This document shows positions 1 through 61,850 of a stretch of 61,850 bases of DNA, piece by piece. The DNA comes from Leptospiraceae bacterium (GTDB taxonomy: Bacteria > Spirochaetota > Leptospiria > Leptospirales > Leptospiraceae). Numbering within the stretch: the stretch's first letter is position 1; each line of letters begins with the position of its first letter. The translations under genes and the position numbers were made by a program. The notes beneath the pieces are model-generated. The model worked only from the letters and a program-made list of their open reading frames with translations. It searched no databases and was not told the origin of the DNA. The stretch is from the NCBI GenBank assembly GCA_022402465.1, contig JAKRSH010000005.1, positions 1-61,850 of the forward strand, read 5' to 3'.

Positions 1-24
1 GTGTTGGAAGAAATTTTTCGATCA

Positions 25-47
25 ATTTGGCACGAGTCGTGCCAAAT
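25..47. repeat. Perfect 23-bp palindrome
   Basis: Two 11-base arms (25-35 and 37-47) are exact reverse complements around one central G. The core is TTTGGCACGA mirrored. No T-run follows on either strand, so it is more like a protein-binding site or part of a repeat than a terminator. No gene start lies close to it inside the window; a gene to the left of the window edge could own it. Confidence 0.6.
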
Positions 48-184
48 CTTGACCTTGGATTTAGGGTTAAATACGAGTTAGGTGAATAATCTGGCTTGGA
101 TGGATTCAAATCGGGGTATCTTGTGTCTGTTCGTAAGTCAAGAAATATAACAAGAGTTATTTAATATTTTTTAGTGAAAACTCT

Positions 185-281
185 GCGTTAGGGATCGACC
201 GAGCGCCCTCGTCGAGGGAGAGCCCGACCCAGCACCATTGCAACGAAAGAGCGTAAGCGACTGGATGGTGCTGGGGAACGC
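185..281 (+). ncRNA. Structured RNA or mobile repeat, possibly Flavo-1-like
   Basis: This G+C-rich island sits in AT-rich DNA and folds compactly. An outer stem pairs GCGTT (185-189) with AACGC (277-281). Inside are a palindrome CCCTCG-T-CGAGGG (206-218) and an 11-bp hairpin pairing 228-238 with 265-275 (CCCAGCACCAT with ATGGTGCTGGG). The opening GCGTTAGGGATCGA and the closing GGGGAACGCCC recall, from memory, the Flavo-1 RNA motif reported in Bacteroidetes and some Spirochaetes. That assignment is unverified. The fold itself is read directly. It lies just beyond the stop of the minus-strand gene that follows, and no function is known. Confidence 0.45.
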
Positions 282-358
282 CCAAAGTATACAGAAAAGG
301 CTAGTCTTTCACAGACGTAACCTCTGTTAACGGATTCGCGAATTGCCTAGGGGCTTTT

Positions 359-1951
359 TTATTTTGCTTTTTCTTTTAGTAAAATTCCGTAAAATCCTTC
401 CTTTCGTCCTTTCCAATAGATTCGATCAAGGTTATCTTCTTTGATCATTCGTTTGGAAAGAGTTTCTGTATAAAAATCCAATTCTGTATTGCCCTCGTAA
501 TCCTTAGGCCATTCCTTTCTTCTTGTGTATGGATGGTTTACCTTGGGGAATTTGGATTTGTGATATGCCCACTCCAATACATGGAACATTTCATGGTACA
601 AAAAGATTGGATGATTGGCAAAATTATTATCAATTTTATTTTTATTAGAATCAGAAATTATAGTTAGGCGAACATGAGGGTCTTGGTCACTGCCATAATT
701 CCATTCCGTTCCGCCTCCATTTGTAATTAAGACTCCATCCGGTTGTTTTGTTCCTGGCCAAACCAGTACGACCCCGTCTGCATTTTGTATTTTATTTAGT
801 ATCTCTTCGGAGAGTTCTGGAAAAATAGAAGAGCGTTCCGGTTGCATAATGTAACGGAATCTATCATCAGAAAAATTCGTGTTTTGAATTTCAAGCTCTG
901 TTTGAATCACTTCTAAGTCCCAGTGGATTCCTTTAGTTAGTTCTTCGAAAGAATTACTAAAATAATCAAAGCTAAAGATTAAGTCAGAGACATCCTTTTC
1001 ATTCAGGTCTGCATCCAATGATTCATATTTGCTTAATGGTTCTGGTAGTTTATTTTTGAGCCTGGTTCTTGGAATAATGAGATACACCATCTTAAGATTT
1101 TTTTCAGGAAGTTGCTTCAATCTTTTTGTTTTGAATTTGAGTGCAAGATAGCGAATATAAATTTGGTCTCTAAGATAGTTCCAATGATTCGATATATGTT
1201 TATCCATCTCAGGGATAAGCATTGATATTGTCTTCATCGCTTCTTTGTAATTTTTTTCTTTAAATTGTAAATCAGTTAAGATCATTGTATTCCATGTAAT
1301 AGAAGGAATGAGTGGATTGTTTAGTTTATCTATAAATAGATTATTGGAAAATAAGATATGCCACTTCATTCTTTCTTCGCTATTCATGGATTCATCATGG
1401 AATAATTCTCCTAGATTGTAGGCTGTGTGAATCGCTGATTCAGTTCCGCTTAGTTCACTTAAACCTATGTTGAATATATGGCGTGCTTTACTTTGATCCT
1501 GCAATTTTAAGTAAGCGATAGAAAGCGCATTGATTAGCAAGGCATAGTTATTATCACCGATTTTGCTTCTAACGGATGGGATGACTTGGGGAATGAATGC
1601 AAGCATCTCAGAATGTCTTGAATCATTTTTAAGACACCAAATTGCAGTTGTTAAGTGTAAATCTTCATTGCTTGGTTCTAGCTTAGCCAATTCCTTGGCA
1701 GAATCTAAACATTCCTGAGGCCATTTGCCCTTAGTTGCTGAAAGCTGAGATGAGGATTGCAATCTTAACCACCAAGCAAATGTATCTTCAGGAGTTTTTT
1801 TGATAATGCTTTCAGAAAGAATGAATGCTGCCTTATAATCCTTTGCTTTTAAAAGACTATCTGCTTTCTTCCAAGTTGGAGTATCAACCGACCATAATGT
1901 ACTGCTCCATGGAAGGAAAAAAAGGATGATTGTAATTCGTATTTTGGCCAT
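359..1951 (-). CDS. Secreted TPR-like protein with HExxH metallopeptidase motif
   Basis: A 530-residue protein opening with a hydrophobic signal peptide (about residues 1-21, ending near LWSVD). The N-terminal half is helical and TPR-like (about 25-280). The C-terminal part carries HEMFH at residues 453-457, a textbook HExxH zinc-metallopeptidase motif in the context YHEMFHVLEWAYH. Acidic residues about 40 positions downstream (ELDFYTE) could supply the third metal ligand. The family is not recognised, so peptidase activity is inferred from the motif alone. It is probably periplasmic or exported. The gene stands alone, divergent from the dab operon, with about 270 bp between the starts. Confidence 0.6.
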   Translation of the reverse strand: MAKIRITIILFFLPWSSTLWSVDTPTWKKADSLLKAKDYKAAFILSESIIKKTPEDTFAWWLRLQSSSQLSATKGKWPQECLDSAKELAKLEPSNEDLHLTTAIWCLKNDSRHSEMLAFIPQVIPSVRSKIGDNNYALLINALSIAYLKLQDQSKARHIFNIGLSELSGTESAIHTAYNLGELFHDESMNSEERMKWHILFSNNLFIDKLNNPLIPSITWNTMILTDLQFKEKNYKEAMKTISMLIPEMDKHISNHWNYLRDQIYIRYLALKFKTKRLKQLPEKNLKMVYLIIPRTRLKNKLPEPLSKYESLDADLNEKDVSDLIFSFDYFSNSFEELTKGIHWDLEVIQTELEIQNTNFSDDRFRYIMQPERSSIFPELSEEILNKIQNADGVVLVWPGTKQPDGVLITNGGGTEWNYGSDQDPHVRLTIISDSNKNKIDNNFANHPIFLYHEMFHVLEWAYHKSKFPKVNHPYTRRKEWPKDYEGNTELDFYTETLSKRMIKEDNLDRIYWKGRKEGFYGILLKEKAK

Positions 1952-2113
1952 AGGTAAACTAGTATTAAAAATGCTTACGGGGAAATGTAAACACTAATTG
2001 CTTATTTTTCAGGCCACAAACCGAAATACATTTCTACAAAAAGATTCCCTACAGTCACTCCAAATGGCAATTCTATGGAAATAAATGGATGTATTTAATT
2101 TTTAAGGATGAAT

Positions 2114-2142
2114 TTGGCATTTGGTAAACCGAATTCTAAATA
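2114..2142 (+). promoter_or_regulatory. Candidate promoter for dabBA
   Basis: TTGGCA at 2114-2119 lies 17 bases before TAAATA at 2137-2142. The -35 matches the sigma-70 consensus well and the -10 poorly. It sits about 80 bases before the dabB start in the only non-coding gap upstream of the operon. The assignment is tentative. Confidence 0.3.
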
Positions 2143-2223
2143 AAAATCTTAAAATACGAAAAAATAAGTGTGCATAAAAAAGCACGAATATAATATCGTA
2201 AATATAAACTTTCGGAGGCGACT

Positions 2224-3816
2224 ATGTTTGTAAATATGGCTTGGCTTGCTTTGATACCGTCCGTGTTATTCATCCTGACGGGATTCTTTTCTTTGTTCCA
2301 AAAAGGGATGAGGCCATTTCTATTGCGTAAAATTGCACTAGGTGTAGGATTTTTAGGAATCTTAGCATCCATAGCGGCAAGTGTCAATTTATTCCAAAAT
2401 GGCGTTCAGAATGTACAAATCTGGAATTGGATGGGTTGGGGTATTTCCTTTAGAATGGATGCTCTTAGTATTTTGATGCTTACTATGATTTCCCTTCTAG
2501 CTTTTATCATTCTCCAATACAGTGCGAATTATTTGGATGGGGATTCTCACCAAGGAAGCTTTATCGGAAGACTCGCTATTACTTTTGCTTCAGTTGAGTT
2601 GTTGGTTCTATCTGGAAATCTACTCATCCTCGCATTAGCCTGGGTATTAACAAGTATTAGTCTGCATACATTGCTAACTTTTTACCCAGAGAGAAAAGCA
2701 GGGATGATAGCTGCCAAAAAGAAATTCATTCTTGCAAGAATTGGTGATGCCTGCTTGCTTTCCGCATTTTATATAATTTATATAAGTATGGGAACAGCAG
2801 AGCTATCAGAACTATTTCTTGCCTTTAATTCTTTAACATCATTCAACTCCAATCTGGTTTATGCATCTGTTCTAATTTGCATAGCTGCTCTTTTAAAATC
2901 GGCTCAATTTCCTACCTGGGGTTGGCTTGTTGAAGTAATGGAGACTCCAACTCCTGTTTCTGCTTTACTTCACGCTGGAATTCTAAATGCGGGTCCTTAT
3001 TTGGTGGTTCGTTTTGCAAGCTTAATGCAACACTCCGAGTTCGCCTCAATAGTATTAGTTGGAATAGGTGGACTGACTGCACTCTTAGCATCAGTATGCT
3101 TACTAACCCAACCATCAATTAAGGTAGCTCTAGCATACTCGAGTGCGGCACACATGGGTTTTATGTTACTTGTCTGCGGTTTAGGAGTGTATCCTGCGGT
3201 GATGTTGCATTTAGTTGCACACTCTTTCTACAAAGCACATGCTTTCCTTTCTTCGGGTAGTATTGTTGATTCGCTAAGGAGCAATAAAGTTCAACTTCCA
3301 GCTAGGCTAGGATCTATACCGCGTTTGGTGCTAAGTTTAGTTATGGCGATAGGAATCTATGGAACTTTTGCTTATCTTTGGGGGATAGACTTTACTGAAT
3401 CCCAAGATCTACCACTCTTAGGAATAGGCTTTATCTTTGTGCTAGGCTTGACCCTAATGATCTCACCTGCCCTGGATTCCGATGGAAGCATCTTGGGGAC
3501 AATTAGAACGGTAATCTTAGCTTTGGCAACAACCACAGCATTCTTTGGCTTAGAGTCATTGATGCATAGCTTACTTCAGTCTGAGGTTCCTGGAAGGTTT
3601 GCTCTGAGTGAACTTAGGATGATTCTACTTGGCTTCGTTTTAGTCAGCTTCCTAATTGCTATCTTTGCACAAGCGATAGCTCCTTCTCTCGCAATTAAGA
3701 AGACTTACCGAGCTTGGTCCCTTCATTTTAGAAATGGACTTTATGTTAATGCATACTTTGATCGAATCATTGGATCTTTAAGACAAAACACTATTCAAGG
3801 AGAATCTCATGTTTAA
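2224..3816 (+). CDS. dabB: DabB, proton-conducting membrane subunit of DAB carbon transporter
   Basis: A 530-residue polytopic membrane protein of the NuoL/MrpA antiporter superfamily (proton-translocating domain about residues 70-400). The conserved core includes PTPVSALLHAG near residues 242-252 and a following helix with the typical AHSFYKAHAFL segment. Downstream is a DUF2309 gene, and that pair is the DabB-DabA (DAB) system, which uses the proton gradient to trap CO2 as bicarbonate. GGAGG at 2214-2218 fixes the ATG at 2224. The last 8 bases overlap dabA, indicating translational coupling. A true NADH dehydrogenase subunit is unlikely because no other nuo genes are nearby. Confidence 0.9.
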   Translation: MFVNMAWLALIPSVLFILTGFFSLFQKGMRPFLLRKIALGVGFLGILASIAASVNLFQNGVQNVQIWNWMGWGISFRMDALSILMLTMISLLAFIILQYSANYLDGDSHQGSFIGRLAITFASVELLVLSGNLLILALAWVLTSISLHTLLTFYPERKAGMIAAKKKFILARIGDACLLSAFYIIYISMGTAELSELFLAFNSLTSFNSNLVYASVLICIAALLKSAQFPTWGWLVEVMETPTPVSALLHAGILNAGPYLVVRFASLMQHSEFASIVLVGIGGLTALLASVCLLTQPSIKVALAYSSAAHMGFMLLVCGLGVYPAVMLHLVAHSFYKAHAFLSSGSIVDSLRSNKVQLPARLGSIPRLVLSLVMAIGIYGTFAYLWGIDFTESQDLPLLGIGFIFVLGLTLMISPALDSDGSILGTIRTVILALATTTAFFGLESLMHSLLQSEVPGRFALSELRMILLGFVLVSFLIAIFAQAIAPSLAIKKTYRAWSLHFRNGLYVNAYFDRIIGSLRQNTIQGESHV

Positions 3817-6397
3817 ACTACAAGAACTAAAACAACAACAGCAATTCCAAAAGAATATTTCTCAGCAACTTAAAAAAGAAGAAGTTAAAGAAATTCTAAA
3901 TAAAGCCTGCAAGAAGATAGCTCCTGTATGGCCTTTGGAAAGTTTTGTAGCCGTTAACCCTTACTTTGGTATGACGGAAATGAGCTTTGAGGATGTTGCT
4001 GCTAGACTTAGTAAGTTAGCAAATATAAAAATGGCTCTTCCGCTACAGTACTATTTGAACGCCTACAAAGATGGGAAAATCACCAACCAAGATATAGAGA
4101 ATGCTCTAAATAAGTCTAAACTAAATTGGGATAAAGATGTAGAGAGGTTTATAGTAAAATGCAAAGAAGCTATCGATGAAAAAAAGGCTGAAGAAAATAA
4201 TAAAAAATCTTTTAAGTGTGTAGTTGATGTAGCTTCATCAGTGAGTAAAAAAGATTGGCTAAGCTTCCAAGTGGAAAGGATCTCCTCTTGGGCTTCTGTT
4301 TATTTTGATGAGGGACAAACAATCTGGAATTCGACTGATAAAAGTCTTAGTCCATACAAGAGCTGGTTGGAAGAGGCAAAAATCGACCGTATGCCTTCTG
4401 TTATGGGATTAACTGGATTTAGAGCATCATTGCATAGGCTTCCTATAGATCCCGTGGCAAGTGCTCATTTTATACTAAATCATTTAGGAATTCCAGAAGA
4501 GGCAAGAGACTTGTATCTTCACAAGTTGCTATTAAATTTAGTTGGATGGTCTTCTTATACTTCCAAGATCGTATTTGAGAGAACTCTTTATGGACATAAA
4601 GATGAATCCAATTTGGAATTCTTAGCGATACTGCTTGCTTGGGAATATGGAATTTATGAGTCCTTTGATTCTGAAGAAATACATGATGAATGGATCTATG
4701 CTAAGAATGAGATGATCCAAGAATCAAAATTGCTCTTGAATTCGAAAAATGCGGCTAACCAAAATGAAGAAAATCTTGCCTTAGTCCTTCAATCAGCTGT
4801 TGAACACTCTGTACAAAGGAAACTTGTGCAAGAAATTAACTCTTCTGGGAATAAAAAAGATTCTCAAATAGAAAATCATGCAATAGTAACCAATGATAAG
4901 CAAATTTCTAAAGATCGAGCTAGTGTCCAAGCGATCTTTTGTATTGATGTAAGATCAGAAGTATATAGAAGAAATTTGGAATCTGTATCAAGTAAGATAG
5001 AGACTTTGGGTTTTGCTGGTTTCTTTGCCTTCCCAATTGAATACTTTCCTATAGGTCATGTTCATGGTGCTACACAATGTCCGGTATTGCTTAGACCTGC
5101 TGTGAAAATTGCAGAAAATCTACCGAACAAAATATCTCTAGCGAATGCGATTCAAAGAAGATCACTAAGATTCCATGTTAGGCGAGCTTGGACTACTTTT
5201 AAAATGGGTGCAGTTTCTTGCTTTAGTTTTGTTGGTCCCATTGGTCTCTTTTACCTACCTAAACTTTTTACAGATGGTTTTGGTTGGACAAGAACTGTTC
5301 CGCATCCTGATAAAGATGGTTTGAGTAAAAAAGTAAATCTCATGAAAGCCCCAAGTTTGGAAAGTTCATCTATGAATGGCGCGAGTCTTGGATTTCCTCT
5401 TGAAACCAGAATAAAAATGGCTGAAGGAGCATTGAAGGCAATGTCGCTTACGTCAAATTTTGCGAAGCTAGTCTTGATTGCAGGTCACGGTTCTACTACA
5501 GTAAACAATCCTCATGCTACGGGCTTAGATTGTGGTGCTTGCGGTGGAAGAACAGGTGAATCGAATGCTAAAGTCGCAAGTCTTGTGTTAAATGATGTAG
5601 AAGTAAGAAAGGCTTTGGTTACAAAAGGTATCTTCATTCCAGAAGATACAATTTTCCTAGCCAGCCAACATGATACTACGACTGATGAGTTGACAATTTT
5701 TGATAAAGCTCTGATACCTAACAATCGATTAGCGGAGTTAGAAAGCTTAGAAGCAAATTTGCAATCTGCCGCTAAACTATCCAGATTGGAAAGATCCAAA
5801 AGAATGTCTCTAGCTTCATCGGAAAATCCAGAGATCAATATTCTAGCAAGAAGTAAAGACTGGGCTCAGGTTAGACCAGAGTGGGGTCTTGCAGGATGTT
5901 CTGCCTTTATTGCAGCTCCAAGAGAAAGAACTAAGGGACTAGACCTTGCAGGAAAATCATTCTTACATTCTTACAACTGGAAATTGGACGAAGGTTACGG
6001 AGTTCTAGAATTAATCTTAACAGCACCTGTCGTTGTTGCTAGTTGGATTAGCCTTCAATACTACGCGTCGACAGTAGATAACAAAGTGTTCGGTTCAGGG
6101 AATAAAACTTTACACAATGTTGTTTCAGGAATAGGTGTGCTAGAAGGAAACGGAGGTGATCTAAGAATCGGACTTCCATGGCAGTCTGTTCATGATGGAG
6201 TAAATTACCAACACGAACCTGTTAGACTAAATGTCGTAATTGAAGCTCCAAAGGATGCTATAAATGGTATTCTGAAAAAACACCAAATGGTGAAAGATCT
6301 CTTCGACAATGGATGGTTGCATCTTTTTAGAATCAATGAAGAGGGAAAGATTGATTCTAAATACGATCAAGATTTGAATTGGAAATCTATTTCCTAA
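3809..6397 (+). CDS. dabA: DabA, DUF2309 carbonic-anhydrase-like subunit of DAB transporter
   Basis: An 862-residue soluble or membrane-associated protein of the DUF2309/UPF0753 family, of usual length. The zinc-site residues known for DabA are visible: C378 and D380 in IFCIDVRSE, H560 in IAGHGSTT and C575 in GLDCGACGG. The site resembles a beta-carbonic anhydrase, and the DabA-DabB complex is thought to hydrate CO2 vectorially at the inner membrane. The start overlaps the dabB stop by 8 bases, with an AAGGAG-type site inside dabB. A strong terminator follows, so the unit appears bicistronic. In a presumably heterotrophic spirochaete it likely feeds carboxylases rather than carbon fixation. 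Confidence 0.92.
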   Translation: MFKLQELKQQQQFQKNISQQLKKEEVKEILNKACKKIAPVWPLESFVAVNPYFGMTEMSFEDVAARLSKLANIKMALPLQYYLNAYKDGKITNQDIENALNKSKLNWDKDVERFIVKCKEAIDEKKAEENNKKSFKCVVDVASSVSKKDWLSFQVERISSWASVYFDEGQTIWNSTDKSLSPYKSWLEEAKIDRMPSVMGLTGFRASLHRLPIDPVASAHFILNHLGIPEEARDLYLHKLLLNLVGWSSYTSKIVFERTLYGHKDESNLEFLAILLAWEYGIYESFDSEEIHDEWIYAKNEMIQESKLLLNSKNAANQNEENLALVLQSAVEHSVQRKLVQEINSSGNKKDSQIENHAIVTNDKQISKDRASVQAIFCIDVRSEVYRRNLESVSSKIETLGFAGFFAFPIEYFPIGHVHGATQCPVLLRPAVKIAENLPNKISLANAIQRRSLRFHVRRAWTTFKMGAVSCFSFVGPIGLFYLPKLFTDGFGWTRTVPHPDKDGLSKKVNLMKAPSLESSSMNGASLGFPLETRIKMAEGALKAMSLTSNFAKLVLIAGHGSTTVNNPHATGLDCGACGGRTGESNAKVASLVLNDVEVRKALVTKGIFIPEDTIFLASQHDTTTDELTIFDKALIPNNRLAELESLEANLQSAAKLSRLERSKRMSLASSENPEINILARSKDWAQVRPEWGLAGCSAFIAAPRERTKGLDLAGKSFLHSYNWKLDEGYGVLELILTAPVVVASWISLQYYASTVDNKVFGSGNKTLHNVVSGIGVLEGNGGDLRIGLPWQSVHDGVNYQHEPVRLNVVIEAPKDAINGILKKHQMVKDLFDNGWLHLFRINEEGKIDSKYDQDLNWKSIS

Positions 6398-6424
6398 GAT
6401 TAGATTAAAAGAATATGAATCCTG

Positions 6425-6456
6425 GGCTCTACCTTATGGTAGAGCCTTTTTGTTTT
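6425..6456 (+). terminator. Rho-independent terminator of dabBA
   Basis: A perfect 9-bp stem pairs GGCTCTACC (6425-6433) with GGTAGAGCC (6438-6446) around a TTAT loop. It is followed at once by TTTTTGTTTT. It lies 28 bases after the dabA stop. Confidence 0.93.
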
Positions 6457-6492
6457 GATTGCTCTTTATGCTTTCTCAATCTGGTCTAAGGT

Positions 6493-7623
6493 ATGGATCT
6501 CCCTTTAAGATCTATAAAAAGAATGAGCAGTCACAATCCTAATACTTCCTTTCCCGGTTCTTATCATTCCCAAGTTCCCATTTCAAAAATTCCAATTTCC
6601 ATTCTGGATCTTAGTCCTATAGTTAAGGGAGAATCTGTTTCAGATGCCTTCCATCATTCAAGGACACTGGCAAAACTCGGTGAAAGTTTGGACTTCAATC
6701 GATTTTGGTTAGCAGAGCACCACAATATGCCTGGCATAGGTTCTTCAGCTACATCTGTTCTTATTGGAGATATCGCTTCACAAACTGCAAAGATTCGAGT
6801 AGGGTCTGGAGGAATTATGCTTCCCAATCATGCTCCCATTGTGATCGCCGAACAGTTTGGTACACTCGCATCTCTTTATCCAAATCGTATTGATTTAGGT
6901 ATTGGTCGTGCACCTGGCACAGACCAGGGAACAACATTTGCTCTGCGAAGACAACAGATTTCTGGATCTATAGATTTCCTTCAGCAATTGGATGAACTAC
7001 GGTCTTTCTTTTTACCTGCATATCCTGGACAAAAAGTACGTTCAATTCCATCCGAAGGACAGAATGTCCCATTTTGGCTCTTGGGTTCTAGTGGGTATTC
7101 GGCTGAAGTTGCTGGTAGATTGGGGCTTCCTTTTAGTTTTGCTGGACATTTTGCACCAGAGCAAATGATGTCAGCCTTGCAGATTTATAGAAGAGTATTC
7201 CAAGCTTCCGATGTATTGGACAAACCGTATGCAATGATAGGGGTAAATTTATTGATCGCAGAGTCCATAGAAGAAGCCGAATTCCTGGCGACTTCTCAGA
7301 TACTTAGTTTCTTGAGTTTGCTAAGGGGTGAACCCAAGCAAATGGAAAAACCTTCTCTTGAATCTTTGAAAAGATTAAATATGCAAGAGCAGTCCTTTCT
7401 GCACCAAAGAATGCAAGCTTCAATCTTTGGAGATAAGGATTTTGCTTATGAGAAAATAAATGATTTGATTCTTAGAACGGAAGCTGATGAAATAATTGTG
7501 AATACTATGGTCTATGATTTTGATTTAAAACTTAGATCTTACGAATATCTTGCGGAGATTGCTAATTTGAAATCAAAAGAGAGATCTCAAAATCTCAAAG
7601 AATCTACAAGTAGCAAGGCTTAG
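6493..7623 (+). CDS. LLM-class flavin-dependent monooxygenase (MsnO8/YhbW-like)
   Basis: A 376-residue bacterial-luciferase-like TIM-barrel protein. Family signatures are ILDLSPI near residues 36-42, the [11 protein letters not shown] segment, [13 protein letters not shown] and [10 protein letters not shown], all typical of the MsnO8/YhbW subgroup. Such enzymes use reduced FMN and oxygen; the substrate cannot be told. The start is uncertain: AAGG is only 3 bases before the ATG at 6493, and a second ATG at 6523 lacks a clear ribosome site. It lies right after the dab terminator, and an exported protein follows 11 bases downstream, perhaps in the same transcript. Confidence 0.85.
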
Positions 7624-7634
7624 AAATAATTTAT

Positions 7635-8798
7635 ATGAATAGATGTAAAAATTGGAATTCTACCGAATCTCTTTTGCTTGTATGCTTGTTCCTCTTTACA
7701 ATAAATTCTACGAATCCGGATTTATTCGCACAAGAATCTGAATACAACAGTATTCTTGCTACAGGCGGTCTGTCCGAAAAGAAGAATCTGGCTATTAAGT
7801 TGTCAACTTATAAAATTAAATCTTTGCCCTTCATTAAGCGCTTATTAGACGATGACAATTATTGGAATAGAATTGCTGGTATAGAAGCGGCGGAAAATTT
7901 TGCAGATGTTGAACTAGACAATAAGATTCTCAATCTCTATCTAGAAGATCATATGACTACAACTGAATCTGAGAAATATATCCAAGTTCGATATAGAAAG
8001 ATGGAAGCAAAATTTCTAGAAGCTTATTCTAACCAAAAAGATTCTAGAAATAAAGAAAAATTATCTAAACTAATTGTCTATCCTTTAGAGGCTAATACCC
8101 GTAAGATTATTTTGGAAGAGTTGAATCATAAAGATGATAAAACTCGTCTGCGATCACTTACAATTCTTTCAAATTCCTTAAACAAGAGACAGGGTATGAA
8201 TCCAGATGATGAACTGATACGAACTTTTACCAAGGATTCTGCTCTGAGATTGACTGTGCTTGACTATATTCAAAAGAATGGTAAACCATTTGATCTTCCT
8301 ATCTTTACTGAAATTTTGGATTCAGAGAAAAGTTCCTTTAATGAAAGAGCTATTGCACTCAAAACTCTAAGAGACTGGGGAACCATAAAAGAACAAAGAT
8401 TATATTATGAAAAAATTCTTGCAGAAAATTCAAAGCAGGACTCTCTCAAGTTTGTAGCCATGCAAGTTCTACCATTTATTAAATCCGAAAACATACGACA
8501 AAAATTATGCGACTTATCAAAAACTAATACTAACCAAGAAATGCGAATTGCAGCGGGTTTAGCATTGATTTATTATGATTCAGTTTCGAATCTTCCTTGT
8601 TTGGAAGAAATAGCAACTGAAACGATAGATCCACAAAAGCAGGCGAGTCTTGGTGACGCTATTGCAGTCATTCTAACATTTGGAATCGCAGGTTTTAAAA
8701 ATATTAGAGACGAGCAAATTCGTAGACAGAATTTTTCTTTGAACCAAGGAAGGATCCAAGAACATTTGCAGTATTTAAGAAAATTAGCTAAAGAATAA
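7635..8798 (+). CDS. Exported HEAT-like repeat protein
   Basis: A 387-residue protein with an N-terminal hydrophobic segment (about residues 13-24) and a plausible signal peptidase I site at LFAQES, so probably periplasmic. The rest is made of paired helices of about 35 residues (for example LPFIKRLLDDDNYWNRIAGI and SLTILSNSLN), which resemble HEAT repeats. No catalytic motif is seen. It probably acts as a protein-binding scaffold, but the partner is unknown. It starts 11 bases after the monooxygenase gene. Confidence 0.6.
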   Translation: MNRCKNWNSTESLLLVCLFLFTINSTNPDLFAQESEYNSILATGGLSEKKNLAIKLSTYKIKSLPFIKRLLDDDNYWNRIAGIEAAENFADVELDNKILNLYLEDHMTTTESEKYIQVRYRKMEAKFLEAYSNQKDSRNKEKLSKLIVYPLEANTRKIILEELNHKDDKTRLRSLTILSNSLNKRQGMNPDDELIRTFTKDSALRLTVLDYIQKNGKPFDLPIFTEILDSEKSSFNERAIALKTLRDWGTIKEQRLYYEKILAENSKQDSLKFVAMQVLPFIKSENIRQKLCDLSKTNTNQEMRIAAGLALIYYDSVSNLPCLEEIATETIDPQKQASLGDAIAVILTFGIAGFKNIRDEQIRRQNFSLNQGRIQEHLQYLRKLAKE

Positions 8799-8903
8799 TG
8801 TTGGTATAGCCTCTCTTATAAATTTAAAATGCATTCATCATCTGCTTTCTGATAAACTTTCGTTGGAGTTTGAGGTGAAAAGAAGGCTGTTCTTTAATGA
8901 AAA

Positions 8904-8933
8904 TTCATATATAATTAAATTATTATATATGAA
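8904..8933. repeat. 30-bp AT-only inverted repeat
   Basis: Two perfect 12-base arms (8904-8915 and 8922-8933, TTCATATATAAT and its complement) flank a 6-base spacer. It lies about 80 bases before the hybrid kinase gene and about 105 bases after the HEAT-like gene. It may be a weak terminator or an operator for the kinase. The arms contain almost no G+C, so an RNA hairpin would be weak. Confidence 0.55.
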
Positions 8934-9015
8934 AAATGAAATTAGTTCTTGCTTTTTCTTTTCGAATAATTAGACTTTTAACGGATGAGAATCGTAGTTT
9001 AGTGAGGCATTTTGT

Positions 9016-11559
9016 TTGATTGCAACCGTAACTAAAAATATTCTACTTGTAGAGGACGAATTCATTATTTCTCTAAACCAAAAGAGAGAATTGGAATTAA
9101 AAGGTTACAAAGTGACCATTTTACATTCAGCTAAAGATGTTTTAAATAGTATATTAGTTAATAATGATAATTATGATTTGATTCTAATGGATATTGATCT
9201 TGGATCCGATACAGATGGTACGGATCTTGCTTCTGAAATTTTGAGTAGAAAGCACATTCCTATCTTATTTCTTTCTTCCCATATTGAAGAAGATGTGGTT
9301 AGTAAAACCGAAACAATAACATCTTATGGCTATGTTGTAAAGAATTCTGGTATTACAGTTTTAGATGCATCTATCAAGATGGCATTTAAACTTTACGAAT
9401 CGAACAAACTCATTCATTTCAAAAAAGATTATCTCGAGGCCGTTTTAAATTCAATAGGGGATGCTGTTATAGTAACAGATGTAAATGGCAGGGTTACACG
9501 ATTAAATCCAGTTGCAGAAGATCTGACAGGTTGGAATCTGGAAGAAGCTCAGAATAAGGAGCTAAAAGAAGTTTTCAATATTATAAACTCTTTATCAAGG
9601 CATCCTGTTGAAAATCCTGTTGATATTGTTTTAAAGACAAATAAAATCGTAGGACTTGCGAATCATACTGCTTTGATTTCAAAAAGTGGTCTGGAATTTC
9701 AAATAGCTGATTCAGGATCGCCCATTAAGAATCTAAAAGGGGAAACTACGGGTGTAGTTTTAGTTTTTAGAGATGTGACCAAAGAATATGAAACTCAAAG
9801 CTTAATTGCTGAAAGAGAAAAGTTATATCGCTCTCTTTTTGAAAATATGCTGAATGGCTTTTGTCATTGTAAAATTATAAGAAATGGGTCAGGGAAACCA
9901 GACTTGGAATTTGTTTTAGTAAATCCAGCTTTTGAAAAGTTAACAGGGATTACGAATCCTACAGGCAAGAAGCTTTCTGATCTACTTCCAGGAATTCTGG
10001 AAAGTGATGCCATACCAATTGCTAAACTCATTGATGTAGCTACGACAGGTGTATCCGTACAATTTGAAACATACATTAATACTTTGAAAAAATGGTTCAT
10101 AATATCCTGTTATAGTTTGAATTCAGAAAGTTTTTATCTTGCCTTTGATGAAATTACCAACCGAAAAAACGCAGAAGAGTTACTCTCTTACCAAGCTAGC
10201 TTATTAATGAATGTTCAAGATTCCATAATCGGAACAGATACCGAGTTTAACATAAGCTATTGGAATAGAGGGGCAGAAGGTGTTTATGGTTGGAAGGAAG
10301 AGGAAGTTATCGGCAGACAAGTTAAAGAAATTCTTAAAACTGAATTTACTCATGAAGAAAGAGAATCCATTATTCAAAAACTGAATAACGACGGTACTTA
10401 TTTTGATGAATTCAAACAAATTAGAAAGGATGGTACACAAATATTTGTAGAAACGCACACATCTAAAGTAATTGACTATGAAGGAAATGTGCAAGGTTAT
10501 ATCGCAGTTAGTCGAGAGGTAACTGAGAAGAAAAATTTTCAAAGTCAATTGGTAGCTAATAAGGACAGATTGGATGGGATTGTTGAATCAGCAATGGATG
10601 CAATTGTTAGTATAGATGAAGATTATAGAATTGTAGTTTTTAATAAGGCTAGTGAGAAATTATTCAAATACTCATCCGATGAAATTTTAGGTAAAAATAT
10701 AAATATACTAATTCCTAGTCGCTTTCATCCAACTCATGATACAAGTATTAGAGATTTTGGAGAGACTGGCGTAAGTAGTCGAAGTATGAGTGACTTAGGT
10801 AAAGTGGTAGGTATTCGTTCTGATGGAAAGGAAATTCCTATTGAAGCAGCAATTTCCCAAGTCAGGCTGGGTACTAAAAAAATATTTACAGCCATTCTTA
10901 GGGATGATTCATCTAGACAAAAATTCAATCAAGAAATAACAAAGCTATTAGCTGAAAAGGAATCCTTATTACAGGAAGTTAACCATAGAACTAAAAATAA
11001 TTTATTGATAATTTATTCACTATTGAATTTACAATCAGAATTAGGTGAGATAAACAACGTTAAAGAAAGCTTACTCGACGCTGCATCTAGAGTTAAAGGG
11101 ATGATGGTTTTGTATGATAAATTATATATATCCAAAGGCAATTTAAAAATCGATTTGAATTCTTATCTAATAACTTTGATTCATGAAGTGATAGATATTT
11201 TCCCACTGAAAATCGAACCTGAAATAAATATATCTTCTGAGCCATTCTTAATAGATTCAAAAATGATTTCAACTTTAGGAATAATTATGAATGAATTGTT
11301 GACCAATTCTTTGAAGTATGCATTTAAAGCTAAATCTAAAAATTTAATTTATGTTTCTTTGAGTTACGTTAATAGTATTATAACAATACAATATAGTGAT
11401 AATGGAACAAGTTTCAATGATCTTTATTCAGAGAAACTCTCAGGTGGTTTTGGTATTGAGTTTATTGAAAGTTTAATCTCAGGAATAAATGGTAGGATTT
11501 CCTTCGATTTAAGTAAGAATTTTAAAGTAAAATTAGAAATTCCCTATTCTTTGGAATGA
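9016..11559 (+). CDS. Receiver-PAS hybrid histidine kinase, HisKA_2 type
   Basis: An 847-residue cytoplasmic sensor with no membrane segments. An N-terminal receiver domain (about 1-125) has its phospho-acceptor at D59 in LMDIDLG, acidic residues at 13-14 and a Lys in YVVKNSG. Four PAS-like domains follow (about 140-260, 265-385, 390-510, 515-635). A HisKA_2 dimerisation helix comes next, with H657 in EVNHRTKNN, then an HATPase with N in MNELLTNSLKYAF. The TTG start at 9016 is supported by GTGAGG 8 bases upstream and by the lack of another start before the receiver core. HisKA_2 kinases with a leading receiver often act inside phosphorelays; no partner gene lies adjacent. Confidence 0.9.
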   Translation: MIATVTKNILLVEDEFIISLNQKRELELKGYKVTILHSAKDVLNSILVNNDNYDLILMDIDLGSDTDGTDLASEILSRKHIPILFLSSHIEEDVVSKTETITSYGYVVKNSGITVLDASIKMAFKLYESNKLIHFKKDYLEAVLNSIGDAVIVTDVNGRVTRLNPVAEDLTGWNLEEAQNKELKEVFNIINSLSRHPVENPVDIVLKTNKIVGLANHTALISKSGLEFQIADSGSPIKNLKGETTGVVLVFRDVTKEYETQSLIAEREKLYRSLFENMLNGFCHCKIIRNGSGKPDLEFVLVNPAFEKLTGITNPTGKKLSDLLPGILESDAIPIAKLIDVATTGVSVQFETYINTLKKWFIISCYSLNSESFYLAFDEITNRKNAEELLSYQASLLMNVQDSIIGTDTEFNISYWNRGAEGVYGWKEEEVIGRQVKEILKTEFTHEERESIIQKLNNDGTYFDEFKQIRKDGTQIFVETHTSKVIDYEGNVQGYIAVSREVTEKKNFQSQLVANKDRLDGIVESAMDAIVSIDEDYRIVVFNKASEKLFKYSSDEILGKNINILIPSRFHPTHDTSIRDFGETGVSSRSMSDLGKVVGIRSDGKEIPIEAAISQVRLGTKKIFTAILRDDSSRQKFNQEITKLLAEKESLLQEVNHRTKNNLLIIYSLLNLQSELGEINNVKESLLDAASRVKGMMVLYDKLYISKGNLKIDLNSYLITLIHEVIDIFPLKIEPEINISSEPFLIDSKMISTLGIIMNELLTNSLKYAFKAKSKNLIYVSLSYVNSIITIQYSDNGTSFNDLYSEKLSGGFGIEFIESLISGINGRISFDLSKNFKVKLEIPYSLE

Positions 11560-11594
11560 GTTGACAGATTATCATCTGCCAAGATGATTTAGCT

Positions 11595-13751
11595 ATGAAA
11601 TTATCTAAATCATATCCTTTTTTTCCAGTTGATACAAAAACATTAAACAAGATATATTTTTTAATTATTGGAATTCTTTCTTCCTTTTTGCTACTCCTAT
11701 CAATAGTACTCATTGCACTTCAATTCATTTTGGATAAAGAATTAATTCGAGGAATGATTAGTAAACAAATCAATGAATCTACCAATTTTATTATTACATA
11801 TGAAAATGTTGAAACAATAATCTTTCCATTACCTGGAATCCAAATCAAAAATATTAGTGTTGCTAATTCTGATTATCCTATAGCACGCATAAATCAAATA
11901 TCAATTTATTGGAATGTATATGCCTTGCTCGTCAAAGAATTTAAATTTAGTTCCATTTCCGTCGATTCTGGAGAGCTTACTATTTTACGATCTGAGGATG
12001 GAGCCTTTCCTGCATTTATCAATACTAAAAAAGAAAGAGAAAAAGTAGAAAAGATTTCTTCCGAAGCTGAGAAAACGCCAGATGGCATATTATCCTTGTT
12101 ACCGAATGAAATTTTAATTGAAAATGTTAAGGTAATTTATATAGACCAGCGTTGGTCTAGAGCAGATCAGATACAAATTGAAACTCTTAAGGTAAAAATA
12201 GATGCTACTGATCGAGAATCCAAAATTAATCTTTCTTTGTTTATGAATGGAAGTAAAATCGACATTTTCCTAGATAACAAGTTTTTGCAAAATAATTGGG
12301 ACTTAGAGAATATATCAACTGATCTTCAACTTACTTTACATGATTTCAAACTAAACCCTTATTCAGGCATCCTGTCCATCTTTCCAAATGCAGAATTTCA
12401 AAAGGCTTCTATAGATTTAATGCTAAATCTGCATAAAGAGAAAAATACTACTTTTACATTGAGTCTTCAATCTTTATCGCTAAAAGGATTAGAATCAAAA
12501 AATAAGAAATCTATTCGAGATATTAGTATTTCAACAAATTTCAAATTAAATCTAGAGGAAGAATCTCTTTCTGTTTCTCAATTTGAATACCAACTAAAAG
12601 ATAAAGCAAAATTGAATTTAACATCGGAAATATCTTGGAAGAATAATCTTGAATTAACAACTAAAGTAGATTCAGATCATTTAGATTTGGATTCTACACT
12701 AGCATGGATTTCTCTTTTTAGTAAATATGATAAAACTAAATCCTTTATCCTCAAGGATCTAGAGACAAAGAAAAAAGAAGACTCACCAAGAAATTTTCCA
12801 CAAACTTCGAATACAGTCCACAGTTTAAATAATACCAAGGAAAGTGATGTAAAGTTACAACAAAAAAATCTTTCTGATAAACAATTACCGCCTAGTATTA
12901 GTGCTTCTCTAAATTTAAATAAAATATTAGTAGCCAATCATTATATTCATAAGCTCTCAGGAAAAATAATTGGGAATAGTTCTCAAGTAACTCTTTCTAA
13001 TGTTGATTTATTGCTTTATGAAGGGAAGGCAAGTGTAAGTGGAGTATTCAGACCTAAGGACAAAGGGCAAAATCTAAATCTATCTGCGACACTTTCAGGA
13101 ATAGATACCAAAAAACTTCTTACACGAGTAACAAAAGATAGTTTGTTAACTGGTAAGATGGATGCAAGCATTCAAATATCTTCTAGAATAGCTGAAAAAG
13201 ATTCTTTTGCAAATTCATTAAATGTAAAAAGTAATTTTAAAATTAAAAACGGTGAACTGCTCGGATATGCTAATTTCATACGTCCAGTCGCTGAACTGGG
13301 TAAGTTAGTAAATTTTTATGAAGGCAATCAAGGCAAAAGTACTTCATTCAAAACGATCCAAGGCTCAGTAAGTTATAGAAATAAAGTTGTAACCTTGAAT
13401 GATTTCAACATGGAGGGCGCTGGAATCAATGCAGTTGGATCTGGAATTTATACTATCAATGGCAAAGTAAATATGAAGTTTGAAGCATCTTTTCCTGGAA
13501 TAGCTGGTAAGGCTTTTAAAATACCTATTATTTATAAGGGTGTTCTTGGTAAAAATATTGCTTTTATTGATCCGGTTTGGATGGCATCTGTATATGTAGG
13601 CTCTATTATTTTTGCTGGACCCGCGGGAGCATTTATTGGTGGTTTGGCGGGATCTGCCTCTTCCGATGCTGTACAGAAAGCAACGGATGTTGTTTCAGAC
13701 TCATATGATTCTGCTAAGAATTTCCTATTTGGCAAAGATAAGAAAAAATAA
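11595..13751 (+). CDS. AsmA-family envelope protein
   Basis: A 718-residue protein with one N-terminal transmembrane helix (about residues 20-46), then a long beta-rich periplasmic region. The N-terminal pattern (VETIIFPLPGIQIKNISVAN) and the C-terminal part (LNGKLTG-like repeats and KGVLG after IPIIYKG) match AsmA/AsmA_2-type proteins. This superfamily includes lipid-bridge proteins such as TamB and YhdP, which maintain the outer membrane. A Lys/Ser-rich linker lies near residues 390-430. A glycine-rich hydrophobic segment near 650-690 (VGSIIFAGPAGAFIGG) is unusual at this end. The gene is followed 10 bases later by the dehydrogenase gene. Confidence 0.75.
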   Translation: MKLSKSYPFFPVDTKTLNKIYFLIIGILSSFLLLLSIVLIALQFILDKELIRGMISKQINESTNFIITYENVETIIFPLPGIQIKNISVANSDYPIARINQISIYWNVYALLVKEFKFSSISVDSGELTILRSEDGAFPAFINTKKEREKVEKISSEAEKTPDGILSLLPNEILIENVKVIYIDQRWSRADQIQIETLKVKIDATDRESKINLSLFMNGSKIDIFLDNKFLQNNWDLENISTDLQLTLHDFKLNPYSGILSIFPNAEFQKASIDLMLNLHKEKNTTFTLSLQSLSLKGLESKNKKSIRDISISTNFKLNLEEESLSVSQFEYQLKDKAKLNLTSEISWKNNLELTTKVDSDHLDLDSTLAWISLFSKYDKTKSFILKDLETKKKEDSPRNFPQTSNTVHSLNNTKESDVKLQQKNLSDKQLPPSISASLNLNKILVANHYIHKLSGKIIGNSSQVTLSNVDLLLYEGKASVSGVFRPKDKGQNLNLSATLSGIDTKKLLTRVTKDSLLTGKMDASIQISSRIAEKDSFANSLNVKSNFKIKNGELLGYANFIRPVAELGKLVNFYEGNQGKSTSFKTIQGSVSYRNKVVTLNDFNMEGAGINAVGSGIYTINGKVNMKFEASFPGIAGKAFKIPIIYKGVLGKNIAFIDPVWMASVYVGSIIFAGPAGAFIGGLAGSASSDAVQKATDVVSDSYDSAKNFLFGKDKKK

Positions 13752-13761
13752 GGAAGATTTT

Positions 13762-14679
13762 ATGACAATCAAACCTAAAAATATCACTATCCTAGGTTCT
13801 GGAATTATGGGAGTAGGTCTTGCGATTAATTTATTAAAAGCTGGTCACACTGTTCGCTTGTTTGTTAGATCCATTAAACTTTGGAAAGACCTGCCTGAAG
13901 ATCTGCAAGAGGTATTAAATTCTAAAAACTGTAGTCAACATCTATCCTTGCGAGAATCAATTATTGGATCTGAACTTATTGTTCTGTGTTTAACTGAAGA
14001 CGAAATAGTAGAACAAATTTTTTTTAATCCAGATCTTTTGAAAGCTAATCCTAAATGGATTATTGATACAGGCACTACCTCACCTGAACTTACTATGAAA
14101 ATGTATGAATCTTGTAAACAAAGAGGAATTCAGTTTTTAGATTCACCAATGACGGGTTCAAAAATGGCAGCAAGAAATGGACAAATCCTATTTATGGTTG
14201 GCGCTGAGGAAGTTCAGATTAAAGAATTACAATTTTTCTTTGAAGCATGTGGTAAGAAGACAATTCATTGTGGTTCAATAGGTTCAGGACAAGGTGCAAA
14301 GATTGCTTTGAATATGATACAAGCTGGCTTATTTCAAGTTTATATAGAAGGATTTATTCTCGCAGAAAAAGAAGGCATAGACCCAAAAATATTTTTAGAT
14401 ATTATAGAAAATTCAGCCGCTGCTTCCCCATTACTAAGCTTCAAATTAAATTCTGTATTAAATCAAGATTATTCCGCACATTTTGCACTTAAAAATATGA
14501 ATAAGGATATAAACCATGCTATGCAAAGATCTAGAGAACATCATGTTGTCCTACCTGTAGCATCGCAGTTGAAGCCTATCTATGAAGCAGGAATTTTAGC
14601 TGGTTTTGAAGAAGAAGACTTCTGCTCCCTTGCAAAAGTAAACCGGTTATGGAATACTAAGCGTATTTACAAAACTTAG
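13762..14679 (+). CDS. 3-hydroxyisobutyrate dehydrogenase-like NAD(P) oxidoreductase
   Basis: A 305-residue beta-hydroxyacid dehydrogenase. A Rossmann motif opens the protein (LGSGIMGVGLA). The substrate-binding motif is DSPMTGSKMAARNG, and the catalytic Lys lies in GQGAKIALNMI. Family members act on 3-hydroxyisobutyrate, tartronate semialdehyde, glyoxylate or succinic semialdehyde; the exact substrate is not evident. The ATG at 13762 with AAGGAAG before it is preferred over an upstream in-frame start inside the AsmA-like gene. The 3' end overlaps the convergent hydrolase gene by 33 bases. Confidence 0.85.
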   Translation: MTIKPKNITILGSGIMGVGLAINLLKAGHTVRLFVRSIKLWKDLPEDLQEVLNSKNCSQHLSLRESIIGSELIVLCLTEDEIVEQIFFNPDLLKANPKWIIDTGTTSPELTMKMYESCKQRGIQFLDSPMTGSKMAARNGQILFMVGAEEVQIKELQFFFEACGKKTIHCGSIGSGQGAKIALNMIQAGLFQVYIEGFILAEKEGIDPKIFLDIIENSAAASPLLSFKLNSVLNQDYSAHFALKNMNKDINHAMQRSREHHVVLPVASQLKPIYEAGILAGFEEEDFCSLAKVNRLWNTKRIYKT

Positions 14680-15555
14680 GTAAGCTGATATTACTGCTTC
14701 TGGGTCCTCAACTTGTGGATAATGTCCTATAGAATCAGCTAACAAAATTATGTTAGATTCCGATTTTAGTTTTCGATAGTGCTCTACCATATGTAGACCA
14801 GAGATTGGGTCTTTCGGTCCATTGATCAATACAAGTGGCAACTTTGTCTTCAGTAATGCACCAACCCACCTTGGACGGTTTGTTTTTCTTTCTTTCATAT
14901 ATCGAATGTGTTTGTGAGCAAGCACTTGACCCTTGTTGTATTGAATTAAATCCCAAAAGTCATCTATCTCTCTATGGCTTGGCTTATTTGTTCCAAATAC
15001 CTCTGAAAAAGATTTAGCAAATTTCTTCTTAGTAAGAAAGCGTGAGATTAAAAATCCAATAGGACTTATTAGCAGTTTTTGAACTAATCTTGGTCTATGT
15101 GTTTCTGGAAAAAGACCCCCGTTTAAAAATGCAATTGATAAAATGTTAGGTGACGAATTGGAGCCTTCCTTAGTTTTTATTGATTGTCTATCTTCGAATC
15201 TAGCTAAAAGTTCTTGGGCAACAGTGACTCCATAATCGTGGCAGAGTATATGGTAATTTTTGACGCCTTTAAAAACCAAAAAGTCTTCCATTAGATTAGC
15301 TTGCTCTTGAATGGAATAGGGGAATTGAGAAGGTTTATCGGAGAATCCAAAACCAATCATATCTAAGGTTAATAGGTTAAATTGTTCAGACAATATGTTC
15401 CAAATTGAATGAAAGTCCCAACTAGCTGTTGGAAAGCCATGAATCAAGAGAAGGATTTCTTTTTGCTTTGAAGGATCAAATTTCTCATTGTAATAAATTT
15501 GGAATTTCCTAAAATCAAAAAATTTACCCGACTTGTGCCAATCAACTAATTTCAT
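14647..15555 (-). CDS. Alpha/beta hydrolase with Asp nucleophile
   Basis: A 302-residue alpha/beta-hydrolase. The oxyanion-hole motif is HGFPTASW (39-46). The nucleophile elbow CHDYGV places Asp at 107, as in haloalkane dehalogenases and epoxide hydrolases, rather than Ser. The likely remaining triad is D249 (GPKDPISG) and H278 (GHYPQVEDP). A lid region lies near residues 150-215. It probably hydrolyses an epoxide, halide or ester by a covalent Asp intermediate; the substrate is unknown. It is convergent with and overlaps the dehydrogenase gene by 33 bases. No signal peptide is seen. Confidence 0.82.
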   Translation of the reverse strand: MKLVDWHKSGKFFDFRKFQIYYNEKFDPSKQKEILLLIHGFPTASWDFHSIWNILSEQFNLLTLDMIGFGFSDKPSQFPYSIQEQANLMEDFLVFKGVKNYHILCHDYGVTVAQELLARFEDRQSIKTKEGSNSSPNILSIAFLNGGLFPETHRPRLVQKLLISPIGFLISRFLTKKKFAKSFSEVFGTNKPSHREIDDFWDLIQYNKGQVLAHKHIRYMKERKTNRPRWVGALLKTKLPLVLINGPKDPISGLHMVEHYRKLKSESNIILLADSIGHYPQVEDPEAVISAYLSFVNTLSIP

Positions 15556-15745
15556 AAGTCATTTTATGATTTAAGTACAAATTTGTATAATTTATTTTTG
15601 GAGAGTTGGAAAGTGCTTTACTGCCTTATTTATTTCTGGTGAAAAATACTCTTACCCTACTCGGAATTGCTATAATAAGATTTTCTCATGAAAGGATGAT
15701 CAGCTTTTCTGGTAAATAAGTATGTTTTCATTTTGGGAGGATTGA

Positions 15746-16285
15746 ATGAAACAGATTCTATTTTTAATGATTTTTTTACCCATTGTAATTCAGGCGGAAT
15801 CAAAAATTGATTCTCATGATATTAATTTTACCGCATATTACAGTATATCTGATATCAATGGAAAGGTCCAGAAGATTCAAGCAAGTAAAATTGATTGGAA
15901 GAAAGTGAATGATAAATTCCAAGTGTCCCCATTTCAAATATCATTTCTGTTAAAGGATATGAATACAGGTGATAGCACAAGAGACGAACATATGCTTGAA
16001 ATCCTTGGTTACCCTGAACAAACGTCCATTGTTCTCAATATTCAAGGTTTAAGATACAATTCGGATGCTACAAAAAAAATGTTGAATGGCACAATAATGA
16101 TTAATGGAATTACTAAACCTTTTGAAACAGAAGTAATCCTAGAAGAATCAAACCAAAAATTAGAGGTGAGTGGCAAATTCAAAATCTCATTGAAAAACCA
16201 TGATGTTAAGGCTCCTAGTTTGATGTTTATATCAGTGAAAGATACCGTAAATTGCGAGTACAAATTAACCTTGCTTGAGAAGTGA
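15746..16285 (+). CDS. YceI-like periplasmic protein
   Basis: A 179-residue protein with a signal peptide (about 1-18, cleavage near IQAES). The body is a lipocalin-like beta-barrel pattern typical of the YceI family: RDEHMLEILGYPE, then a GTIMINGITKPFETEV strand pair. YceI proteins bind isoprenoid-type lipids in the periplasm. The gene has GGGAGG about 6 bases before the ATG. It is followed by a convergent small regulator. Confidence 0.75.
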   Translation: MKQILFLMIFLPIVIQAESKIDSHDINFTAYYSISDINGKVQKIQASKIDWKKVNDKFQVSPFQISFLLKDMNTGDSTRDEHMLEILGYPEQTSIVLNIQGLRYNSDATKKMLNGTIMINGITKPFETEVILEESNQKLEVSGKFKISLKNHDVKAPSLMFISVKDTVNCEYKLTLLEK

Positions 16286-16359
16286 TAGATCTTAATATTC
16301 TTAATAAATAATTTAGAATATTAAAATAATTGATTAAATAGGGCTAGAAAAACCTTTAA

Positions 16360-16381
16360 AGCTAAGATTTTAATTTTAGCT
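16360..16381 (-). terminator. Possible terminator of winged-helix regulator
   Basis: AGCTAA (16360-16365) pairs with TTAGCT (16376-16381) just after the regulator stop. Read on the minus strand, TTTAAAGGTTTTT follows. The stem is only 6 bp and AT-rich, so the call is weak. Confidence 0.3.
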
Positions 16382-16384
16382 GAA

Positions 16385-16702
16385 TTATCTATTCCCTAAG
16401 GCAAGTAGTTCTTTGATAGAATGATTTTCTTCCAATGGATGGCGAAGTTTAGAATCAGTTTTGATTTTGTAGCGGTTTCTTCTTCCATCCTTTTCAATAA
16501 GAAGGATCTTAGCATTGACCAAATCACGAACTATAGCCTGAACAGCTCTTTCCGTGATTCCAACAAGAACCGCAACTTCTCTAAGTAACATTTCTGAATT
16601 TTGATAAAGGCAAATCAAAACATGTGCATGATTCGAAAGAAAGGTCCAGTCAATTGTTCTTTTTTCGATGATTGTTAATTCTTTTTTGGTAATCTTTGGC
16701 AT
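16385..16702 (-). CDS. Winged-helix transcriptional regulator (MarR/ArsR-like)
   Basis: A 105-residue DNA-binding protein. A winged helix-turn-helix spans about residues 22-85. MLLREVAVLVGITERAVQAI forms the helix-turn-helix, and KDGRRNRYKI is the wing. No metal-binding Cys cluster is seen, so an ArsR metal sensor is unlikely. The ATG has no obvious ribosome site. A 17-bp palindrome lies just upstream of the start and fits autoregulation. The target may also include the divergent isocitrate dehydrogenase gene, 218 bp away. Confidence 0.75.
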   Translation of the reverse strand: MPKITKKELTIIEKRTIDWTFLSNHAHVLICLYQNSEMLLREVAVLVGITERAVQAIVRDLVNAKILLIEKDGRRNRYKIKTDSKLRHPLEENHSIKELLALGNR

Positions 16703-16718
16703 ATTTTAATTTATTCTC

Positions 16719-16735
16719 AATATACTTAGTATATT
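16719..16735. promoter_or_regulatory. Palindromic operator candidate upstream of winged-helix regulator
   Basis: AATATAC-TTA-GTATATT is a perfect dyad with 7-base arms. It lies 17 bases before the regulator ATG and within the intergenic region shared with icd. Its size and position are typical of MarR-type autoregulatory sites. Confidence 0.5.
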
Positions 16736-16920
16736 ACACAAAGTAGTTATCATAGTAAAGCTATTGGTACTGTTTGTCAATTCAGGTAAGTTGTAAAGGT
16801 TAATTTGTATATTTAAAATAAATTTTTAATTTAATTTCCAAAAACTTCTTGCCCTTATACACGAAATAAAATACATGTATTATAAGACGCATGAAAGCTT
16901 CTTAAATTGGAGGTTCTGAA

Positions 16921-18393
16921 ATGGCAGAAAATAAACTGAAGATCACAGGAAATGAACAAGCTACAACTATCTCTCTAATCCGTGGAGATGGAATAGGACC
17001 AGAAATTACTGATTCAGTGATTCAAATCTTAGAAGCGAGCGGTGCGAACTTGAAATATGCAGAAATAGAGGCAGGTGAGAAACTTTACTTGTCTGGAAAG
17101 ACTTCTGGTATCTCAGATTCTGCTTGGGATACTATGAGAAAATATCCCACCTTATTGAAAGGACCCATAACTACACCAAGAGGAACTGGTTATAAGAGTT
17201 TGAATGTTACAATTCGTAAGACACTAGGACTCTTTGCCAATCTCAGACCAGCTAGAACTTACGACCCATTTGTGAAAACGAAACATCCTGGCACTGATTT
17301 AATTATAGTAAGAGAAAATGAAGAGGATACATACGCGGGGATTGAACATAGACAAACACGAGAAGTAACTCAATGCCTGAAATTAATAACACAACCAGGA
17401 ACCGAAAAGATTGTTCGTTATGCTTTCGAATTTGCTAAGTCCAATGGAAGAAAAAAAATTACTTGCATGGTCAAAGATAATATTATGAAGATTACGGACG
17501 GTTTGTTCGCTTCGATTTTCAAAGAGATAGCAAATGAATACAAAGATATAGAAACTGAAAGTATGATAATTGATATTGGAGCAGCACTTCTAGCTAACAA
17601 TCCACAAAGATTTGATGTAATTCTTGCACCAAATCTCTACGGTGATATTCTCTCCGATATTGCTGCAGAGGTTACAGGTTCTGTAGGCATGTGTGGTTCA
17701 TCCAATATCGGTGATTCCATAGCTATGTTTGAGGCTGTTCATGGATCGGCACCTGATATAGCTGGTAAAGATATTGCCAATCCAACTGCTCTCATAAAAG
17801 CAGCCGTACTTATGTTAGTTCACATAGGTATGCCAGATAAGGCTAATTTGGTGAGAAATGCTGTTCTTAAAGCCTTAGAAGATGGATACAGAACTGCGGA
17901 TATTTATAATGGAGAGGCAGGCACAACTAAGGTAGGTACTAAAGCATTTACCCAAGCCATCATTGAGAGGTTAGGTGAAATTCCGCAAATTTTAGAAGTT
18001 AGAGAATTATCTAGACCTAAGACAATTCAACTTCAGAAGCCAACTAAAATCGAATCAAAAGAACTTGTAGGTGTAGATATATTTATTGATGAATATTACA
18101 ACCGCGATCCAGAGAATCTGGGCAAGACTTTGGATGCTTTTACAAATAAATCACTTCATTTGAAAATGATAACCAATAGAGGTGTGAAAGTTTATCCAGA
18201 TGGTCAACCTGAGACTTTTCTTACAGATCATTTTCGATGTAGATTTGTTGCAAATGAAGGTCAAAAAGTCTCAACAAAAGATATTCTTGAACTAATGGCT
18301 ACCTTCGAAGCAAAGGGAATGGACGTAATTAAAACTGAAAATCTCTATACCTTCGATGGTAAAATTGGGTATTCCTTGGGCCAAGGAGAATAA
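16921..18393 (+). CDS. icd: Isocitrate dehydrogenase, long form with NAD-type determinants
   Basis: A 490-residue enzyme converting isocitrate to 2-oxoglutarate in the TCA cycle. Active-site segments are TTPRGTGYKSLNVTIRK with S93, LFANLRPAR, ENEEDTYAGIE, VKDNIMK and the metal site LSDIAAE. An extra C-terminal domain (about 350-490) matches the Thermus/Rickettsia-type long IDHs. At the cofactor positions that are Lys344-Tyr345 in the E. coli NADP enzyme, this protein has D279-I280 (HGSAPDIAGKDIANP), the pattern of NAD-dependent IDHs. GGAGG 7 bases upstream supports the ATG. A bidirectional hairpin terminator follows. Confidence 0.92.
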   Translation: MAENKLKITGNEQATTISLIRGDGIGPEITDSVIQILEASGANLKYAEIEAGEKLYLSGKTSGISDSAWDTMRKYPTLLKGPITTPRGTGYKSLNVTIRKTLGLFANLRPARTYDPFVKTKHPGTDLIIVRENEEDTYAGIEHRQTREVTQCLKLITQPGTEKIVRYAFEFAKSNGRKKITCMVKDNIMKITDGLFASIFKEIANEYKDIETESMIIDIGAALLANNPQRFDVILAPNLYGDILSDIAAEVTGSVGMCGSSNIGDSIAMFEAVHGSAPDIAGKDIANPTALIKAAVLMLVHIGMPDKANLVRNAVLKALEDGYRTADIYNGEAGTTKVGTKAFTQAIIERLGEIPQILEVRELSRPKTIQLQKPTKIESKELVGVDIFIDEYYNRDPENLGKTLDAFTNKSLHLKMITNRGVKVYPDGQPETFLTDHFRCRFVANEGQKVSTKDILELMATFEAKGMDVIKTENLYTFDGKIGYSLGQGE

Positions 18394-18420
18394 GAAAAGA
18401 TTGAATCAATCGATTTGAAA

Positions 18421-18459
18421 AATTAGAATGCATAGACTCTAAGTCTTTGCATTCTAATT
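18421..18459. terminator. Bidirectional terminator hairpin
   Basis: A 12-bp perfect stem pairs 18421-18432 with 18448-18459 (AATTAGAATGCA with its complement). An inner AGACT-CTA-AGTCT hairpin extends it. It lies between the icd stop and the convergent ABC permease stop. T-rich stretches flank it on both strands. Confidence 0.8.
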
Positions 18460-18464
18460 ATAAT

Positions 18465-19226
18465 TTATTTCTTGATTCTGTAACCAGTTTTTGCTATCCA
18501 TTTCAAGGTAAGTATGCAAGCAATGAGAAAGCAGCAGATAGTAACTAAGCTTACTTCTATGCTAACATCCGAGATTTCATAAAAACTCCAACGAAAGCCG
18601 CTTACCAAATACAAGACAGGGTTAAAGAGACTAATAGTCTTCCAGAAACTTGGAAGCATATGTATGGAATAAAAACTTCCTCCTAGAAAGACCAAGGGAG
18701 TAATAACGAGCATGGGAATTAACTGTAATTTCTCGAAGCCATCTGCCCAGATTCCAATTAGAAATCCAAACAAACTAAAGCTAATGCAAGTTAATACCAA
18801 GAAAAAAACCATCAAAAATGGATGCTGTATTTGAATAGGAACAAAGAGTGATGATGTTCCAAGCATCAATATGCCTAGGATCAATGATTTGGTAGCAGCG
18901 GCTCCTACAAAGCCAATCACGATCTCTACCATTGAAATAGGAGCGGCAAGAATTTCATACATGGTTCCCGTAAACTTTGGAAAATATATTCCGAAGGAAG
19001 CATTGGATATACTTTCTGTTAGTAAAGAAAGCATGATAAGTCCTGGAACTATGAAGGAACCATAATTGATTCCATTTACCTCTTGGATTCTAGATCCAAT
19101 TGCTGACCCAAATACAACAAAGTACAATGAAGTTGAAATGACTGGTGATGCGATACTTTGGATTAAGGTTCTTCCTGTTCTTGCCATTTCAAAAAGATAA
19201 ATAGATTTTATTGCTTGAAAATTCAT
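18465..19226 (-). CDS. ABC-2 type transporter permease (YadH-like)
   Basis: A 253-residue inner-membrane protein with about six transmembrane helices and the ABC-2 membrane-domain pattern. Examples are [30 protein letters not shown] and the conserved [23 protein letters not shown] region. It pairs with the ATPase gene immediately upstream, overlapping it by 4 bases, to form an exporter of the YadGH/DrrAB kind. The cargo is unknown; lipids, drugs or polysaccharides are possible. Confidence 0.88.
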
Positions 19227-20167
19227 TTTGATTCCTTAATGAGTTCCACAAAAATTTCTTCCAGCGAGCTCTGTTTTGTATTGATATCTTTATAATTGAT
19301 CTTCGCATTCTTAAGATCATCCAATAGATTTAAGATTCCTTTATCAGACTTCTGGGAATCAAATTGGTAGCGAAGTTGTAGTCCATCCGAAGAAAGTTCG
19401 AGTTTATGTTTCTGAAGTGAAGCAGGAATAGATTTTAGGGATTTCATTAGTTCTAAGGTTAATTCTTTTTTGCCAAGCTTTTGCATTAGAGTCTTCTTAT
19501 CCTCAATGAGAATCATTTCGCCTTTTCTCATGATTGCAATTCTATCCGCAATTTCTTCTGCTTCTTCAATATAATGTGTTGTTAAAATAATAGTTACACC
19601 TTTTGCTCTTAAGTCACTGACAATTCTCCACATATCTTTTCGAAGTTCTACGTCCACTCCTGCTGTCGGTTCATCCAGAAATAAAATAGAAGGTTCGTGG
19701 GAAAGTGCCTTAGCGATAAGAACTCTTCTTTTCATTCCACCGGAAAGAGTCATGATGCGTTGGTCTTTTTTCTCCCAAAGCGACAAAGATTTTAAAAGAG
19801 ATTCCAGATAACTAGGATTAGGTTTCTTACCATATAGGCCACGCGTGAATTTCACTGTAGACCATACGGATTCAAATTCATGGACAGTAAGTTCTTGAGG
19901 AACTATACCAATTTTGGAACGAACAGAACGAAAATCATCATGAATACTTTCTCCTGCCACTAAGACCTCACCGAGGCTCATAGAAACGATTCCACAGATG
20001 ATGGAGATTAAAGTAGTTTTACCTGCTCCATTAGAACCAAGTATGGCTACAATTTCTCCATTCTTGATTTGTAGGTTAATATTATTTAATGCTTTAAATC
20101 CATTCTCGTAAGTTTTGCTTACATTTCTTATGGATAAAATTGGATTATGCCTGAGATTCGAAGTCAT
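19223..20167 (-). CDS. ABC transporter ATPase (YadG/DrrA-like)
   Basis: A 314-residue nucleotide-binding subunit. The Walker A motif is GSNGAGKTT, the signature [16 protein letters not shown], the Walker [11 protein letters not shown], and the switch His lies in [12 protein letters not shown]-terminal extension of about 80 residues is typical of DrrA-type exporters. It overlaps the permease start by 4 bases (ATGA). A TTGACA box stands upstream, with a weak -10 close to the start codon. Confidence 0.92.
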
Positions 20168-20173
20168 ATGAGA

Positions 20174-20201
20174 AGTAAAAAAAAGTGCATAGTCTTGTCA
20201 A
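20174..20201 (-). promoter_or_regulatory. Candidate promoter of ABC exporter, possibly leaderless
   Basis: Read on the minus strand, TTGACA (20201-20196) stands 16 bases before TTTACT (20179-20174). The -35 is a full consensus match and the -10 matches 4 of 6. Transcription would begin at about the ATG at 20167, giving a leaderless or near-leaderless message. The T-run in the spacer could instead belong to the upstream terminator. Confidence 0.35.
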
Positions 20202-20243
20202 GATTTGCAATATTCCCTGATAATCACCAATTGGATCTATGCA
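20177..20243 (-). terminator. Possible terminator of the two-component operon
   Basis: On the minus strand, TGCATAG (20243-20237) pairs with CTATGCA (20192-20186). The second arm is followed by C and a run of eight T. A smaller TCTTG-A-CAAGA dyad lies inside the long loop. The 44-base loop weakens the call. Confidence 0.4.
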
Positions 20244-20249
20244 TCAGGT

Positions 20250-21605
20250 TTACACTACTTTCACTTTCAAAGCTTGGGTCCATGTGAATTGAATCCAAGT
20301 GTTCTTTTTAGTTACAGTAAGAGATCCACCCATTCTTTCAGCAGCACTTCTAGAAATTGCTAGACCTAGCCCCAGTCCATCTTTGTTCTGTGCCGAGATT
20401 TCGTTATTGCCTCTAACAAAGGGCAGAAACCATTTTTCAGGATTCTCATCCTCATCTAAGATACTATTTTCTATGATAAAATAGAAATTATTTTCCAAAA
20501 TTTTAAGTTCAATCTTAATTTCTTGTTTCAAATCGCCGTATAACAAAGAATTGTCTATTAAATTTTTTAATATGGATTCAGACCAAACTGGATCTAGATT
20601 CACTTTTAAAGCTGGATCAATAGTAGCTTTCACTTTAATATTTCTTTCTAGAATAAATTCTTCTCTTTCTTTCATTATTTGTACAAGTTGTGCGCTTAGA
20701 TCTGTAGGTTGATACTTTCCATCTTTAAGATTAAATTTCGAAAGTTGAAGAACAGCACCAACAAGCTCATCCAGTCGCTCTATTTCTAGGGTTAGTTCTT
20801 CAGTGCGTTTCTTAAAATTAGGTTGAATTTGTTTCATTTCGTCCAATAGTAATTCGAGAATCAATCTCATTCTAGAAATGGGAGAGCGTAGTTCATGGGA
20901 GACATGGGCATTGACGTCTATCGAATTTTGCAGTACTCTTTGTATCTGATCTGCCATAAGATTAATGGTATCAGCTACTTTTTTCAATTCATCTTTAGTA
21001 TTTATTACAGCACGTCGGTTGAGATTCCCTTGGGCAATTTCGAATGCTGTATCTTTTATTTCTCTTAGTGGCTTGCCCAATAGAAATCTTAAGGGAAATA
21101 ATAAAATAATAAATCCCAAAAGTATAGATAATACAATTCCAAAAAACACATGAGGCCCTTTTCTATCGGGTTTGTTTATTGATATGATGATGGAGATTTC
21201 TTTTTTAGATAAATCAATTTTTGCAATCCAAGAATTATCATTTTTACTGAACTGGCTATTTTGAATTTGAAAATAGTGTTGCTCGTCTAACACAGGCTTA
21301 GGAAGATTCGTATTGCTACCAATAACTTTTTGAGTAGAGTCTAATATCCAGACCTTACCACCTATCCATCTTCCTATACGTTCCGCACTTAAGGAAGAAG
21401 CTCTCTCTTTATCATTATTCCAACCATCATTTTCTAAATTATTGACAAACAATTCACTCAAAGAATTGACTCTTTCTTTAAGAAAAGCTTCCCACTGGCT
21501 CTTTTCATTGATCTCGTTGATTTGAAACAAGAAACTAGCCATGATGACAGTAGCTAAAAGAAGAGTAATGCAAAATGCTAGGTACAATTTAAGATAGAGC
21601 TTCAT
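20250..21605 (-). CDS. Sensor histidine kinase, CpxA-like
   Basis: A 451-residue membrane kinase. Transmembrane helix 1 (about 9-28) and helix 2 (about 155-175) bracket a periplasmic sensor domain of about 125 residues. A HAMP domain follows (about 176-230). The HisKA site is H237 in HVSHELRSPISRMR. N in ILKNLIDNSLLYGD and the glycine motif GLGLGLAISRS mark the ATPase domain. It overlaps its regulator gene by 4 bases. A CpxP/Spy-like gene is divergent and two CpxR-like boxes lie between, so an envelope-stress role like CpxA is likely, although the sensor domain itself cannot be matched by eye. Confidence 0.88.
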   Translation of the reverse strand: MKLYLKLYLAFCITLLLATVIMASFLFQINEINEKSQWEAFLKERVNSLSELFVNNLENDGWNNDKERASSLSAERIGRWIGGKVWILDSTQKVIGSNTNLPKPVLDEQHYFQIQNSQFSKNDNSWIAKIDLSKKEISIIISINKPDRKGPHVFFGIVLSILLGFIILLFPLRFLLGKPLREIKDTAFEIAQGNLNRRAVINTKDELKKVADTINLMADQIQRVLQNSIDVNAHVSHELRSPISRMRLILELLLDEMKQIQPNFKKRTEELTLEIERLDELVGAVLQLSKFNLKDGKYQPTDLSAQLVQIMKEREEFILERNIKVKATIDPALKVNLDPVWSESILKNLIDNSLLYGDLKQEIKIELKILENNFYFIIENSILDEDENPEKWFLPFVRGNNEISAQNKDGLGLGLAISRSAAERMGGSLTVTKKNTWIQFTWTQALKVKVV

Positions 21606-22309
21606 GTTTTTGTTTCCTTAAGAAAACGATAGCCTTTCCCCCAAATTGTTTGAATGCGATTGCTACCTGCACCTATCTCTTCCATTTTCATTCTTAATTT
21701 GGATACATGTACATCTATACTTCTTTCAAAGCCCATAAAATCTCGTCCTTTAGTGCTATTCATGATTTCATCTCGTGTAAATATTTTATCACAATCGGAA
21801 CTTAGAACAGTAAAGATATCCGCCTCAGCAGATGATAGATCAATTTCCTTAGATTTATACTTTAAAGTTCTTTGTATACGGTCAAAGTTTATATCTCCAA
21901 TGCTAAGGATTGAATTCATAGTTGAAGTATTGTTTGCGTTAGCATTGATTCTGCGAAGAATAGCTCTGATTCTTGCATCAAGTTCTCTTGGATTGAAAGG
22001 CTTAGGTAAATAATCATCAGAACCAAGTTCAAGGCCTACGATACGATCCGCATCATCTCCTCTTGCTGTTAGAATTAATATGGGAATATTGTTTGTACTA
22101 CGAATTTCTTTTAGAACTTCCAAGCCTGATTTATTGGGTAACATTATATCCAACACAATTAAGTCTGGTTGGACAGATTGTATCTTTTCTTCTACATTGG
22201 AGCCAGTGAAATGACTAAAGACAATGTATTCTCGCTTAGAAAGATATTGTTTTAATAATTCTTGAAGTTTGCTATCATCATCAATGACAAGAATTTTCTT
22301 TTCATACAT
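21602..22309 (-). CDS. OmpR-family response regulator, CpxR-like
   Basis: A two-domain regulator of about 235 residues. The receiver has its phospho-acceptor at D54 (VLDIMLP) with D10-D12 upstream and K in YLPKPFNPREL. The winged-helix DNA-binding domain contains RDEIMNSTKGRDFMGFERSIDVHVSKLR. The start at 22309 (MYEKKILVIDDD) is favoured by AAAGAG 6 bases upstream; another ATG at 22324 adds five residues. It is translationally coupled to the kinase. The probable binding boxes lie 70-130 bases upstream in the divergent promoter region. Confidence 0.9.
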   Translation of the reverse strand: MYEKKILVIDDDSKLQELLKQYLSKREYIVFSHFTGSNVEEKIQSVQPDLIVLDIMLPNKSGLEVLKEIRSTNNIPILILTARGDDADRIVGLELGSDDYLPKPFNPRELDARIRAILRRINANANNTSTMNSILSIGDINFDRIQRTLKYKSKEIDLSSAEADIFTVLSSDCDKIFTRDEIMNSTKGRDFMGFERSIDVHVSKLRMKMEEIGAGSNRIQTIWGKGYRFLKETKT

Positions 22310-22380
22310 ACCATACTCTTTCATCCAAGAGCTTTAAATACAAGCGAGAATCGAAGCATGAGGCAAAATGAAAGGGTTAA

Positions 22381-22395
22381 TTTACAATTTTTTAC
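22381..22395. promoter_or_regulatory. CpxR-like box A
   Basis: TTTAC (22381-22385), five bases, TTTAC (22391-22395). The reverse complement is GTAAA-N5-GTAAA, identical in form to the E. coli CpxR recognition site. It lies about 70 bases upstream of the response-regulator start, where it could give autoregulation. Confidence 0.6.
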
Positions 22396-22422
22396 AATTA
22401 GAAGATGGTTTGTAAAGATTTG

Positions 22423-22437
22423 CTTACATGTTTTTAC
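22423..22437. promoter_or_regulatory. CpxR-like box B
   Basis: CTTAC (22423-22427), five bases, TTTAC (22433-22437), the same tandem 10-base periodicity with one mismatch. It lies upstream of the Spy-like gene. A TATGAT -10-like box at 22470-22475 would put the box near position -50, suitable for activation. Confidence 0.55.
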
Positions 22438-22499
22438 AAGAGGAACAAGATCTTTATCTCTAACTAGCTTATGATTAATCTATTAAAGGAGGCTTCTTC

Positions 22500-22955
22500 A
22501 TGAGAGCCAAAAAAGTTTTTCAATTCGCTACCTTCTTCTTGTTTGGAGTGTTGACTCTAGGTGCATTTTCACAGTGCAGACCAAAGTGGAACCAAGACCA
22601 TAGTGAGAAAATCCTAAGCTATATGGACAGAAAAATTTCCAAATTAGATTTAGATGAATCACAAAATAGTAAATACCAAAGCATACGGACTCGTATCCAA
22701 GCTGATCTTAAGCTTGGTCACCAAGAAAGACTAAAAGGTATAGGGATAATCAAATCTGAATTTCAAAAAGAAAATCCTGATGTAAAATCTCTTAGCTTAA
22801 AAATCAAAGAAGATCTTTCTAAAAAAGATAATTTCATGTTCAAGGCTCCCGAGTATTTTGCTGAAATCTATGCGATTCTAAATCTAGAGCAAAAGAAGAA
22901 AGTAAAGGAATGGGTAAATGATAAATTAGAAGACTTTGAACCAGTAAGTAATTAA
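22500..22955 (+). CDS. CpxP/Spy-like envelope protein
   Basis: A 151-residue exported helical protein. The signal segment is residues 1-24, ending at AFSQC; the Cys could be a lipid site, but the lipobox is atypical (Gln at -1). The body is rich in charged helices (LDESQNSKYQSIRTRIQ and LNLEQKKKVKEW), and its paired L-x-x-x-Q segments resemble the LTxxQ motifs of CpxP/Spy chaperones. AAGGAGG at 22486-22492 fixes the ATG. It is divergent from a CpxRA-like pair and shares boxes with it, as cpxP does in enterics. In E. coli such proteins sense misfolded protein and damp the kinase. Confidence 0.65.
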   Translation: MRAKKVFQFATFFLFGVLTLGAFSQCRPKWNQDHSEKILSYMDRKISKLDLDESQNSKYQSIRTRIQADLKLGHQERLKGIGIIKSEFQKENPDVKSLSLKIKEDLSKKDNFMFKAPEYFAEIYAILNLEQKKKVKEWVNDKLEDFEPVSN

Positions 22956-22970
22956 TCGATAGACTTGTGG

Positions 22971-23002
22971 GCCCAAGATAAAATGCTTGGGCTCATTTTA
23001 TT
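22971..23002 (+). terminator. Terminator of Spy-like gene
   Basis: A 7-bp stem pairs GCCCAAG (22971-22977) with CTTGGGC (22986-22992) around an AT loop. TCATTTTATT follows. It lies 16 bases after the stop codon. Confidence 0.8.
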
Positions 23003-23452
23003 CCGCCAAATATCAACAAGTTCTATATGTGGACGATTGAATCAAAAAATAGAACAGATTAATCAATAATTCAAATGATCAAAATATATTTTTGCTAGAT
23101 TCCAATTATAAACTTAAGCTTGAATAGTATGTAATAAAGTTTATTAGCTTTACTACATTTTGTAGAGTTTCTAATTAAGAAATGGAAATTTATAAAAGAA
23201 TATTTGTATATTAGAATTTGGTCAAAGCTTGGAGATAAGGAAAGGCAAAAAGATTAGATTGGAGTTATGATCTAACTAAAGATGCAAGTCATGGTCAGGA
23301 GAGATTAATATTGGCTAATAGAATCAGTAAAAGCAAGAATAAAAAATGCAAAACGTGAAGTAGCATGTATGATAAATGATCATGGCTTTGAGCTAGAAAT
23401 TGCTAGATTACAAAAGTAAAAAAGATTGCCGATTGATTGATTTAGTTGCCAT
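23003..23452. other. Non-coding, probably decayed DNA
   Basis: No convincing gene was found in this stretch. A short in-frame stretch at about 23310-23418 encodes roughly 36 residues ending in FELEIARLQK, with no start codon and stops on both sides. It looks like the remnant of a gene, but the family is not recognisable. The surrounding bases are AT-rich with many stops in all frames. Confidence 0.45.
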
Positions 23453-23570
23453 ATAACAACACTCTAGTGAGCCTTTTCTATCTTTTGCAAGAAAGTCTGG
23501 ACGTCTTGCTTCTGCTTTTGGAGCACGGATACGGAACATAACTTAGCAGGATGGTAAAGCGAATGCCTAA
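23453..23570 (+). repeat. Structured repeat, copy 1 (decayed)
   Basis: It aligns over about 115 bases with 61509-61625, roughly three bases in four matching. Shared blocks include ATAACAA, AGTGAGCCT and TTGGAGCA followed by GGAACAT. The central hairpin of the other copy is kept here in changed form (GCAAGA paired with TCTTGC), which suggests selection or ancestry for structure. A palindrome of 17 bases (23643-23659, GTAGGATT-C-AATCCTAC) lies a little downstream. Confidence 0.7.
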
Positions 23571-23642
23571 CTACAGAAAGATCAGGTGTAAAATTTTATA
23601 GAGCTTTGTTAAAATCTTGTGATTTTTAAAGACGAACTAATT

Positions 23643-23659
23643 GTAGGATTCAATCCTAC
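23643..23659. repeat. 17-bp perfect palindrome
   Basis: GTAGGATT and AATCCTAC flank one C. It lies between two decayed structured repeats. No adjacent gene start is present, so a regulatory role is not supported. Confidence 0.45.
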
Positions 23660-23829
23660 GGCGATGATACCTATTCTCAACAGAAAGAATGGAAGAAGTT
23701 AGAAATAACTTCCTAATAAAGGAAAGAGAAAAGATAAAGAACACCAAAAATGATGAAAGTAAATTGCCCTAATCCTATAAAAATTGAAACCAATAATTCC
23801 TCAAAAGGAAAATACGCAACAAAGGATTA

Positions 23830-23930
23830 CTAACAAGCAGCCTAGCGAGCATTGATTGATTCTTTTGCCATTTTAAAAAAGAATCTGGAGCCATGCTGTA
23901 GATGGAGAGCCGTAAGTGGCACTCACATCT
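23830..23930 (+). repeat. Structured repeat, copy 2 (decayed)
   Basis: CTAGCGAGC, TTGATTGATTCTTTTGC and TGGAGCCATG follow the same order as the matching blocks of the copies at 23453 and 61509. A 9-bp hairpin pairs GATTCTTTT (23858-23866) with AAAAGAATC (23877-23885). Identity is lower than for copy 1, so the assignment rests on block order plus the hairpin position. Confidence 0.5.
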
Positions 23931-23983
23931 AACTTGGAGTAAGGTTGCGTTTCGATTAAAGAAGGGAGGATTTCTATTCTCAA

Positions 23984-25450
23984 TTATCCTTTCTTAATGA
24001 CCAATGTTTTTCTTTCACAGAAGTCTTCCATCGCATAACGAACTCCCTCACGACCGAGACCTGATTCTTTAACTCCTCCATAAGGCATATGGTCTGCTCG
24101 GAAGGTAGGCACTTCATTGATGATCACACCACCAACTTCTAATTCTTGGAAGCATTTTTGAATATTGCCTATATGATTTGTAAAGACGCCAGCGTGCAAA
24201 CCGTACTTCGAATCATTGACTTTATCTATAGCAGCTTGTAAGTTATCAACTTTTTCTAGTATGGCAACTGGTCCGAAGACTTCCTCTTGGAAGAGCTTAG
24301 CAGTTCTTGGAACATTTTCTAATAAGGTGGGATTTAGAATAGAGTCCTTGCTATCTCCACCAACTAAAACTTTTGCACCTGCATCCTTTGCCTCGTCTAT
24401 CCAAGATAGTATTCTTTCTTTTGCTTTCTGGTCGATTAAGGGTCCCACAATCACATCTTTCTGAGTTGGGTCGCCTGTATTTACCTTTTTAAATTCAGTA
24501 ATGAGTTCTTCCTTAAATGCATCATACTGATCAGCTACTGCAAAAATTCTTTGAACGGAGATACAAGACTGTCCTGCATAGGAATTAGCACCAAAGGCTG
24601 ATCTTGAAGCTGCTAGACTTAGATCACCGTCAGAGGCAAGGATTACAGCTGCATTGCCACCTAATTCTAGTAATACTTTCTTTTTATTTCCGATTTCTTG
24701 TAACTTCCACCCAACAATAGGTGAGCCTGTAAAGCTAATAACGGCTATGCGCTCGTCTTTGCTAAGCAAGCTTGCATTTTCATTGCTACAAAATAATACC
24801 TGAAGAACAGATAAGGGAATAGAATCATTTTCATTTCCAAACTCGGTGTTCACTTTCTTAGCTGCCTCTTCGAAAATTTGTGCAAGCAAGAAGGAACAGC
24901 CAGGTGCCTGGGGAGCGGGTTTCAGGATCATAGGAGCTCCAACTGCAAGGGCAGGTGCTACCTTATGTGCAACAAGATTCAAAGGGAAGTTAAAGGGAGT
25001 TATTGCAAGGACTACACCCTTAGGAAAAAATTCCGTGTTAGCTGTAGCAAAAGCTCGACCGCCTAGATCCACATCCATAGCATAGGATTCACCCACAAAC
25101 TTACTAGCTTCTTCTGAGGCGGTCTGAAAGGTAGCAAGGCATCTTGTTACTTCCCCATCTGCCAAAGTAAATGGTTTCCCTGCTTCTGAAATAATTAAGT
25201 CAACAAATTCTTTCCTTTTTTCTTGGATCAAATCTTTCATTTTGGCAAGCAATCGACTTCTAAGGAAACGAGAGCTTCTTGCAAATGCTTTTTGAACAAG
25301 GCTTGCTTCTTGGATGGCAAGTTGGATTTGATCGGTGGAGGCAAGTCCATACTTTCCTAAGTCTTTGCCATTGTATGGATTTATGACTTGGTGGAAGTTA
25401 TCAGAACTATGCCAACTTCCACCTATCCAATGTTTCGTGATCTTACTCAT
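23984..25450 (-). CDS. NAD(P)-dependent aldehyde dehydrogenase, succinate-semialdehyde type
   Basis: A 488-residue ALDH-superfamily enzyme. The catalytic residues are C296 (AGQSCISVQR), E262 (LELGGN) and N154 (TPFNFP). The cofactor segment is GSPIVGWKL. Family members near it oxidise lactaldehyde, succinate semialdehyde or phosphonoacetaldehyde. It overlaps the GabT-like gene by 4 bases, so succinate semialdehyde, the product of GABA transamination, is the most likely substrate here. That is inferred from context. It is the last gene of the catabolic operon. Confidence 0.88.
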   Translation of the reverse strand: MSKITKHWIGGSWHSSDNFHQVINPYNGKDLGKYGLASTDQIQLAIQEASLVQKAFARSSRFLRSRLLAKMKDLIQEKRKEFVDLIISEAGKPFTLADGEVTRCLATFQTASEEASKFVGESYAMDVDLGGRAFATANTEFFPKGVVLAITPFNFPLNLVAHKVAPALAVGAPMILKPAPQAPGCSFLLAQIFEEAAKKVNTEFGNENDSIPLSVLQVLFCSNENASLLSKDERIAVISFTGSPIVGWKLQEIGNKKKVLLELGGNAAVILASDGDLSLAASRSAFGANSYAGQSCISVQRIFAVADQYDAFKEELITEFKKVNTGDPTQKDVIVGPLIDQKAKERILSWIDEAKDAGAKVLVGGDSKDSILNPTLLENVPRTAKLFQEEVFGPVAILEKVDNLQAAIDKVNDSKYGLHAGVFTNHIGNIQKCFQELEVGGVIINEVPTFRADHMPYGGVKESGLGREGVRYAMEDFCERKTLVIKKG

Positions 25451-26835
25451 AGACAGGCCTTAATTCCATCCTCTATAACTTTGAGTCCTTCTTCCAATTC
25501 TTCCTCGGATATTGTCAAGGGTACCAAAACTCGAATCACATTTCCAAAAGTTCCAGCAGTGATAGTCACCACGCCGTTTTCATAGCAATATTTTGCAACC
25601 TTAGAGGCTAATTCCTTGTTAGGTTCTTTGGTTTTGGGGTCTTTTACAAATTCTATGGCTTGCATAGGACCAAGTCCTCTCACATCACCTATTTGCGGAA
25701 TTGATTTCTTCCACTGGTCGATTTTTGCAGAGATGCTATTCCCAATTGCAACGGAATGCTGGAGCAGTGAAGATTTATCTTTTTCAAAAAGATCAAAGAC
25801 AGCAAGTGCCGCAGCGCAGGCCACAGGATTCCCACAGTAGGTCCCACCAATTCCACCTTCGGGAGGTGCATCCATAATTTCCGCCTTACCAGCAACAGCT
25901 GCAATAGGCATACCACCACCCAGACCTTTTGCAAGGGTCATTAAATCGGGAACAATGCCATAGTGTTCTACAGCGAACATTTTGCCCGTTCTTCCAAATC
26001 CAGATTGGATCTCATCTAGAATCAAAAGGATTCCATTCTCATCACAGAATTTTCTGAGAGATTTCATGTAACCTTTTGGAACAGGTAAAAAACCTCCTTC
26101 GCCTAATACGGGCTCTATGATTACTGCGGCAACATTTTCAGCACCAATTTGACCATTCACCATATTCACAAAAGATTGGAAGCAAGGGGAACAATCCGAA
26201 TTAAAATCCGATCTTAGGCCTTCGGGCTTTGTTTGCTTTTCTGAATTTTGCGAACAGCTTCCATTACAAGTTGGACAACGGTATTGGTAAGGGAATTGGG
26301 CTCTATATACTTCAGGATTAAAGGGTGCAAAAGTATGCTTATAAAATTTCACCTTAGAAGTGAGACTCATAGCCATGTAAGTTCTGCCATGGTATGCGTG
26401 GTCAAAGCAGATGATAGCTTGTCTCTTAGTATAGGAGCGAGCAATCTTAATCGCATTCTCTACTGCTTCGGCACCACTGTTGCATAGAAAAGTTTTCTTA
26501 GCAAAATCACCAGGAATAGCCTCATTGATTTTTTTGGAAAGATTGATATACCCATCATAAGCTAGGACATTGATACTAGAGTGGATATTTTTAGTAGCTT
26601 GATCTTGGATAGCTGCCACAACCTCAGGTGCCGTATGACCAACGTTAACAACTCCAATTCCTGAAGCAAAGTCTAGCATGGTATTTCCATCTACATCCCA
26701 GACTTTTGCACCATGTGCTCTTTCAATAAAGATAGGAGTGCTATGGAATGGACCTCTTGCCACATGCTTTTTTCTTTCTTCCATCAGAGCTATTGACTTA
26801 GGCCCTGGAATCTTTGTCTTAAGATTTATATGCAT
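25447..26835 (-). CDS. Class III aminotransferase, GabT-like (GABA or putrescine)
   Basis: A PLP enzyme of 462 residues. The class III core includes FASGIGVVNVGH, the substrate-side segment AYHGRTYMA, the cofactor Asp in LILDEIQSGFGRTG and the PLP Lys in LAKGLGGGMP. An insertion after FPYQYR holds clustered Cys (CPTC, SC, CSPC) and could bind a metal or iron-sulphur centre; some family members have CxxC there. The start at 26835 (MHINLK), 4 bases after the preceding ALDH stop, is preferred to the longer in-frame extension inside that gene. The likely substrate is GABA, and possibly putrescine, given the flanking pot genes. Confidence 0.87.
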   Translation of the reverse strand: MHINLKTKIPGPKSIALMEERKKHVARGPFHSTPIFIERAHGAKVWDVDGNTMLDFASGIGVVNVGHTAPEVVAAIQDQATKNIHSSINVLAYDGYINLSKKINEAIPGDFAKKTFLCNSGAEAVENAIKIARSYTKRQAIICFDHAYHGRTYMAMSLTSKVKFYKHTFAPFNPEVYRAQFPYQYRCPTCNGSCSQNSEKQTKPEGLRSDFNSDCSPCFQSFVNMVNGQIGAENVAAVIIEPVLGEGGFLPVPKGYMKSLRKFCDENGILLILDEIQSGFGRTGKMFAVEHYGIVPDLMTLAKGLGGGMPIAAVAGKAEIMDAPPEGGIGGTYCGNPVACAAALAVFDLFEKDKSSLLQHSVAIGNSISAKIDQWKKSIPQIGDVRGLGPMQAIEFVKDPKTKEPNKELASKVAKYCYENGVVTITAGTFGNVIRVLVPLTISEEELEEGLKVIEDGIKACL

Positions 26836-26839
26836 TCGA

Positions 26840-28306
26840 TTAATACCATCCAATCGGATTATCATCCATCCAAATATTAATTTGTTTTGTCTCAAGGTAA
26901 GCTTCAATCCCGAATAGACCTAATTCCCGACCGATTCCGGACTGTTTGTAACCACCCCAAGGCATTTCATTATAAGTTGGGTGGTAGTTATTGATCCAAG
27001 TGATTCCAGCTCTCAGTTGATTGATGACTCGGTGACCTCTTGTTAGGTTGGATGTGAACACACCTGCCGCGAGTCCATATTCAGAATCATTGGCTAGAGC
27101 TATGGCTTCTTCTTCTGTCTCAAAAGGAATTACAGAGAGTACGGGACCAAAAATTTCTTCTCTAGCAATTCGCATATTTGGTGTTACATGATCAAAAATA
27201 GTTGGTTCAACAAAATTTCCTTTAGCGTATTCTGCTCCTTCAGGTCTTTTGCCACCACAAAGAAGTTTTGCACCTTCTGCTAAACCAATTTTGATATAAG
27301 ATTCTACCTTATCTCTGTGCGCTGCAGAAACTAAAGGTCCCATAAGCACACCTTCTGCTAAGCCGTGACCCAATTTGATTCTAGGAACTCGTTTTACTAG
27401 CTCATCTACAAATTTACGGTGGATGGATTTTTGAACAAGTAGTCTTGACCCAGCAGAACAGACCTCTCCTTGGTTTGCAAATGCCGCAAAGAGTGTCCAA
27501 TCTACAGCAGATTCGAAATTGCAATCCTCAAAAACAAGGATAGGATTCTTTCCACCTAACTCTAAAGTTACATTCTTGATGTTATGTGTAGCATTTTCCA
27601 TAACCTTCTTACCAGTTACTGTCCCACCTGTAAATGCTACCTTATCTACAAGAGGGTTAGAAGCTAATTCTTCTCCTGCACCAGCTCCAGGGCCAGTGAT
27701 AATGTTGACTACACCAGGAGGAAAACCAACTTCCGTAAATATTTTTCCTAGTTCTAAGGCAGATAGAGGAGTGAGTTCAGAAGGTTTTAAGACAAGGCAG
27801 TTCCCAGCAGCGAGAGCAGGAGCAAGCTTCCAGCAGGACATGAGTAGGGGATAGTTCCAGGGTACAATCTGTCCACAAACACCTATAGGTTCACGAACAA
27901 TTAAGCTTACAGAGCCATCTGGAGTTTGCATGGTTTGACCATGGATTTTGGTGGCTAGACCACCATAGTATTCAAAACAGTTCGCAGCATCTGTAACATC
28001 AAACTCAGCTTCTCTTCTTGGCTTACCGCAATCCCGAACTTCCATTTCTACAAATTTGTCAAAATGATTCATTATTGCCTGGGATACCTTAAACAAAAGT
28101 TTTCCTCTAGCCTGTGCGGATGTCTTCCTCCATTCCCCTGAATCAAAGGCTCTCCTTGCAGCCTCTATTGCAAGCTTAGCATCTTCCGAGTTGGATTCTG
28201 GAACTTTTGCCAATAAATCACCGTTAGCTGGATCAGTTATATCTCTTGTCTTTCCCGACTTAGCGGAAACCCATTTGCCATCAATAAGCATCTTGTATTC
28301 TTGCAT
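26840..28306 (-). CDS. Aldehyde dehydrogenase, BetB/aminobutyraldehyde type
   Basis: A 488-residue ALDH. Catalytic residues are C283 (NQGEVCSAG), E249 (LELGGK) and N151 (VPWNYPL). The sequence pattern is that of betaine-aldehyde/gamma-aminobutyraldehyde dehydrogenases (BetB, PuuC, YdcW). In this operon the natural role is oxidation of 4-aminobutanal to GABA after putrescine is transaminated. AGAGG about 8 bases upstream supports the ATG. It is first of three catabolic genes behind the TetR regulator. Confidence 0.9.
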   Translation of the reverse strand: MQEYKMLIDGKWVSAKSGKTRDITDPANGDLLAKVPESNSEDAKLAIEAARRAFDSGEWRKTSAQARGKLLFKVSQAIMNHFDKFVEMEVRDCGKPRREAEFDVTDAANCFEYYGGLATKIHGQTMQTPDGSVSLIVREPIGVCGQIVPWNYPLLMSCWKLAPALAAGNCLVLKPSELTPLSALELGKIFTEVGFPPGVVNIITGPGAGAGEELASNPLVDKVAFTGGTVTGKKVMENATHNIKNVTLELGGKNPILVFEDCNFESAVDWTLFAAFANQGEVCSAGSRLLVQKSIHRKFVDELVKRVPRIKLGHGLAEGVLMGPLVSAAHRDKVESYIKIGLAEGAKLLCGGKRPEGAEYAKGNFVEPTIFDHVTPNMRIAREEIFGPVLSVIPFETEEEAIALANDSEYGLAAGVFTSNLTRGHRVINQLRAGITWINNYHPTYNEMPWGGYKQSGIGRELGLFGIEAYLETKQINIWMDDNPIGWY

Positions 28307-28364
28307 TTTCTTATCCTCTTATAAGCCTTATTTATTTTGTCTTAATCATTCTTAACTCTAGAAA

Positions 28365-29018
28365 TCATACATTCTCAAATAGCATTCGTTGGGTATAATC
28401 ACGCATATATTCTTTGAATGCATTCATATTCTTTTTCTTAAAGGGATCGGATACCCAATTCTTCCAATCAATGATACCTGTAATAAAATATCCATAAGTC
28501 ATCCAAAGGAAAGATCGTATGAAAATAGAGGTATCCACATTTCTTATACTGCCCTCTAATTTTGATTTTTCTAAAAAATCCTTGAGCGGTTGGAAGGTTT
28601 TGAGAGTAACCTTGACTTCTTGTTGCATCAGTTCGTCGGGCCACTCCAACCACCTTCTCACATACAAATGAGATCTGTGTGGGTCTTTTAGCATAAGATC
28701 CAAGAATCCCTCTAAGGCAATTAGTAAAGTCTTACTTACCTTTTCCTTATCTTGGAAGTCTTCTTGCTTGAAATCAAGAACAGGGCGGTTTAAAACATGC
28801 AATTCGCCCTGGTACAGGCTCTCTATGACGGATTTGTAGAGATTGCTCTTCCCGCCTGTGTGGTAGTGGAAGGTGGAAATGTTGATTCCCAATGAGTCCG
28901 CTATTTCACGAGTAGAAACTGCCTGGTATCCCTTATCCGCAAAAAGCTTGGTTGCAATTTCAATGATTCTTTCGTTCATTGTTGCATCGCTTTGCTCTTT
29001 GCTTAGTCTTTTTGCCAT
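28365..29018 (-). CDS. TetR-family repressor of the polyamine module
   Basis: A regulator of about 217 residues. The N-terminal HTH is TREIADSLGINISTFHYH, a typical TetR recognition region, and a divergent helical ligand domain follows. The ATG at 29018 is chosen over an upstream TTG at 29039; a later ATG at 28979 also fits the domain boundary. A perfect 22-bp palindrome lies 17 bases upstream, overlapping where its own promoter must be and near the pot promoter. The ligand is probably a polyamine-pathway intermediate, by context only. Confidence 0.88.
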   Translation of the reverse strand: MAKRLSKEQSDATMNERIIEIATKLFADKGYQAVSTREIADSLGINISTFHYHTGGKSNLYKSVIESLYQGELHVLNRPVLDFKQEDFQDKEKVSKTLLIALEGFLDLMLKDPHRSHLYVRRWLEWPDELMQQEVKVTLKTFQPLKDFLEKSKLEGSIRNVDTSIFIRSFLWMTYGYFITGIIDWKNWVSDPFKKKNMNAFKEYMRDYTQRMLFENV

Positions 29019-29034
29019 ATGATTATATAGACGT

Positions 29035-29056
29035 TTCAATCAATCGATTGATTGAA
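29035..29056. promoter_or_regulatory. Operator palindrome of TetR regulator
   Basis: TTCAATCAATC (29035-29045) and its exact reverse complement (29046-29056) form a 22-bp perfect dyad with no spacer. It lies between the divergent tetR and potD genes and 16 bases before the potD -35 box, so it could control both arms. Confidence 0.75.
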
Positions 29057-29072
29057 GAATTAAATAAAATTC

Positions 29073-29102
29073 TTGCAAATGTAAGAGTTTTTTTATTATA
29101 AT
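29073..29102 (+). promoter_or_regulatory. Promoter of potDABC
   Basis: TTGCAA (29073-29078), an 18-base spacer, then TATAAT (29097-29102). The -10 is a full consensus match. The potD start is about 50 bases on, with AAGGGAGA 6 bases before the ATG. Confidence 0.65.
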
Positions 29103-29152
29103 TAGTCTAAGAAAAGATGTAATTGATTTTCGAATAGAAAGGGAGAGATAGA

Positions 29153-30313
29153 ATGAATGTAAAGCAAATTTTAGCCATATTCACCAGCTTAATGCTGTTA
29201 GTTGCTTGTGGCGACAAAAAGAAAGGTCAAATATTGACTGAGGTTGGTTCTGGCGAAGGTGAGGTTTCCATCGTTGCTTGGGCTGGGTATATCGAAAGAG
29301 GAGAGACCGACAAGGGTTTCGACTGGGTCACTTCTTTTGAGAAAGAAACAGGATGTAAAGTCACTGTAAAGACTGCTGCCACTTCAGATGAAATGGTTGC
29401 CTTGATGAATGAGGGTGGTTTCGACCTAGTTACCGCTTCTGGAGATGCTTCACTTAGGCTCATCAAAGGAAATAAGGTCCAAGAAATCAATACAGACTTG
29501 ATCCCAAGCTGGAATAAGGTTGATGATCGTTTGAAGAAAGCGCCATGGCATACTGTGGATGGTAAGCACTACGGTGTACCTTACCAATGGGGTGCTAATG
29601 TGCTAATGTACAATTCCAATGTTTTTAAAGAAGCACCTACTTCTTGGAAGGTTGTATTTAAGGAAATGAATCTTCCCGATGGCAAATCCAATAAGAATCG
29701 CGTGCAAGGTTTTGATGGGCCTATCTATATCGCAGATGCAGCTCTCTATTTGATGTACAATGATAAATCTCTCGGAATCAAGAATCCATATGAATTGGAT
29801 GACAAGCAATTTGCAGCAGCTCTGAAAGTCTTGAAAGAGCAAAGAAAAATTGTTCCAAAATACTGGCATGATGCTTTTGTTCAAATTGAAGATTTCAAGA
29901 ACGAAGGTTTCGTAGCTTCTTCTTCTTGGCCATTCCAAGTAAACCTTTTGCAAGGAGCTAAGGCTCCCATTAAATCTGTTATCCCAGTGGAAGGTGCAAC
30001 TGGTTGGGCAGATACGACTATGCTCCATATAAATTCTGAGCATCCTAATTGTGCTTACAAATGGATGGAACATTCTTTGGATGCAAAAGTACAAGGCGAT
30101 CTAGCAGCCTGGTTTGGATCCGTTCCAGCGAATCTAGATGCTTGTAAGGGAAATGCTCTTCTTACGGACGAAGGTTGTAAGACCAATGGTTTGAATAATT
30201 TTGATAAAATTTGGTTTTGGAGAACTCCTGAGTCGAATTGTGGAAATGGAAGAACCTGTGTTCCTTACCACCGTTGGGTAACTGAAATGATCTCTGTAAT
30301 CAGCGGAAGATAA
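29153..30313 (+). CDS. potD: Polyamine ABC transporter substrate-binding lipoprotein
   Basis: A 386-residue PotD/PotF-type binding protein. The lipobox LLVAC gives Cys 19, so it is anchored to a membrane on the periplasmic side. Family segments are VSIVAWAGYIERG, FEKETGCKV, FDLVTASGDA and the WGANVLMYNS region. It binds putrescine or spermidine and delivers it to PotB-PotC. Two extra Cys-containing stretches near the C-terminus (CKGNALLTDEGCK and CGNGRTC) could form disulphides. A long inverted repeat separates it from potA. Confidence 0.9.
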   Translation: MNVKQILAIFTSLMLLVACGDKKKGQILTEVGSGEGEVSIVAWAGYIERGETDKGFDWVTSFEKETGCKVTVKTAATSDEMVALMNEGGFDLVTASGDASLRLIKGNKVQEINTDLIPSWNKVDDRLKKAPWHTVDGKHYGVPYQWGANVLMYNSNVFKEAPTSWKVVFKEMNLPDGKSNKNRVQGFDGPIYIADAALYLMYNDKSLGIKNPYELDDKQFAAALKVLKEQRKIVPKYWHDAFVQIEDFKNEGFVASSSWPFQVNLLQGAKAPIKSVIPVEGATGWADTTMLHINSEHPNCAYKWMEHSLDAKVQGDLAAWFGSVPANLDACKGNALLTDEGCKTNGLNNFDKIWFWRTPESNCGNGRTCVPYHRWVTEMISVISGR

Positions 30314-30326
30314 TTTTAAGCTTATG

Positions 30327-30414
30327 CCAAGCAGTTTGATTTGAATTTCATTCATAAGATCTCTTCAATTCAGGAAGGATTTTTTGATAAGATGAATTTG
30401 TGTAAACTGCTTGG
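30327..30414. repeat. Long intercistronic inverted repeat between potD and potA
   Basis: CCAAGCAGTTT (30327-30337) is the exact complement of AAACTGCTTGG (30404-30414), with 66 bases between. Inside, ATTCAT and ATGAAT allow a second shorter pairing. No T-run follows at once. A processing or mRNA-stabilising hairpin that leaves more potD than potA message is the natural reading. Confidence 0.65.
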
Positions 30415-30453
30415 TTTCTGATTATCCTTAACATATTTTAAATGTAGGTAGCA

Positions 30454-31521
30454 ATGAATCAAAATCCACCTTCAGAGGCAAGTAAACCAGCAGTCGAGTT
30501 CCAAAATGTATCTTGTCGGTTTGGCGATGTACTTGCCGTAGACCAAGTGAACTTTTCCATTCGAGAAGGAGAATTTTTTTCTATGCTTGGACCCTCTGGT
30601 TCAGGTAAGACTACCTGCCTTCGTATGATTGCTGGATTTGAATCTCCAACCCAAGGAATTGTTCGAATTCTAGGAAAGGATGCTGGCAACCTGCCGCCTT
30701 ATGAAAGAGATGTGAACACTGTGTTCCAGGACTATGCGCTATTTCCTCATATGTCTGTTGGTGAAAATGTTGAATACGGACTCATGATACGAAAGGTCTC
30801 TAAACCAGACAGAAAGAGACAAGCCTTGGAAATGTTAGACTTGATTCAACTTCCTGATGTATATGACCGCAAGCCTTCCCAGCTTTCTGGAGGACAAAGG
30901 CAGAGAGTAGCTCTAGCCAGAGCTCTCATCAATAAGCCCAGAGTACTTTTGTTAGACGAACCTTTAGGTGCCTTAGATCTCAAGCTCAGAGAGCAGATGC
31001 AAATTGAATTGAAGCAATTGCAGAGAAAAGTGGGAATCACATTTGTCTTCGTTACCCACGACCAAGAAGAAGCCTTGACTATGAGTGATAGAATTGCAGT
31101 CTTTAGCCATGGTAAAGTAGAACAGATTGGAACTGCTTTTGAAATCTACGAGAAACCTAAGACTAGTTTTGTGGCAAATTTTGTTGGGCTTTCCAATATT
31201 TTCGAAGGTAAAAGCTCCCAAGAAATCTTCGGGAATACTAATACCTATCTTGTCCGTCCTGAGAAAATCCGAATCTCCGAAAGTTCATCCAATTCGAGTC
31301 CATCAGCACTATCTAAGGATGATTCATCCATTGTTGTCCAAGCTCGGGTTTCCTTGATTATTTATTCCGGAGCTCACACAAAGATAGAATTCGCAACAGC
31401 CTCAGGCAAGAAGATTCTTGCGACTCTTTCTAATTCTTCCGAGCTTACTTCTACCTTAAGCAAGGACAAAGAAGTTTTGCTCTCTTGGTCCAAAGCAGAT
31501 ACTCAGCTTTTGGTAGCTTGA
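30454..31521 (+). CDS. potA: Polyamine ABC transporter ATPase
   Basis: A 355-residue PotA-type subunit. Walker A is GPSGSGKTT (46-54), the signature QLSGGQRQRVALARAL, the Walker B LLDEPLGALD, and the switch His lies in VTHDQEEALTMSDR. A C-terminal TOBE-like domain (about 250-355) carries YLVRPEKIRI. It energises uptake of putrescine or spermidine with PotB and PotC. TAGG stands before the ATG. The next gene begins 2 bases after its stop. Confidence 0.94.
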   Translation: MNQNPPSEASKPAVEFQNVSCRFGDVLAVDQVNFSIREGEFFSMLGPSGSGKTTCLRMIAGFESPTQGIVRILGKDAGNLPPYERDVNTVFQDYALFPHMSVGENVEYGLMIRKVSKPDRKRQALEMLDLIQLPDVYDRKPSQLSGGQRQRVALARALINKPRVLLLDEPLGALDLKLREQMQIELKQLQRKVGITFVFVTHDQEEALTMSDRIAVFSHGKVEQIGTAFEIYEKPKTSFVANFVGLSNIFEGKSSQEIFGNTNTYLVRPEKIRISESSSNSSPSALSKDDSSIVVQARVSLIIYSGAHTKIEFATASGKKILATLSNSSELTSTLSKDKEVLLSWSKADTQLLVA

Positions 31522-31523
31522 TC

Positions 31524-32438
31524 ATGAGTTCTATCACACAGCAAATATCCAATTTCTTTTTCTTTCGAAATAGACTCTTCTTAGTTTTACTTCTTACACT
31601 TCCTGTTTTGTGGTTGGTAGTCATCTACTTTGGATCTTTGTTGGCTCTTTTGCTGAAAAGTTTTTATTATATTGATAGTTATACGGGTTTAATAGTAGAA
31701 GAATTTTCTTTGGAAAGTTATAAGCAACTCTTTACAATCACAAATTTTGATATTATTGTAAGAACCACAACTATGGCAACAGTGGTAACCCTTGCTGCTG
31801 GAATGATAGCCTTTCCTATGGCTTATTATATGGCACGTTTTGCGAGCCCAGGGGCGAAGCCGTGGTTGTACCTAGGCATAATGCTTCCCCTTTGGTCCAG
31901 TTACCTTGTAAGAGTCTATGCTTGGAAGTTGCTTCTTGCTAAGGAAGGAGTCATTAGTTGGTTTTTTGCCAAAATTGATTGCAGCTGGATCTTGGATTCT
32001 CTTCTCAGCACACCAGTATTAGGTGGTCCGTCTCTTTCTATTTCTTATTTTGGAACCTTTCTTGTTTTTCTTTATATTTGGTTGCCCTTTATGATTATGC
32101 CCATACAAGCATCCCTCGAAAGAATTCCTAAGAATCTGCTTGAGGCAAGCAATGATTTGGGTGCAAGACCAAATAAGACCTTTTGGAAGGTGATCTTTCC
32201 ACTTGCTTTTCCAGGAGTTGCCGCAGGATCCATCTTTACTTTTTCTTTAACTCTAGGAGATTATATCATCCCAGGAATCATAGGTCCATCAGCAATTTTT
32301 ATAGGGCAGGCTGTGTATTCCCACCAAGGAACGGCAGGTAACATCCCTTTGGCGGCAGCTTTTTCCATAGTGCCTATTCTCATCATGGCAGTCTATCTTT
32401 GGATAGCCAAAAAATTAGGTGCCTTCCATGCGCTTTAA
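31524..32438 (+). CDS. potB: Polyamine ABC transporter permease, PotB
   Basis: A 304-residue permease with six predicted transmembrane helices. The EAA loop is near EASNDLGARPNKTFWKVIFPLAFPG, where the ATPase docks. The ATG at 31524 is two bases after the potA stop and is preferred over an upstream in-frame TTG that would overlap potA by 37 bases. No strong ribosome site is seen, so coupling to potA translation is likely. Confidence 0.9.
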   Translation: MSSITQQISNFFFFRNRLFLVLLLTLPVLWLVVIYFGSLLALLLKSFYYIDSYTGLIVEEFSLESYKQLFTITNFDIIVRTTTMATVVTLAAGMIAFPMAYYMARFASPGAKPWLYLGIMLPLWSSYLVRVYAWKLLLAKEGVISWFFAKIDCSWILDSLLSTPVLGGPSLSISYFGTFLVFLYIWLPFMIMPIQASLERIPKNLLEASNDLGARPNKTFWKVIFPLAFPGVAAGSIFTFSLTLGDYIIPGIIGPSAIFIGQAVYSHQGTAGNIPLAAAFSIVPILIMAVYLWIAKKLGAFHAL

Positions 32439-33273
32439 TCCATTTACAAAAAACAATTCCACTTCCAAGAAGAACAAGGCTGCAAGTTGGGGTTTAAAGA
32501 TTTTTGCAAGCATAGGATTTCTATTTCTGCATATCCCGATTCTCTTTATCTTCCTCTATGCCTTTACTACGGAAGAGAAGTCCTACCAATTTCCGCCACC
32601 GAGTTATACAACCAAATGGTTTGCTGTTGTTTTAGCTCGCAATGATATTTGGCAGGCAATTCGTCTCTCGGTAGAAGTTGCAGCCTGGTCTACGGGTCTT
32701 GCTCTGATCCTAGGAACACTTGCTGCGGCAGCTGTTCATAAGGCAAAATTCTTTGGCAAGGAAGTGATTTCTTTTGCAGTTATACTTCCCATAGCTCTCC
32801 CTGGAATCATTACAGGGATATCGCTACGTTCCGCCTTTTCCATGTTTGATATTCCCTTTAGTTTCTATACCATTGTTATAGCTCATGCGACCTTTTGTAT
32901 TGTTACCGTCTACAATAATGTCCTCGCACGCTTTCGACGGACTTCTCTCTCCCAGGTTGAGGCGTCTATGGATCTGGGTGCAAATAGCTTTACCACCTTT
33001 CGCTACATCATCTTGCCAAACATAGCAACAGCACTCTTGGCTGGAGGAATGCTAGCCTTTGCTCTATCTTTTGATGAGGTGATAGTAACTACTTTTGCCG
33101 CAGGCCAGCAAACCACTCTTCCAATCTGGATGCTTACCGAACTCATACGTCCTAGGCAGCGTCCTGTGACCAATGTGGTTGCGGTATTCATCGTTTTGAT
33201 TACATTTATTCCAATCATAGCCGCATATTACCTGACTAAGGGCACAGATGATGTGATGGGTTCGGGAAAATAG
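32419..33273 (+). CDS. potC: Polyamine ABC transporter permease, PotC
   Basis: A 284-residue permease with six predicted transmembrane helices. Its EAA loop is EASMDLGANSFTTFRYIILPNIATALLAG. It overlaps potB by 20 bases. With PotB it forms the channel. No clear terminator follows; only short AT-rich dyads are present after the stop. Confidence 0.9.
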   Translation: MPSMRFNPFTKNNSTSKKNKAASWGLKIFASIGFLFLHIPILFIFLYAFTTEEKSYQFPPPSYTTKWFAVVLARNDIWQAIRLSVEVAAWSTGLALILGTLAAAAVHKAKFFGKEVISFAVILPIALPGIITGISLRSAFSMFDIPFSFYTIVIAHATFCIVTVYNNVLARFRRTSLSQVEASMDLGANSFTTFRYIILPNIATALLAGGMLAFALSFDEVIVTTFAAGQQTTLPIWMLTELIRPRQRPVTNVVAVFIVLITFIPIIAAYYLTKGTDDVMGSGK

Positions 33274-33531
33274 GACAAAATTTCTTAGAATGTAAAATAT
33301 CATAATTCTTATGAAAGATTAGATAATTTGTATTGAATTACTCATTTTAGAAATTCTATGCTCTTTGAACTGAGAGGATCTTCTATCCTATTATAAGAAG
33401 GATTTCTTACTTGGTCTTTACAGCTAATATAGACTCTAAGGCTGCTGAAGCCAAAAAACCAGATCGACTTTCCCCTTTAAGCTTTGCATATTCATCAATT
33501 CATTTCCTCTCAAAAAGAACCAATGTTCAGC

Positions 33532-33585
33532 TTGACGTAAATTGTGCGCCGCACAAAATGGTCTTAGAATTTGTGCGATGCACAA
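33532..33585 (+). promoter_or_regulatory. Doubly operated promoter of the lytic transglycosylase
   Basis: Two identical dyads, TTGTGC-N3-GCACAA, lie at 33542-33556 and 33571-33585, 29 bp centre to centre. TTGACG (33532-33537) and CAAAAT (33554-33559), 16 bases apart, form a sigma-70-like promoter. The first dyad fills its spacer and the second sits just downstream of the expected start. This is a classic repressor layout. The regulator is not identified; the box is not the CRP, FNR or LexA consensus. The rest of 33274-33530 shows nothing convincing. Confidence 0.6.
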
Positions 33586-33597
33586 AAAGAGGCGAAA

Positions 33598-34323
33598 ATG
33601 AAAAATGAATCAAAAAATCTCTTGGAAAAAGACAAGGGCAAGCTTTCGAATTTGCCCATATTGAAGAAAAAAGCGAAAATTCCCTTCCTAAAGCGAATCT
33701 CTTTCATCCTAGTGCTGGTCTTTGCCTTTCAATCTACCAACGAGCAGGTTTTTTCTCGTTACCAAGAAAATCGCCTACTTGAGGAGAGAGAGTTTGTTCA
33801 GTCCTACATCCTCAGCCAAAGACAACAGATTGCACCTGGGGAACTTCATCGTTTGGTTGAGACCGTTCTGCAAGAATCACAGAATTTGGATTTTGGCAAT
33901 AGTATAGATACCTTAGCAATCAATAAGACTTCCTTCTTGCTTGCTATGATCCAAACAGAATCCCAATTTAAGAAGACAGCGCGTTCTAAGAAAAAAGCCC
34001 AAGGCTATATGCAATTATTGCATCCCACTGCAAAGTGGATGGCTGAGAAAAATGGGATTGCCTACGAACAGAAAAAAATCCAAGAACCCGAAATCAATAT
34101 TACTATCGGTGTCGCTTACATGAATTACCTAACCAAGGAAATGGGGAATTTGGAAAAGGCAACTCTTGCTTACAATGCAGGTCCAGCCGCTGTTCGCAAA
34201 TGGGGTGGAGTCAATGCATACTGGACAACTATCAACGAGCACTACAAGGCAATTGAAACTCTCAAGAAAACTACAAGGCCTAAGAAGACTAAGCTGCAGT
34301 CCATGGTTGCACTGTTAGATTAG
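33598..34323 (+). CDS. Soluble lytic transglycosylase-like protein
   Basis: A 241-residue SLT-domain protein. After a Lys-rich N-terminus and a hydrophobic segment (about residues 30-45), the catalytic domain carries the Glu in MIQTESQFKKTARSKK and the family motifs KAQGYMQLLHPTA and ATLAYNAGPAAV. Such enzymes cleave the glycan strand of peptidoglycan to anhydro-MurNAc. The ATG at 33598 has GAGG 4 bases upstream; a longer TTG start would run through the operator. Its promoter region holds two repressor-like boxes. It ends 7 bases before the convergent RCC1 gene. Confidence 0.88.
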   Translation: MKNESKNLLEKDKGKLSNLPILKKKAKIPFLKRISFILVLVFAFQSTNEQVFSRYQENRLLEEREFVQSYILSQRQQIAPGELHRLVETVLQESQNLDFGNSIDTLAINKTSFLLAMIQTESQFKKTARSKKKAQGYMQLLHPTAKWMAEKNGIAYEQKKIQEPEINITIGVAYMNYLTKEMGNLEKATLAYNAGPAAVRKWGGVNAYWTTINEHYKAIETLKKTTRPKKTKLQSMVALLD

Positions 34324-34329
34324 GGACTT

Positions 34330-35751
34330 TCACTCTAGAACAAGATCTCCAGCTTGCAAGATGGTTTTGTTAGTCCCTTGGCCATCTGCAATGTTATTCG
34401 CAGAATTGTATCCTAGCCTCCCATCTCCTCCATTTCCCCAGCAACGAACTGCACCAGTTGAAAGTAGGGCACAGGTATGAGAGGATCCAGCAGAAATCTG
34501 AGTTGCAATTCCACCTAAGGCAATATCATTACTCGCAATAATACTTGGACTAGAACCGTTCCCTACATTTAAATTACTATTGTATCCAAGTTGACCACTA
34601 CTTCCATCTCCCCAGCATCGAACCTTTCCAAATTCATAAAGAGCACAGGTATGAAAAAAGCCAGCAGTAATTTGTTTCACGATTCCGCCTGTAGGTACAT
34701 CTCCTGTATTAATGATACTCGTAGCTAAGGAATCTCCAACCACAGTATTTGCATTATATCCTAAATTACCATCTGTGCCCTCACCCCAACATCGCATTGC
34801 TCCATTATTTAAGAGAGCACAGGTATGAATTGCTCCTGTTGTGATTTGAATGGCAAGTCCACCTAAGGGGACATCACCCGCGCTGATTATTGATTGGCTT
34901 CCTTCTCCAATTGGAGTTGTAGTATTGTATCCTAATTGTCCAGATGAATTTCCGCCCCAGCATCTAACAGATTGGTTGCTCATAAGGGCACAGGTATGTT
35001 GGTCCCCTGCAGAAATTTGAGTTGCAGTTCCACCTAAGGGGACATCGCCTGCGGATTGAATGCTTGGACCTATACCATTACCTACAGACTGTGTATTATT
35101 ATATCCTAATTGTCCAAAGTCTCCAAGCCCCCAACAGCGAACAGATCCTCTTGCTAGGAGAGCACAACTGTGTTTGGTTCCTAGGGCTAATTGAATTACC
35201 TTTTCTCCGATAGGGACAATTCCAGCCGCTTCCATACTTAGTCCAAGACCATTGCCAACAGCTTGAATGCTATTGTATCCCAATCTACCATCAGCACCTT
35301 CACCCCAACATTTCACATCTCCTGAAGTTAGTAAGGCACAGCTATGGATTTCTCCTGCGACAACTTGAGTGACTTTTTCGGATAAAGGGAGGAAAGAAGA
35401 TTGTTGGATACCGAGATTTCCCCCTGCACCGTCCCCAATATTGTTGCTATTCCCATAGCCAAGCTGTCCAAAGCTTCCATTCCCCCAAGCTTTGAGGCGA
35501 CCATCTTCGAATTTGAGCAAAGTATGATTGGATGCCATCATAGTGGCCAAGCTTTTAGTAGGTACTGCTTGATTGGTAAATCTGAGACTGTAACCACAGT
35601 AAGAAGTTGAATCCCGGATTGCAAATTTAAGGAGAAATGTATTTAAGAAATTATCTTTCTGAAAATCGCAAGGATTGTCTAGCTTAGTGTTGATGCAATT
35701 CGATGATGAATAAGAAATGAAAATAAAGAAGAGAAGTTGAAGTTTGATCAT
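34330..35751 (-). CDS. RCC1-repeat lipoprotein, long paralogue
   Basis: A 473-residue exported protein. A signal peptide ends at SSSNC, a relaxed spirochaetal lipobox with Asn at -1. A short module follows (NPCDFQKDNFLNTFLLKFAI and then TSYCG). Seven RCC1-type repeats make up the rest, each with C-A-L-L-x-x-G-x-V-(R/K)-C-W-G and GQLGYN and about 52 residues long; the first is degenerate. They should fold as a beta-propeller. It is likely surface or periplasmic; the ligand is unknown. It is a tandem paralogue of the next gene, with the final 30 bases identical. Confidence 0.82.
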   Translation of the reverse strand: MIKLQLLFFIFISYSSSNCINTKLDNPCDFQKDNFLNTFLLKFAIRDSTSYCGYSLRFTNQAVPTKSLATMMASNHTLLKFEDGRLKAWGNGSFGQLGYGNSNNIGDGAGGNLGIQQSSFLPLSEKVTQVVAGEIHSCALLTSGDVKCWGEGADGRLGYNSIQAVGNGLGLSMEAAGIVPIGEKVIQLALGTKHSCALLARGSVRCWGLGDFGQLGYNNTQSVGNGIGPSIQSAGDVPLGGTATQISAGDQHTCALMSNQSVRCWGGNSSGQLGYNTTTPIGEGSQSIISAGDVPLGGLAIQITTGAIHTCALLNNGAMRCWGEGTDGNLGYNANTVVGDSLATSIINTGDVPTGGIVKQITAGFFHTCALYEFGKVRCWGDGSSGQLGYNSNLNVGNGSSPSIIASNDIALGGIATQISAGSSHTCALLSTGAVRCWGNGGDGRLGYNSANNIADGQGTNKTILQAGDLVLE

Positions 35752-35862
35752 AAATTGTTAAGTAAAGAAAACCAGAATACATTTTGAATTTATATTCTTT
35801 TAAATATGCTTATATTACAAACTTATTTAATCAGTTAATTCCTTCTATAGCTTTTTTATCTT

Positions 35863-36438
35863 TCACTCTAGAACAAGATCTCCAGCTTGTAAGATGGACT
35901 GTCCTATTCCATCGCCTACATCAAGAATGCTATTGTAACCCAATTTCCCTAATGCGCCATTGCCCCAACATTTAACATCTCCTGTTCTAAGTAAGGCACA
36001 ACTAAAATTTGAGCCTGCTGTAAGTTGCTTTACTGAGTCAGCAATTGGAATAAAGTCAGAGTCTTTAATGGATAGATTAGGCGGCACGCCGTCGCCTATA
36101 TTGTTGGTATTTCCATAGCCTAGTTGACCATCACTTCCAAAGCCCCAAGCTTTGATTCGTTCATCTTCGAACTTAAAAAGAGTATGAGTCGCAGCAGGCA
36201 TGGTCGCTAAACTTTTGGGAGAAGAGGGCAGAGAATTTGGATTACCATTTAATCTTAAGCTTATTCCACAGTGTGAGGTAGAATCATTTAAAGCATATTT
36301 AGCGAGCATTGTGCTAAGAAAAGAATCAGATTGTAAGTCGCAAGGATTATCTAGTTCAGGATTAATACAATTGAGATTGGAAAAAGATATTGTATAAATT
36401 ACTATAAGATGTATTAAATAAAGTAAGTATGAGCTCAT
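35863..36438 (-). CDS. RCC1-repeat lipoprotein, short paralogue
   Basis: A 191-residue paralogue of the gene at 34330, with the same leader (NLNC lipobox, NPCDLQSDSFLST then SHCG). It has only two RCC1-type repeats, one degenerate, then the same ending QAGDLVLE. The last 30 bases, including 3 past the stop, are identical to the long copy (35860-35889 with 34327-34356). Two repeats cannot close a seven-bladed propeller, so it may be a repeat-contracted form, oligomeric or non-functional. It is intact with no frameshift. Confidence 0.75.
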   Translation of the reverse strand: MSSYLLYLIHLIVIYTISFSNLNCINPELDNPCDLQSDSFLSTMLAKYALNDSTSHCGISLRLNGNPNSLPSSPKSLATMPAATHTLFKFEDERIKAWGFGSDGQLGYGNTNNIGDGVPPNLSIKDSDFIPIADSVKQLTAGSNFSCALLRTGDVKCWGNGALGKLGYNSILDVGDGIGQSILQAGDLVLE

Positions 36439-36716
36439 TGACTAATTTTTAAAATATAATAAATTATAATATTAACTATATTATAATATAATACTAATAA
36501 AGTTTCTACTTATATTTCAATTAAAATTTTCTGAATGGTGGATCTTCAAGAAATTATTTAGTCCTATTTAATAATTCTTAGATGCTTCTTTATTTAACAA
36601 AGTATAAAAAAATACAGTCCTGCAATCAATAGCCAGATACAAGATTTGCCATTTCATGATTTAGGAACCTAAATTCTTACTTGAGAGCAGAGAGGATTCC
36701 AAAAAAATAACAATTG

Positions 36717-37964
36717 ATGAAGAAAAAACTCGCTCTTTTCTGCCTTTTTGGCTTTTTTACTTTTCCTCTATGCTCTGAGAGTAAGCTCCAAATTCGGCTG
36801 CACCCTGATGACTCGAAAATTATCCCCTCTTCGGAAGTATTTTATAGCAGAGTACTTCCAGGATTGAAGGGAAAGAAGACCTTGCTCGTTACAAATCCAT
36901 CGGGAATAGGGATCAACCCCAATCGTATCAAATCTGAATTTTCCAAGCAAGGTGTCATTCTAAGCCAGTTGATTGGCCTTGAGCATGGATTTTTTGGTCT
37001 GGAAGAAGAATTTAATAAAAGTCCAGTCACCCTTGATTCTACTTTTGATTTACCGATCTATCATATATACAAACTTTCAACATCAGACTTACTTAAGGTT
37101 GTCCAAGAGTCTGATGCGATTGTTTTTGATGTGCAAGGTATGGGTATGAGATGCTACACATATTTAACTGTTCTTAAAAGACTTATGGATGCAAGCGCTG
37201 GTCGCAAAATTCGCTTTGTAGTCCTGGATCATATATCACCTAGCATGCATTTGGGTGGGCAGGGGGATTTTGTGGAAAAAGCATACCAAAATTTTGCAGG
37301 CGAATTCCCATCTCCCTTGTTTACAGGATTAACCTTAGGGGAAGCGGCTTTATTTTATAATGCTGAATATCTTAAGAAGAAAGTAGACCTTGAGGTTGTT
37401 CCAGTTGGTGAATACAAAAGAGGGACCTTGATGGAAAATGCTGGCATACCATGGAACACGCCTTCACCTAATTTGCCAAATTTGGATAGCGCAAGAAACT
37501 ATTTTAGTTTGGTATTTTTAGAAGGAGTAAATGTTTCCGTAGGAAGAGGAACCCAGGCACCCTTCGTATACTTCGGTGCGCCTTGGATGGACCAGCCAGA
37601 GAAATTCGCAGAAGAATTAAATAAGTCGTCTAACAAGGAATATTATTTTACTCCAGTATATTTTAAGCCTACATTTGGTCCTCATACAGGTAAGATATGC
37701 AAAGGACTTCGTATGAATTTAGTAAATCCTAACTACGATCCTTTGAAGCTGACTTATAATTTGATTGCTACTATGAAGCGAATATATTCCAAGGATTTTG
37801 CATGGACTAAGTGGTCTAAGATCTATTCAATCGATTATCTTTGGGGCAATCCAAAGCTTAGATCTGCTATAGATAATGCAGAGTCTTTTGAAAACTTTGC
37901 CAAAACCTATAAAGAAAAAGAAGCCAAATACAATAGTCGTGCTAAATTGTATTGGTTGTATTAA
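36717..37964 (+). CDS. NamZ-like exo-beta-N-acetylmuramidase (DUF1343)
   Basis: A 415-residue secreted protein with a signal peptide (about 1-20, PLCSES). The DUF1343 core is clear: TLLVTNPSGIGIN, then GLEHGFFG, whose Glu corresponds to the proposed catalytic residue, then VFDVQGMGMRCYTY, DHISPSMHLGG and NVSVGRGTQAPF. NamZ trims terminal MurNAc from glycan strands during wall recycling. In the usual FDIQDxGxRFYTY motif the second Asp is Gly here and Phe is Cys. The ATG at 36717 follows a TTG; AGAGGA is about 18 bases upstream. It stands close to a lytic transglycosylase, about 2.4 kb away. Confidence 0.85.
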   Translation: MKKKLALFCLFGFFTFPLCSESKLQIRLHPDDSKIIPSSEVFYSRVLPGLKGKKTLLVTNPSGIGINPNRIKSEFSKQGVILSQLIGLEHGFFGLEEEFNKSPVTLDSTFDLPIYHIYKLSTSDLLKVVQESDAIVFDVQGMGMRCYTYLTVLKRLMDASAGRKIRFVVLDHISPSMHLGGQGDFVEKAYQNFAGEFPSPLFTGLTLGEAALFYNAEYLKKKVDLEVVPVGEYKRGTLMENAGIPWNTPSPNLPNLDSARNYFSLVFLEGVNVSVGRGTQAPFVYFGAPWMDQPEKFAEELNKSSNKEYYFTPVYFKPTFGPHTGKICKGLRMNLVNPNYDPLKLTYNLIATMKRIYSKDFAWTKWSKIYSIDYLWGNPKLRSAIDNAESFENFAKTYKEKEAKYNSRAKLYWLY

Positions 37965-38034
37965 AAGGAGATTCTGTGAATTCAATAAGATCTAAGAGAA
38001 GAAACTTAAATTATCTTTTCCAAGGAAGGCAAGT

Positions 38035-38757
38035 ATGAGTTATATGAAGAAGGATTTTAATTTACAAAGTAAATTTATTTTTATTAAGTCGATCTTTTTT
38101 ATCATTATTGTATCTTCATCTATTCTTTATTCTGATGAGACAGCTAATAAAGATAAGCCATCTATGGGTTCTAGATCTCTGCCCAGTTCTGAGGCACAAT
38201 TGAAAACCATTCAAACCAAAGAAAGCAAAGATATTTCTAAATGGAATAACTTGCCTGAGAAAAAATTGCAATCACGACTTAAATCATATGCATTTGCAAA
38301 AGTTAGAACATCCCTTCTTCCTAAATTGAATTTTACTAAAGAAGTAAGCCACCAATATTCACAATGCCCTGAAATGTTTCCCGCAATGCCAGGCGAATTC
38401 CCTTGCAGCTTATTGATTTACAATGGCAGTCTAGGTACTTCCTCTAAAGATCCAAGTGCTGAATACAAAGCAGGAGGGACAATTTCTATAGCAGAATCAG
38501 CCAATAAGATCCCTTTGATTGGTGGAATCGCTTTGCAAATTGGTGCATTTGCAAATGATATAGAAGCTAACACGGATTCAATCATCGCATACTACAATCC
38601 CAATGGATTGATCTCCCATTATAAATACAAGCAGAGAGTGGTTGTATTTAATTGGACAGATGAAGACAAGGAACCAACTTTGAAATCACTCATTTCTGTA
38701 GAACTGAATTCTGATAACTGGGTAAAGAGTGGCGAAGAAATTGATTATTCAAAATGA
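38035..38757 (+). CDS. Exported protein of unknown function
   Basis: A 240-residue protein with an N-terminal hydrophobic segment (about residues 13-30, ending near LYSDE), so secreted or anchored. The middle holds SRLKSYAFAKVRTSLLP, then a Cys pair (CPEMFPAMPGEFPC) and a hydrophobic glycine-rich piece (IPLIGGIALQIGAF). The family is not recognised. GGAAGG is 5 bases before the ATG. Its stop overlaps the DUF2797 start by 4 bases, so the two are co-translated. The sequence looks genuine because the ORF is long and coupled. Confidence 0.6.
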   Translation: MSYMKKDFNLQSKFIFIKSIFFIIIVSSSILYSDETANKDKPSMGSRSLPSSEAQLKTIQTKESKDISKWNNLPEKKLQSRLKSYAFAKVRTSLLPKLNFTKEVSHQYSQCPEMFPAMPGEFPCSLLIYNGSLGTSSKDPSAEYKAGGTISIAESANKIPLIGGIALQIGAFANDIEANTDSIIAYYNPNGLISHYKYKQRVVVFNWTDEDKEPTLKSLISVELNSDNWVKSGEEIDYSK

Positions 38758-39674
38758 AAGCTAAGGGTTATCTTCGTATGCTGGGGAAGTCTTGGACTTC
38801 TCTAGATAAAGATCCTAGTCATTTGCAAGTCCATTATGATTTCAAATATGTTGAGTATGAGGACGAATTGAACGGTAATAAGCCAATTAAATCAAATGGC
38901 ATTGATAAAGTAATACCGAATTTTTCTCAATTTATCTCTCAAGAAATCAAATTAACATTCTCTGGAAGAATACGATGTATCCATTGCGGTAGACTGACTA
39001 AAAAAAGTTTTAATCAAGGATCTTGCTACAATTGTTTCGTGCAACTTGCACAGAATGATCTATGTATAATGTCTCCGACTCGTTGTCATTACCACCTCGG
39101 AACTTGCCGTGAACCTAAGTGGGGGGAAGATCATTGTTTCAAAAAGCATTCTGTCTATCTTGCCAATACCTCTGGTCCCAAAGTCGGAATCACCAAAGAA
39201 AAGAAAATAGAGAATCGTTGGATAGACCAAGGTGCTGTAGAAGGTCTTGAATTAGTAACAACTAATTCGAGAAGGGAGGCGGGAATTATAGAAGCCTACT
39301 TAAGTCAATTTCTCCCAGACCGAACAACTTGGCAAAAAATGGTTACAAGCACGCCCATCCAAGGTAATATTGATTTCATAAAAGAAAGAAATAAATTTGT
39401 GAGAGCTATTGAAAATGCTCATCTAACAATGGAAAATGAAAAAGGAAAATCTATAGCCATAGAGATGAAGGCATCAACTTCAGAGCAGATTACAAATATT
39501 AACTATCCTGTGGAATCTTTTCCCAAAGCTAAATCCTTCAAAGTTGATCCTGAACATCCTATTAAAAGCAAGCTTTTGGGAATCAAGGGTCAATATCTAC
39601 TGCTTCAAGATGGGGTAATCAATCTTAGAACTTATGAGGGCTATGAATTTGATCTGGAAATTACCAAAGATTAA
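38754..39674 (+). CDS. DUF2797 protein with zinc-ribbon Cys pairs
   Basis: A 306-residue protein. CIHCGRL and CYNCFV near residues 78-100 are two CxxC pairs likely binding zinc, followed by CIMSPTRCHYHLGTC and an HxxxH-like patch. The segment HSVYLANTSGPKVGITKEKKIENRWIDQGA is the DUF2797 hallmark and resembles the start of GIY-YIG nuclease folds. Nuclease activity is not established. It overlaps the exported protein gene by 4 bases, which is an odd pairing of a cytoplasmic and a secreted product. Confidence 0.78.
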   Translation: MKAKGYLRMLGKSWTSLDKDPSHLQVHYDFKYVEYEDELNGNKPIKSNGIDKVIPNFSQFISQEIKLTFSGRIRCIHCGRLTKKSFNQGSCYNCFVQLAQNDLCIMSPTRCHYHLGTCREPKWGEDHCFKKHSVYLANTSGPKVGITKEKKIENRWIDQGAVEGLELVTTNSRREAGIIEAYLSQFLPDRTTWQKMVTSTPIQGNIDFIKERNKFVRAIENAHLTMENEKGKSIAIEMKASTSEQITNINYPVESFPKAKSFKVDPEHPIKSKLLGIKGQYLLLQDGVINLRTYEGYEFDLEITKD

Positions 39675-39809
39675 ATCTAAGCAGATTGGTATTCGCTTTT
39701 ATTGCTTTTGATTTTATTCCTTATTTTCAAAAATTACTTCATTATGCAAAAATTTTATTCTTGGAATTCCTGAAAAAGGACATCTGCTTAAGGAGGTGGC
39801 TAGATCAAA

Positions 39810-40538
39810 ATGAACCCTAACCAAACTCAAAACCCAGCCTTTTCCCCAGAGCTTATACTTTATAAAGACGAACTTATTCTCATTGCTAACAAACCAGCAG
39901 GCATACCGATTCACGAAACCAAAGACCAGCAGAGAGCTGATTTCACTCGTCTTCTTCAAAATTCTTTAGGCCTACCGTATCTGCGAACTGCAAATCGTTT
40001 AGATCTTTACACAACAGGAATTGTCGTTTTTGGAATAGATCCACATAGTAATAGTAAGGTGGATGCCTTGCTCAAGGAATCGCGCAAATTCTATTTAGCC
40101 TTAGTATATGGAATTATATCTGAGGATGAGTTTCGTATTGAGAGCTTTCTTAAGGATGGAAATAAAAAAGTACAAACCGTTCGTTCTGGCGGGAAAAAGG
40201 CAATAACTGTGTGTAAAGTTCTTGGAAGAGATACTGCGAACAATCTTAGTTTGGTGGAAGCAGAATTAGTCACAGGGCGTAGGCATCAAATTAGGATACA
40301 TCTTTCGGAGTATGGCAATCCTATAGTTGGTGACAGGGTCTATGCAGAAAAGATGATTAAGCAAGGATTAAAATGTATTCATTGGAACAATACTCTAAGC
40401 ATAGCAGAAACTCAGCTAAGTAATAAAGATAAAAATCAATTTGCCGAGACACTTTATTTACATAGTTATAAACTGGATTTATCTTCCTATAAAAGTGATC
40501 TACTAGTAAGATGCCAACCCGATTGGATGGTTTATTGA
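39810..40538 (+). CDS. RluA-family RNA pseudouridine synthase
   Basis: A 242-residue enzyme. Motif I is ANKPAGIPIH. The catalytic Asp lies in TANRLDLYTTGIVVFG. Motif III is VEAELVTGRRHQIRIHLS, and VGDRVYA follows. It isomerises uridine in rRNA or tRNA; the target cannot be told. AAGGAGG at 39790-39796 lies 13 bases before the ATG, a long but usable spacing. No S4 domain is present, as in the RluA/TruC subset. Confidence 0.87.
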   Translation: MNPNQTQNPAFSPELILYKDELILIANKPAGIPIHETKDQQRADFTRLLQNSLGLPYLRTANRLDLYTTGIVVFGIDPHSNSKVDALLKESRKFYLALVYGIISEDEFRIESFLKDGNKKVQTVRSGGKKAITVCKVLGRDTANNLSLVEAELVTGRRHQIRIHLSEYGNPIVGDRVYAEKMIKQGLKCIHWNNTLSIAETQLSNKDKNQFAETLYLHSYKLDLSSYKSDLLVRCQPDWMVY

Positions 40539-40609
40539 GTTAAAGCTATTTATTCTTCTTTTCTGATGAATGGAAAGATTAATAATTGCAAATATAAGGA
40601 AATTTTCAT

Positions 40610-41356
40610 ATGTCCATAAGTAACGAGAATGAATTTAAAGGGATCATGAAAGTAGGTCAGTTTGTAGCTAAGGTTCGCAAGGCTATGATGCTATATGTTG
40701 AATCTGGTATGACGACCTGGGAATTAGATCAATATGCGCGGACATTTTTCGAGAATGAATCAGTTGATTCGGCCCCGAATAAAGATTATAAATTTCCAGG
40801 TATGACTTGTATTAGTTTAAATCATGAAATAGCCCATGGAATCCCTTCCCAAGATAAAATAATGCACAATGGTGATTTAATCAATATCGATATCTCGGCT
40901 CATTTGAATGGCTTCTACGCTGATACTGGAATTTCATTCTATATTGGTGAGGAAGGTGGGGTAAAGTTTGCTAACTTATGTGAGGCGGCAGTCCAATCCA
41001 CTCTTGCAGGAATTAAACAAGCAAGAACTGGGAATCCATTGAGATGGATAGGGCGTTCAATCAATCATACTGCTCGTGGCAAAGGGTTTAAGGTTATAAA
41101 AAACTTGGCTGGGCATGGTACTGGGCGAAAGCTTCATGAAGAACCTCAAGTTCTTAATTATGAAGACAAAAGTGAGAGAAGAGTTCTAAATGAAGGTTTG
41201 GTGCTTGCTGTGGAGTCTTTTGTTTCAAATGGTTCTGAGTATGCTTATGAATCCTCGGATAATTGGACATTAATTACTGGTGACAAGTCTTTTGCCGCAC
41301 AAATGGAACACACAATCATTGTTACTCGAAAGGGACCTTTGATTGCCACATTGTAA
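40610..41356 (+). CDS. map: Methionine aminopeptidase, type I
   Basis: A 248-residue enzyme removing the initiator Met from nascent proteins. All metal ligands are visible: D94 (INIDISA), D105 (YADTG), H169 (GHGTGR), E202 (AVESF) and E233 (QMEHTI), plus H76 in NHEIAHG. AAGGA stands 8 bases before the ATG. Length is usual for type Ia. It is convergent with motA. Confidence 0.94.
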   Translation: MSISNENEFKGIMKVGQFVAKVRKAMMLYVESGMTTWELDQYARTFFENESVDSAPNKDYKFPGMTCISLNHEIAHGIPSQDKIMHNGDLINIDISAHLNGFYADTGISFYIGEEGGVKFANLCEAAVQSTLAGIKQARTGNPLRWIGRSINHTARGKGFKVIKNLAGHGTGRKLHEEPQVLNYEDKSERRVLNEGLVLAVESFVSNGSEYAYESSDNWTLITGDKSFAAQMEHTIIVTRKGPLIATL

Positions 41357-41389
41357 TTTGAATTTCAAATTCAATCTTCCTTTAGAAGT

Positions 41390-42133
41390 TTAATCCTTTT
41401 GCTCAATAAAAGGTTCCATTCTTTCAATGAGGATTCTTCTATTTTCACCAGCTTGTAAAGATACTATTCCACGTATGATCGCGTGTCTTTCTTTGGATTT
41501 TGATTTTGCATAAGATCTCAATTTATTTCCAAGAGGTAAGAATACTAAGTTTGCAAAAGCTATTCCATAAAATGTTGCTATAAATGCTGTTGCTATTCCT
41601 TCTCCTAAGGCAGCAGTTCCTGCTCCCAAATTCTCTAAAACATGAACCAAGCCTAGCACTGTTCCGATAATTCCAACTGTAGGAGAATATCCACCAGCTG
41701 TATCTAAAATTCTTGCCGAGGTTGATTCATCTGCTTCTTGTTCGTCGGCGAATTCCATGAGTATCTCTTCTAGAGTTCTAGGATCTGATCCATCAACAAC
41801 CAACTTGATTCCCTTGGCAAGAAATGGGTGTGGAATTTTTCGAATCTCATCCTCTAAGGCAAGCAGACCATCCTTACGTGCTATTTCTATGAACTTGTTA
41901 AAGATTTTTATAAGATCAATTCTAGTCTGAATTCCCATAGCTTCAAAGAAATGTATACGGAAATGGTTTACTTCAGAAAGAGAATAAGAAGCAAATGTAG
42001 CTCCTATGGTACCACCAAGAATTAGTAAAATAGAAGAAGGTTTAAGAAAAGCAAGTAAACTTGCTCCCTCAATAAAAATAGCAAGAAGGACAGAAAGTAC
42101 GGCAATTGCTATTCCAACGATGCTTGTATTCAT
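41390..42133 (-). CDS. motA: MotA flagellar stator subunit
   Basis: A 247-residue membrane protein of the MotA/TolQ/ExbB family with four predicted transmembrane helices. The conserved prolines of the stator appear in GGYSPTVGIIGTVLGL and ANLVFLPLG. A cytoplasmic loop (about 55-150) carries charged residues (RTLEEILMEFADEQEADES). It converts ion flow to torque with MotB, but no motB is adjacent, which is unusual. Its start overlaps by one base the stop of the aldo-keto reductase gene. Confidence 0.87.
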   Translation of the reverse strand: MNTSIVGIAIAVLSVLLAIFIEGASLLAFLKPSSILLILGGTIGATFASYSLSEVNHFRIHFFEAMGIQTRIDLIKIFNKFIEIARKDGLLALEDEIRKIPHPFLAKGIKLVVDGSDPRTLEEILMEFADEQEADESTSARILDTAGGYSPTVGIIGTVLGLVHVLENLGAGTAALGEGIATAFIATFYGIAFANLVFLPLGNKLRSYAKSKSKERHAIIRGIVSLQAGENRRILIERMEPFIEQKD

Positions 42134-43080
42134 TAAGGTACCTCTTTCCCTAGGGCAGATTGGTAAAGTAGAAACCAGTCTTCTCGATCTAATTCGATTT
42201 CCATAGATTTTGCCATTTGATGGATTCGTTCTGAACTGTTGGATCCTATAACGGGAATTATATCAGATGGATGTCTAAGCAACCAAGACAAGGCCATTGC
42301 ATTCTCAGTAGTATTGTATTTTTCACTGAGCTGTACTAGTATTTCAGAAAGGGATGGAATTGATCTTTCATGTTTTGAAATCTCTTTATTCGGATTGCTT
42401 TTCTGTAGCTCAGCAACAGATCTCATAAGGGAGCCACCGCCTAAGGGCGACCAAGACATGGGACGAATCTTTTGTTGGTAGAGATAATCTAAATCTCCAT
42501 TCACCAGAGAATCCAGCTTCTTAAGGCTTACTTCAATTTGATTGGTTACAAGAGGGTTCTTCATTCTAGATTGCAGGAGTGAAAATTGACTTGGGGAAAA
42601 ATTAGAAACCCCTACATAAGCGATCTTACCTTTCTCAATCAGTTGATCCAGACAAACGCCTGTTTCATCAGCATTCATCAAGGGATCGGGTCTGTGTAGT
42701 AATAAGATATCAATTTTATCTATGCCTAAATATTTCAGTGAGTTATCCACAGAAAGTTCGATATGTTTAGGACTTGTATCATAGTGTTTCACCTTTCGGT
42801 TGGGATATTTATCAGAGAACAACATGATATCTGCTTTAGTTACAAAATGTATCTGAGGTAATTTGGATTTTATTTTTTTATAAACGGATCCAAAAAATTC
42901 TTCACAGCCATAATTACCATAAATATCTGCATGGTCGAACCAATTGATACCAAGTTCTATGCAGGTTTGAATATTTCTTTCCACATCGGAAGATGATAGG
43001 TCACTATCCAACATACGCCAGGCTCCATAAACGAGTCTAGATACATGGGGGCCTTTGGGATGAATTCGTAATTCTTGCAT
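42133..43080 (-). CDS. Aldo-keto reductase
   Basis: A 315-residue NADPH-dependent reductase. The catalytic tetrad is visible: Asp and Tyr in WFDHADIYGNYG, Lys in FVTKADI and His in LLLHRPDP. It is close to E. coli YdhF-type AKRs. The stop abuts the motA start (overlap 1 base), and its start abuts the LLM gene stop (overlap 1 base), so the three genes read as one operon. The substrate is unknown. Confidence 0.88.
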   Translation of the reverse strand: MQELRIHPKGPHVSRLVYGAWRMLDSDLSSSDVERNIQTCIELGINWFDHADIYGNYGCEEFFGSVYKKIKSKLPQIHFVTKADIMLFSDKYPNRKVKHYDTSPKHIELSVDNSLKYLGIDKIDILLLHRPDPLMNADETGVCLDQLIEKGKIAYVGVSNFSPSQFSLLQSRMKNPLVTNQIEVSLKKLDSLVNGDLDYLYQQKIRPMSWSPLGGGSLMRSVAELQKSNPNKEISKHERSIPSLSEILVQLSEKYNTTENAMALSWLLRHPSDIIPVIGSNSSERIHQMAKSMEIELDREDWFLLYQSALGKEVP

Positions 43081-44237
43081 TATTTTCTAGCTCCGTAAGT
43101 TAGTGGGGTCTCTGGTGTATTCTCAGGACTTCGACCTTGTATTTTGCTTAGTTTAGAATTACTGAGAGAGGGAAGAAGCAAATTTTTGACATAATCTATT
43201 TCCTCTAATAGAGGATATCCAGAGAAAATAAAAGAACGTATTCCCATATCCTTATATCGTTTAATTTTTGTTAGGATTTGGTCGGGTGTCCCAACTAAGG
43301 CTGAGCCACATCCTGATCTTGCAAGACCTATCCCAGACCAAACTATATCTTCAATGAAGCCATCAGAATCTGAAGTCTTTCTTAGTTCATCTTGTCTTAG
43401 AACACCAGCCGATTTTGAATCCAAAGCTCTTGATTTTAAATCTTGTGCCTTGGCTAAGTCTAATTTCGAGATTAACCTTTTTGCATAATCTCTTGCTTCC
43501 TTTTCTGTTTCACGAACAATCATATGAATTCTTAAGCCAAAATCTATTTTCCTTTCTAGCTTTTCTGCTCTTAAAGAAAGATCAGTCATAGTATCGTACA
43601 AATTGTTCTCTGTTTCTGGCCACATCAAAAAAACATCACAATGTTCAGCACAGAGCTTTCTTGCTTCCTCTGAAATGCCACCGAAGTAAAGTAGGGGTCC
43701 TCCATTTTGCTGGTAGGGTTTTACTGGATCGGAGGGTAGGTGAATTTGGTAGTGCTTTCCTTCGAAATTTATTTCCTCTTGAGTCCAGGATTGTTTTAGT
43801 ATTTGAATGACTTCTCTTGATTTTTCATAACGAATTAAATTATCAACCTTGGTTCCTGGAAGATCAGAAGAGATGATATTCACAGTTAAGTTCCCTTTTA
43901 GTATATGATCCAAGGTTGAAATTGCTCGTGCAAGCATAGGCGGATGAACTTCCCCACAGCGAACAGCAGTTAATAGGGACATATTGTTCACCATTGGAGC
44001 AACAGCTCCTGCAAAACTTAAAGTGTCTTGTCCTACTTGATAGGAAGAAGGTAATAAGATATTTTCGAAACCTGCTTTATCAGCTTTCAGAACTATATCT
44101 CGACAATGCTCAAAACTGCTTCTATACTTTCCATCCATCTGTCCCAGGAATTCAAAATCGCCATTGCAGATATCACAAAACCAAGAAATTTCGGTTGCAT
44201 CTTCTGGAGTTCTAATTGAAAATTTTCTCTCAAACAT
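43080..44237 (-). CDS. FMN-dependent alkanesulfonate monooxygenase-like (SsuD-like)
   Basis: A protein of 385 residues of the luciferase-like superfamily. Family segments are [28 protein letters not shown], the [18 protein letters not shown] stretch and [26 protein letters not shown], the SsuD-type pattern. It uses reduced FMN and oxygen to desulfonate alkanesulfonates, but no ssuE or ssuABC is nearby. ATG at 44237 with GAGGA upstream is favoured over a longer in-frame start. Confidence 0.8.
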
Positions 44238-44288
44238 GGAATAATTCCTCGACAGATATGTTATAACGGATATAAAGTATAATATATT

Positions 44289-44300
44289 GGACATTTGTCC
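44289..44300. promoter_or_regulatory. Short palindrome in divergent promoter region
   Basis: GGACA-TT-TGTCC is a 12-bp perfect dyad between the LLM gene and the divergent symporter gene, at about 50 bases from both starts. A TATACT-like -10 for the LLM gene lies beside it. Its significance is uncertain. Confidence 0.3.
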
Positions 44301-44338
44301 TTGAACGATCAGATGAATTCAACTTAAAAGAGGCTATT

Positions 44339-46075
44339 TTGGACATTTTAGATTTCATAGTATTTGGAGCGATCATTCTGGGAATCTCTTTTATAGGTTT
44401 GTACTTCTCTCGTTCAGAAAAAAATACTTCCTCCGATTATTTTCTTGCAGGTAAAAAGATACGATGGTGGGGAGTTGCCGGTTCCTTATTTGCAACAAAT
44501 ATTTCTTCTAACCAACTTGTAGGTATGCTAGGAGTTGGATTTTCGATTGGATTTGCCCAGAGTCTATATGAATTTGGAAGTATACCCGCACTGATGGTTT
44601 TGGCTTATTTTCTTCTACCAGCCTATAGAAAGTTAGGTGTTACTACTCTTAGCCAGTACTTAGAAAATAAATTTGGTCGAATGAGTAGTATTTCTTATTC
44701 AATAATTTCTATACTTCTAATATTGATACAAATGACTGCGGCTTTCTACATTGGAGGCAGAACAACAACTTATTTAGTAAATGGAGTGATCAGCTATGAA
44801 ATGATTATACTGCTCATGGCAGTATTGGTTCTTGCTTATACTTATAAAGGTGGTCTTGAATCAGTAATATTAACAGACGTTATACAATCATTTTTCTTAA
44901 TAGGTTCAGCTTGCTTGCTCACTTATTTTACCTTTGCTTCTGGAAGAACTGATTCTTTTTTTTCATTGATCACCAACCACGAGAAATTACGTCTCAGCCT
45001 TCCCGCAAGCCATCCCCAACTTCCCTTTCCAGGTGCAATGACGGGATTATTCCTACTCCATTTATTCTATTGGACAAGCAATCAATATATCGTCCAGCGA
45101 TCGCTTGCTGCTATAAGCTTAGAAGAAGCGCGTAAGGGCATCATTGTTGCTTCTTTTTTAAAGATAATTATTCCTTTCATAACTATCCTTACGGGTATAG
45201 CAGCCTCGCAAATGTTCTTATCCCATGAACTTCTTCCCGATGATACATTTTCTAAACTACTTACTGAGGTAGTACCATCTCATTATGGATTTAAAGGATT
45301 CATACTTGCTGGTGTCTTTTGTGCTATAGTATCTTCCTTGGATTCAATGGTTAATTCAGCTGCTACTTTATTCTCTATTGATCTCTATGCTAAACTTCAT
45401 CCAAGGAAAAATACAGAATCCCAACTAATTCATGCAGGACAGTATTTTACTTTGTTCATACTTGCTCTTTCTGTAATTTTTGCTATCACGCTCTATACTC
45501 CTGATTCTAAAGGAAATTTCTTTATAAGAGTATCCGATCAATCCTCATATCTGACACCAGGAATACTAGCGGTTTTTCTAACAGGAATTCTTTGGAGAAC
45601 TCCATCAAAGTTTATTGCAATAACAGTAATTTTATTAACACCCTTCCTTTCCATAAGTTTAGAAAAAATTTATTTGCTCGAAATATTCAATAATCTTCGA
45701 CCAATTTTTGGTGAAAAATTAAATTTCCTCTATAGAGTTTTGCTTTGTTTTTCAATTTCATTTACGTTGCTTGCAATTTTTCCGTCTAAGATACTAAAGA
45801 GGCAACATTCAAAGAAGGATACTAAAGAATATTTAGAAAGATTACTCAATTATATTTTGAATAGGACAATGATAGAACGTATTAATATTGCCTTAGGATT
45901 CATCCTCTTATTAGCAATATTCATTTGGGGAGAATTATCATCTAACCGTTTCGAGACGGCACTTCCCATTGCCCTATTTGTTCTGGTTCTTAATAGACCA
46001 TGGAAATCTATTGAAAAATCTCTGGTGGCTGTTCTTTTATCTCTTTTTGTGTTTATCATGTTTTACTATCACTGA
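44339..46075 (+). CDS. Sodium:solute symporter (SSS family)
   Basis: A 578-residue protein with about 13 transmembrane helices. SSS features are SDYFLAGKKIRWWGVAGSLFATNISSNQLVGM (helix 1 to 2 region), TYKGGLESVILTDVIQ and a sodium-site-like segment ILAGVFCAIVSSLDSMVNSAAT. It likely takes up a sugar or organic solute with sodium; the substrate is not evident. The TTG start at 44339 is supported by AGAGG 5 bases upstream and by the first helix. The EAL gene follows 15 bases later. Confidence 0.9.
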   Translation: MDILDFIVFGAIILGISFIGLYFSRSEKNTSSDYFLAGKKIRWWGVAGSLFATNISSNQLVGMLGVGFSIGFAQSLYEFGSIPALMVLAYFLLPAYRKLGVTTLSQYLENKFGRMSSISYSIISILLILIQMTAAFYIGGRTTTYLVNGVISYEMIILLMAVLVLAYTYKGGLESVILTDVIQSFFLIGSACLLTYFTFASGRTDSFFSLITNHEKLRLSLPASHPQLPFPGAMTGLFLLHLFYWTSNQYIVQRSLAAISLEEARKGIIVASFLKIIIPFITILTGIAASQMFLSHELLPDDTFSKLLTEVVPSHYGFKGFILAGVFCAIVSSLDSMVNSAATLFSIDLYAKLHPRKNTESQLIHAGQYFTLFILALSVIFAITLYTPDSKGNFFIRVSDQSSYLTPGILAVFLTGILWRTPSKFIAITVILLTPFLSISLEKIYLLEIFNNLRPIFGEKLNFLYRVLLCFSISFTLLAIFPSKILKRQHSKKDTKEYLERLLNYILNRTMIERINIALGFILLLAIFIWGELSSNRFETALPIALFVLVLNRPWKSIEKSLVAVLLSLFVFIMFYYH

Positions 46076-46090
46076 GATAAGAATTTATGT

Positions 46091-47281
46091 ATGAAACCCA
46101 TCGATAAGAATCAATTCCATCCATACTATCAGACAGTATTTTCCATAGAAGATACTTCCATTTATGGACATGAGATTCTCTCTAGAGATATGAATTCTGT
46201 TCCACCATCTTTACCAGATCCATTTTTAAACCAAACAGGTCATGATGAGTTTAGAGATGAAATAGAGACTTCGGTTCTAGAAAAGGCATTTTCAGAGTAT
46301 AAGACTAATCCTATAGGTAAATTATTTATTAATCTAAGCCCTGATAGATTGCTTAGAGATTTAGAAGAAGACTCCAAGCATACAAGTAGAAGGAGTATTC
46401 TTTCCTTAGTTGAATTCTATCAGATACCTACCAAAAATATATATCTAGAAATATTAGAAGTCTCATCTCTAAGATCCTTGGATAGCCTAGCAACTGCTGT
46501 TGAGCTAGCAAAACAAATGGGCTATTCTATAGCTATGGATGATGTTGGTTCGGAATCATCCAACTTAGAGCGGTTAGGTGCATTGCAACCTGATATCATC
46601 AGGATTGATTTAATTCTTCTCAAGAAGTCATTGCAATCGAAAAGATATAAGTCAATTTTAGAATATTTAAAAGACTTAAGCGTAGGCATAGGAGCGGAGT
46701 TGCTTTTTGAAGGGATTGAAACCCTAGAAGAGATGAATCTAGCAATTGATTCAAGCGCAAGGTATTTGCAAGGCTTTCTCTTGGATATACCTTCTAGAGA
46801 AAGAAAATTAAGCGATAATAAAAATAGAGCCCTTGAGTCTAATTTAAATCAATTCCACCTAACTAAGAGAAAGCATATTTTAGATGAAATAGATTTTGAA
46901 GAAAAAACAAGAAACATTCTTCAGAAATTAAATATTTCCTTAAAGAATATTCAGAACATTTTGCACATAGATGTTCAATCTATATTCTTTGCCTCTCCCC
47001 AAATCATGAGAGTTTATGCAACCGATTGGAATGGAAACCAAATTTCACCTTACTATGAAAGAACTGTAGCAACTTCCTTTAAGCAAGAAAGTAAATCCAT
47101 AGGTAAAAACTGGTCCTACATGAGCTACTTTTATAAACATATCAAATTATCTTTTCGTTACAAGAATACATGGAATACTTTGGAGCCTTACTTTGATTCC
47201 AAACTAGGTCAAGCTGTCCTAGTATTCTCTAAGGTTATAGAAAATGAAGCCATACTCTTTGTAGACGTTACACTTCCTTAA
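46091..47281 (+). CDS. EAL-domain protein with YkuI-like C-terminal domain
   Basis: A 396-residue protein. The EAL domain spans about residues 10-240: EIL (28-30) in place of EAL, FINLSP, LEILEVS, AMDDVGSE, LFEGIET and LQGF. At the usual metal-site Lys (VKID) the sequence reads IRIDLILL, with Arg. The C-terminal part (about 260-396) resembles the PAS/Cache-like YkuI_C domain. It may bind c-di-GMP or have weak phosphodiesterase activity; the substitution argues for caution. It lies 15 bases after the symporter and is probably co-transcribed. Confidence 0.78.
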   Translation: MKPIDKNQFHPYYQTVFSIEDTSIYGHEILSRDMNSVPPSLPDPFLNQTGHDEFRDEIETSVLEKAFSEYKTNPIGKLFINLSPDRLLRDLEEDSKHTSRRSILSLVEFYQIPTKNIYLEILEVSSLRSLDSLATAVELAKQMGYSIAMDDVGSESSNLERLGALQPDIIRIDLILLKKSLQSKRYKSILEYLKDLSVGIGAELLFEGIETLEEMNLAIDSSARYLQGFLLDIPSRERKLSDNKNRALESNLNQFHLTKRKHILDEIDFEEKTRNILQKLNISLKNIQNILHIDVQSIFFASPQIMRVYATDWNGNQISPYYERTVATSFKQESKSIGKNWSYMSYFYKHIKLSFRYKNTWNTLEPYFDSKLGQAVLVFSKVIENEAILFVDVTLP

Positions 47282-47559
47282 TCCCACTTTTTCAAAGCAA
47301 TTATTTCTTGTAACTCAAGAATGCTTTGGTAAATATTCGCATATACTGTAACTGCATTCGTTGCATCCTTCAAGGCAGCTGGGAATAGAAAACCTTCTTC
47401 CATATTTTTCTTGAAGATGGTAACAGGATTTTCATCTGGATTTTCTAATTCAATTAATGTCTTCTTCAAAGAAGCAAGAAGTTCTTCAGCTAAGACCAGT
47501 GTCTCTGGAACTTTCATGAGATTGGTAAGTCGTATGGGGAATAGTTGTGATGTAGCCAT
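47278..47559 (-). CDS. Small helical protein, unknown
   Basis: A 93-residue protein, nearly all predicted helix (ETLVLAEELLASLKKTLIELEN and ATNAVTVYANIYQSILELQEI). The family is not recognised. The start is uncertain: an ATG at 47559 (MATSQLF) or one at 47592; neither has a good ribosome site. It overlaps the EAL gene by 4 bases at the convergent 3' ends and lies downstream of the UbiA-like gene on the same strand. Confidence 0.5.
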   Translation of the reverse strand: MATSQLFPIRLTNLMKVPETLVLAEELLASLKKTLIELENPDENPVTIFKKNMEEGFLFPAALKDATNAVTVYANIYQSILELQEIIALKKWD

Positions 47560-47601
47560 AGTAAAATAAGATGCTATCCAGCTTCTATGCAAAGTATTTT
47601 T

Positions 47602-48480
47602 CTAAGCAAAGAAAAATAAAATAAACGGCAATTCTCCTAGTATTCGTACAAGATCTTTATTGAGAACCTTTCGGGAAAGCAAGGCAAACAGAATACTTGG
47701 CAGTAGTAAGCTAAATGCAAAAATTAAGATTGCCCTGAAATCCAAGAGTGCAAAGTCCAGAAATAGTAAGAAGAGTAAACAAAGAGCAGCAGAGAAAGTG
47801 CTAAGACTAAAAATGGTTTTAGTTTTTTTGAAGCCAAAATGAAGAGGCATGGATGGAAAGCCTTCAGCCTTGTCTTCTTCCATATCTGAAATTGCATTGA
47901 TTAATAAATTGTTCCAAACTATGCAAAAAAGAAAAATAAAAAGTAAGCACTCAATTATACTAAGATGTTGAATATTTGAAGGCAGAAACAAAGGAAAAGT
48001 TGTTCCCAGGCAATAGATGAAACAGACGGTTATTTCTTTGACGGGATAATTTGAATTCTTAAAGTATTTCAGGTTTAATAACATGAAATGAAAAATTACT
48101 ATAGTCCCGATAGCAAAACCTGTGAGTATCATTTCTAAAGATAAAAATATAAACCCAAGAAGTATTGAACCACTAAGGGATGTTACTATGCTTATCAAAA
48201 GAATAACTGCATGCTTACTGTGAAAGTTTCGCCTAGGGTTAAGTTCTATCTGCAATTTAGAATTCGATTGGATATCTAACCAATGATCAAGGTTATACAC
48301 TCCATACACTGCTAAAGGGAAGATAAAATACCAGGTATAGGGCGGGGCATCTTGGGAAATTTTCCAGAAAAAAATACCAACCGCTAATGCACCCAAAGCT
48401 ACATCGATACTTAGATAGGATACAAGCAGTAAGAGAGATTTAACTTTTATAGTACAATATGTAACTATTGTTTTAATCAA
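47602..48480 (-). CDS. UbiA-like prenyltransferase-fold membrane protein
   Basis: A 292-residue protein with about eight transmembrane helices. Two Asp-rich motifs in the expected loops are YNLDHWLDI near residue 62 and NAISDMEEDKAEG near 195, the pattern of UbiA-type prenyltransferases. Known members attach prenyl chains to quinone or heme precursors. The Asp spacing is not canonical in the first loop, so the exact reaction is uncertain. The TTG at 48480 is the only plausible start before the first helix. Confidence 0.6.
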   Translation of the reverse strand: MIKTIVTYCTIKVKSLLLLVSYLSIDVALGALAVGIFFWKISQDAPPYTWYFIFPLAVYGVYNLDHWLDIQSNSKLQIELNPRRNFHSKHAVILLISIVTSLSGSILLGFIFLSLEMILTGFAIGTIVIFHFMLLNLKYFKNSNYPVKEITVCFIYCLGTTFPLFLPSNIQHLSIIECLLFIFLFCIVWNNLLINAISDMEEDKAEGFPSMPLHFGFKKTKTIFSLSTFSAALCLLFLLFLDFALLDFRAILIFAFSLLLPSILFALLSRKVLNKDLVRILGELPFILFFFA

Positions 48481-48510
48481 TGTATAGAAGTCTCATGTAA
48501 TTTTCCTAGC

Positions 48511-49461
48511 TTATTTTAGCTTAGAAAGTTTCGCTTCATTCTCCTTTTTGAATTCTGAAAATGCTTTCAAGGTGGTGGAATAATCATTATGAGCATTCCA
48601 GACTACAAAGCCTCTGCTTTGGGCATCAAGTGAGGCTTGCATTTGAACTTTAATATAGTCTTTATAGCTTAGTCCAGATGCTCCAATATGCATCTGAAAT
48701 CCTTGAATCCAAGCTATGGCAGCAGTGGTTGGCTTAGCTCTTTGAATGGTCTTTTGCATTCCTTCAAGCACAGTTTTATAAGGGTCACTCACTCTTGATT
48801 TCAGACCATAGAAATGAGAAGGATAGAGCATAGGATACAAATTGTCCACAACTTCTGCGAAGTTTTCAACTCTCTGGCCAATGGCATCATTTTCTATGAA
48901 TGGAACTCTTCCAAAAATGTCTGCCCCGAATTGAACATCTTGTCCACAGTCTTTGGTCGTATCCTTTCTAATCTCAGAGATTATTCCTGTAATGTTATCA
49001 TATCGTTTCTCAAAATTAGCACTAAAGTCCCAACCACCATCAGAGTAACGAATATAATCCAGATTAATTTCTTTGAAACCTAATTGGCATGAGTAAGATA
49101 CAACATCTTTGATACTCTTCATTCTTTCTTTCGGGGGAAACTGAGAAGTTAATCCTCCTTCGAAGTTAACCACTCGAGCAATAGGATACAAATTGTTCGC
49201 TTTAAAATAATCAAATATTTCTTGGGAAAGCTTTCTAGGTTGAGCATCTACCACGACAGCATTGATACCAGCCTCCTTTAAATCTGTAACTAAACTTTTC
49301 AGAAGGCTAGGGTTTAAGGCAGTTTTGTTTGAGACATAAACGGCTTGGTAGAAGATGGGCGCAGAACTGGATGAAGCATTTTCACTATTGCTATCAGGTG
49401 CGCTGGAACTCTTGCAAAATATAGATAACATCATTATCGCAAAAAAAACAATTTTGTTCAT
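48511..49461 (-). CDS. DUF4015 glycoside-hydrolase-like lipoprotein
   Basis: A 316-residue exported protein. The lipobox LSIFC puts the lipid Cys near residue 16. A Ser-rich linker follows, then a TIM-barrel DUF4015 domain: AGINAVVVDAQP, YPIARVVNFEG, EINLDYIRYSDGGWDF, FGADIFGRVPF and AAIAWIQGFQ. The Asp in NLDYIRYSDGG is at the expected catalytic strand. The target glycan is unknown. AAGGA stands 7 bases before the ATG. It is divergent from the HDAC-like gene with a very short promoter region. Confidence 0.8.
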   Translation of the reverse strand: MNKIVFFAIMMLSIFCKSSSAPDSNSENASSSSAPIFYQAVYVSNKTALNPSLLKSLVTDLKEAGINAVVVDAQPRKLSQEIFDYFKANNLYPIARVVNFEGGLTSQFPPKERMKSIKDVVSYSCQLGFKEINLDYIRYSDGGWDFSANFEKRYDNITGIISEIRKDTTKDCGQDVQFGADIFGRVPFIENDAIGQRVENFAEVVDNLYPMLYPSHFYGLKSRVSDPYKTVLEGMQKTIQRAKPTTAAIAWIQGFQMHIGASGLSYKDYIKVQMQASLDAQSRGFVVWNAHNDYSTTLKAFSEFKKENEAKLSKLK

Positions 49462-49522
49462 AAAAAATCCTTGATTTGATGCATTCCAAAGAGACCTAGT
49501 GGAATGGGTCTTAGTGAATACA

Positions 49523-50467
49523 ATGATAGGGAATCAAACGGCACTTATTTGGAAAGAAGAATTCCTAGAACATGATACTGGCCTTCATCCAGAAAAAAAA
49601 GAAAGACTCACTGCCATTCATAATCGTTTAGAAAAAACATCCTATTATGCAAATTTACAACGACCAGAAGTCGTAGCTGCACCTATAGATATAATTGCAA
49701 AAATTCATGATAGCAGTTATATCATCAACTTACAAGAGTTATGTGAGAAAAAGCGATCGGGATTTATTGATGCGGACACTCCGTATTCCCAAGGTACTTT
49801 TCAAGCTGCAAGCCTAGGTGCCGGAGCTGCGATTGCTCTGGCTGATACCGTTTGGTCAGGAAAGGCTCAAAATGGAATAGCCTTAGTGCGCCCACCAGGT
49901 CATCATGCTGTGGAAGAGTCCGCAATGGGATTTTGTTTTTTTAATAATATTGCTATCTGTTCTAGATACTTGCAGACCTTAGGTGCTAAGAAAATCTTTA
50001 TCATTGATTGGGATGTTCATCATGGGAACGGAACCGAAGCAAGTTTTTATGAAGATGATACTGTTTTCTTCTCTAGTATTCACCAATATCCATTCTATCC
50101 AGGAACAGGTAAAGCTAGTAATATTGGACGAGGTCGTGGTGAAGGTGCCAATCTAAATTGCCCTCTACCTCGAGGCTCTATAGAAGACGATTATATCAAA
50201 GAGTTTGAAAATAAAATATTTCCAGCAATGGATGAATTCGGACCAGATATCATATTGATTTCAGCGGGCTTCGATGCTCATAAGGATGATCCTCTTGGGG
50301 GAATGGAACTGCACTCTTCTAGTTTCGAGAAGTTTAGTCGTCTCATTCAGGATAAGGCTAAGGAACATTGCGGTGGTAAAATCATTTCTTTCCTCGAAGG
50401 CGGCTATGATCTCAAAGCTCTCTCAGATTCTGTTGAAGCCCATGTTAGTGTTTTGGTAAGTTCCTAG
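49523..50467 (+). CDS. Histone deacetylase family hydrolase (AcuC/HdaH-like)
   Basis: A protein of 314 residues of the arginase/deacetylase fold. Zinc-site and catalytic segments are RPPGHHAVEE, GFCFFNNIAI, IDWDVHHGNGTE, SAGFDAHKDDPLGG and FLEGGYDL. It deacetylates small acetylated amines or proteins. Acetylpolyamine amidohydrolases belong to the same family, which is notable with a polyamine module in this window, but nothing specific supports that substrate. ATG 49523 matches the usual family start; a GTG at 49499 adds 8 residues. Confidence 0.88.
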   Translation: MIGNQTALIWKEEFLEHDTGLHPEKKERLTAIHNRLEKTSYYANLQRPEVVAAPIDIIAKIHDSSYIINLQELCEKKRSGFIDADTPYSQGTFQAASLGAGAAIALADTVWSGKAQNGIALVRPPGHHAVEESAMGFCFFNNIAICSRYLQTLGAKKIFIIDWDVHHGNGTEASFYEDDTVFFSSIHQYPFYPGTGKASNIGRGRGEGANLNCPLPRGSIEDDYIKEFENKIFPAMDEFGPDIILISAGFDAHKDDPLGGMELHSSSFEKFSRLIQDKAKEHCGGKIISFLEGGYDLKALSDSVEAHVSVLVSS

Positions 50468-50645
50468 TTAATATTTTAAAATCTAAAGAACCATCTGCTC
50501 TTTAAAAATTCAGTCTATTTCATTTATCTTATATTCAAATATTACATTAAAATCTTTAGAAGAAATAGGAAAAAACAATGGACTAGTAATCTCAAGCTAG
50601 AAGCATAGAAGCATGAGAATTATAGGTAAAGTAGCAGAAGTATTA

Positions 50646-51953
50646 ATGGAGAAACCAATTTATAAGATCACTTCTCCATTTCGGTGGTTTGCAGGATTTG
50701 GTGCAGCTGGAGGATTTCTACTGCTTTTGTGTTCAGTGGTAGCTATGATTTGGGCTAATTCGCCTTTTTATGAATCCTATTTTGAGATATTAGAAACTAA
50801 ATTAAGTTTTTCCTTAGGATCTATTGGATTGTCTAAGGGTTTGATTCTTTGGATCAATGATGCATTGATGGCTGTATTTTTCTTTGTTGTAGGTCTTGAA
50901 ATTAAAAGAGAGTTCTTAGTCGGTGAACTTTCCAAATTGAAAAAAGCGCTATTGCCACTCATAGCTGCCTTAGGTGGAATGATAGTTCCTGCTTTGTTCT
51001 ATTTTTGGGTGAATCCTGAAGGTGCTAAGGCAAATGGTTGGGGAATTCCTATGGCTACGGATATTGCTTTTGCCCTTGGGTTTCTAGCTTTGTTAGGTGA
51101 TAGAGTTCCAAATTCATTAAAGGTGTTTTTAACTGCACTTGCCATAGTGGATGATATTGGAGCTGTTCTTGTGATTGGTTTATTTTATACAGATACAGTT
51201 GTGCTGATAGCACTGGGACTTGCGATCTTATTTTTTGCAATCTTGATTGCGGGTAATGCTCTGGGAATAAGAACGGCTTGGTTTTATTTGATCGTAGGCA
51301 TCTTTCTTTGGTTAGCTTTTCTTAAATCTGGAATCCACGCAACTGTTGCTGGGGTTCTAGCCGCATTTACTATACCAGCGAGAACCTTATTTGATCGCAA
51401 AGAGTTTGTTCGGGAATCTAAGAACCTTTTGTATTTTTTTGAAGAGAATGAATCCAATAATAAGGATATGATTTCTGCTGAGCAGGAATCAGCTGTTAAT
51501 ACTTTGGAAGCAGCTTGCGAATCTGTAATACCTCCCTTGCTTCGTTTGGAACATGCTATTTTCCCTTGGGTGACTTTTGCCATTATGCCAATATTTGCCT
51601 TAGCGAATGCAGGAGTAAGGTTGGAGAAGCCCATAGTGGATGCTTTGAGCGACGAAGTAACATTAGGAATCATTGCAGGCTTAGTATTGGGTAAACCCAT
51701 AGGGATTTTCTTTTTCTCTTGGCTTGCTGTTAAGTCTAAGTTAGCTGATCTTCCAAGCTTCTCAAATTGGCGGCAGATTTTAGGTGCTGGTTTCTTGGGA
51801 GGTATAGGTTTCACTATGTCCATCTTTATTGCAGGTCTTGCCTTCAAAGGAGAACTAGGTTTCCAAAGTGATGCAAAAATTGGAATACTAACAGGCTCTT
51901 TACTCAGTGCCGTAATTGGAATGGCACTATTATTTAAGAGCAAGAAAGACTAG
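50646..51953 (+). CDS. nhaA: Na+/H+ antiporter NhaA
   Basis: An antiporter of 435 residues (from the ATG at 50646; an earlier ATG at 50613 adds 11). It has 12 predicted helices. The paired Asp of the ion site are in LAIVDDIGAVLVIGLF, and the conserved GLEIKREFLVGEL lies in the loop after helix 2. A loop of about 40 charged residues (about 285-320) is longer than in E. coli NhaA. It exports sodium in exchange for protons for pH and salt control. Spacing to the next gene is 42 bases. Confidence 0.92.
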   Translation: MEKPIYKITSPFRWFAGFGAAGGFLLLLCSVVAMIWANSPFYESYFEILETKLSFSLGSIGLSKGLILWINDALMAVFFFVVGLEIKREFLVGELSKLKKALLPLIAALGGMIVPALFYFWVNPEGAKANGWGIPMATDIAFALGFLALLGDRVPNSLKVFLTALAIVDDIGAVLVIGLFYTDTVVLIALGLAILFFAILIAGNALGIRTAWFYLIVGIFLWLAFLKSGIHATVAGVLAAFTIPARTLFDRKEFVRESKNLLYFFEENESNNKDMISAEQESAVNTLEAACESVIPPLLRLEHAIFPWVTFAIMPIFALANAGVRLEKPIVDALSDEVTLGIIAGLVLGKPIGIFFFSWLAVKSKLADLPSFSNWRQILGAGFLGGIGFTMSIFIAGLAFKGELGFQSDAKIGILTGSLLSAVIGMALLFKSKKD

Positions 51954-51995
51954 AATGGACATTGAGAAATATAAACTGAGTAAATAAGTAATACT

Positions 51996-53294
51996 ATGAT
52001 TGCCACTTTTAATATTTTGATTTCTTCACTATCTCGAATTTTTATAAAACTTTTTATCATAACCTTACTATTTGCATTCTACAATTGTAAAAAGGTGGAT
52101 TCGTTCAATGTTTGTGATCCTACATCTGAAGAATTCCTAAGGACTCTATTTTTCAAGTTAGGTTTAGGTGATAACACCAACCATTGTGGATATGCAATCA
52201 ATCAGGACAAGGGATGCAAATTGAGCCGAAACGAAGTGATGCAACCTGAGAACTGGAAATTTGTACAGGCTGAACTTACGAAACAAGCTTCCCTTGGATC
52301 AAGAGCAACATCTGTTTCCACTATTGCAACCACTGGAGTTGGTAATCCAAAATGGGGAGCTCTAAGTCTTGCTTTGAATGGGAAATTATATGGAATGCCT
52401 TCAGGAAGTTCGACTATTCTTGAGATAGATCCAAATTCTGGAACCTCCAGAGAAATTCCTGTACCTGGATCTATAACTGGTACGCATGCTGCTGGTGTAT
52501 TAGCATTAAATGGAAAAATATATTCCATTCCTTTCAATTCAGATTTTATTATAGTGTTTGATCCTTTAACTGAATCAGTTGAATCTATAGCCTCACCATT
52601 CTTAGGCGAAGATAAAAAATGGTTTGGTGGTGTTCTCGCACCCAATGGCAAAATCTATGCCCCACCAGGTGATGCTTCAGGCATTCTTGTTATTGATCCA
52701 AGTAATAATTCTACTTCTACAATTGCGTCCCCTGCAGCTGGTGCTTTTAAATGGATTTCAGGCTCACTTGCACCCAATGGCAAAATCTATGGAGCTCCTG
52801 GTTCACAAGATTCTATTTTAATGATTGATCCATCCAATGATACTGTCTCAACTATAGCAGTAAGTAGGACTGGAATATTAAAGTGGTCAGGATTGAGTTT
52901 AGGCATTGATGGAAAATTGTATGGGACACCATTGATCAGTAATTCTGAGGTCTTGGTTCTTGATCCATTTACAAACAATGTAAATTATATAACTGCAGCG
53001 GGAGGGGTTTCTGCCTCTGGTGCTTGGTTTGGAGCTTCCCTTGCGCCCAATGGATTTATTTACAATACTCCTTATTACACTCAGCCCATCTTGCAGATAG
53101 ATACTACCTCACAATCTACAAGTATTATCAACCAACCCTTTGCGGGGAATGATAAATGGTCCGCTTTTCGACTCGCTCGAAATGGAAGATTGTATGCAGG
53201 GCCAGCAAGCCTGGTGGATACTTTGGTGTTCGATCCAGGTTCGAATGGTGCATACTGTGATTCTATTTTATTCAGTTCTTATTTGAACAATTGA
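51996..53294 (+). CDS. Seven-repeat beta-propeller lipoprotein
   Basis: A 432-residue exported protein with a lipobox ending AFYNC. The leader has VCDPTSEEFLRTLFFKLGL then TNHCGY, the same module as in the two RCC1 lipoproteins. Seven repeats follow (about 50 residues each) with W-x-G-x-x-L-A-P-N-G-K-I-Y and I-L-x-I-D-P cores, which should fold as a seven-bladed propeller. Repeats 3 and 4 are nearly identical at the DNA level over 20 bases, so unequal exchange is likely. It is probably surface-exposed; the ligand is unknown. Confidence 0.78.
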   Translation: MIATFNILISSLSRIFIKLFIITLLFAFYNCKKVDSFNVCDPTSEEFLRTLFFKLGLGDNTNHCGYAINQDKGCKLSRNEVMQPENWKFVQAELTKQASLGSRATSVSTIATTGVGNPKWGALSLALNGKLYGMPSGSSTILEIDPNSGTSREIPVPGSITGTHAAGVLALNGKIYSIPFNSDFIIVFDPLTESVESIASPFLGEDKKWFGGVLAPNGKIYAPPGDASGILVIDPSNNSTSTIASPAAGAFKWISGSLAPNGKIYGAPGSQDSILMIDPSNDTVSTIAVSRTGILKWSGLSLGIDGKLYGTPLISNSEVLVLDPFTNNVNYITAAGGVSASGAWFGASLAPNGFIYNTPYYTQPILQIDTTSQSTSIINQPFAGNDKWSAFRLARNGRLYAGPASLVDTLVFDPGSNGAYCDSILFSSYLNN

Positions 53295-53367
53295 TAAGGA
53301 CTGCCTAGGGTAATTTTCTTCCAAAAAATATTCTAATCTGGGTTTCTCTTTGTCGATAATTTTAGCA

Positions 53368-53616
53368 ATGGAAGTTTGGGACGCAACATGGACGGATTTG
53401 CTGGTTCGAGTTACAGAGAAGGTTCTGCATCTTGAATCCGTTTCGGAGCAGATTTCCCAAGAATTACAGATCCAAAAGGCAATTCGGGAAGAATGGCAGA
53501 ACTGGAATGAGGGCTGGAAGTCCGCATGGTTGCTTTCTCAGGATGACCAACTTCGTCTCACTCATTCTGTTCATAGAAGAATCCAGGCTCAGAAAAACTC
53601 TTTCCCAAATACATAA
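53368..53616 (+). CDS. Small hypothetical protein
   Basis: An 82-residue, helix-rich and Gln/Trp-rich protein (EVWDATWTDLLVRV and EEWQNWNEGWKSAW). The family is not recognised. The ATG at 53368 has no clear ribosome site; an upstream TTG at 53350 is in frame. It sits 40 bases before the MaoC-like gene. It may be real because it fills the gap in the same direction, but the evidence is thin. Confidence 0.4.
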   Translation: MEVWDATWTDLLVRVTEKVLHLESVSEQISQELQIQKAIREEWQNWNEGWKSAWLLSQDDQLRLTHSVHRRIQAQKNSFPNT

Positions 53617-53655
53617 TTTTAGAACCATAGACTAAAAAACCAGGACAAGGTGTTT

Positions 53656-54831
53656 ATGGAAAAGAAAGTCACTCCCTTCCCGGAGCTAGCTCCTTCTACC
53701 CCGATTCAAACGGGCGAAATCATTAAAAAAATCTACGGTCGCTATCTAGAAGAATTCCAAGAAGGAGATCTCTACCTTCATCCAAGAGAGTTTACAGTAG
53801 ATAGGAGTTTTGCACAGGAATTTGCAACAGTTTTCATGGAAGCAAATCCTTTGTTTTTATCTGCACCTTATGCTCAGGCACATGGATTTGCAGATATGTT
53901 AGTTTCTCCCTTGCAGGTTTTCAACATTGCACTTTCCTTAGGTGTTCAGAATAACTCAGAAAAGGCTCTTGCTAACCTTGGTTACTATGATGCCCAGTTC
54001 TTACTTCCTGTTTACCCAGGTGACACTCTTTCGGCGAGAACCAAGGTTCTTAAGGTCAATGACAAAGGTGCCGACAAACCTGGAATTGTTCATGTGCGTA
54101 CACTTTGTATGAACCAAAAGAATGAGGTCGTTCTTCAGTACGAAAGAAAGATTATGATCTACCATTCGAATGGGAAACCAAAAGGAACCCCAGAACCATC
54201 CGCTACCTCTGCTAGTTTTCCAGAGTCGACAACTCCAAGTTTAAAACTTCCAAGTTTAAAGTTCCCAACTAACTTTAAGAATGCGACATGGTCAGGAACC
54301 TATTTTGAGAATTTCAAGCCAGGACAGATTTACGTTCACCAAAATGGAAGAACGATCACTGATGAGCACTTTCAATGGACTTACAGAATGGGAAATACTC
54401 ATCCACTTCATTATGACAGATTGTATTCTGCAGGAATCTCTGGGCCTATGGGTGGTGATCCTATTGTTTATGGTGGTCTGGTATTTGCTTGGTTGTTCGG
54501 TCTTGCTTCTCGTGATATATCTGAAAATATGCTTTGGGAGCTTGGATTCACAGAGGGCTATCACACAGCACCATCTATCAGTGGTGATACGGTGACCTGT
54601 CTTACTCGTATTCTAGAGACCAAAGATGCTGGGAATGAATACGGTATTCCAGCTGGTGAAGTTCAGTGCCAAATCATAGGTCTGAAAAATATCAAAGCCA
54701 ATGATGCCTTCGATAAATACGGCGAGGATCTGTTCTATAAAGAGAATGATAAGAAGAAGATGGGTAAGGAAAAAATTTCTGAAAAAATCTTCGAACTCGA
54801 AAGACGAATCTTAATCAAGAAGAAGCCGTAA
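53656..54831 (+). CDS. Tandem MaoC-like hotdog dehydratase
   Basis: A 391-residue protein with two hotdog domains (about 25-185 and 215-365). The second has the MaoC-type catalytic patch [12 protein letters not shown] with His and the following GGLVFAWL. The first has [11 protein letters not shown], lacking the catalytic His, so only the second is probably active. Such proteins hydrate enoyl-CoA or related acyl-thioesters. A Pro/Ser-rich linker (about 186-208) joins them. ATG 53656 has AAGG 5 bases upstream. The GST gene begins one base after its stop. Confidence 0.8.
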
Positions 54832-54832
54832 A

Positions 54833-55495
54833 ATGTTCAAACTGCACGGTTTTCCAACAAGTAATTTCTATAATAAAGTAAAAATTGCTTTGCTTGAGAA
54901 AGATTTGCCTTTTGAAGAAATCCGTGTGGCACCTTCTATTCAAGAGGACTTTCTTAAGATCTCACCTATGGGACGCATTCCGATTCTTGAATATAATGGT
55001 GAGTTTATTCGAGAAACGCATGTTATGTACGAATTTCTCGAAGAGGTAGCTCCTCAAACACTTCGTCTTCTCCCTAAGGATCCTATGGCTAGAGTTAGAG
55101 TGCGTGAAGTTTCTCTTATGACTGATTTGTATTTGGATTTTTCTGCAAGACCCTTGTTTCAGCATGTTTTTTTTGGAGCTGATAAGCCTAGTGAAGACTC
55201 AATTCATCGAGCTTTAAAGGACACAATGTTCGGTTGGAGAGCTATTTCGAATCTAATAGATTGTGAGAATTATGCTGTAGCAGATCAATTTTCCTATGCA
55301 GATATTTCTGCAGCATCAACCTGGGACATTGTGCAGAAGTCTATTCTCCAAATGACAGGGAAGGATATTTGGGATGAGACTCCTAAGATTGTGGACTATC
55401 TCAAGAAAATAGAAGAAAGACCGCATATCAAGGCAACAAATAAGGCTCAAAAGGCTGCTCTTCGTATGGCAGCCATGGCGAAGAAGAAAATATAA
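54833..55495 (+). CDS. Glutathione S-transferase-like protein
   Basis: A 220-residue GST fold. The thioredoxin-like domain (1-75) has FPTSNFYNKVKIALLEKDLPFEE and the cis-Pro region PMGRIPILEYNG. The helical domain holds NYAVADQFSYADISAAST. It follows the MaoC-like gene by one base, a common pairing in degradative operons. Whether glutathione is the thiol in this organism is not known. Confidence 0.85.
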   Translation: MFKLHGFPTSNFYNKVKIALLEKDLPFEEIRVAPSIQEDFLKISPMGRIPILEYNGEFIRETHVMYEFLEEVAPQTLRLLPKDPMARVRVREVSLMTDLYLDFSARPLFQHVFFGADKPSEDSIHRALKDTMFGWRAISNLIDCENYAVADQFSYADISAASTWDIVQKSILQMTGKDIWDETPKIVDYLKKIEERPHIKATNKAQKAALRMAAMAKKKI

Positions 55496-55529
55496 AGCAA
55501 GGTATCAACATAAAGAAAGGAAATAAATT

Positions 55530-56000
55530 ATGGAAAACAACGAGCAAATACTAAAAAAGATCTATTTATTCACTGAGTTTGCAGATAAAGAAATTCTAAA
55601 AATTTCTGGAATAGCAAAACTTATAACTGTGCCCCAAGGTGAATCAGTATTTCGCGAGGGCAATGATGCTAAATCTTTTTTTGTTGTAAAATATGGAACA
55701 CTTAAGATCACCACCAGCGCTCAGTCAGGCGACGATGTAAACATTACAACTATATCTGTGGGAGATCATTTTGGTGAGTTACCATTTTTTGATCACCAGA
55801 AGAGGGCAGCTACAGTAGAAGCTCTAGAAAAGAGTGAATTATTAGAAATACCATACAAAGAATTGGATGATATACTCAATACATCTGAGACTATGCAGGT
55901 GCATTTTTATAAATCCATAGCAAACAATCTGATTCAGAGAGTAAGGATACTTACTCAAGATTTAACATACGCTAGAGAATTGAAGAAAAGGTTCACATAG
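55530..56000 (+). CDS. Cyclic-nucleotide-binding domain protein
   Basis: A 156-residue protein, mostly one cNMP-binding domain: VFREGNDAKSFFVVKYGTLKI, then a phosphate-binding cassette HFGELPFFDHQKRAATVEA with Glu and Arg at the expected places. The C-terminal helices (about 125-156) lack a helix-turn-helix, so it is not a CRP-type regulator. It may bind cAMP or cGMP and act on a partner, which is not visible nearby. Confidence 0.85.
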   Translation: MENNEQILKKIYLFTEFADKEILKISGIAKLITVPQGESVFREGNDAKSFFVVKYGTLKITTSAQSGDDVNITTISVGDHFGELPFFDHQKRAATVEALEKSELLEIPYKELDDILNTSETMQVHFYKSIANNLIQRVRILTQDLTYARELKKRFT

Positions 56001-56064
56001 TCCTTTCATCTATCCTGTTTATAGGTTTCTGAATGTGGGCTTCTATAGAAGGATTGCTTCTTCT

Positions 56065-57891
56065 CTAATATCCACTCAGAAACCAACATAGATTTAAATT
56101 TTTCCCACTTTCATAAGAATAGAATTCTAAACACTTAGACGCTGGTCTATGACCAATAAATTGGATTACATCTAGAAAACTTTGTGGAGCCAGATAGATG
56201 GCTACACTAGAGTTAATCTTTGCTATGATTTCTTCTGTGCCTGAGGCAACCTTAATCCTTTGGATGCTAATACCTTTTTCATCTAAGCCAGTGATAATGC
56301 TAGGTAAGCGAATTTCAGGATGTATGATGATGGGAGTATCACCTAATATATATTTATTGCTAGTGTTCATCTCTATATACATTTCAGCTAATTTGTTGCC
56401 ATAATCACGTTGCTCAGAAAGGGAAGGATAGTAAAACAAGCCAAAAGAAAGATGAAAGCTTAGCATTGCTATTGTCATTTTTGTAAAGGAAGGTAGGCTA
56501 CTTTTACGAAATGAACTCAACTCAAACAAGATATAAATCAAGGCAAGAGTCATACAAATTGTACCTATGACCTGGTTGGAATTAGCCCAATTGAAAATCG
56601 TTGAATGAATTAAATACGGTAGATACAAAAAGATTGAGATCCAAAGCAAACCAAGTAGCAGAGGGATCAGCCTTTGCCAATCAAAGACTAAGGCTAAATT
56701 GAGTTTTGGTTTTTTGAAGATTTCTCTACCAGGAATCAAATTTTCCTCAGCCTTCTTCCATTCTTGAGCGAGAAAAATACAGAAGAGAGGATAAACGGAA
56801 AGAGCATAAGAGGGAAGTTTACTTGGAAGCAATTCATAGAAGATCCAACCAAAAAACAACCATGAAAGAAGAAATATCCTTAGATCTTTATGGATTGATT
56901 CTGTAGAATCGCTCCTTAGGTCCAAGTGCTTATTGTCTTCGCTTTCTTTCACATTTCTATTTAAGAATTCAAGAATTTGATTTTTGATAGAGATGAGTGT
57001 TTGTGGAAGTAGAAGACTCCAAGGGAATAGAAAGAGTGCAAAAAGTACAAGGTAGTATCCAGGAGGACCAGATTGGCCGAATACTGAGCCAGTTGTTCTC
57101 TTCAAAATATACCAGTCTACCATCCATCGTATCAATGCTCCATCGCTTGCAAGCCATGCAAGCCTTCCCCAAACTAAGAGAGGAATTAAGCTAATCGGCA
57201 AAAAGAGCCAAGCATGAAATCGGATGAGCTTTCTGCGGTTAGAAGAAAAAAGGAAAAAACTCATGAAAACGCCACCTAACAAAATTAGTATTGGTGGGCC
57301 TTTCTGAACCAATCCTAAGGAAAAGCTCAGCCAGAAAATGATTGCCCAAAGAGTGGGAGATTTAAGAAAAGGATTCCTTTCTTTCTCTAGATTCGGGACA
57401 AAAGCAATCACCTTCCAAAAGGAAAATAATCCAAGTAGGCTATAGAATAAAAGTCCAATATCTGTTAGGGATATCCTTTGGTAGATCATAAGAAAGATAG
57501 AACTTAGAAATATGATACTTGAGCGGAATGCGATTTCATTTCTTTTACCGAAATTAAGATTCTTAGAATTAGAGTTAAGGCTATTTGCAAATGCATAAAC
57601 AAGTAGCCCACATAACAAAAAGTAAAGAGTATTCGCTAGTCTAAATGCGAAGTGATTGATTCCAAGAACTTTCATAAAAAGAGCAGATGTCCAGAAGTGG
57701 AGCGGGGTCTTTCTATGAGGTTCTGAGATGGGGTAGTCAGGAACAATCCAATCAGTCGTTTGGTTCATGTTAGACGAAAATCCAAAATAGGCAGCCTCAT
57801 CTTGGTCCCAAAGAGGTTCCTTTAGTCCAAGGAATGCAATGATACTAAAGGCAAACAAGAGAAACAAAGGATTTTGGAAATTCTTAAGCAT
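56065..57891 (-). CDS. ArnT/PMT-like membrane glycosyltransferase
   Basis: A membrane enzyme of 608 residues with about 12 transmembrane helices. The first periplasmic loop holds the key acidic motif WDQDEAAYFGFSSNM, as in ArnT and PMT-family (GT83/GT39) enzymes that use a polyprenyl-phosphate sugar. YPISEPHRKTPLHFW matches the second conserved loop. It likely decorates lipid A or an envelope glycan. The ATG at 57891 is chosen; a TTG at 57927 would add 12 residues. Confidence 0.82.
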   Translation of the reverse strand: MLKNFQNPLFLLFAFSIIAFLGLKEPLWDQDEAAYFGFSSNMNQTTDWIVPDYPISEPHRKTPLHFWTSALFMKVLGINHFAFRLANTLYFLLCGLLVYAFANSLNSNSKNLNFGKRNEIAFRSSIIFLSSIFLMIYQRISLTDIGLLFYSLLGLFSFWKVIAFVPNLEKERNPFLKSPTLWAIIFWLSFSLGLVQKGPPILILLGGVFMSFFLFSSNRRKLIRFHAWLFLPISLIPLLVWGRLAWLASDGALIRWMVDWYILKRTTGSVFGQSGPPGYYLVLFALFLFPWSLLLPQTLISIKNQILEFLNRNVKESEDNKHLDLRSDSTESIHKDLRIFLLSWLFFGWIFYELLPSKLPSYALSVYPLFCIFLAQEWKKAEENLIPGREIFKKPKLNLALVFDWQRLIPLLLGLLWISIFLYLPYLIHSTIFNWANSNQVIGTICMTLALIYILFELSSFRKSSLPSFTKMTIAMLSFHLSFGLFYYPSLSEQRDYGNKLAEMYIEMNTSNKYILGDTPIIIHPEIRLPSIITGLDEKGISIQRIKVASGTEEIIAKINSSVAIYLAPQSFLDVIQFIGHRPASKCLEFYSYESGKNLNLCWFLSGY

Positions 57892-58198
57892 GATTGAAAC
57901 GATTGATTTCCCTAGGGTCTTAGGCAAGCGATTCTTAGGATCTTAAATGGATTTCCTTAAAATCTTTGGATTCATATATTACAAAATCTTCTTATATGTA
58001 ACAAGAATGAAGCATTAGTCAATAAATATTAATGAATGTAAAATATAAAATTATTGATCTAGACATTAGGAGATAGGAAACTCAGGCTAAGTTCGTGAGA
58101 AACAAGTTTTAAGGCTATAAGAGAGTATCTTTTAGAAAAATAATTAAAAAGAAGATAAAATAAACTGTGAGCATCAAAATTCCATTTTAAAATAAATT

Positions 58199-59383
58199 AT
58201 GAGTGAAAGGAAAATTTTCAATCCTAAGAGATTATTTTCCACTTTTGTGAGAGTGTTCGGATTTCTTGTGCTTCCGATATTTCTTTTATTTGTTACAATT
58301 AATACAATAGGTAGCATTCTGTTTACAAGTAAGCTACAGGAAAATGATTATGGTTCAAAAGGTATCTATAACCCTTATAAGATTTCTGAACAAAAAGAAA
58401 GAAACACTAGATCTACTTCTTGGAAGAAGGTAGCTCTACACCTTCATTCTAATGAAGTATGGTATACTCCTGAAAGGCAGTCTTTGCAAGACCTATCTAA
58501 ATCCTATTCTAGAAATGGCTATGATTGGTTGAGTATTTCCGATTACAATAGAGTGACTGATACTCGAAGTCTAATTAAGAATTCTTTTTTATCTTATGAA
58601 TGGAGCAGTAGTTTACTCAAGAGACATTTTCTCTTTGTAGGTATTCAATCAGCAATTTTTGATCCATTTTACTTTTTTTCAACTCGAGAAAATATCCAAT
58701 GGATTATAGATCAGCATTCCAAGAAAAAAGCATTCGTAGTATCCAATCATCCAACTCTTTATGATTCTATGCCTTTGGATTTTTTAGCAAGTCTGAGTGG
58801 AGTTCATGCTGTTGAAGTTTTTTCTCCTTTCGGAGATGATACTAAAATAATGGATAGATTATTAGAAAGAGGAAAACCCATCTTTGCAATGTCAGCTGAT
58901 GATTTGCACTATTTGCCTTTGGAAGAAAGTAGATTGAATGGAGAATCTACCATCATAGAGTTCTGGAAAAAAATTTCACTAGTATATGGTAGAGAAGGCC
59001 AAGCCTTTCAAAGATTTGTCCTAATGAATTTGGAAGAAAATAATGAAGAAGGAATCTACCAAGCACTTTGCCAAGGTAATTATGTTGCTGTACGAAAATT
59101 TGATCGCAGAGTAGAGGATTTTAAGTTAAAGAAGATCGAGTTTGATACGAACACATTTAGGATTTCCTTTTACGAGAATGTAAAAGAAATTCGTTTTATT
59201 ACAAGTAGTTCAGAACCAAATTATATTGTACAAAATGTATCAGAGGCTACCTACACACTCAAAGAAAAAGATAAATATGTAAGAGCGGAAGTCATTGATT
59301 TTAAGGGGATCTTAACAACGAATCCAGTTTATAGAACGGAAGAAATGGAAATCCGACCTGATTGTAGAAATACAAAACAATGA
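58199..59383 (+). CDS. Membrane-anchored PHP-domain-like protein
   Basis: A 394-residue protein with one N-terminal transmembrane helix (about residues 16-38). Downstream is a PHP-like fold: LHLHSNEVWYTPE (HxH), LSISDYNRVTD where PHP domains usually have TDHN, VVSNHPTLYDS, AVEVFSP and MSADDLHYL. One metal-site His is replaced by Tyr in SDYN, so activity may be changed. The C-terminal part (about 310-394) looks beta-rich. The substrate is unknown. It stands alone with no good ribosome site. Confidence 0.65.
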   Translation: MSERKIFNPKRLFSTFVRVFGFLVLPIFLLFVTINTIGSILFTSKLQENDYGSKGIYNPYKISEQKERNTRSTSWKKVALHLHSNEVWYTPERQSLQDLSKSYSRNGYDWLSISDYNRVTDTRSLIKNSFLSYEWSSSLLKRHFLFVGIQSAIFDPFYFFSTRENIQWIIDQHSKKKAFVVSNHPTLYDSMPLDFLASLSGVHAVEVFSPFGDDTKIMDRLLERGKPIFAMSADDLHYLPLEESRLNGESTIIEFWKKISLVYGREGQAFQRFVLMNLEENNEEGIYQALCQGNYVAVRKFDRRVEDFKLKKIEFDTNTFRISFYENVKEIRFITSSSEPNYIVQNVSEATYTLKEKDKYVRAEVIDFKGILTTNPVYRTEEMEIRPDCRNTKQ

Positions 59384-59515
59384 TTAAAAATTTAATTCCA
59401 AGCTTATACTGATGGTATCCTTTTTTGGTGTTTGAGATTTTTTTGAGACAGAAAAGGAAAAGAGTAGATCGATAGAGAAAGTAAGGAATTCTTTCCTATA
59501 AAGAGGAACCAGAAT

Positions 59516-60037
59516 TTGAAAACCTTGTATTTACTCAGACATGGCAAATCAGACTGGGAATCCGATTTTAACTCGGATCATGAAAGAGGTCTAGCCAAAC
59601 GTGGGATTGAATCTACCAAGAGAGTAGGGCAATACTTATTGGATTATGGATTTTCAGTAGATCTTTGCTTATGCTCAGATGCGGTTCGTTGTCGAAAGAC
59701 TTGGGAATTATTATTAGAGATGGAGAATTTTGCTGATGAGACGTCTTACAAAAAGGAAATCTATGAAGCAAGTTCAGACAAGTTATTCGAAATCGTAAAG
59801 AACACAAATGATGAAACAGAATCTCTACTTGTGCTCGGACACAATCCAGGGTTAGAAGAATTAGCCGAATACTTAGTATTAGGTGATAATTTAGATGAAT
59901 TACACAATTCTCTTTTTGCCAAATTCCCTACGGCTGCTTTTTTAGGATTGTCTCTCTCTGTCGACTCTTGGCACGATATAACTCCAGGACATGCTTCTAT
60001 CATTTCTTATTGGGTTCCTGGCCGCAAGGGCAGGTAG
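59516..60037 (+). CDS. sixA: SixA-like phosphohistidine phosphatase
   Basis: A 173-residue histidine-phosphatase-superfamily protein. RHG lies in YLLRHGKSDWESD. The second catalytic His is in LVLGHNPGLEELA, and the first Arg pair is supported by SDAVRCRKTWE. SixA removes phosphate from HPt-type histidines in phosphorelays. The TTG at 59516 with AGAGGA about 8 bases upstream is the natural start. The HPRT gene begins 4 bases after the stop. Confidence 0.86.
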   Translation: MKTLYLLRHGKSDWESDFNSDHERGLAKRGIESTKRVGQYLLDYGFSVDLCLCSDAVRCRKTWELLLEMENFADETSYKKEIYEASSDKLFEIVKNTNDETESLLVLGHNPGLEELAEYLVLGDNLDELHNSLFAKFPTAAFLGLSLSVDSWHDITPGHASIISYWVPGRKGR

Positions 60038-60041
60038 AATT

Positions 60042-60605
60042 TTGCAAGAAGAATCTTCCTCCAATCATCAGCTAACATCTTATATTGCAAATGATGAAAT
60101 CAGAAGCAAAGTAAATTATTTAGCACAACGCATAACAAATGATTTCAAAGATCATTCCACAAACCAAGGCAAGGAACTTCTCTTGGTTGGTGTATTGAAT
60201 GGTTCCTTAGTTTTTCTTGCAGATTTGATTCGAGAAATCAAAATTCCAATTCTAGTTGATACTATCGCTGCCTGCTCTTACGGCAGCCAAACTCTAAGTT
60301 CTGGTAAAGTTGAAATTACAAAGAAGTTAAGTTTAGATCCAAGAGGGAAACATATAATTCTTGTTGAAGACATAGTTGAAACTGGTCTTACTTTAGAAGC
60401 AATCAAAGAGTATCTACTCACACTAGGCGTACAATCTGTACAAATTTGCTCTTTGCTATTTAAGCAAAAAAAAGATGCGGTAAAGCATTCAATTGATTAT
60501 CTAGGATTCGCTATTGAAGATAGATTTGTGGTTGGATACGGTTTGGATTATGCGGGTTTGTATAGAAACCTGCCGTATATTGCGGAACTAACATTCGGAG
60601 CTTAA
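60042..60605 (+). CDS. hpt: Hypoxanthine phosphoribosyltransferase
   Basis: A 187-residue purine-salvage enzyme. The PRPP-binding motif is ILVEDIVETGLTL. The flexible-loop region has AACSYGSQTLSSG, and FVVGYGLDYAGLYRNLPY is the C-terminal purine-site segment. It converts hypoxanthine or guanine plus PRPP to the nucleotide. The TTG at 60042, 4 bases after the SixA stop and with AGG just upstream, gives the usual length; the longer frame would lie inside sixA. Confidence 0.87.
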   Translation: MQEESSSNHQLTSYIANDEIRSKVNYLAQRITNDFKDHSTNQGKELLLVGVLNGSLVFLADLIREIKIPILVDTIAACSYGSQTLSSGKVEITKKLSLDPRGKHIILVEDIVETGLTLEAIKEYLLTLGVQSVQICSLLFKQKKDAVKHSIDYLGFAIEDRFVVGYGLDYAGLYRNLPYIAELTFGA

Positions 60606-61508
60606 AACGAATGCTATTCTTGCTCAGAGTTATTTAAAATCGAATCTAATATTTATAGTTGAGCGTTATTGGATATTTATGAATAAAAAAGATTTTGTAA
60701 GAATTTTACTTTAGAATTTTTGTAAATTGAAAAGTCTGAATCAATGAGAACTGCGTTTCGCATTTTTATTCTCTAAAGATTTATGCAGGTATACTTTTCG
60801 ATTTTGCAAATGAATTTAATTTTCTTTCTAACTCCGGTGGCAGTCGTAAACTAATCATATATAATGTATTTCATGATCTAGAAAATGCGTTTTTCATATT
60901 TTTAGTTTTATCGATCAGTTTTATAATTGTAATAGAATTTATTCTTATTTAGGTTAAGTTAATCCTGATAGATTTGAATATGAACATAGTATCAAATAAT
61001 TCGGGACCAGGGAAAGATTTAATTATATTATATCTTAACAGTCATAAAACCTTCTCGGTTTGCTGCTAGATTTAATTTTATATCGAGGGAAACGAAGGTG
61101 AAATTGCTAGTCTTGTGTTGACAAAATAGTATAGCACTTGCTAGTTGTAAGGAATCTGCTGCTCTTAAAAAAAAATACATTGTACGTTTTGTTCGTTATG
61201 TTGGATGAAAAATTTGCTAAAGGGGCATAAGTTTTCGATCAAAATTTAAAATTCACAAAAATGCGTAGTAAAAATCTAAGAAAACTCTGTTTATTTGTAA
61301 AAATGATCAAAGATGTACATAGCTAGATTGGAGCAAAAGAAAAAGTTAGCTTATAAAATAAATCAGAACCTAAGCTGCTTTTTCGTATGAATAGGTATGA
61401 TAAAGCCCATTCAAAACGGGGGTTGCAACTAACTTGGAATTGGGTGATCTTTAAATTAATGATGGAATGGGAGTTTCTTTGTTTAGCCTAGAGTGAATTC
61501 ATAGAATA
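60606..61508. other. Long AT-rich stretch without a gene
   Basis: No gene with a convincing start, ribosome site or recognisable product was seen in about 900 bases. TTGACA near 61120-61130 followed by TATAG-like bases is a weak promoter-like string with no gene behind it. The stretch is broken by stops in all frames and may be decayed genes. It leads into the structured repeat array. Confidence 0.55.
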
Positions 61509-61625
61509 ATAACAATACTCCAGTGAGCCTATTGACCTCTTTCGCAAGCAAGCCATGGATGGCTTGCCTCGGCATTTGGAGCATGGATGCGGAACATGCC
61601 GACGAAAGAGGGCAAGGCGAACCCT
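61509..61625 (+). repeat. Cloverleaf-like structured repeat, best copy
   Basis: An outer stem CCTCTTTCG (61536-61544) pairs with CGAAAGAGG (61603-61611). Inside are GCAAGCCAT-GG-ATGGCTTGC (61548-61567) and CGGCAT (61570-61575) with ATGCCG (61596-61601). The same sequence blocks occur, decayed, at 23453 and 23830. The G+C-rich sequence stands out from its surroundings. The array continues to the window edge. Confidence 0.75.
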
Positions 61626-61766
61626 CTTTCTCGTCGCACCCTGGAATTAAAATTCTCTTCCAACCTAGGAGGACGGATTGTCCTTCCCACCGCTTGCGAA
61701 CAGGACGTTCGCAACTTTCGCTTTTGGGCAGGATCTCGGTTTACCCTTTCTCGTCGCACCCTGGAA
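61626..61766 (+). repeat. 120-bp-period direct repeat with hairpins
   Basis: A 21-base string beginning CTTTCTCGTCGCACCC occurs at 61626-61646 and again exactly 120 bases later (61746-61766). Between them, TTGCGAAC (61694-61701) and GTTCGCAA (61707-61714) form a perfect 8-bp hairpin, and GGACG and CGTCC-like dyads surround it. Confidence 0.65.
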
Positions 61767-61820
61767 CATCGTGTTCCAAAGTGCGAGAAACGACATCCAT
61801 GTCGTTTTGGCTCGAAAGGG
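61744..61820 (+). repeat. Second cloverleaf-like structured unit
   Basis: CCCTTTC (61744-61750) pairs with GAAAGGG (61814-61820). Inside are TGGAACA-TCG-TGTTCCA (61762-61778) and AACGACAT-CC-ATGTCGTT (61789-61806), both perfect. The plan is the same as in the unit at 61536-61611, with different bases in the stems. Confidence 0.7.
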
Positions 61821-61850
61821 CAAATCCTCGTTTGGTGGGTAGAAATCAAC

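Follow-up and report, generated by a model that had tools for sequence, protein, structure and literature searches.

The right end of the window, by which we mean the whole 61,850-nt stretch of DNA analyzed here, carries two complete members and fragments of a multicopy family of structured elements in which nearly fixed GGA loops are displayed on freely varying stems. The best explanation for these elements, which we hold to be about evenly poised, is that they constitute a divergent, TwoAYGGAY-like family of putative CsrA-site RNAs. The new part is their boundary position at the joints of toxin cassettes, a link that we have not met in the literature; in particular, no mention of a toxin-cassette setting of TwoAYGGAY was found in the literature searched.

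Organization of the Right End of the Window

The window is contig C35 in its entirety, one of 45 contigs of a draft genome of 3.99 Mb, and its ORFs suggest a leptospira-like gene content. The last gene upstream of the repeats ends at 60605, and the region from ~60859 to the contig end at base 61850 is a mosaic, the modules of which recur elsewhere in the genome, as detected by BLAST (Table 1). Both complete units, denoted A and B, are three-way junctions, with an outer stem enclosing two hairpins, and A begins with a 5' tail ahead of its outer stem. Together with A, the AT-rich spacer matches the L023 copies at 81-87% over ~460-575 bp (BLAST). The third-type element (P3), truncated in the window, is represented by complete copies in L020, L023, L026, L027, and L030, which score 76-89 bits with the extended covariance model R2.

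The earlier note had read this region as an array of units, with a 21-base string repeating at an exact 120-bp period. The string, CTTTCTCGTCGCACCCTGGAA, is indeed present twice, at 61626 and at 61746, and the offset is exactly 120 bp, but this spacing is not a unit length: its first occurrence belongs to a fragment of a B element located directly after A. Moreover, A lies on the plus strand and B on the minus strand, so that the two are inverted, with the truncated P3 between the fragment and B. Because B is inverted and the repeated string is part of a fragment, tandem direct repeats of a 120-bp unit are ruled out.

Elsewhere in the window, two adjacent RCC1-repeat-like lipoprotein genes (34330-36438) share an identical 38-bp 3' end and look like a recent partial duplication. 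At 2224-6397, a NuoL-like membrane protein is followed by a large DUF2309-like protein, the two resembling a DabB-DabA inorganic-carbon uptake pair.

Table 1. Coordinates of the elements and repeat modules, in the window unless a locus is named
Feature	Position	Strand	Basis and remarks
Element A	61509-61623	+	Inverted repeat; fold z -4.0; covariation; model match 118 bits
Element A, outer stem	61527-61529 and 61532-61544, paired with 61603-61615 and 61616-61618	+	Outer extension GCC/GGC
Element A, hairpin 1	61548-61567	+	Loop TGGA
Element A, hairpin 2	61569-61602	+	Inner GCA-TGGA-TGC
Element B	61733-61846	-	A-like plan, inverted relative to A; R1 match E 2.5e-9; fold z -6.6
Element B, hairpins			Hairpin 1 loop TGGA; hairpin 2 loop CGA in the window, GGA in copies L022 and L025
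Truncated third-type element (P3)	~61660-61732	+	BLAST and alignment; weak model match at 61657-61798
B-element fragment	61624-61646	-	Direct repeat D3; alignment; contains CTTTCTCGTCGCACCCTGGAA of the 120-bp repeat
AT-rich repeated spacer	61161-61508	+	Immediately 5' of A; common to two copies in L023 (C13)
Another repeat module of the mosaic	60859-61015		Also in contigs C30 and C33; BLAST 89% over 155 bp
Solitary diverged A copy	23453-23565	+	Intergenic; R1 match E 1.8e-12
P1/P2 modules	L030 4480-4640 and 7450-7610; L026 1930-2080; L027 12300-12450; L041 6560-6700		

Folding and Covariation of the Elements

The palindromic units described in the earlier note proved to be real, folding well beyond chance. 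When compared with dinucleotide shuffles, the 342-nt stretch folded as DNA yielded z = -8.2, whereas unit A and the minus strand of unit B, both folded as RNA, yielded z = -4.0 and z = -6.6, respectively. The proposal that the units share one plan but differ in their stem bases was borne out as well: R1, a covariance model built from six A copies, matches B on the minus strand (E 2.5e-9) and, more weakly, P3, despite the stems of A, B, and P3 being unrelated in sequence.

The stems covary across copies, as the earlier note had anticipated, both in this genome and in other genera. Over 19 copies from this genome, two-sided changes were observed in 31 of the 35 pairs, amounting to 153 cells versus 47.6 in shuffles, and the covariation score was 0.581 versus at most 0.158 with the partners slid, figures that are flattered by the fitting of the alignment to the model; the six A copies aligned without the model gave 11 two-sided cells versus 3.1. 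In the cross-genus set, there were 284 two-sided cells versus 85 in shuffles, with a covariation score of 0.822 versus at most 0.156 for slid partners. For instance, the outer stem TTGACCTCTTT/AAAGAGGGCAA is replaced by CTACCATCTCT/AGAGATGGTAG in L022. The elements are structured, and compensatory change in every helix strongly supports selection for this structure. The only point in favor of palindromes arising by chance, without selection, is how few units the window contains, but fold z-scores of -4 to -8, covariation above both shuffles and slid controls, and matches across genera render this explanation extremely improbable.

In the stems, G-U pairs outnumber A-C mismatches (65 versus 32, the cells being non-independent and the model itself favoring G-U), an excess that favors RNA made from the GGA strand. 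With respect to the earlier alternative of an RNA or a DNA cruciform for a transposase, the transposase-linked form is unsupported and a general cruciform role is possible, whereas the GGA loops and the G-U excess favor RNA.

Distribution and Possible Mobility

Far from being confined to this locus, the elements are present in ~17 copies in this genome, as found with a covariance model of A, a count that rests on searches only; one of these is the solitary copy at 23453-23565, with no toxin gene close by among the neighboring ORFs. Among 30 genomes of the order, our own included, R2 matched 8 and R3, a model built with the genomes matched by R2, matched 14; R3 also matched 10 of 266 genomes elsewhere in the phylum, of which a few are expected to be weak chance matches at E <= 0.01. 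The model E-values derive from a shortened calibration. The other genomes of the family, seven in all, yielded neither a model match nor DNA similarity, and the plasmids searched showed no DNA similarity; a 22-mer of B had no match in the GTDB contigs, a set from which our own genome is possibly absent.

The genomic placement of the elements in relatives is diverse. In G008 (L064, L066, L067, L068, and L069), a ~290-bp MITE-like repeat with CCCGGATTATTC-type inverted ends has the GGA cloverleaf inside, and several near-identical copies of this repeat carry the element. In two species of one genus (G011 and G013), two to four elements are clustered directly 3' of groEL (L099 7339-8289; L100 1874-2565), and other elements in relatives are placed between housekeeping genes. 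Inverted pairs ~120 bp apart, in the opposite sense to A and B of the window, were observed in G026 and G027 (L113 2096-2423; L116 766-1096).

Ordinary mobile palindromic repeats of the MITE, ERIC, or RPE kind, in which compensation would keep the palindrome for the sake of mobility and the GGA loops would stem from one ancestor, could be dispersed, mosaic, and multicopy in this manner, with solitary copies between genes, and the near-identical G008 copies within a repeat bounded by terminal inverted repeats are in line with such an origin. Nevertheless, we consider it unlikely, because the loops are fixed while the stems turn over wholly between genera, neither terminal inverted repeats nor target duplications were seen in this genome, and the G-U excess also speaks against it.

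Mobilization of REP sequences by a RAYT transposase, the TnpA-REP reading of the earlier note, appears highly improbable. Two Y1 transposases are encoded in the genome, but each passes the IS200/IS605 model, with the REP-associated transposase model reaching 29.3 bits in one of them versus a cut-off of 80, and both are flanked by other hairpins; furthermore, an element of ~110 nt with two inner hairpins is not a short REP. This candidate was rejected on the grounds that the transposases are of the IS200/IS605 type with unrelated hairpins. The two transposase genes (L042 4136-4597; L043 4255-4728) stand alone between their own hairpins, without an adjacent tnpB.

GGA Loops and Relationship to TwoAYGGAY

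Throughout the family, the loops are nearly fixed while the stems vary freely, with ANGGA-type hairpin loops located on one strand. The loops of the A copies are ATGGA, ACGGA, or AAGGA, the A of the window having ATGGA twice, and those of P3 are AGGA twice. The B copies have ATGGA plus either GGA or CGA; the second loop of B in the window is CGA rather than GGA, which counts against the CsrA reading. The two-hairpin plan with AYGGAY-type loops over a common stem is found in A and in most copies. In other genera, the same loops occur on unrelated stems (GGCGTCAGGATGACGCC with TGGACAGGGATGTCCA; GGCCACAGGATGTGGCC with TTGGGCACGGAAGCCCAA), although these matches, obtained with a model already containing GGA, are weaker evidence for loop conservation.

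The nearest of the 4,227 Rfam families is TwoAYGGAY (RF01731). At the gathering threshold, the window has no match to Rfam, and A scores 17.9 bits with RF01731, far under the cut-off of 43; hence, we refer to the window copies as TwoAYGGAY-like and not as members. Among the relatives, L057 scores 33.9 bits, and L094 (47.4) and L080 (43.7) both exceed the cut-off of 43; L080 (G157) was also found independently by R3 (E 9e-8), its tie to the window copies running through one model chain. The TwoAYGGAY-like class assignment is well supported. TwoAYGGAY has been predicted to be a CsrA-binding RNA (PMC4333381) and is known from human gut metagenomes, Gammaproteobacteria, and Clostridiales (PMC2864571), not from spirochaetes.

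The CsrA consensus is RUACARGGAUGU, with the GGA in a hairpin loop (PMC8668096), and the loops of the elements, ANGGA in hairpin loops and in pairs, fit this form. The genome encodes csrA (PF02599, 89.9 bits). We would put CsrA binding by the elements at about an even chance. An RNA transcribed from the GGA strand would display a pair of CsrA sites, a number that suits a single CsrA dimer, and would bind or sequester CsrA; a scan near A identified 3 promoter-like sites versus 3.8 expected, that is, no convincing promoter. The copies at the end of the window, in turn, may have arrived within repeated spacers of the toxin cassettes, through recombination among these spacers and interruption of one by another, which would account for the mosaic as well as for the break of the contig.

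At the time TwoAYGGAY was put forward as a candidate, no RNA decoys for CsrA were known outside Gammaproteobacteria (PMC4333381). Homologs of csrB and csrC are stated to be absent from Leptospira (PMC8668096), although one predicted CsrA-related noncoding RNA has been reported in L. biflexa (PMC4863578). A multicopy GGA-loop family spread across the order is a source of CsrA-decoy candidates.

Elements at the Joints of Toxin Cassettes

Approximately 13 of the 17 copies in this genome are located among orphan polymorphic-toxin/immunity genes. The orphan Rhs tips end in RDPSGN, with eight matches over the Rhs-core cut-off, and the neighbors also include tips of another large secreted-toxin type; small, putative immunity genes follow the toxin tips. 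A Pfam search of the orphan toxin ORFs returned almost no matches. In relatives, the elements of G023, G026, and G027 adjoin Hint-domain toxin cassettes. A toxin tip on contig C30 of our genome is related to the element-adjacent tip in G026 (37% identity, E 2e-20), and a weak resemblance to the immunity candidates of our own arrays was noted for small lipoproteins adjacent to elements in G018 and G024 (best E 0.003, in G024 only), on which we place no reliance.

In four genomes, a spacer terminates at its 3' end in the element, with 5'-truncated toxin genes following immediately; the truncation points differ. Three copies in G023, each preceded by a repeated spacer of 260-430 bp, stop at one base, and the toxin core then begins at a different point in each of the three, always at GAYGG. 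In G026 and G027, the element runs straight into the Hint start, and in this genome, A, after a repeated spacer of ~450 bp, runs straight into different reading frames. The upstream joint of the truncated cassettes thus falls at the foot of the element. Given that orphan toxin modules are usually devoid of start signals (PMC3967940), the element is unlikely to act as a regulator at their 5' side. A second kind of palindromic module (P1 and P2; Table 1), mostly long hairpins without GGA loops, was observed to continue in frame with truncated Rhs genes; it also abuts Rhs-core remnants of differing length.

That the element joins truncated toxin genes so exactly points to a role at the DNA level, one that CsrA binding does not explain. 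Either the spacer and its element belong to the cassette before them, as its conserved tail, and new cassettes land immediately after this tail, or cassettes break and join at the folded DNA itself; the evidence for a DNA-level boundary role is suggestive, and this role is unproven. In its strict form, to which we give a real but minor chance, the element would be a DNA site marking the ends of toxin cassettes, a hairpin or cruciform cut at its foot where new cassettes join, with the GGA loops as the recognition feature for a hypothetical enzyme. The single end base and recurrent GAYGG in G023, the abutment to the Hint start and, for A, to different reading frames, and the G008 element inside a MITE-like repeat all agree with such a site. 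By contrast, no dedicated recombinase was found, XerD, XerC, and two more tyrosine recombinases all scoring below the integron-integrase cut-off; the joints of solitary copies have no common target; some copies are found downstream of groEL or of housekeeping genes, where there is no cassette; and the G-U excess favors RNA.

The CsrA-site RNA and the cassette joint might also be reconciled in one sequence serving as both CsrA decoy and cassette recombination site, so that a TwoAYGGAY-like CsrA-site element would be the toxin-cassette end-piece in Leptospirales. A cassette would then consist of a truncated toxin gene, an immunity gene, a spacer, and the element, and its storage and exchange would take the foot of the folded element as the joint. 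This combination we regard as distinctly unlikely. The recurrent place of the elements at orphan-toxin joints provides a handle on how silent toxin stores assemble.

Comparison with Known Systems

Like TwoAYGGAY (RF01731), the elements have an outer stem and two GGA-loop hairpins on one strand, but the window copies reach 17.9 of the 43 bits required. With the CsrA-sequestering small RNAs of the CsrB/RsmZ type, they share multiple hairpins with GGA in the loop. However, CsrB and RsmZ are single gammaproteobacterial genes with many sites, their own promoter, and a terminator, whereas the elements have two sites per unit, dispersed copies, and promoter-like sites at chance level. Similar to REP/RAYT systems, they are palindromic repeats dispersed between genes, but their size, architecture, and the type of transposase do not match.

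The attC sites of integrons resemble the elements in being structured, in ending each stored cassette, and in the free variation of their stems, but differ from the three-way junction and GGA loops described here, as do integron cassettes from 5'-truncated toxin genes. A profile search of the genome, a gapped assembly, for an integron integrase gave a best score of 172.6 bits versus a cut-off of 265, and with no integrase over the cut-off, an attC identity is unsupported. Finally, as in the enterobacterial orphan rhs-CT/immunity modules (PMC3967940), displaced 5'-truncated toxin tips are accompanied by immunity genes, putative ones in our genome, and are without start signals; unlike in those modules, a conserved structured element is located here at the upstream joint.
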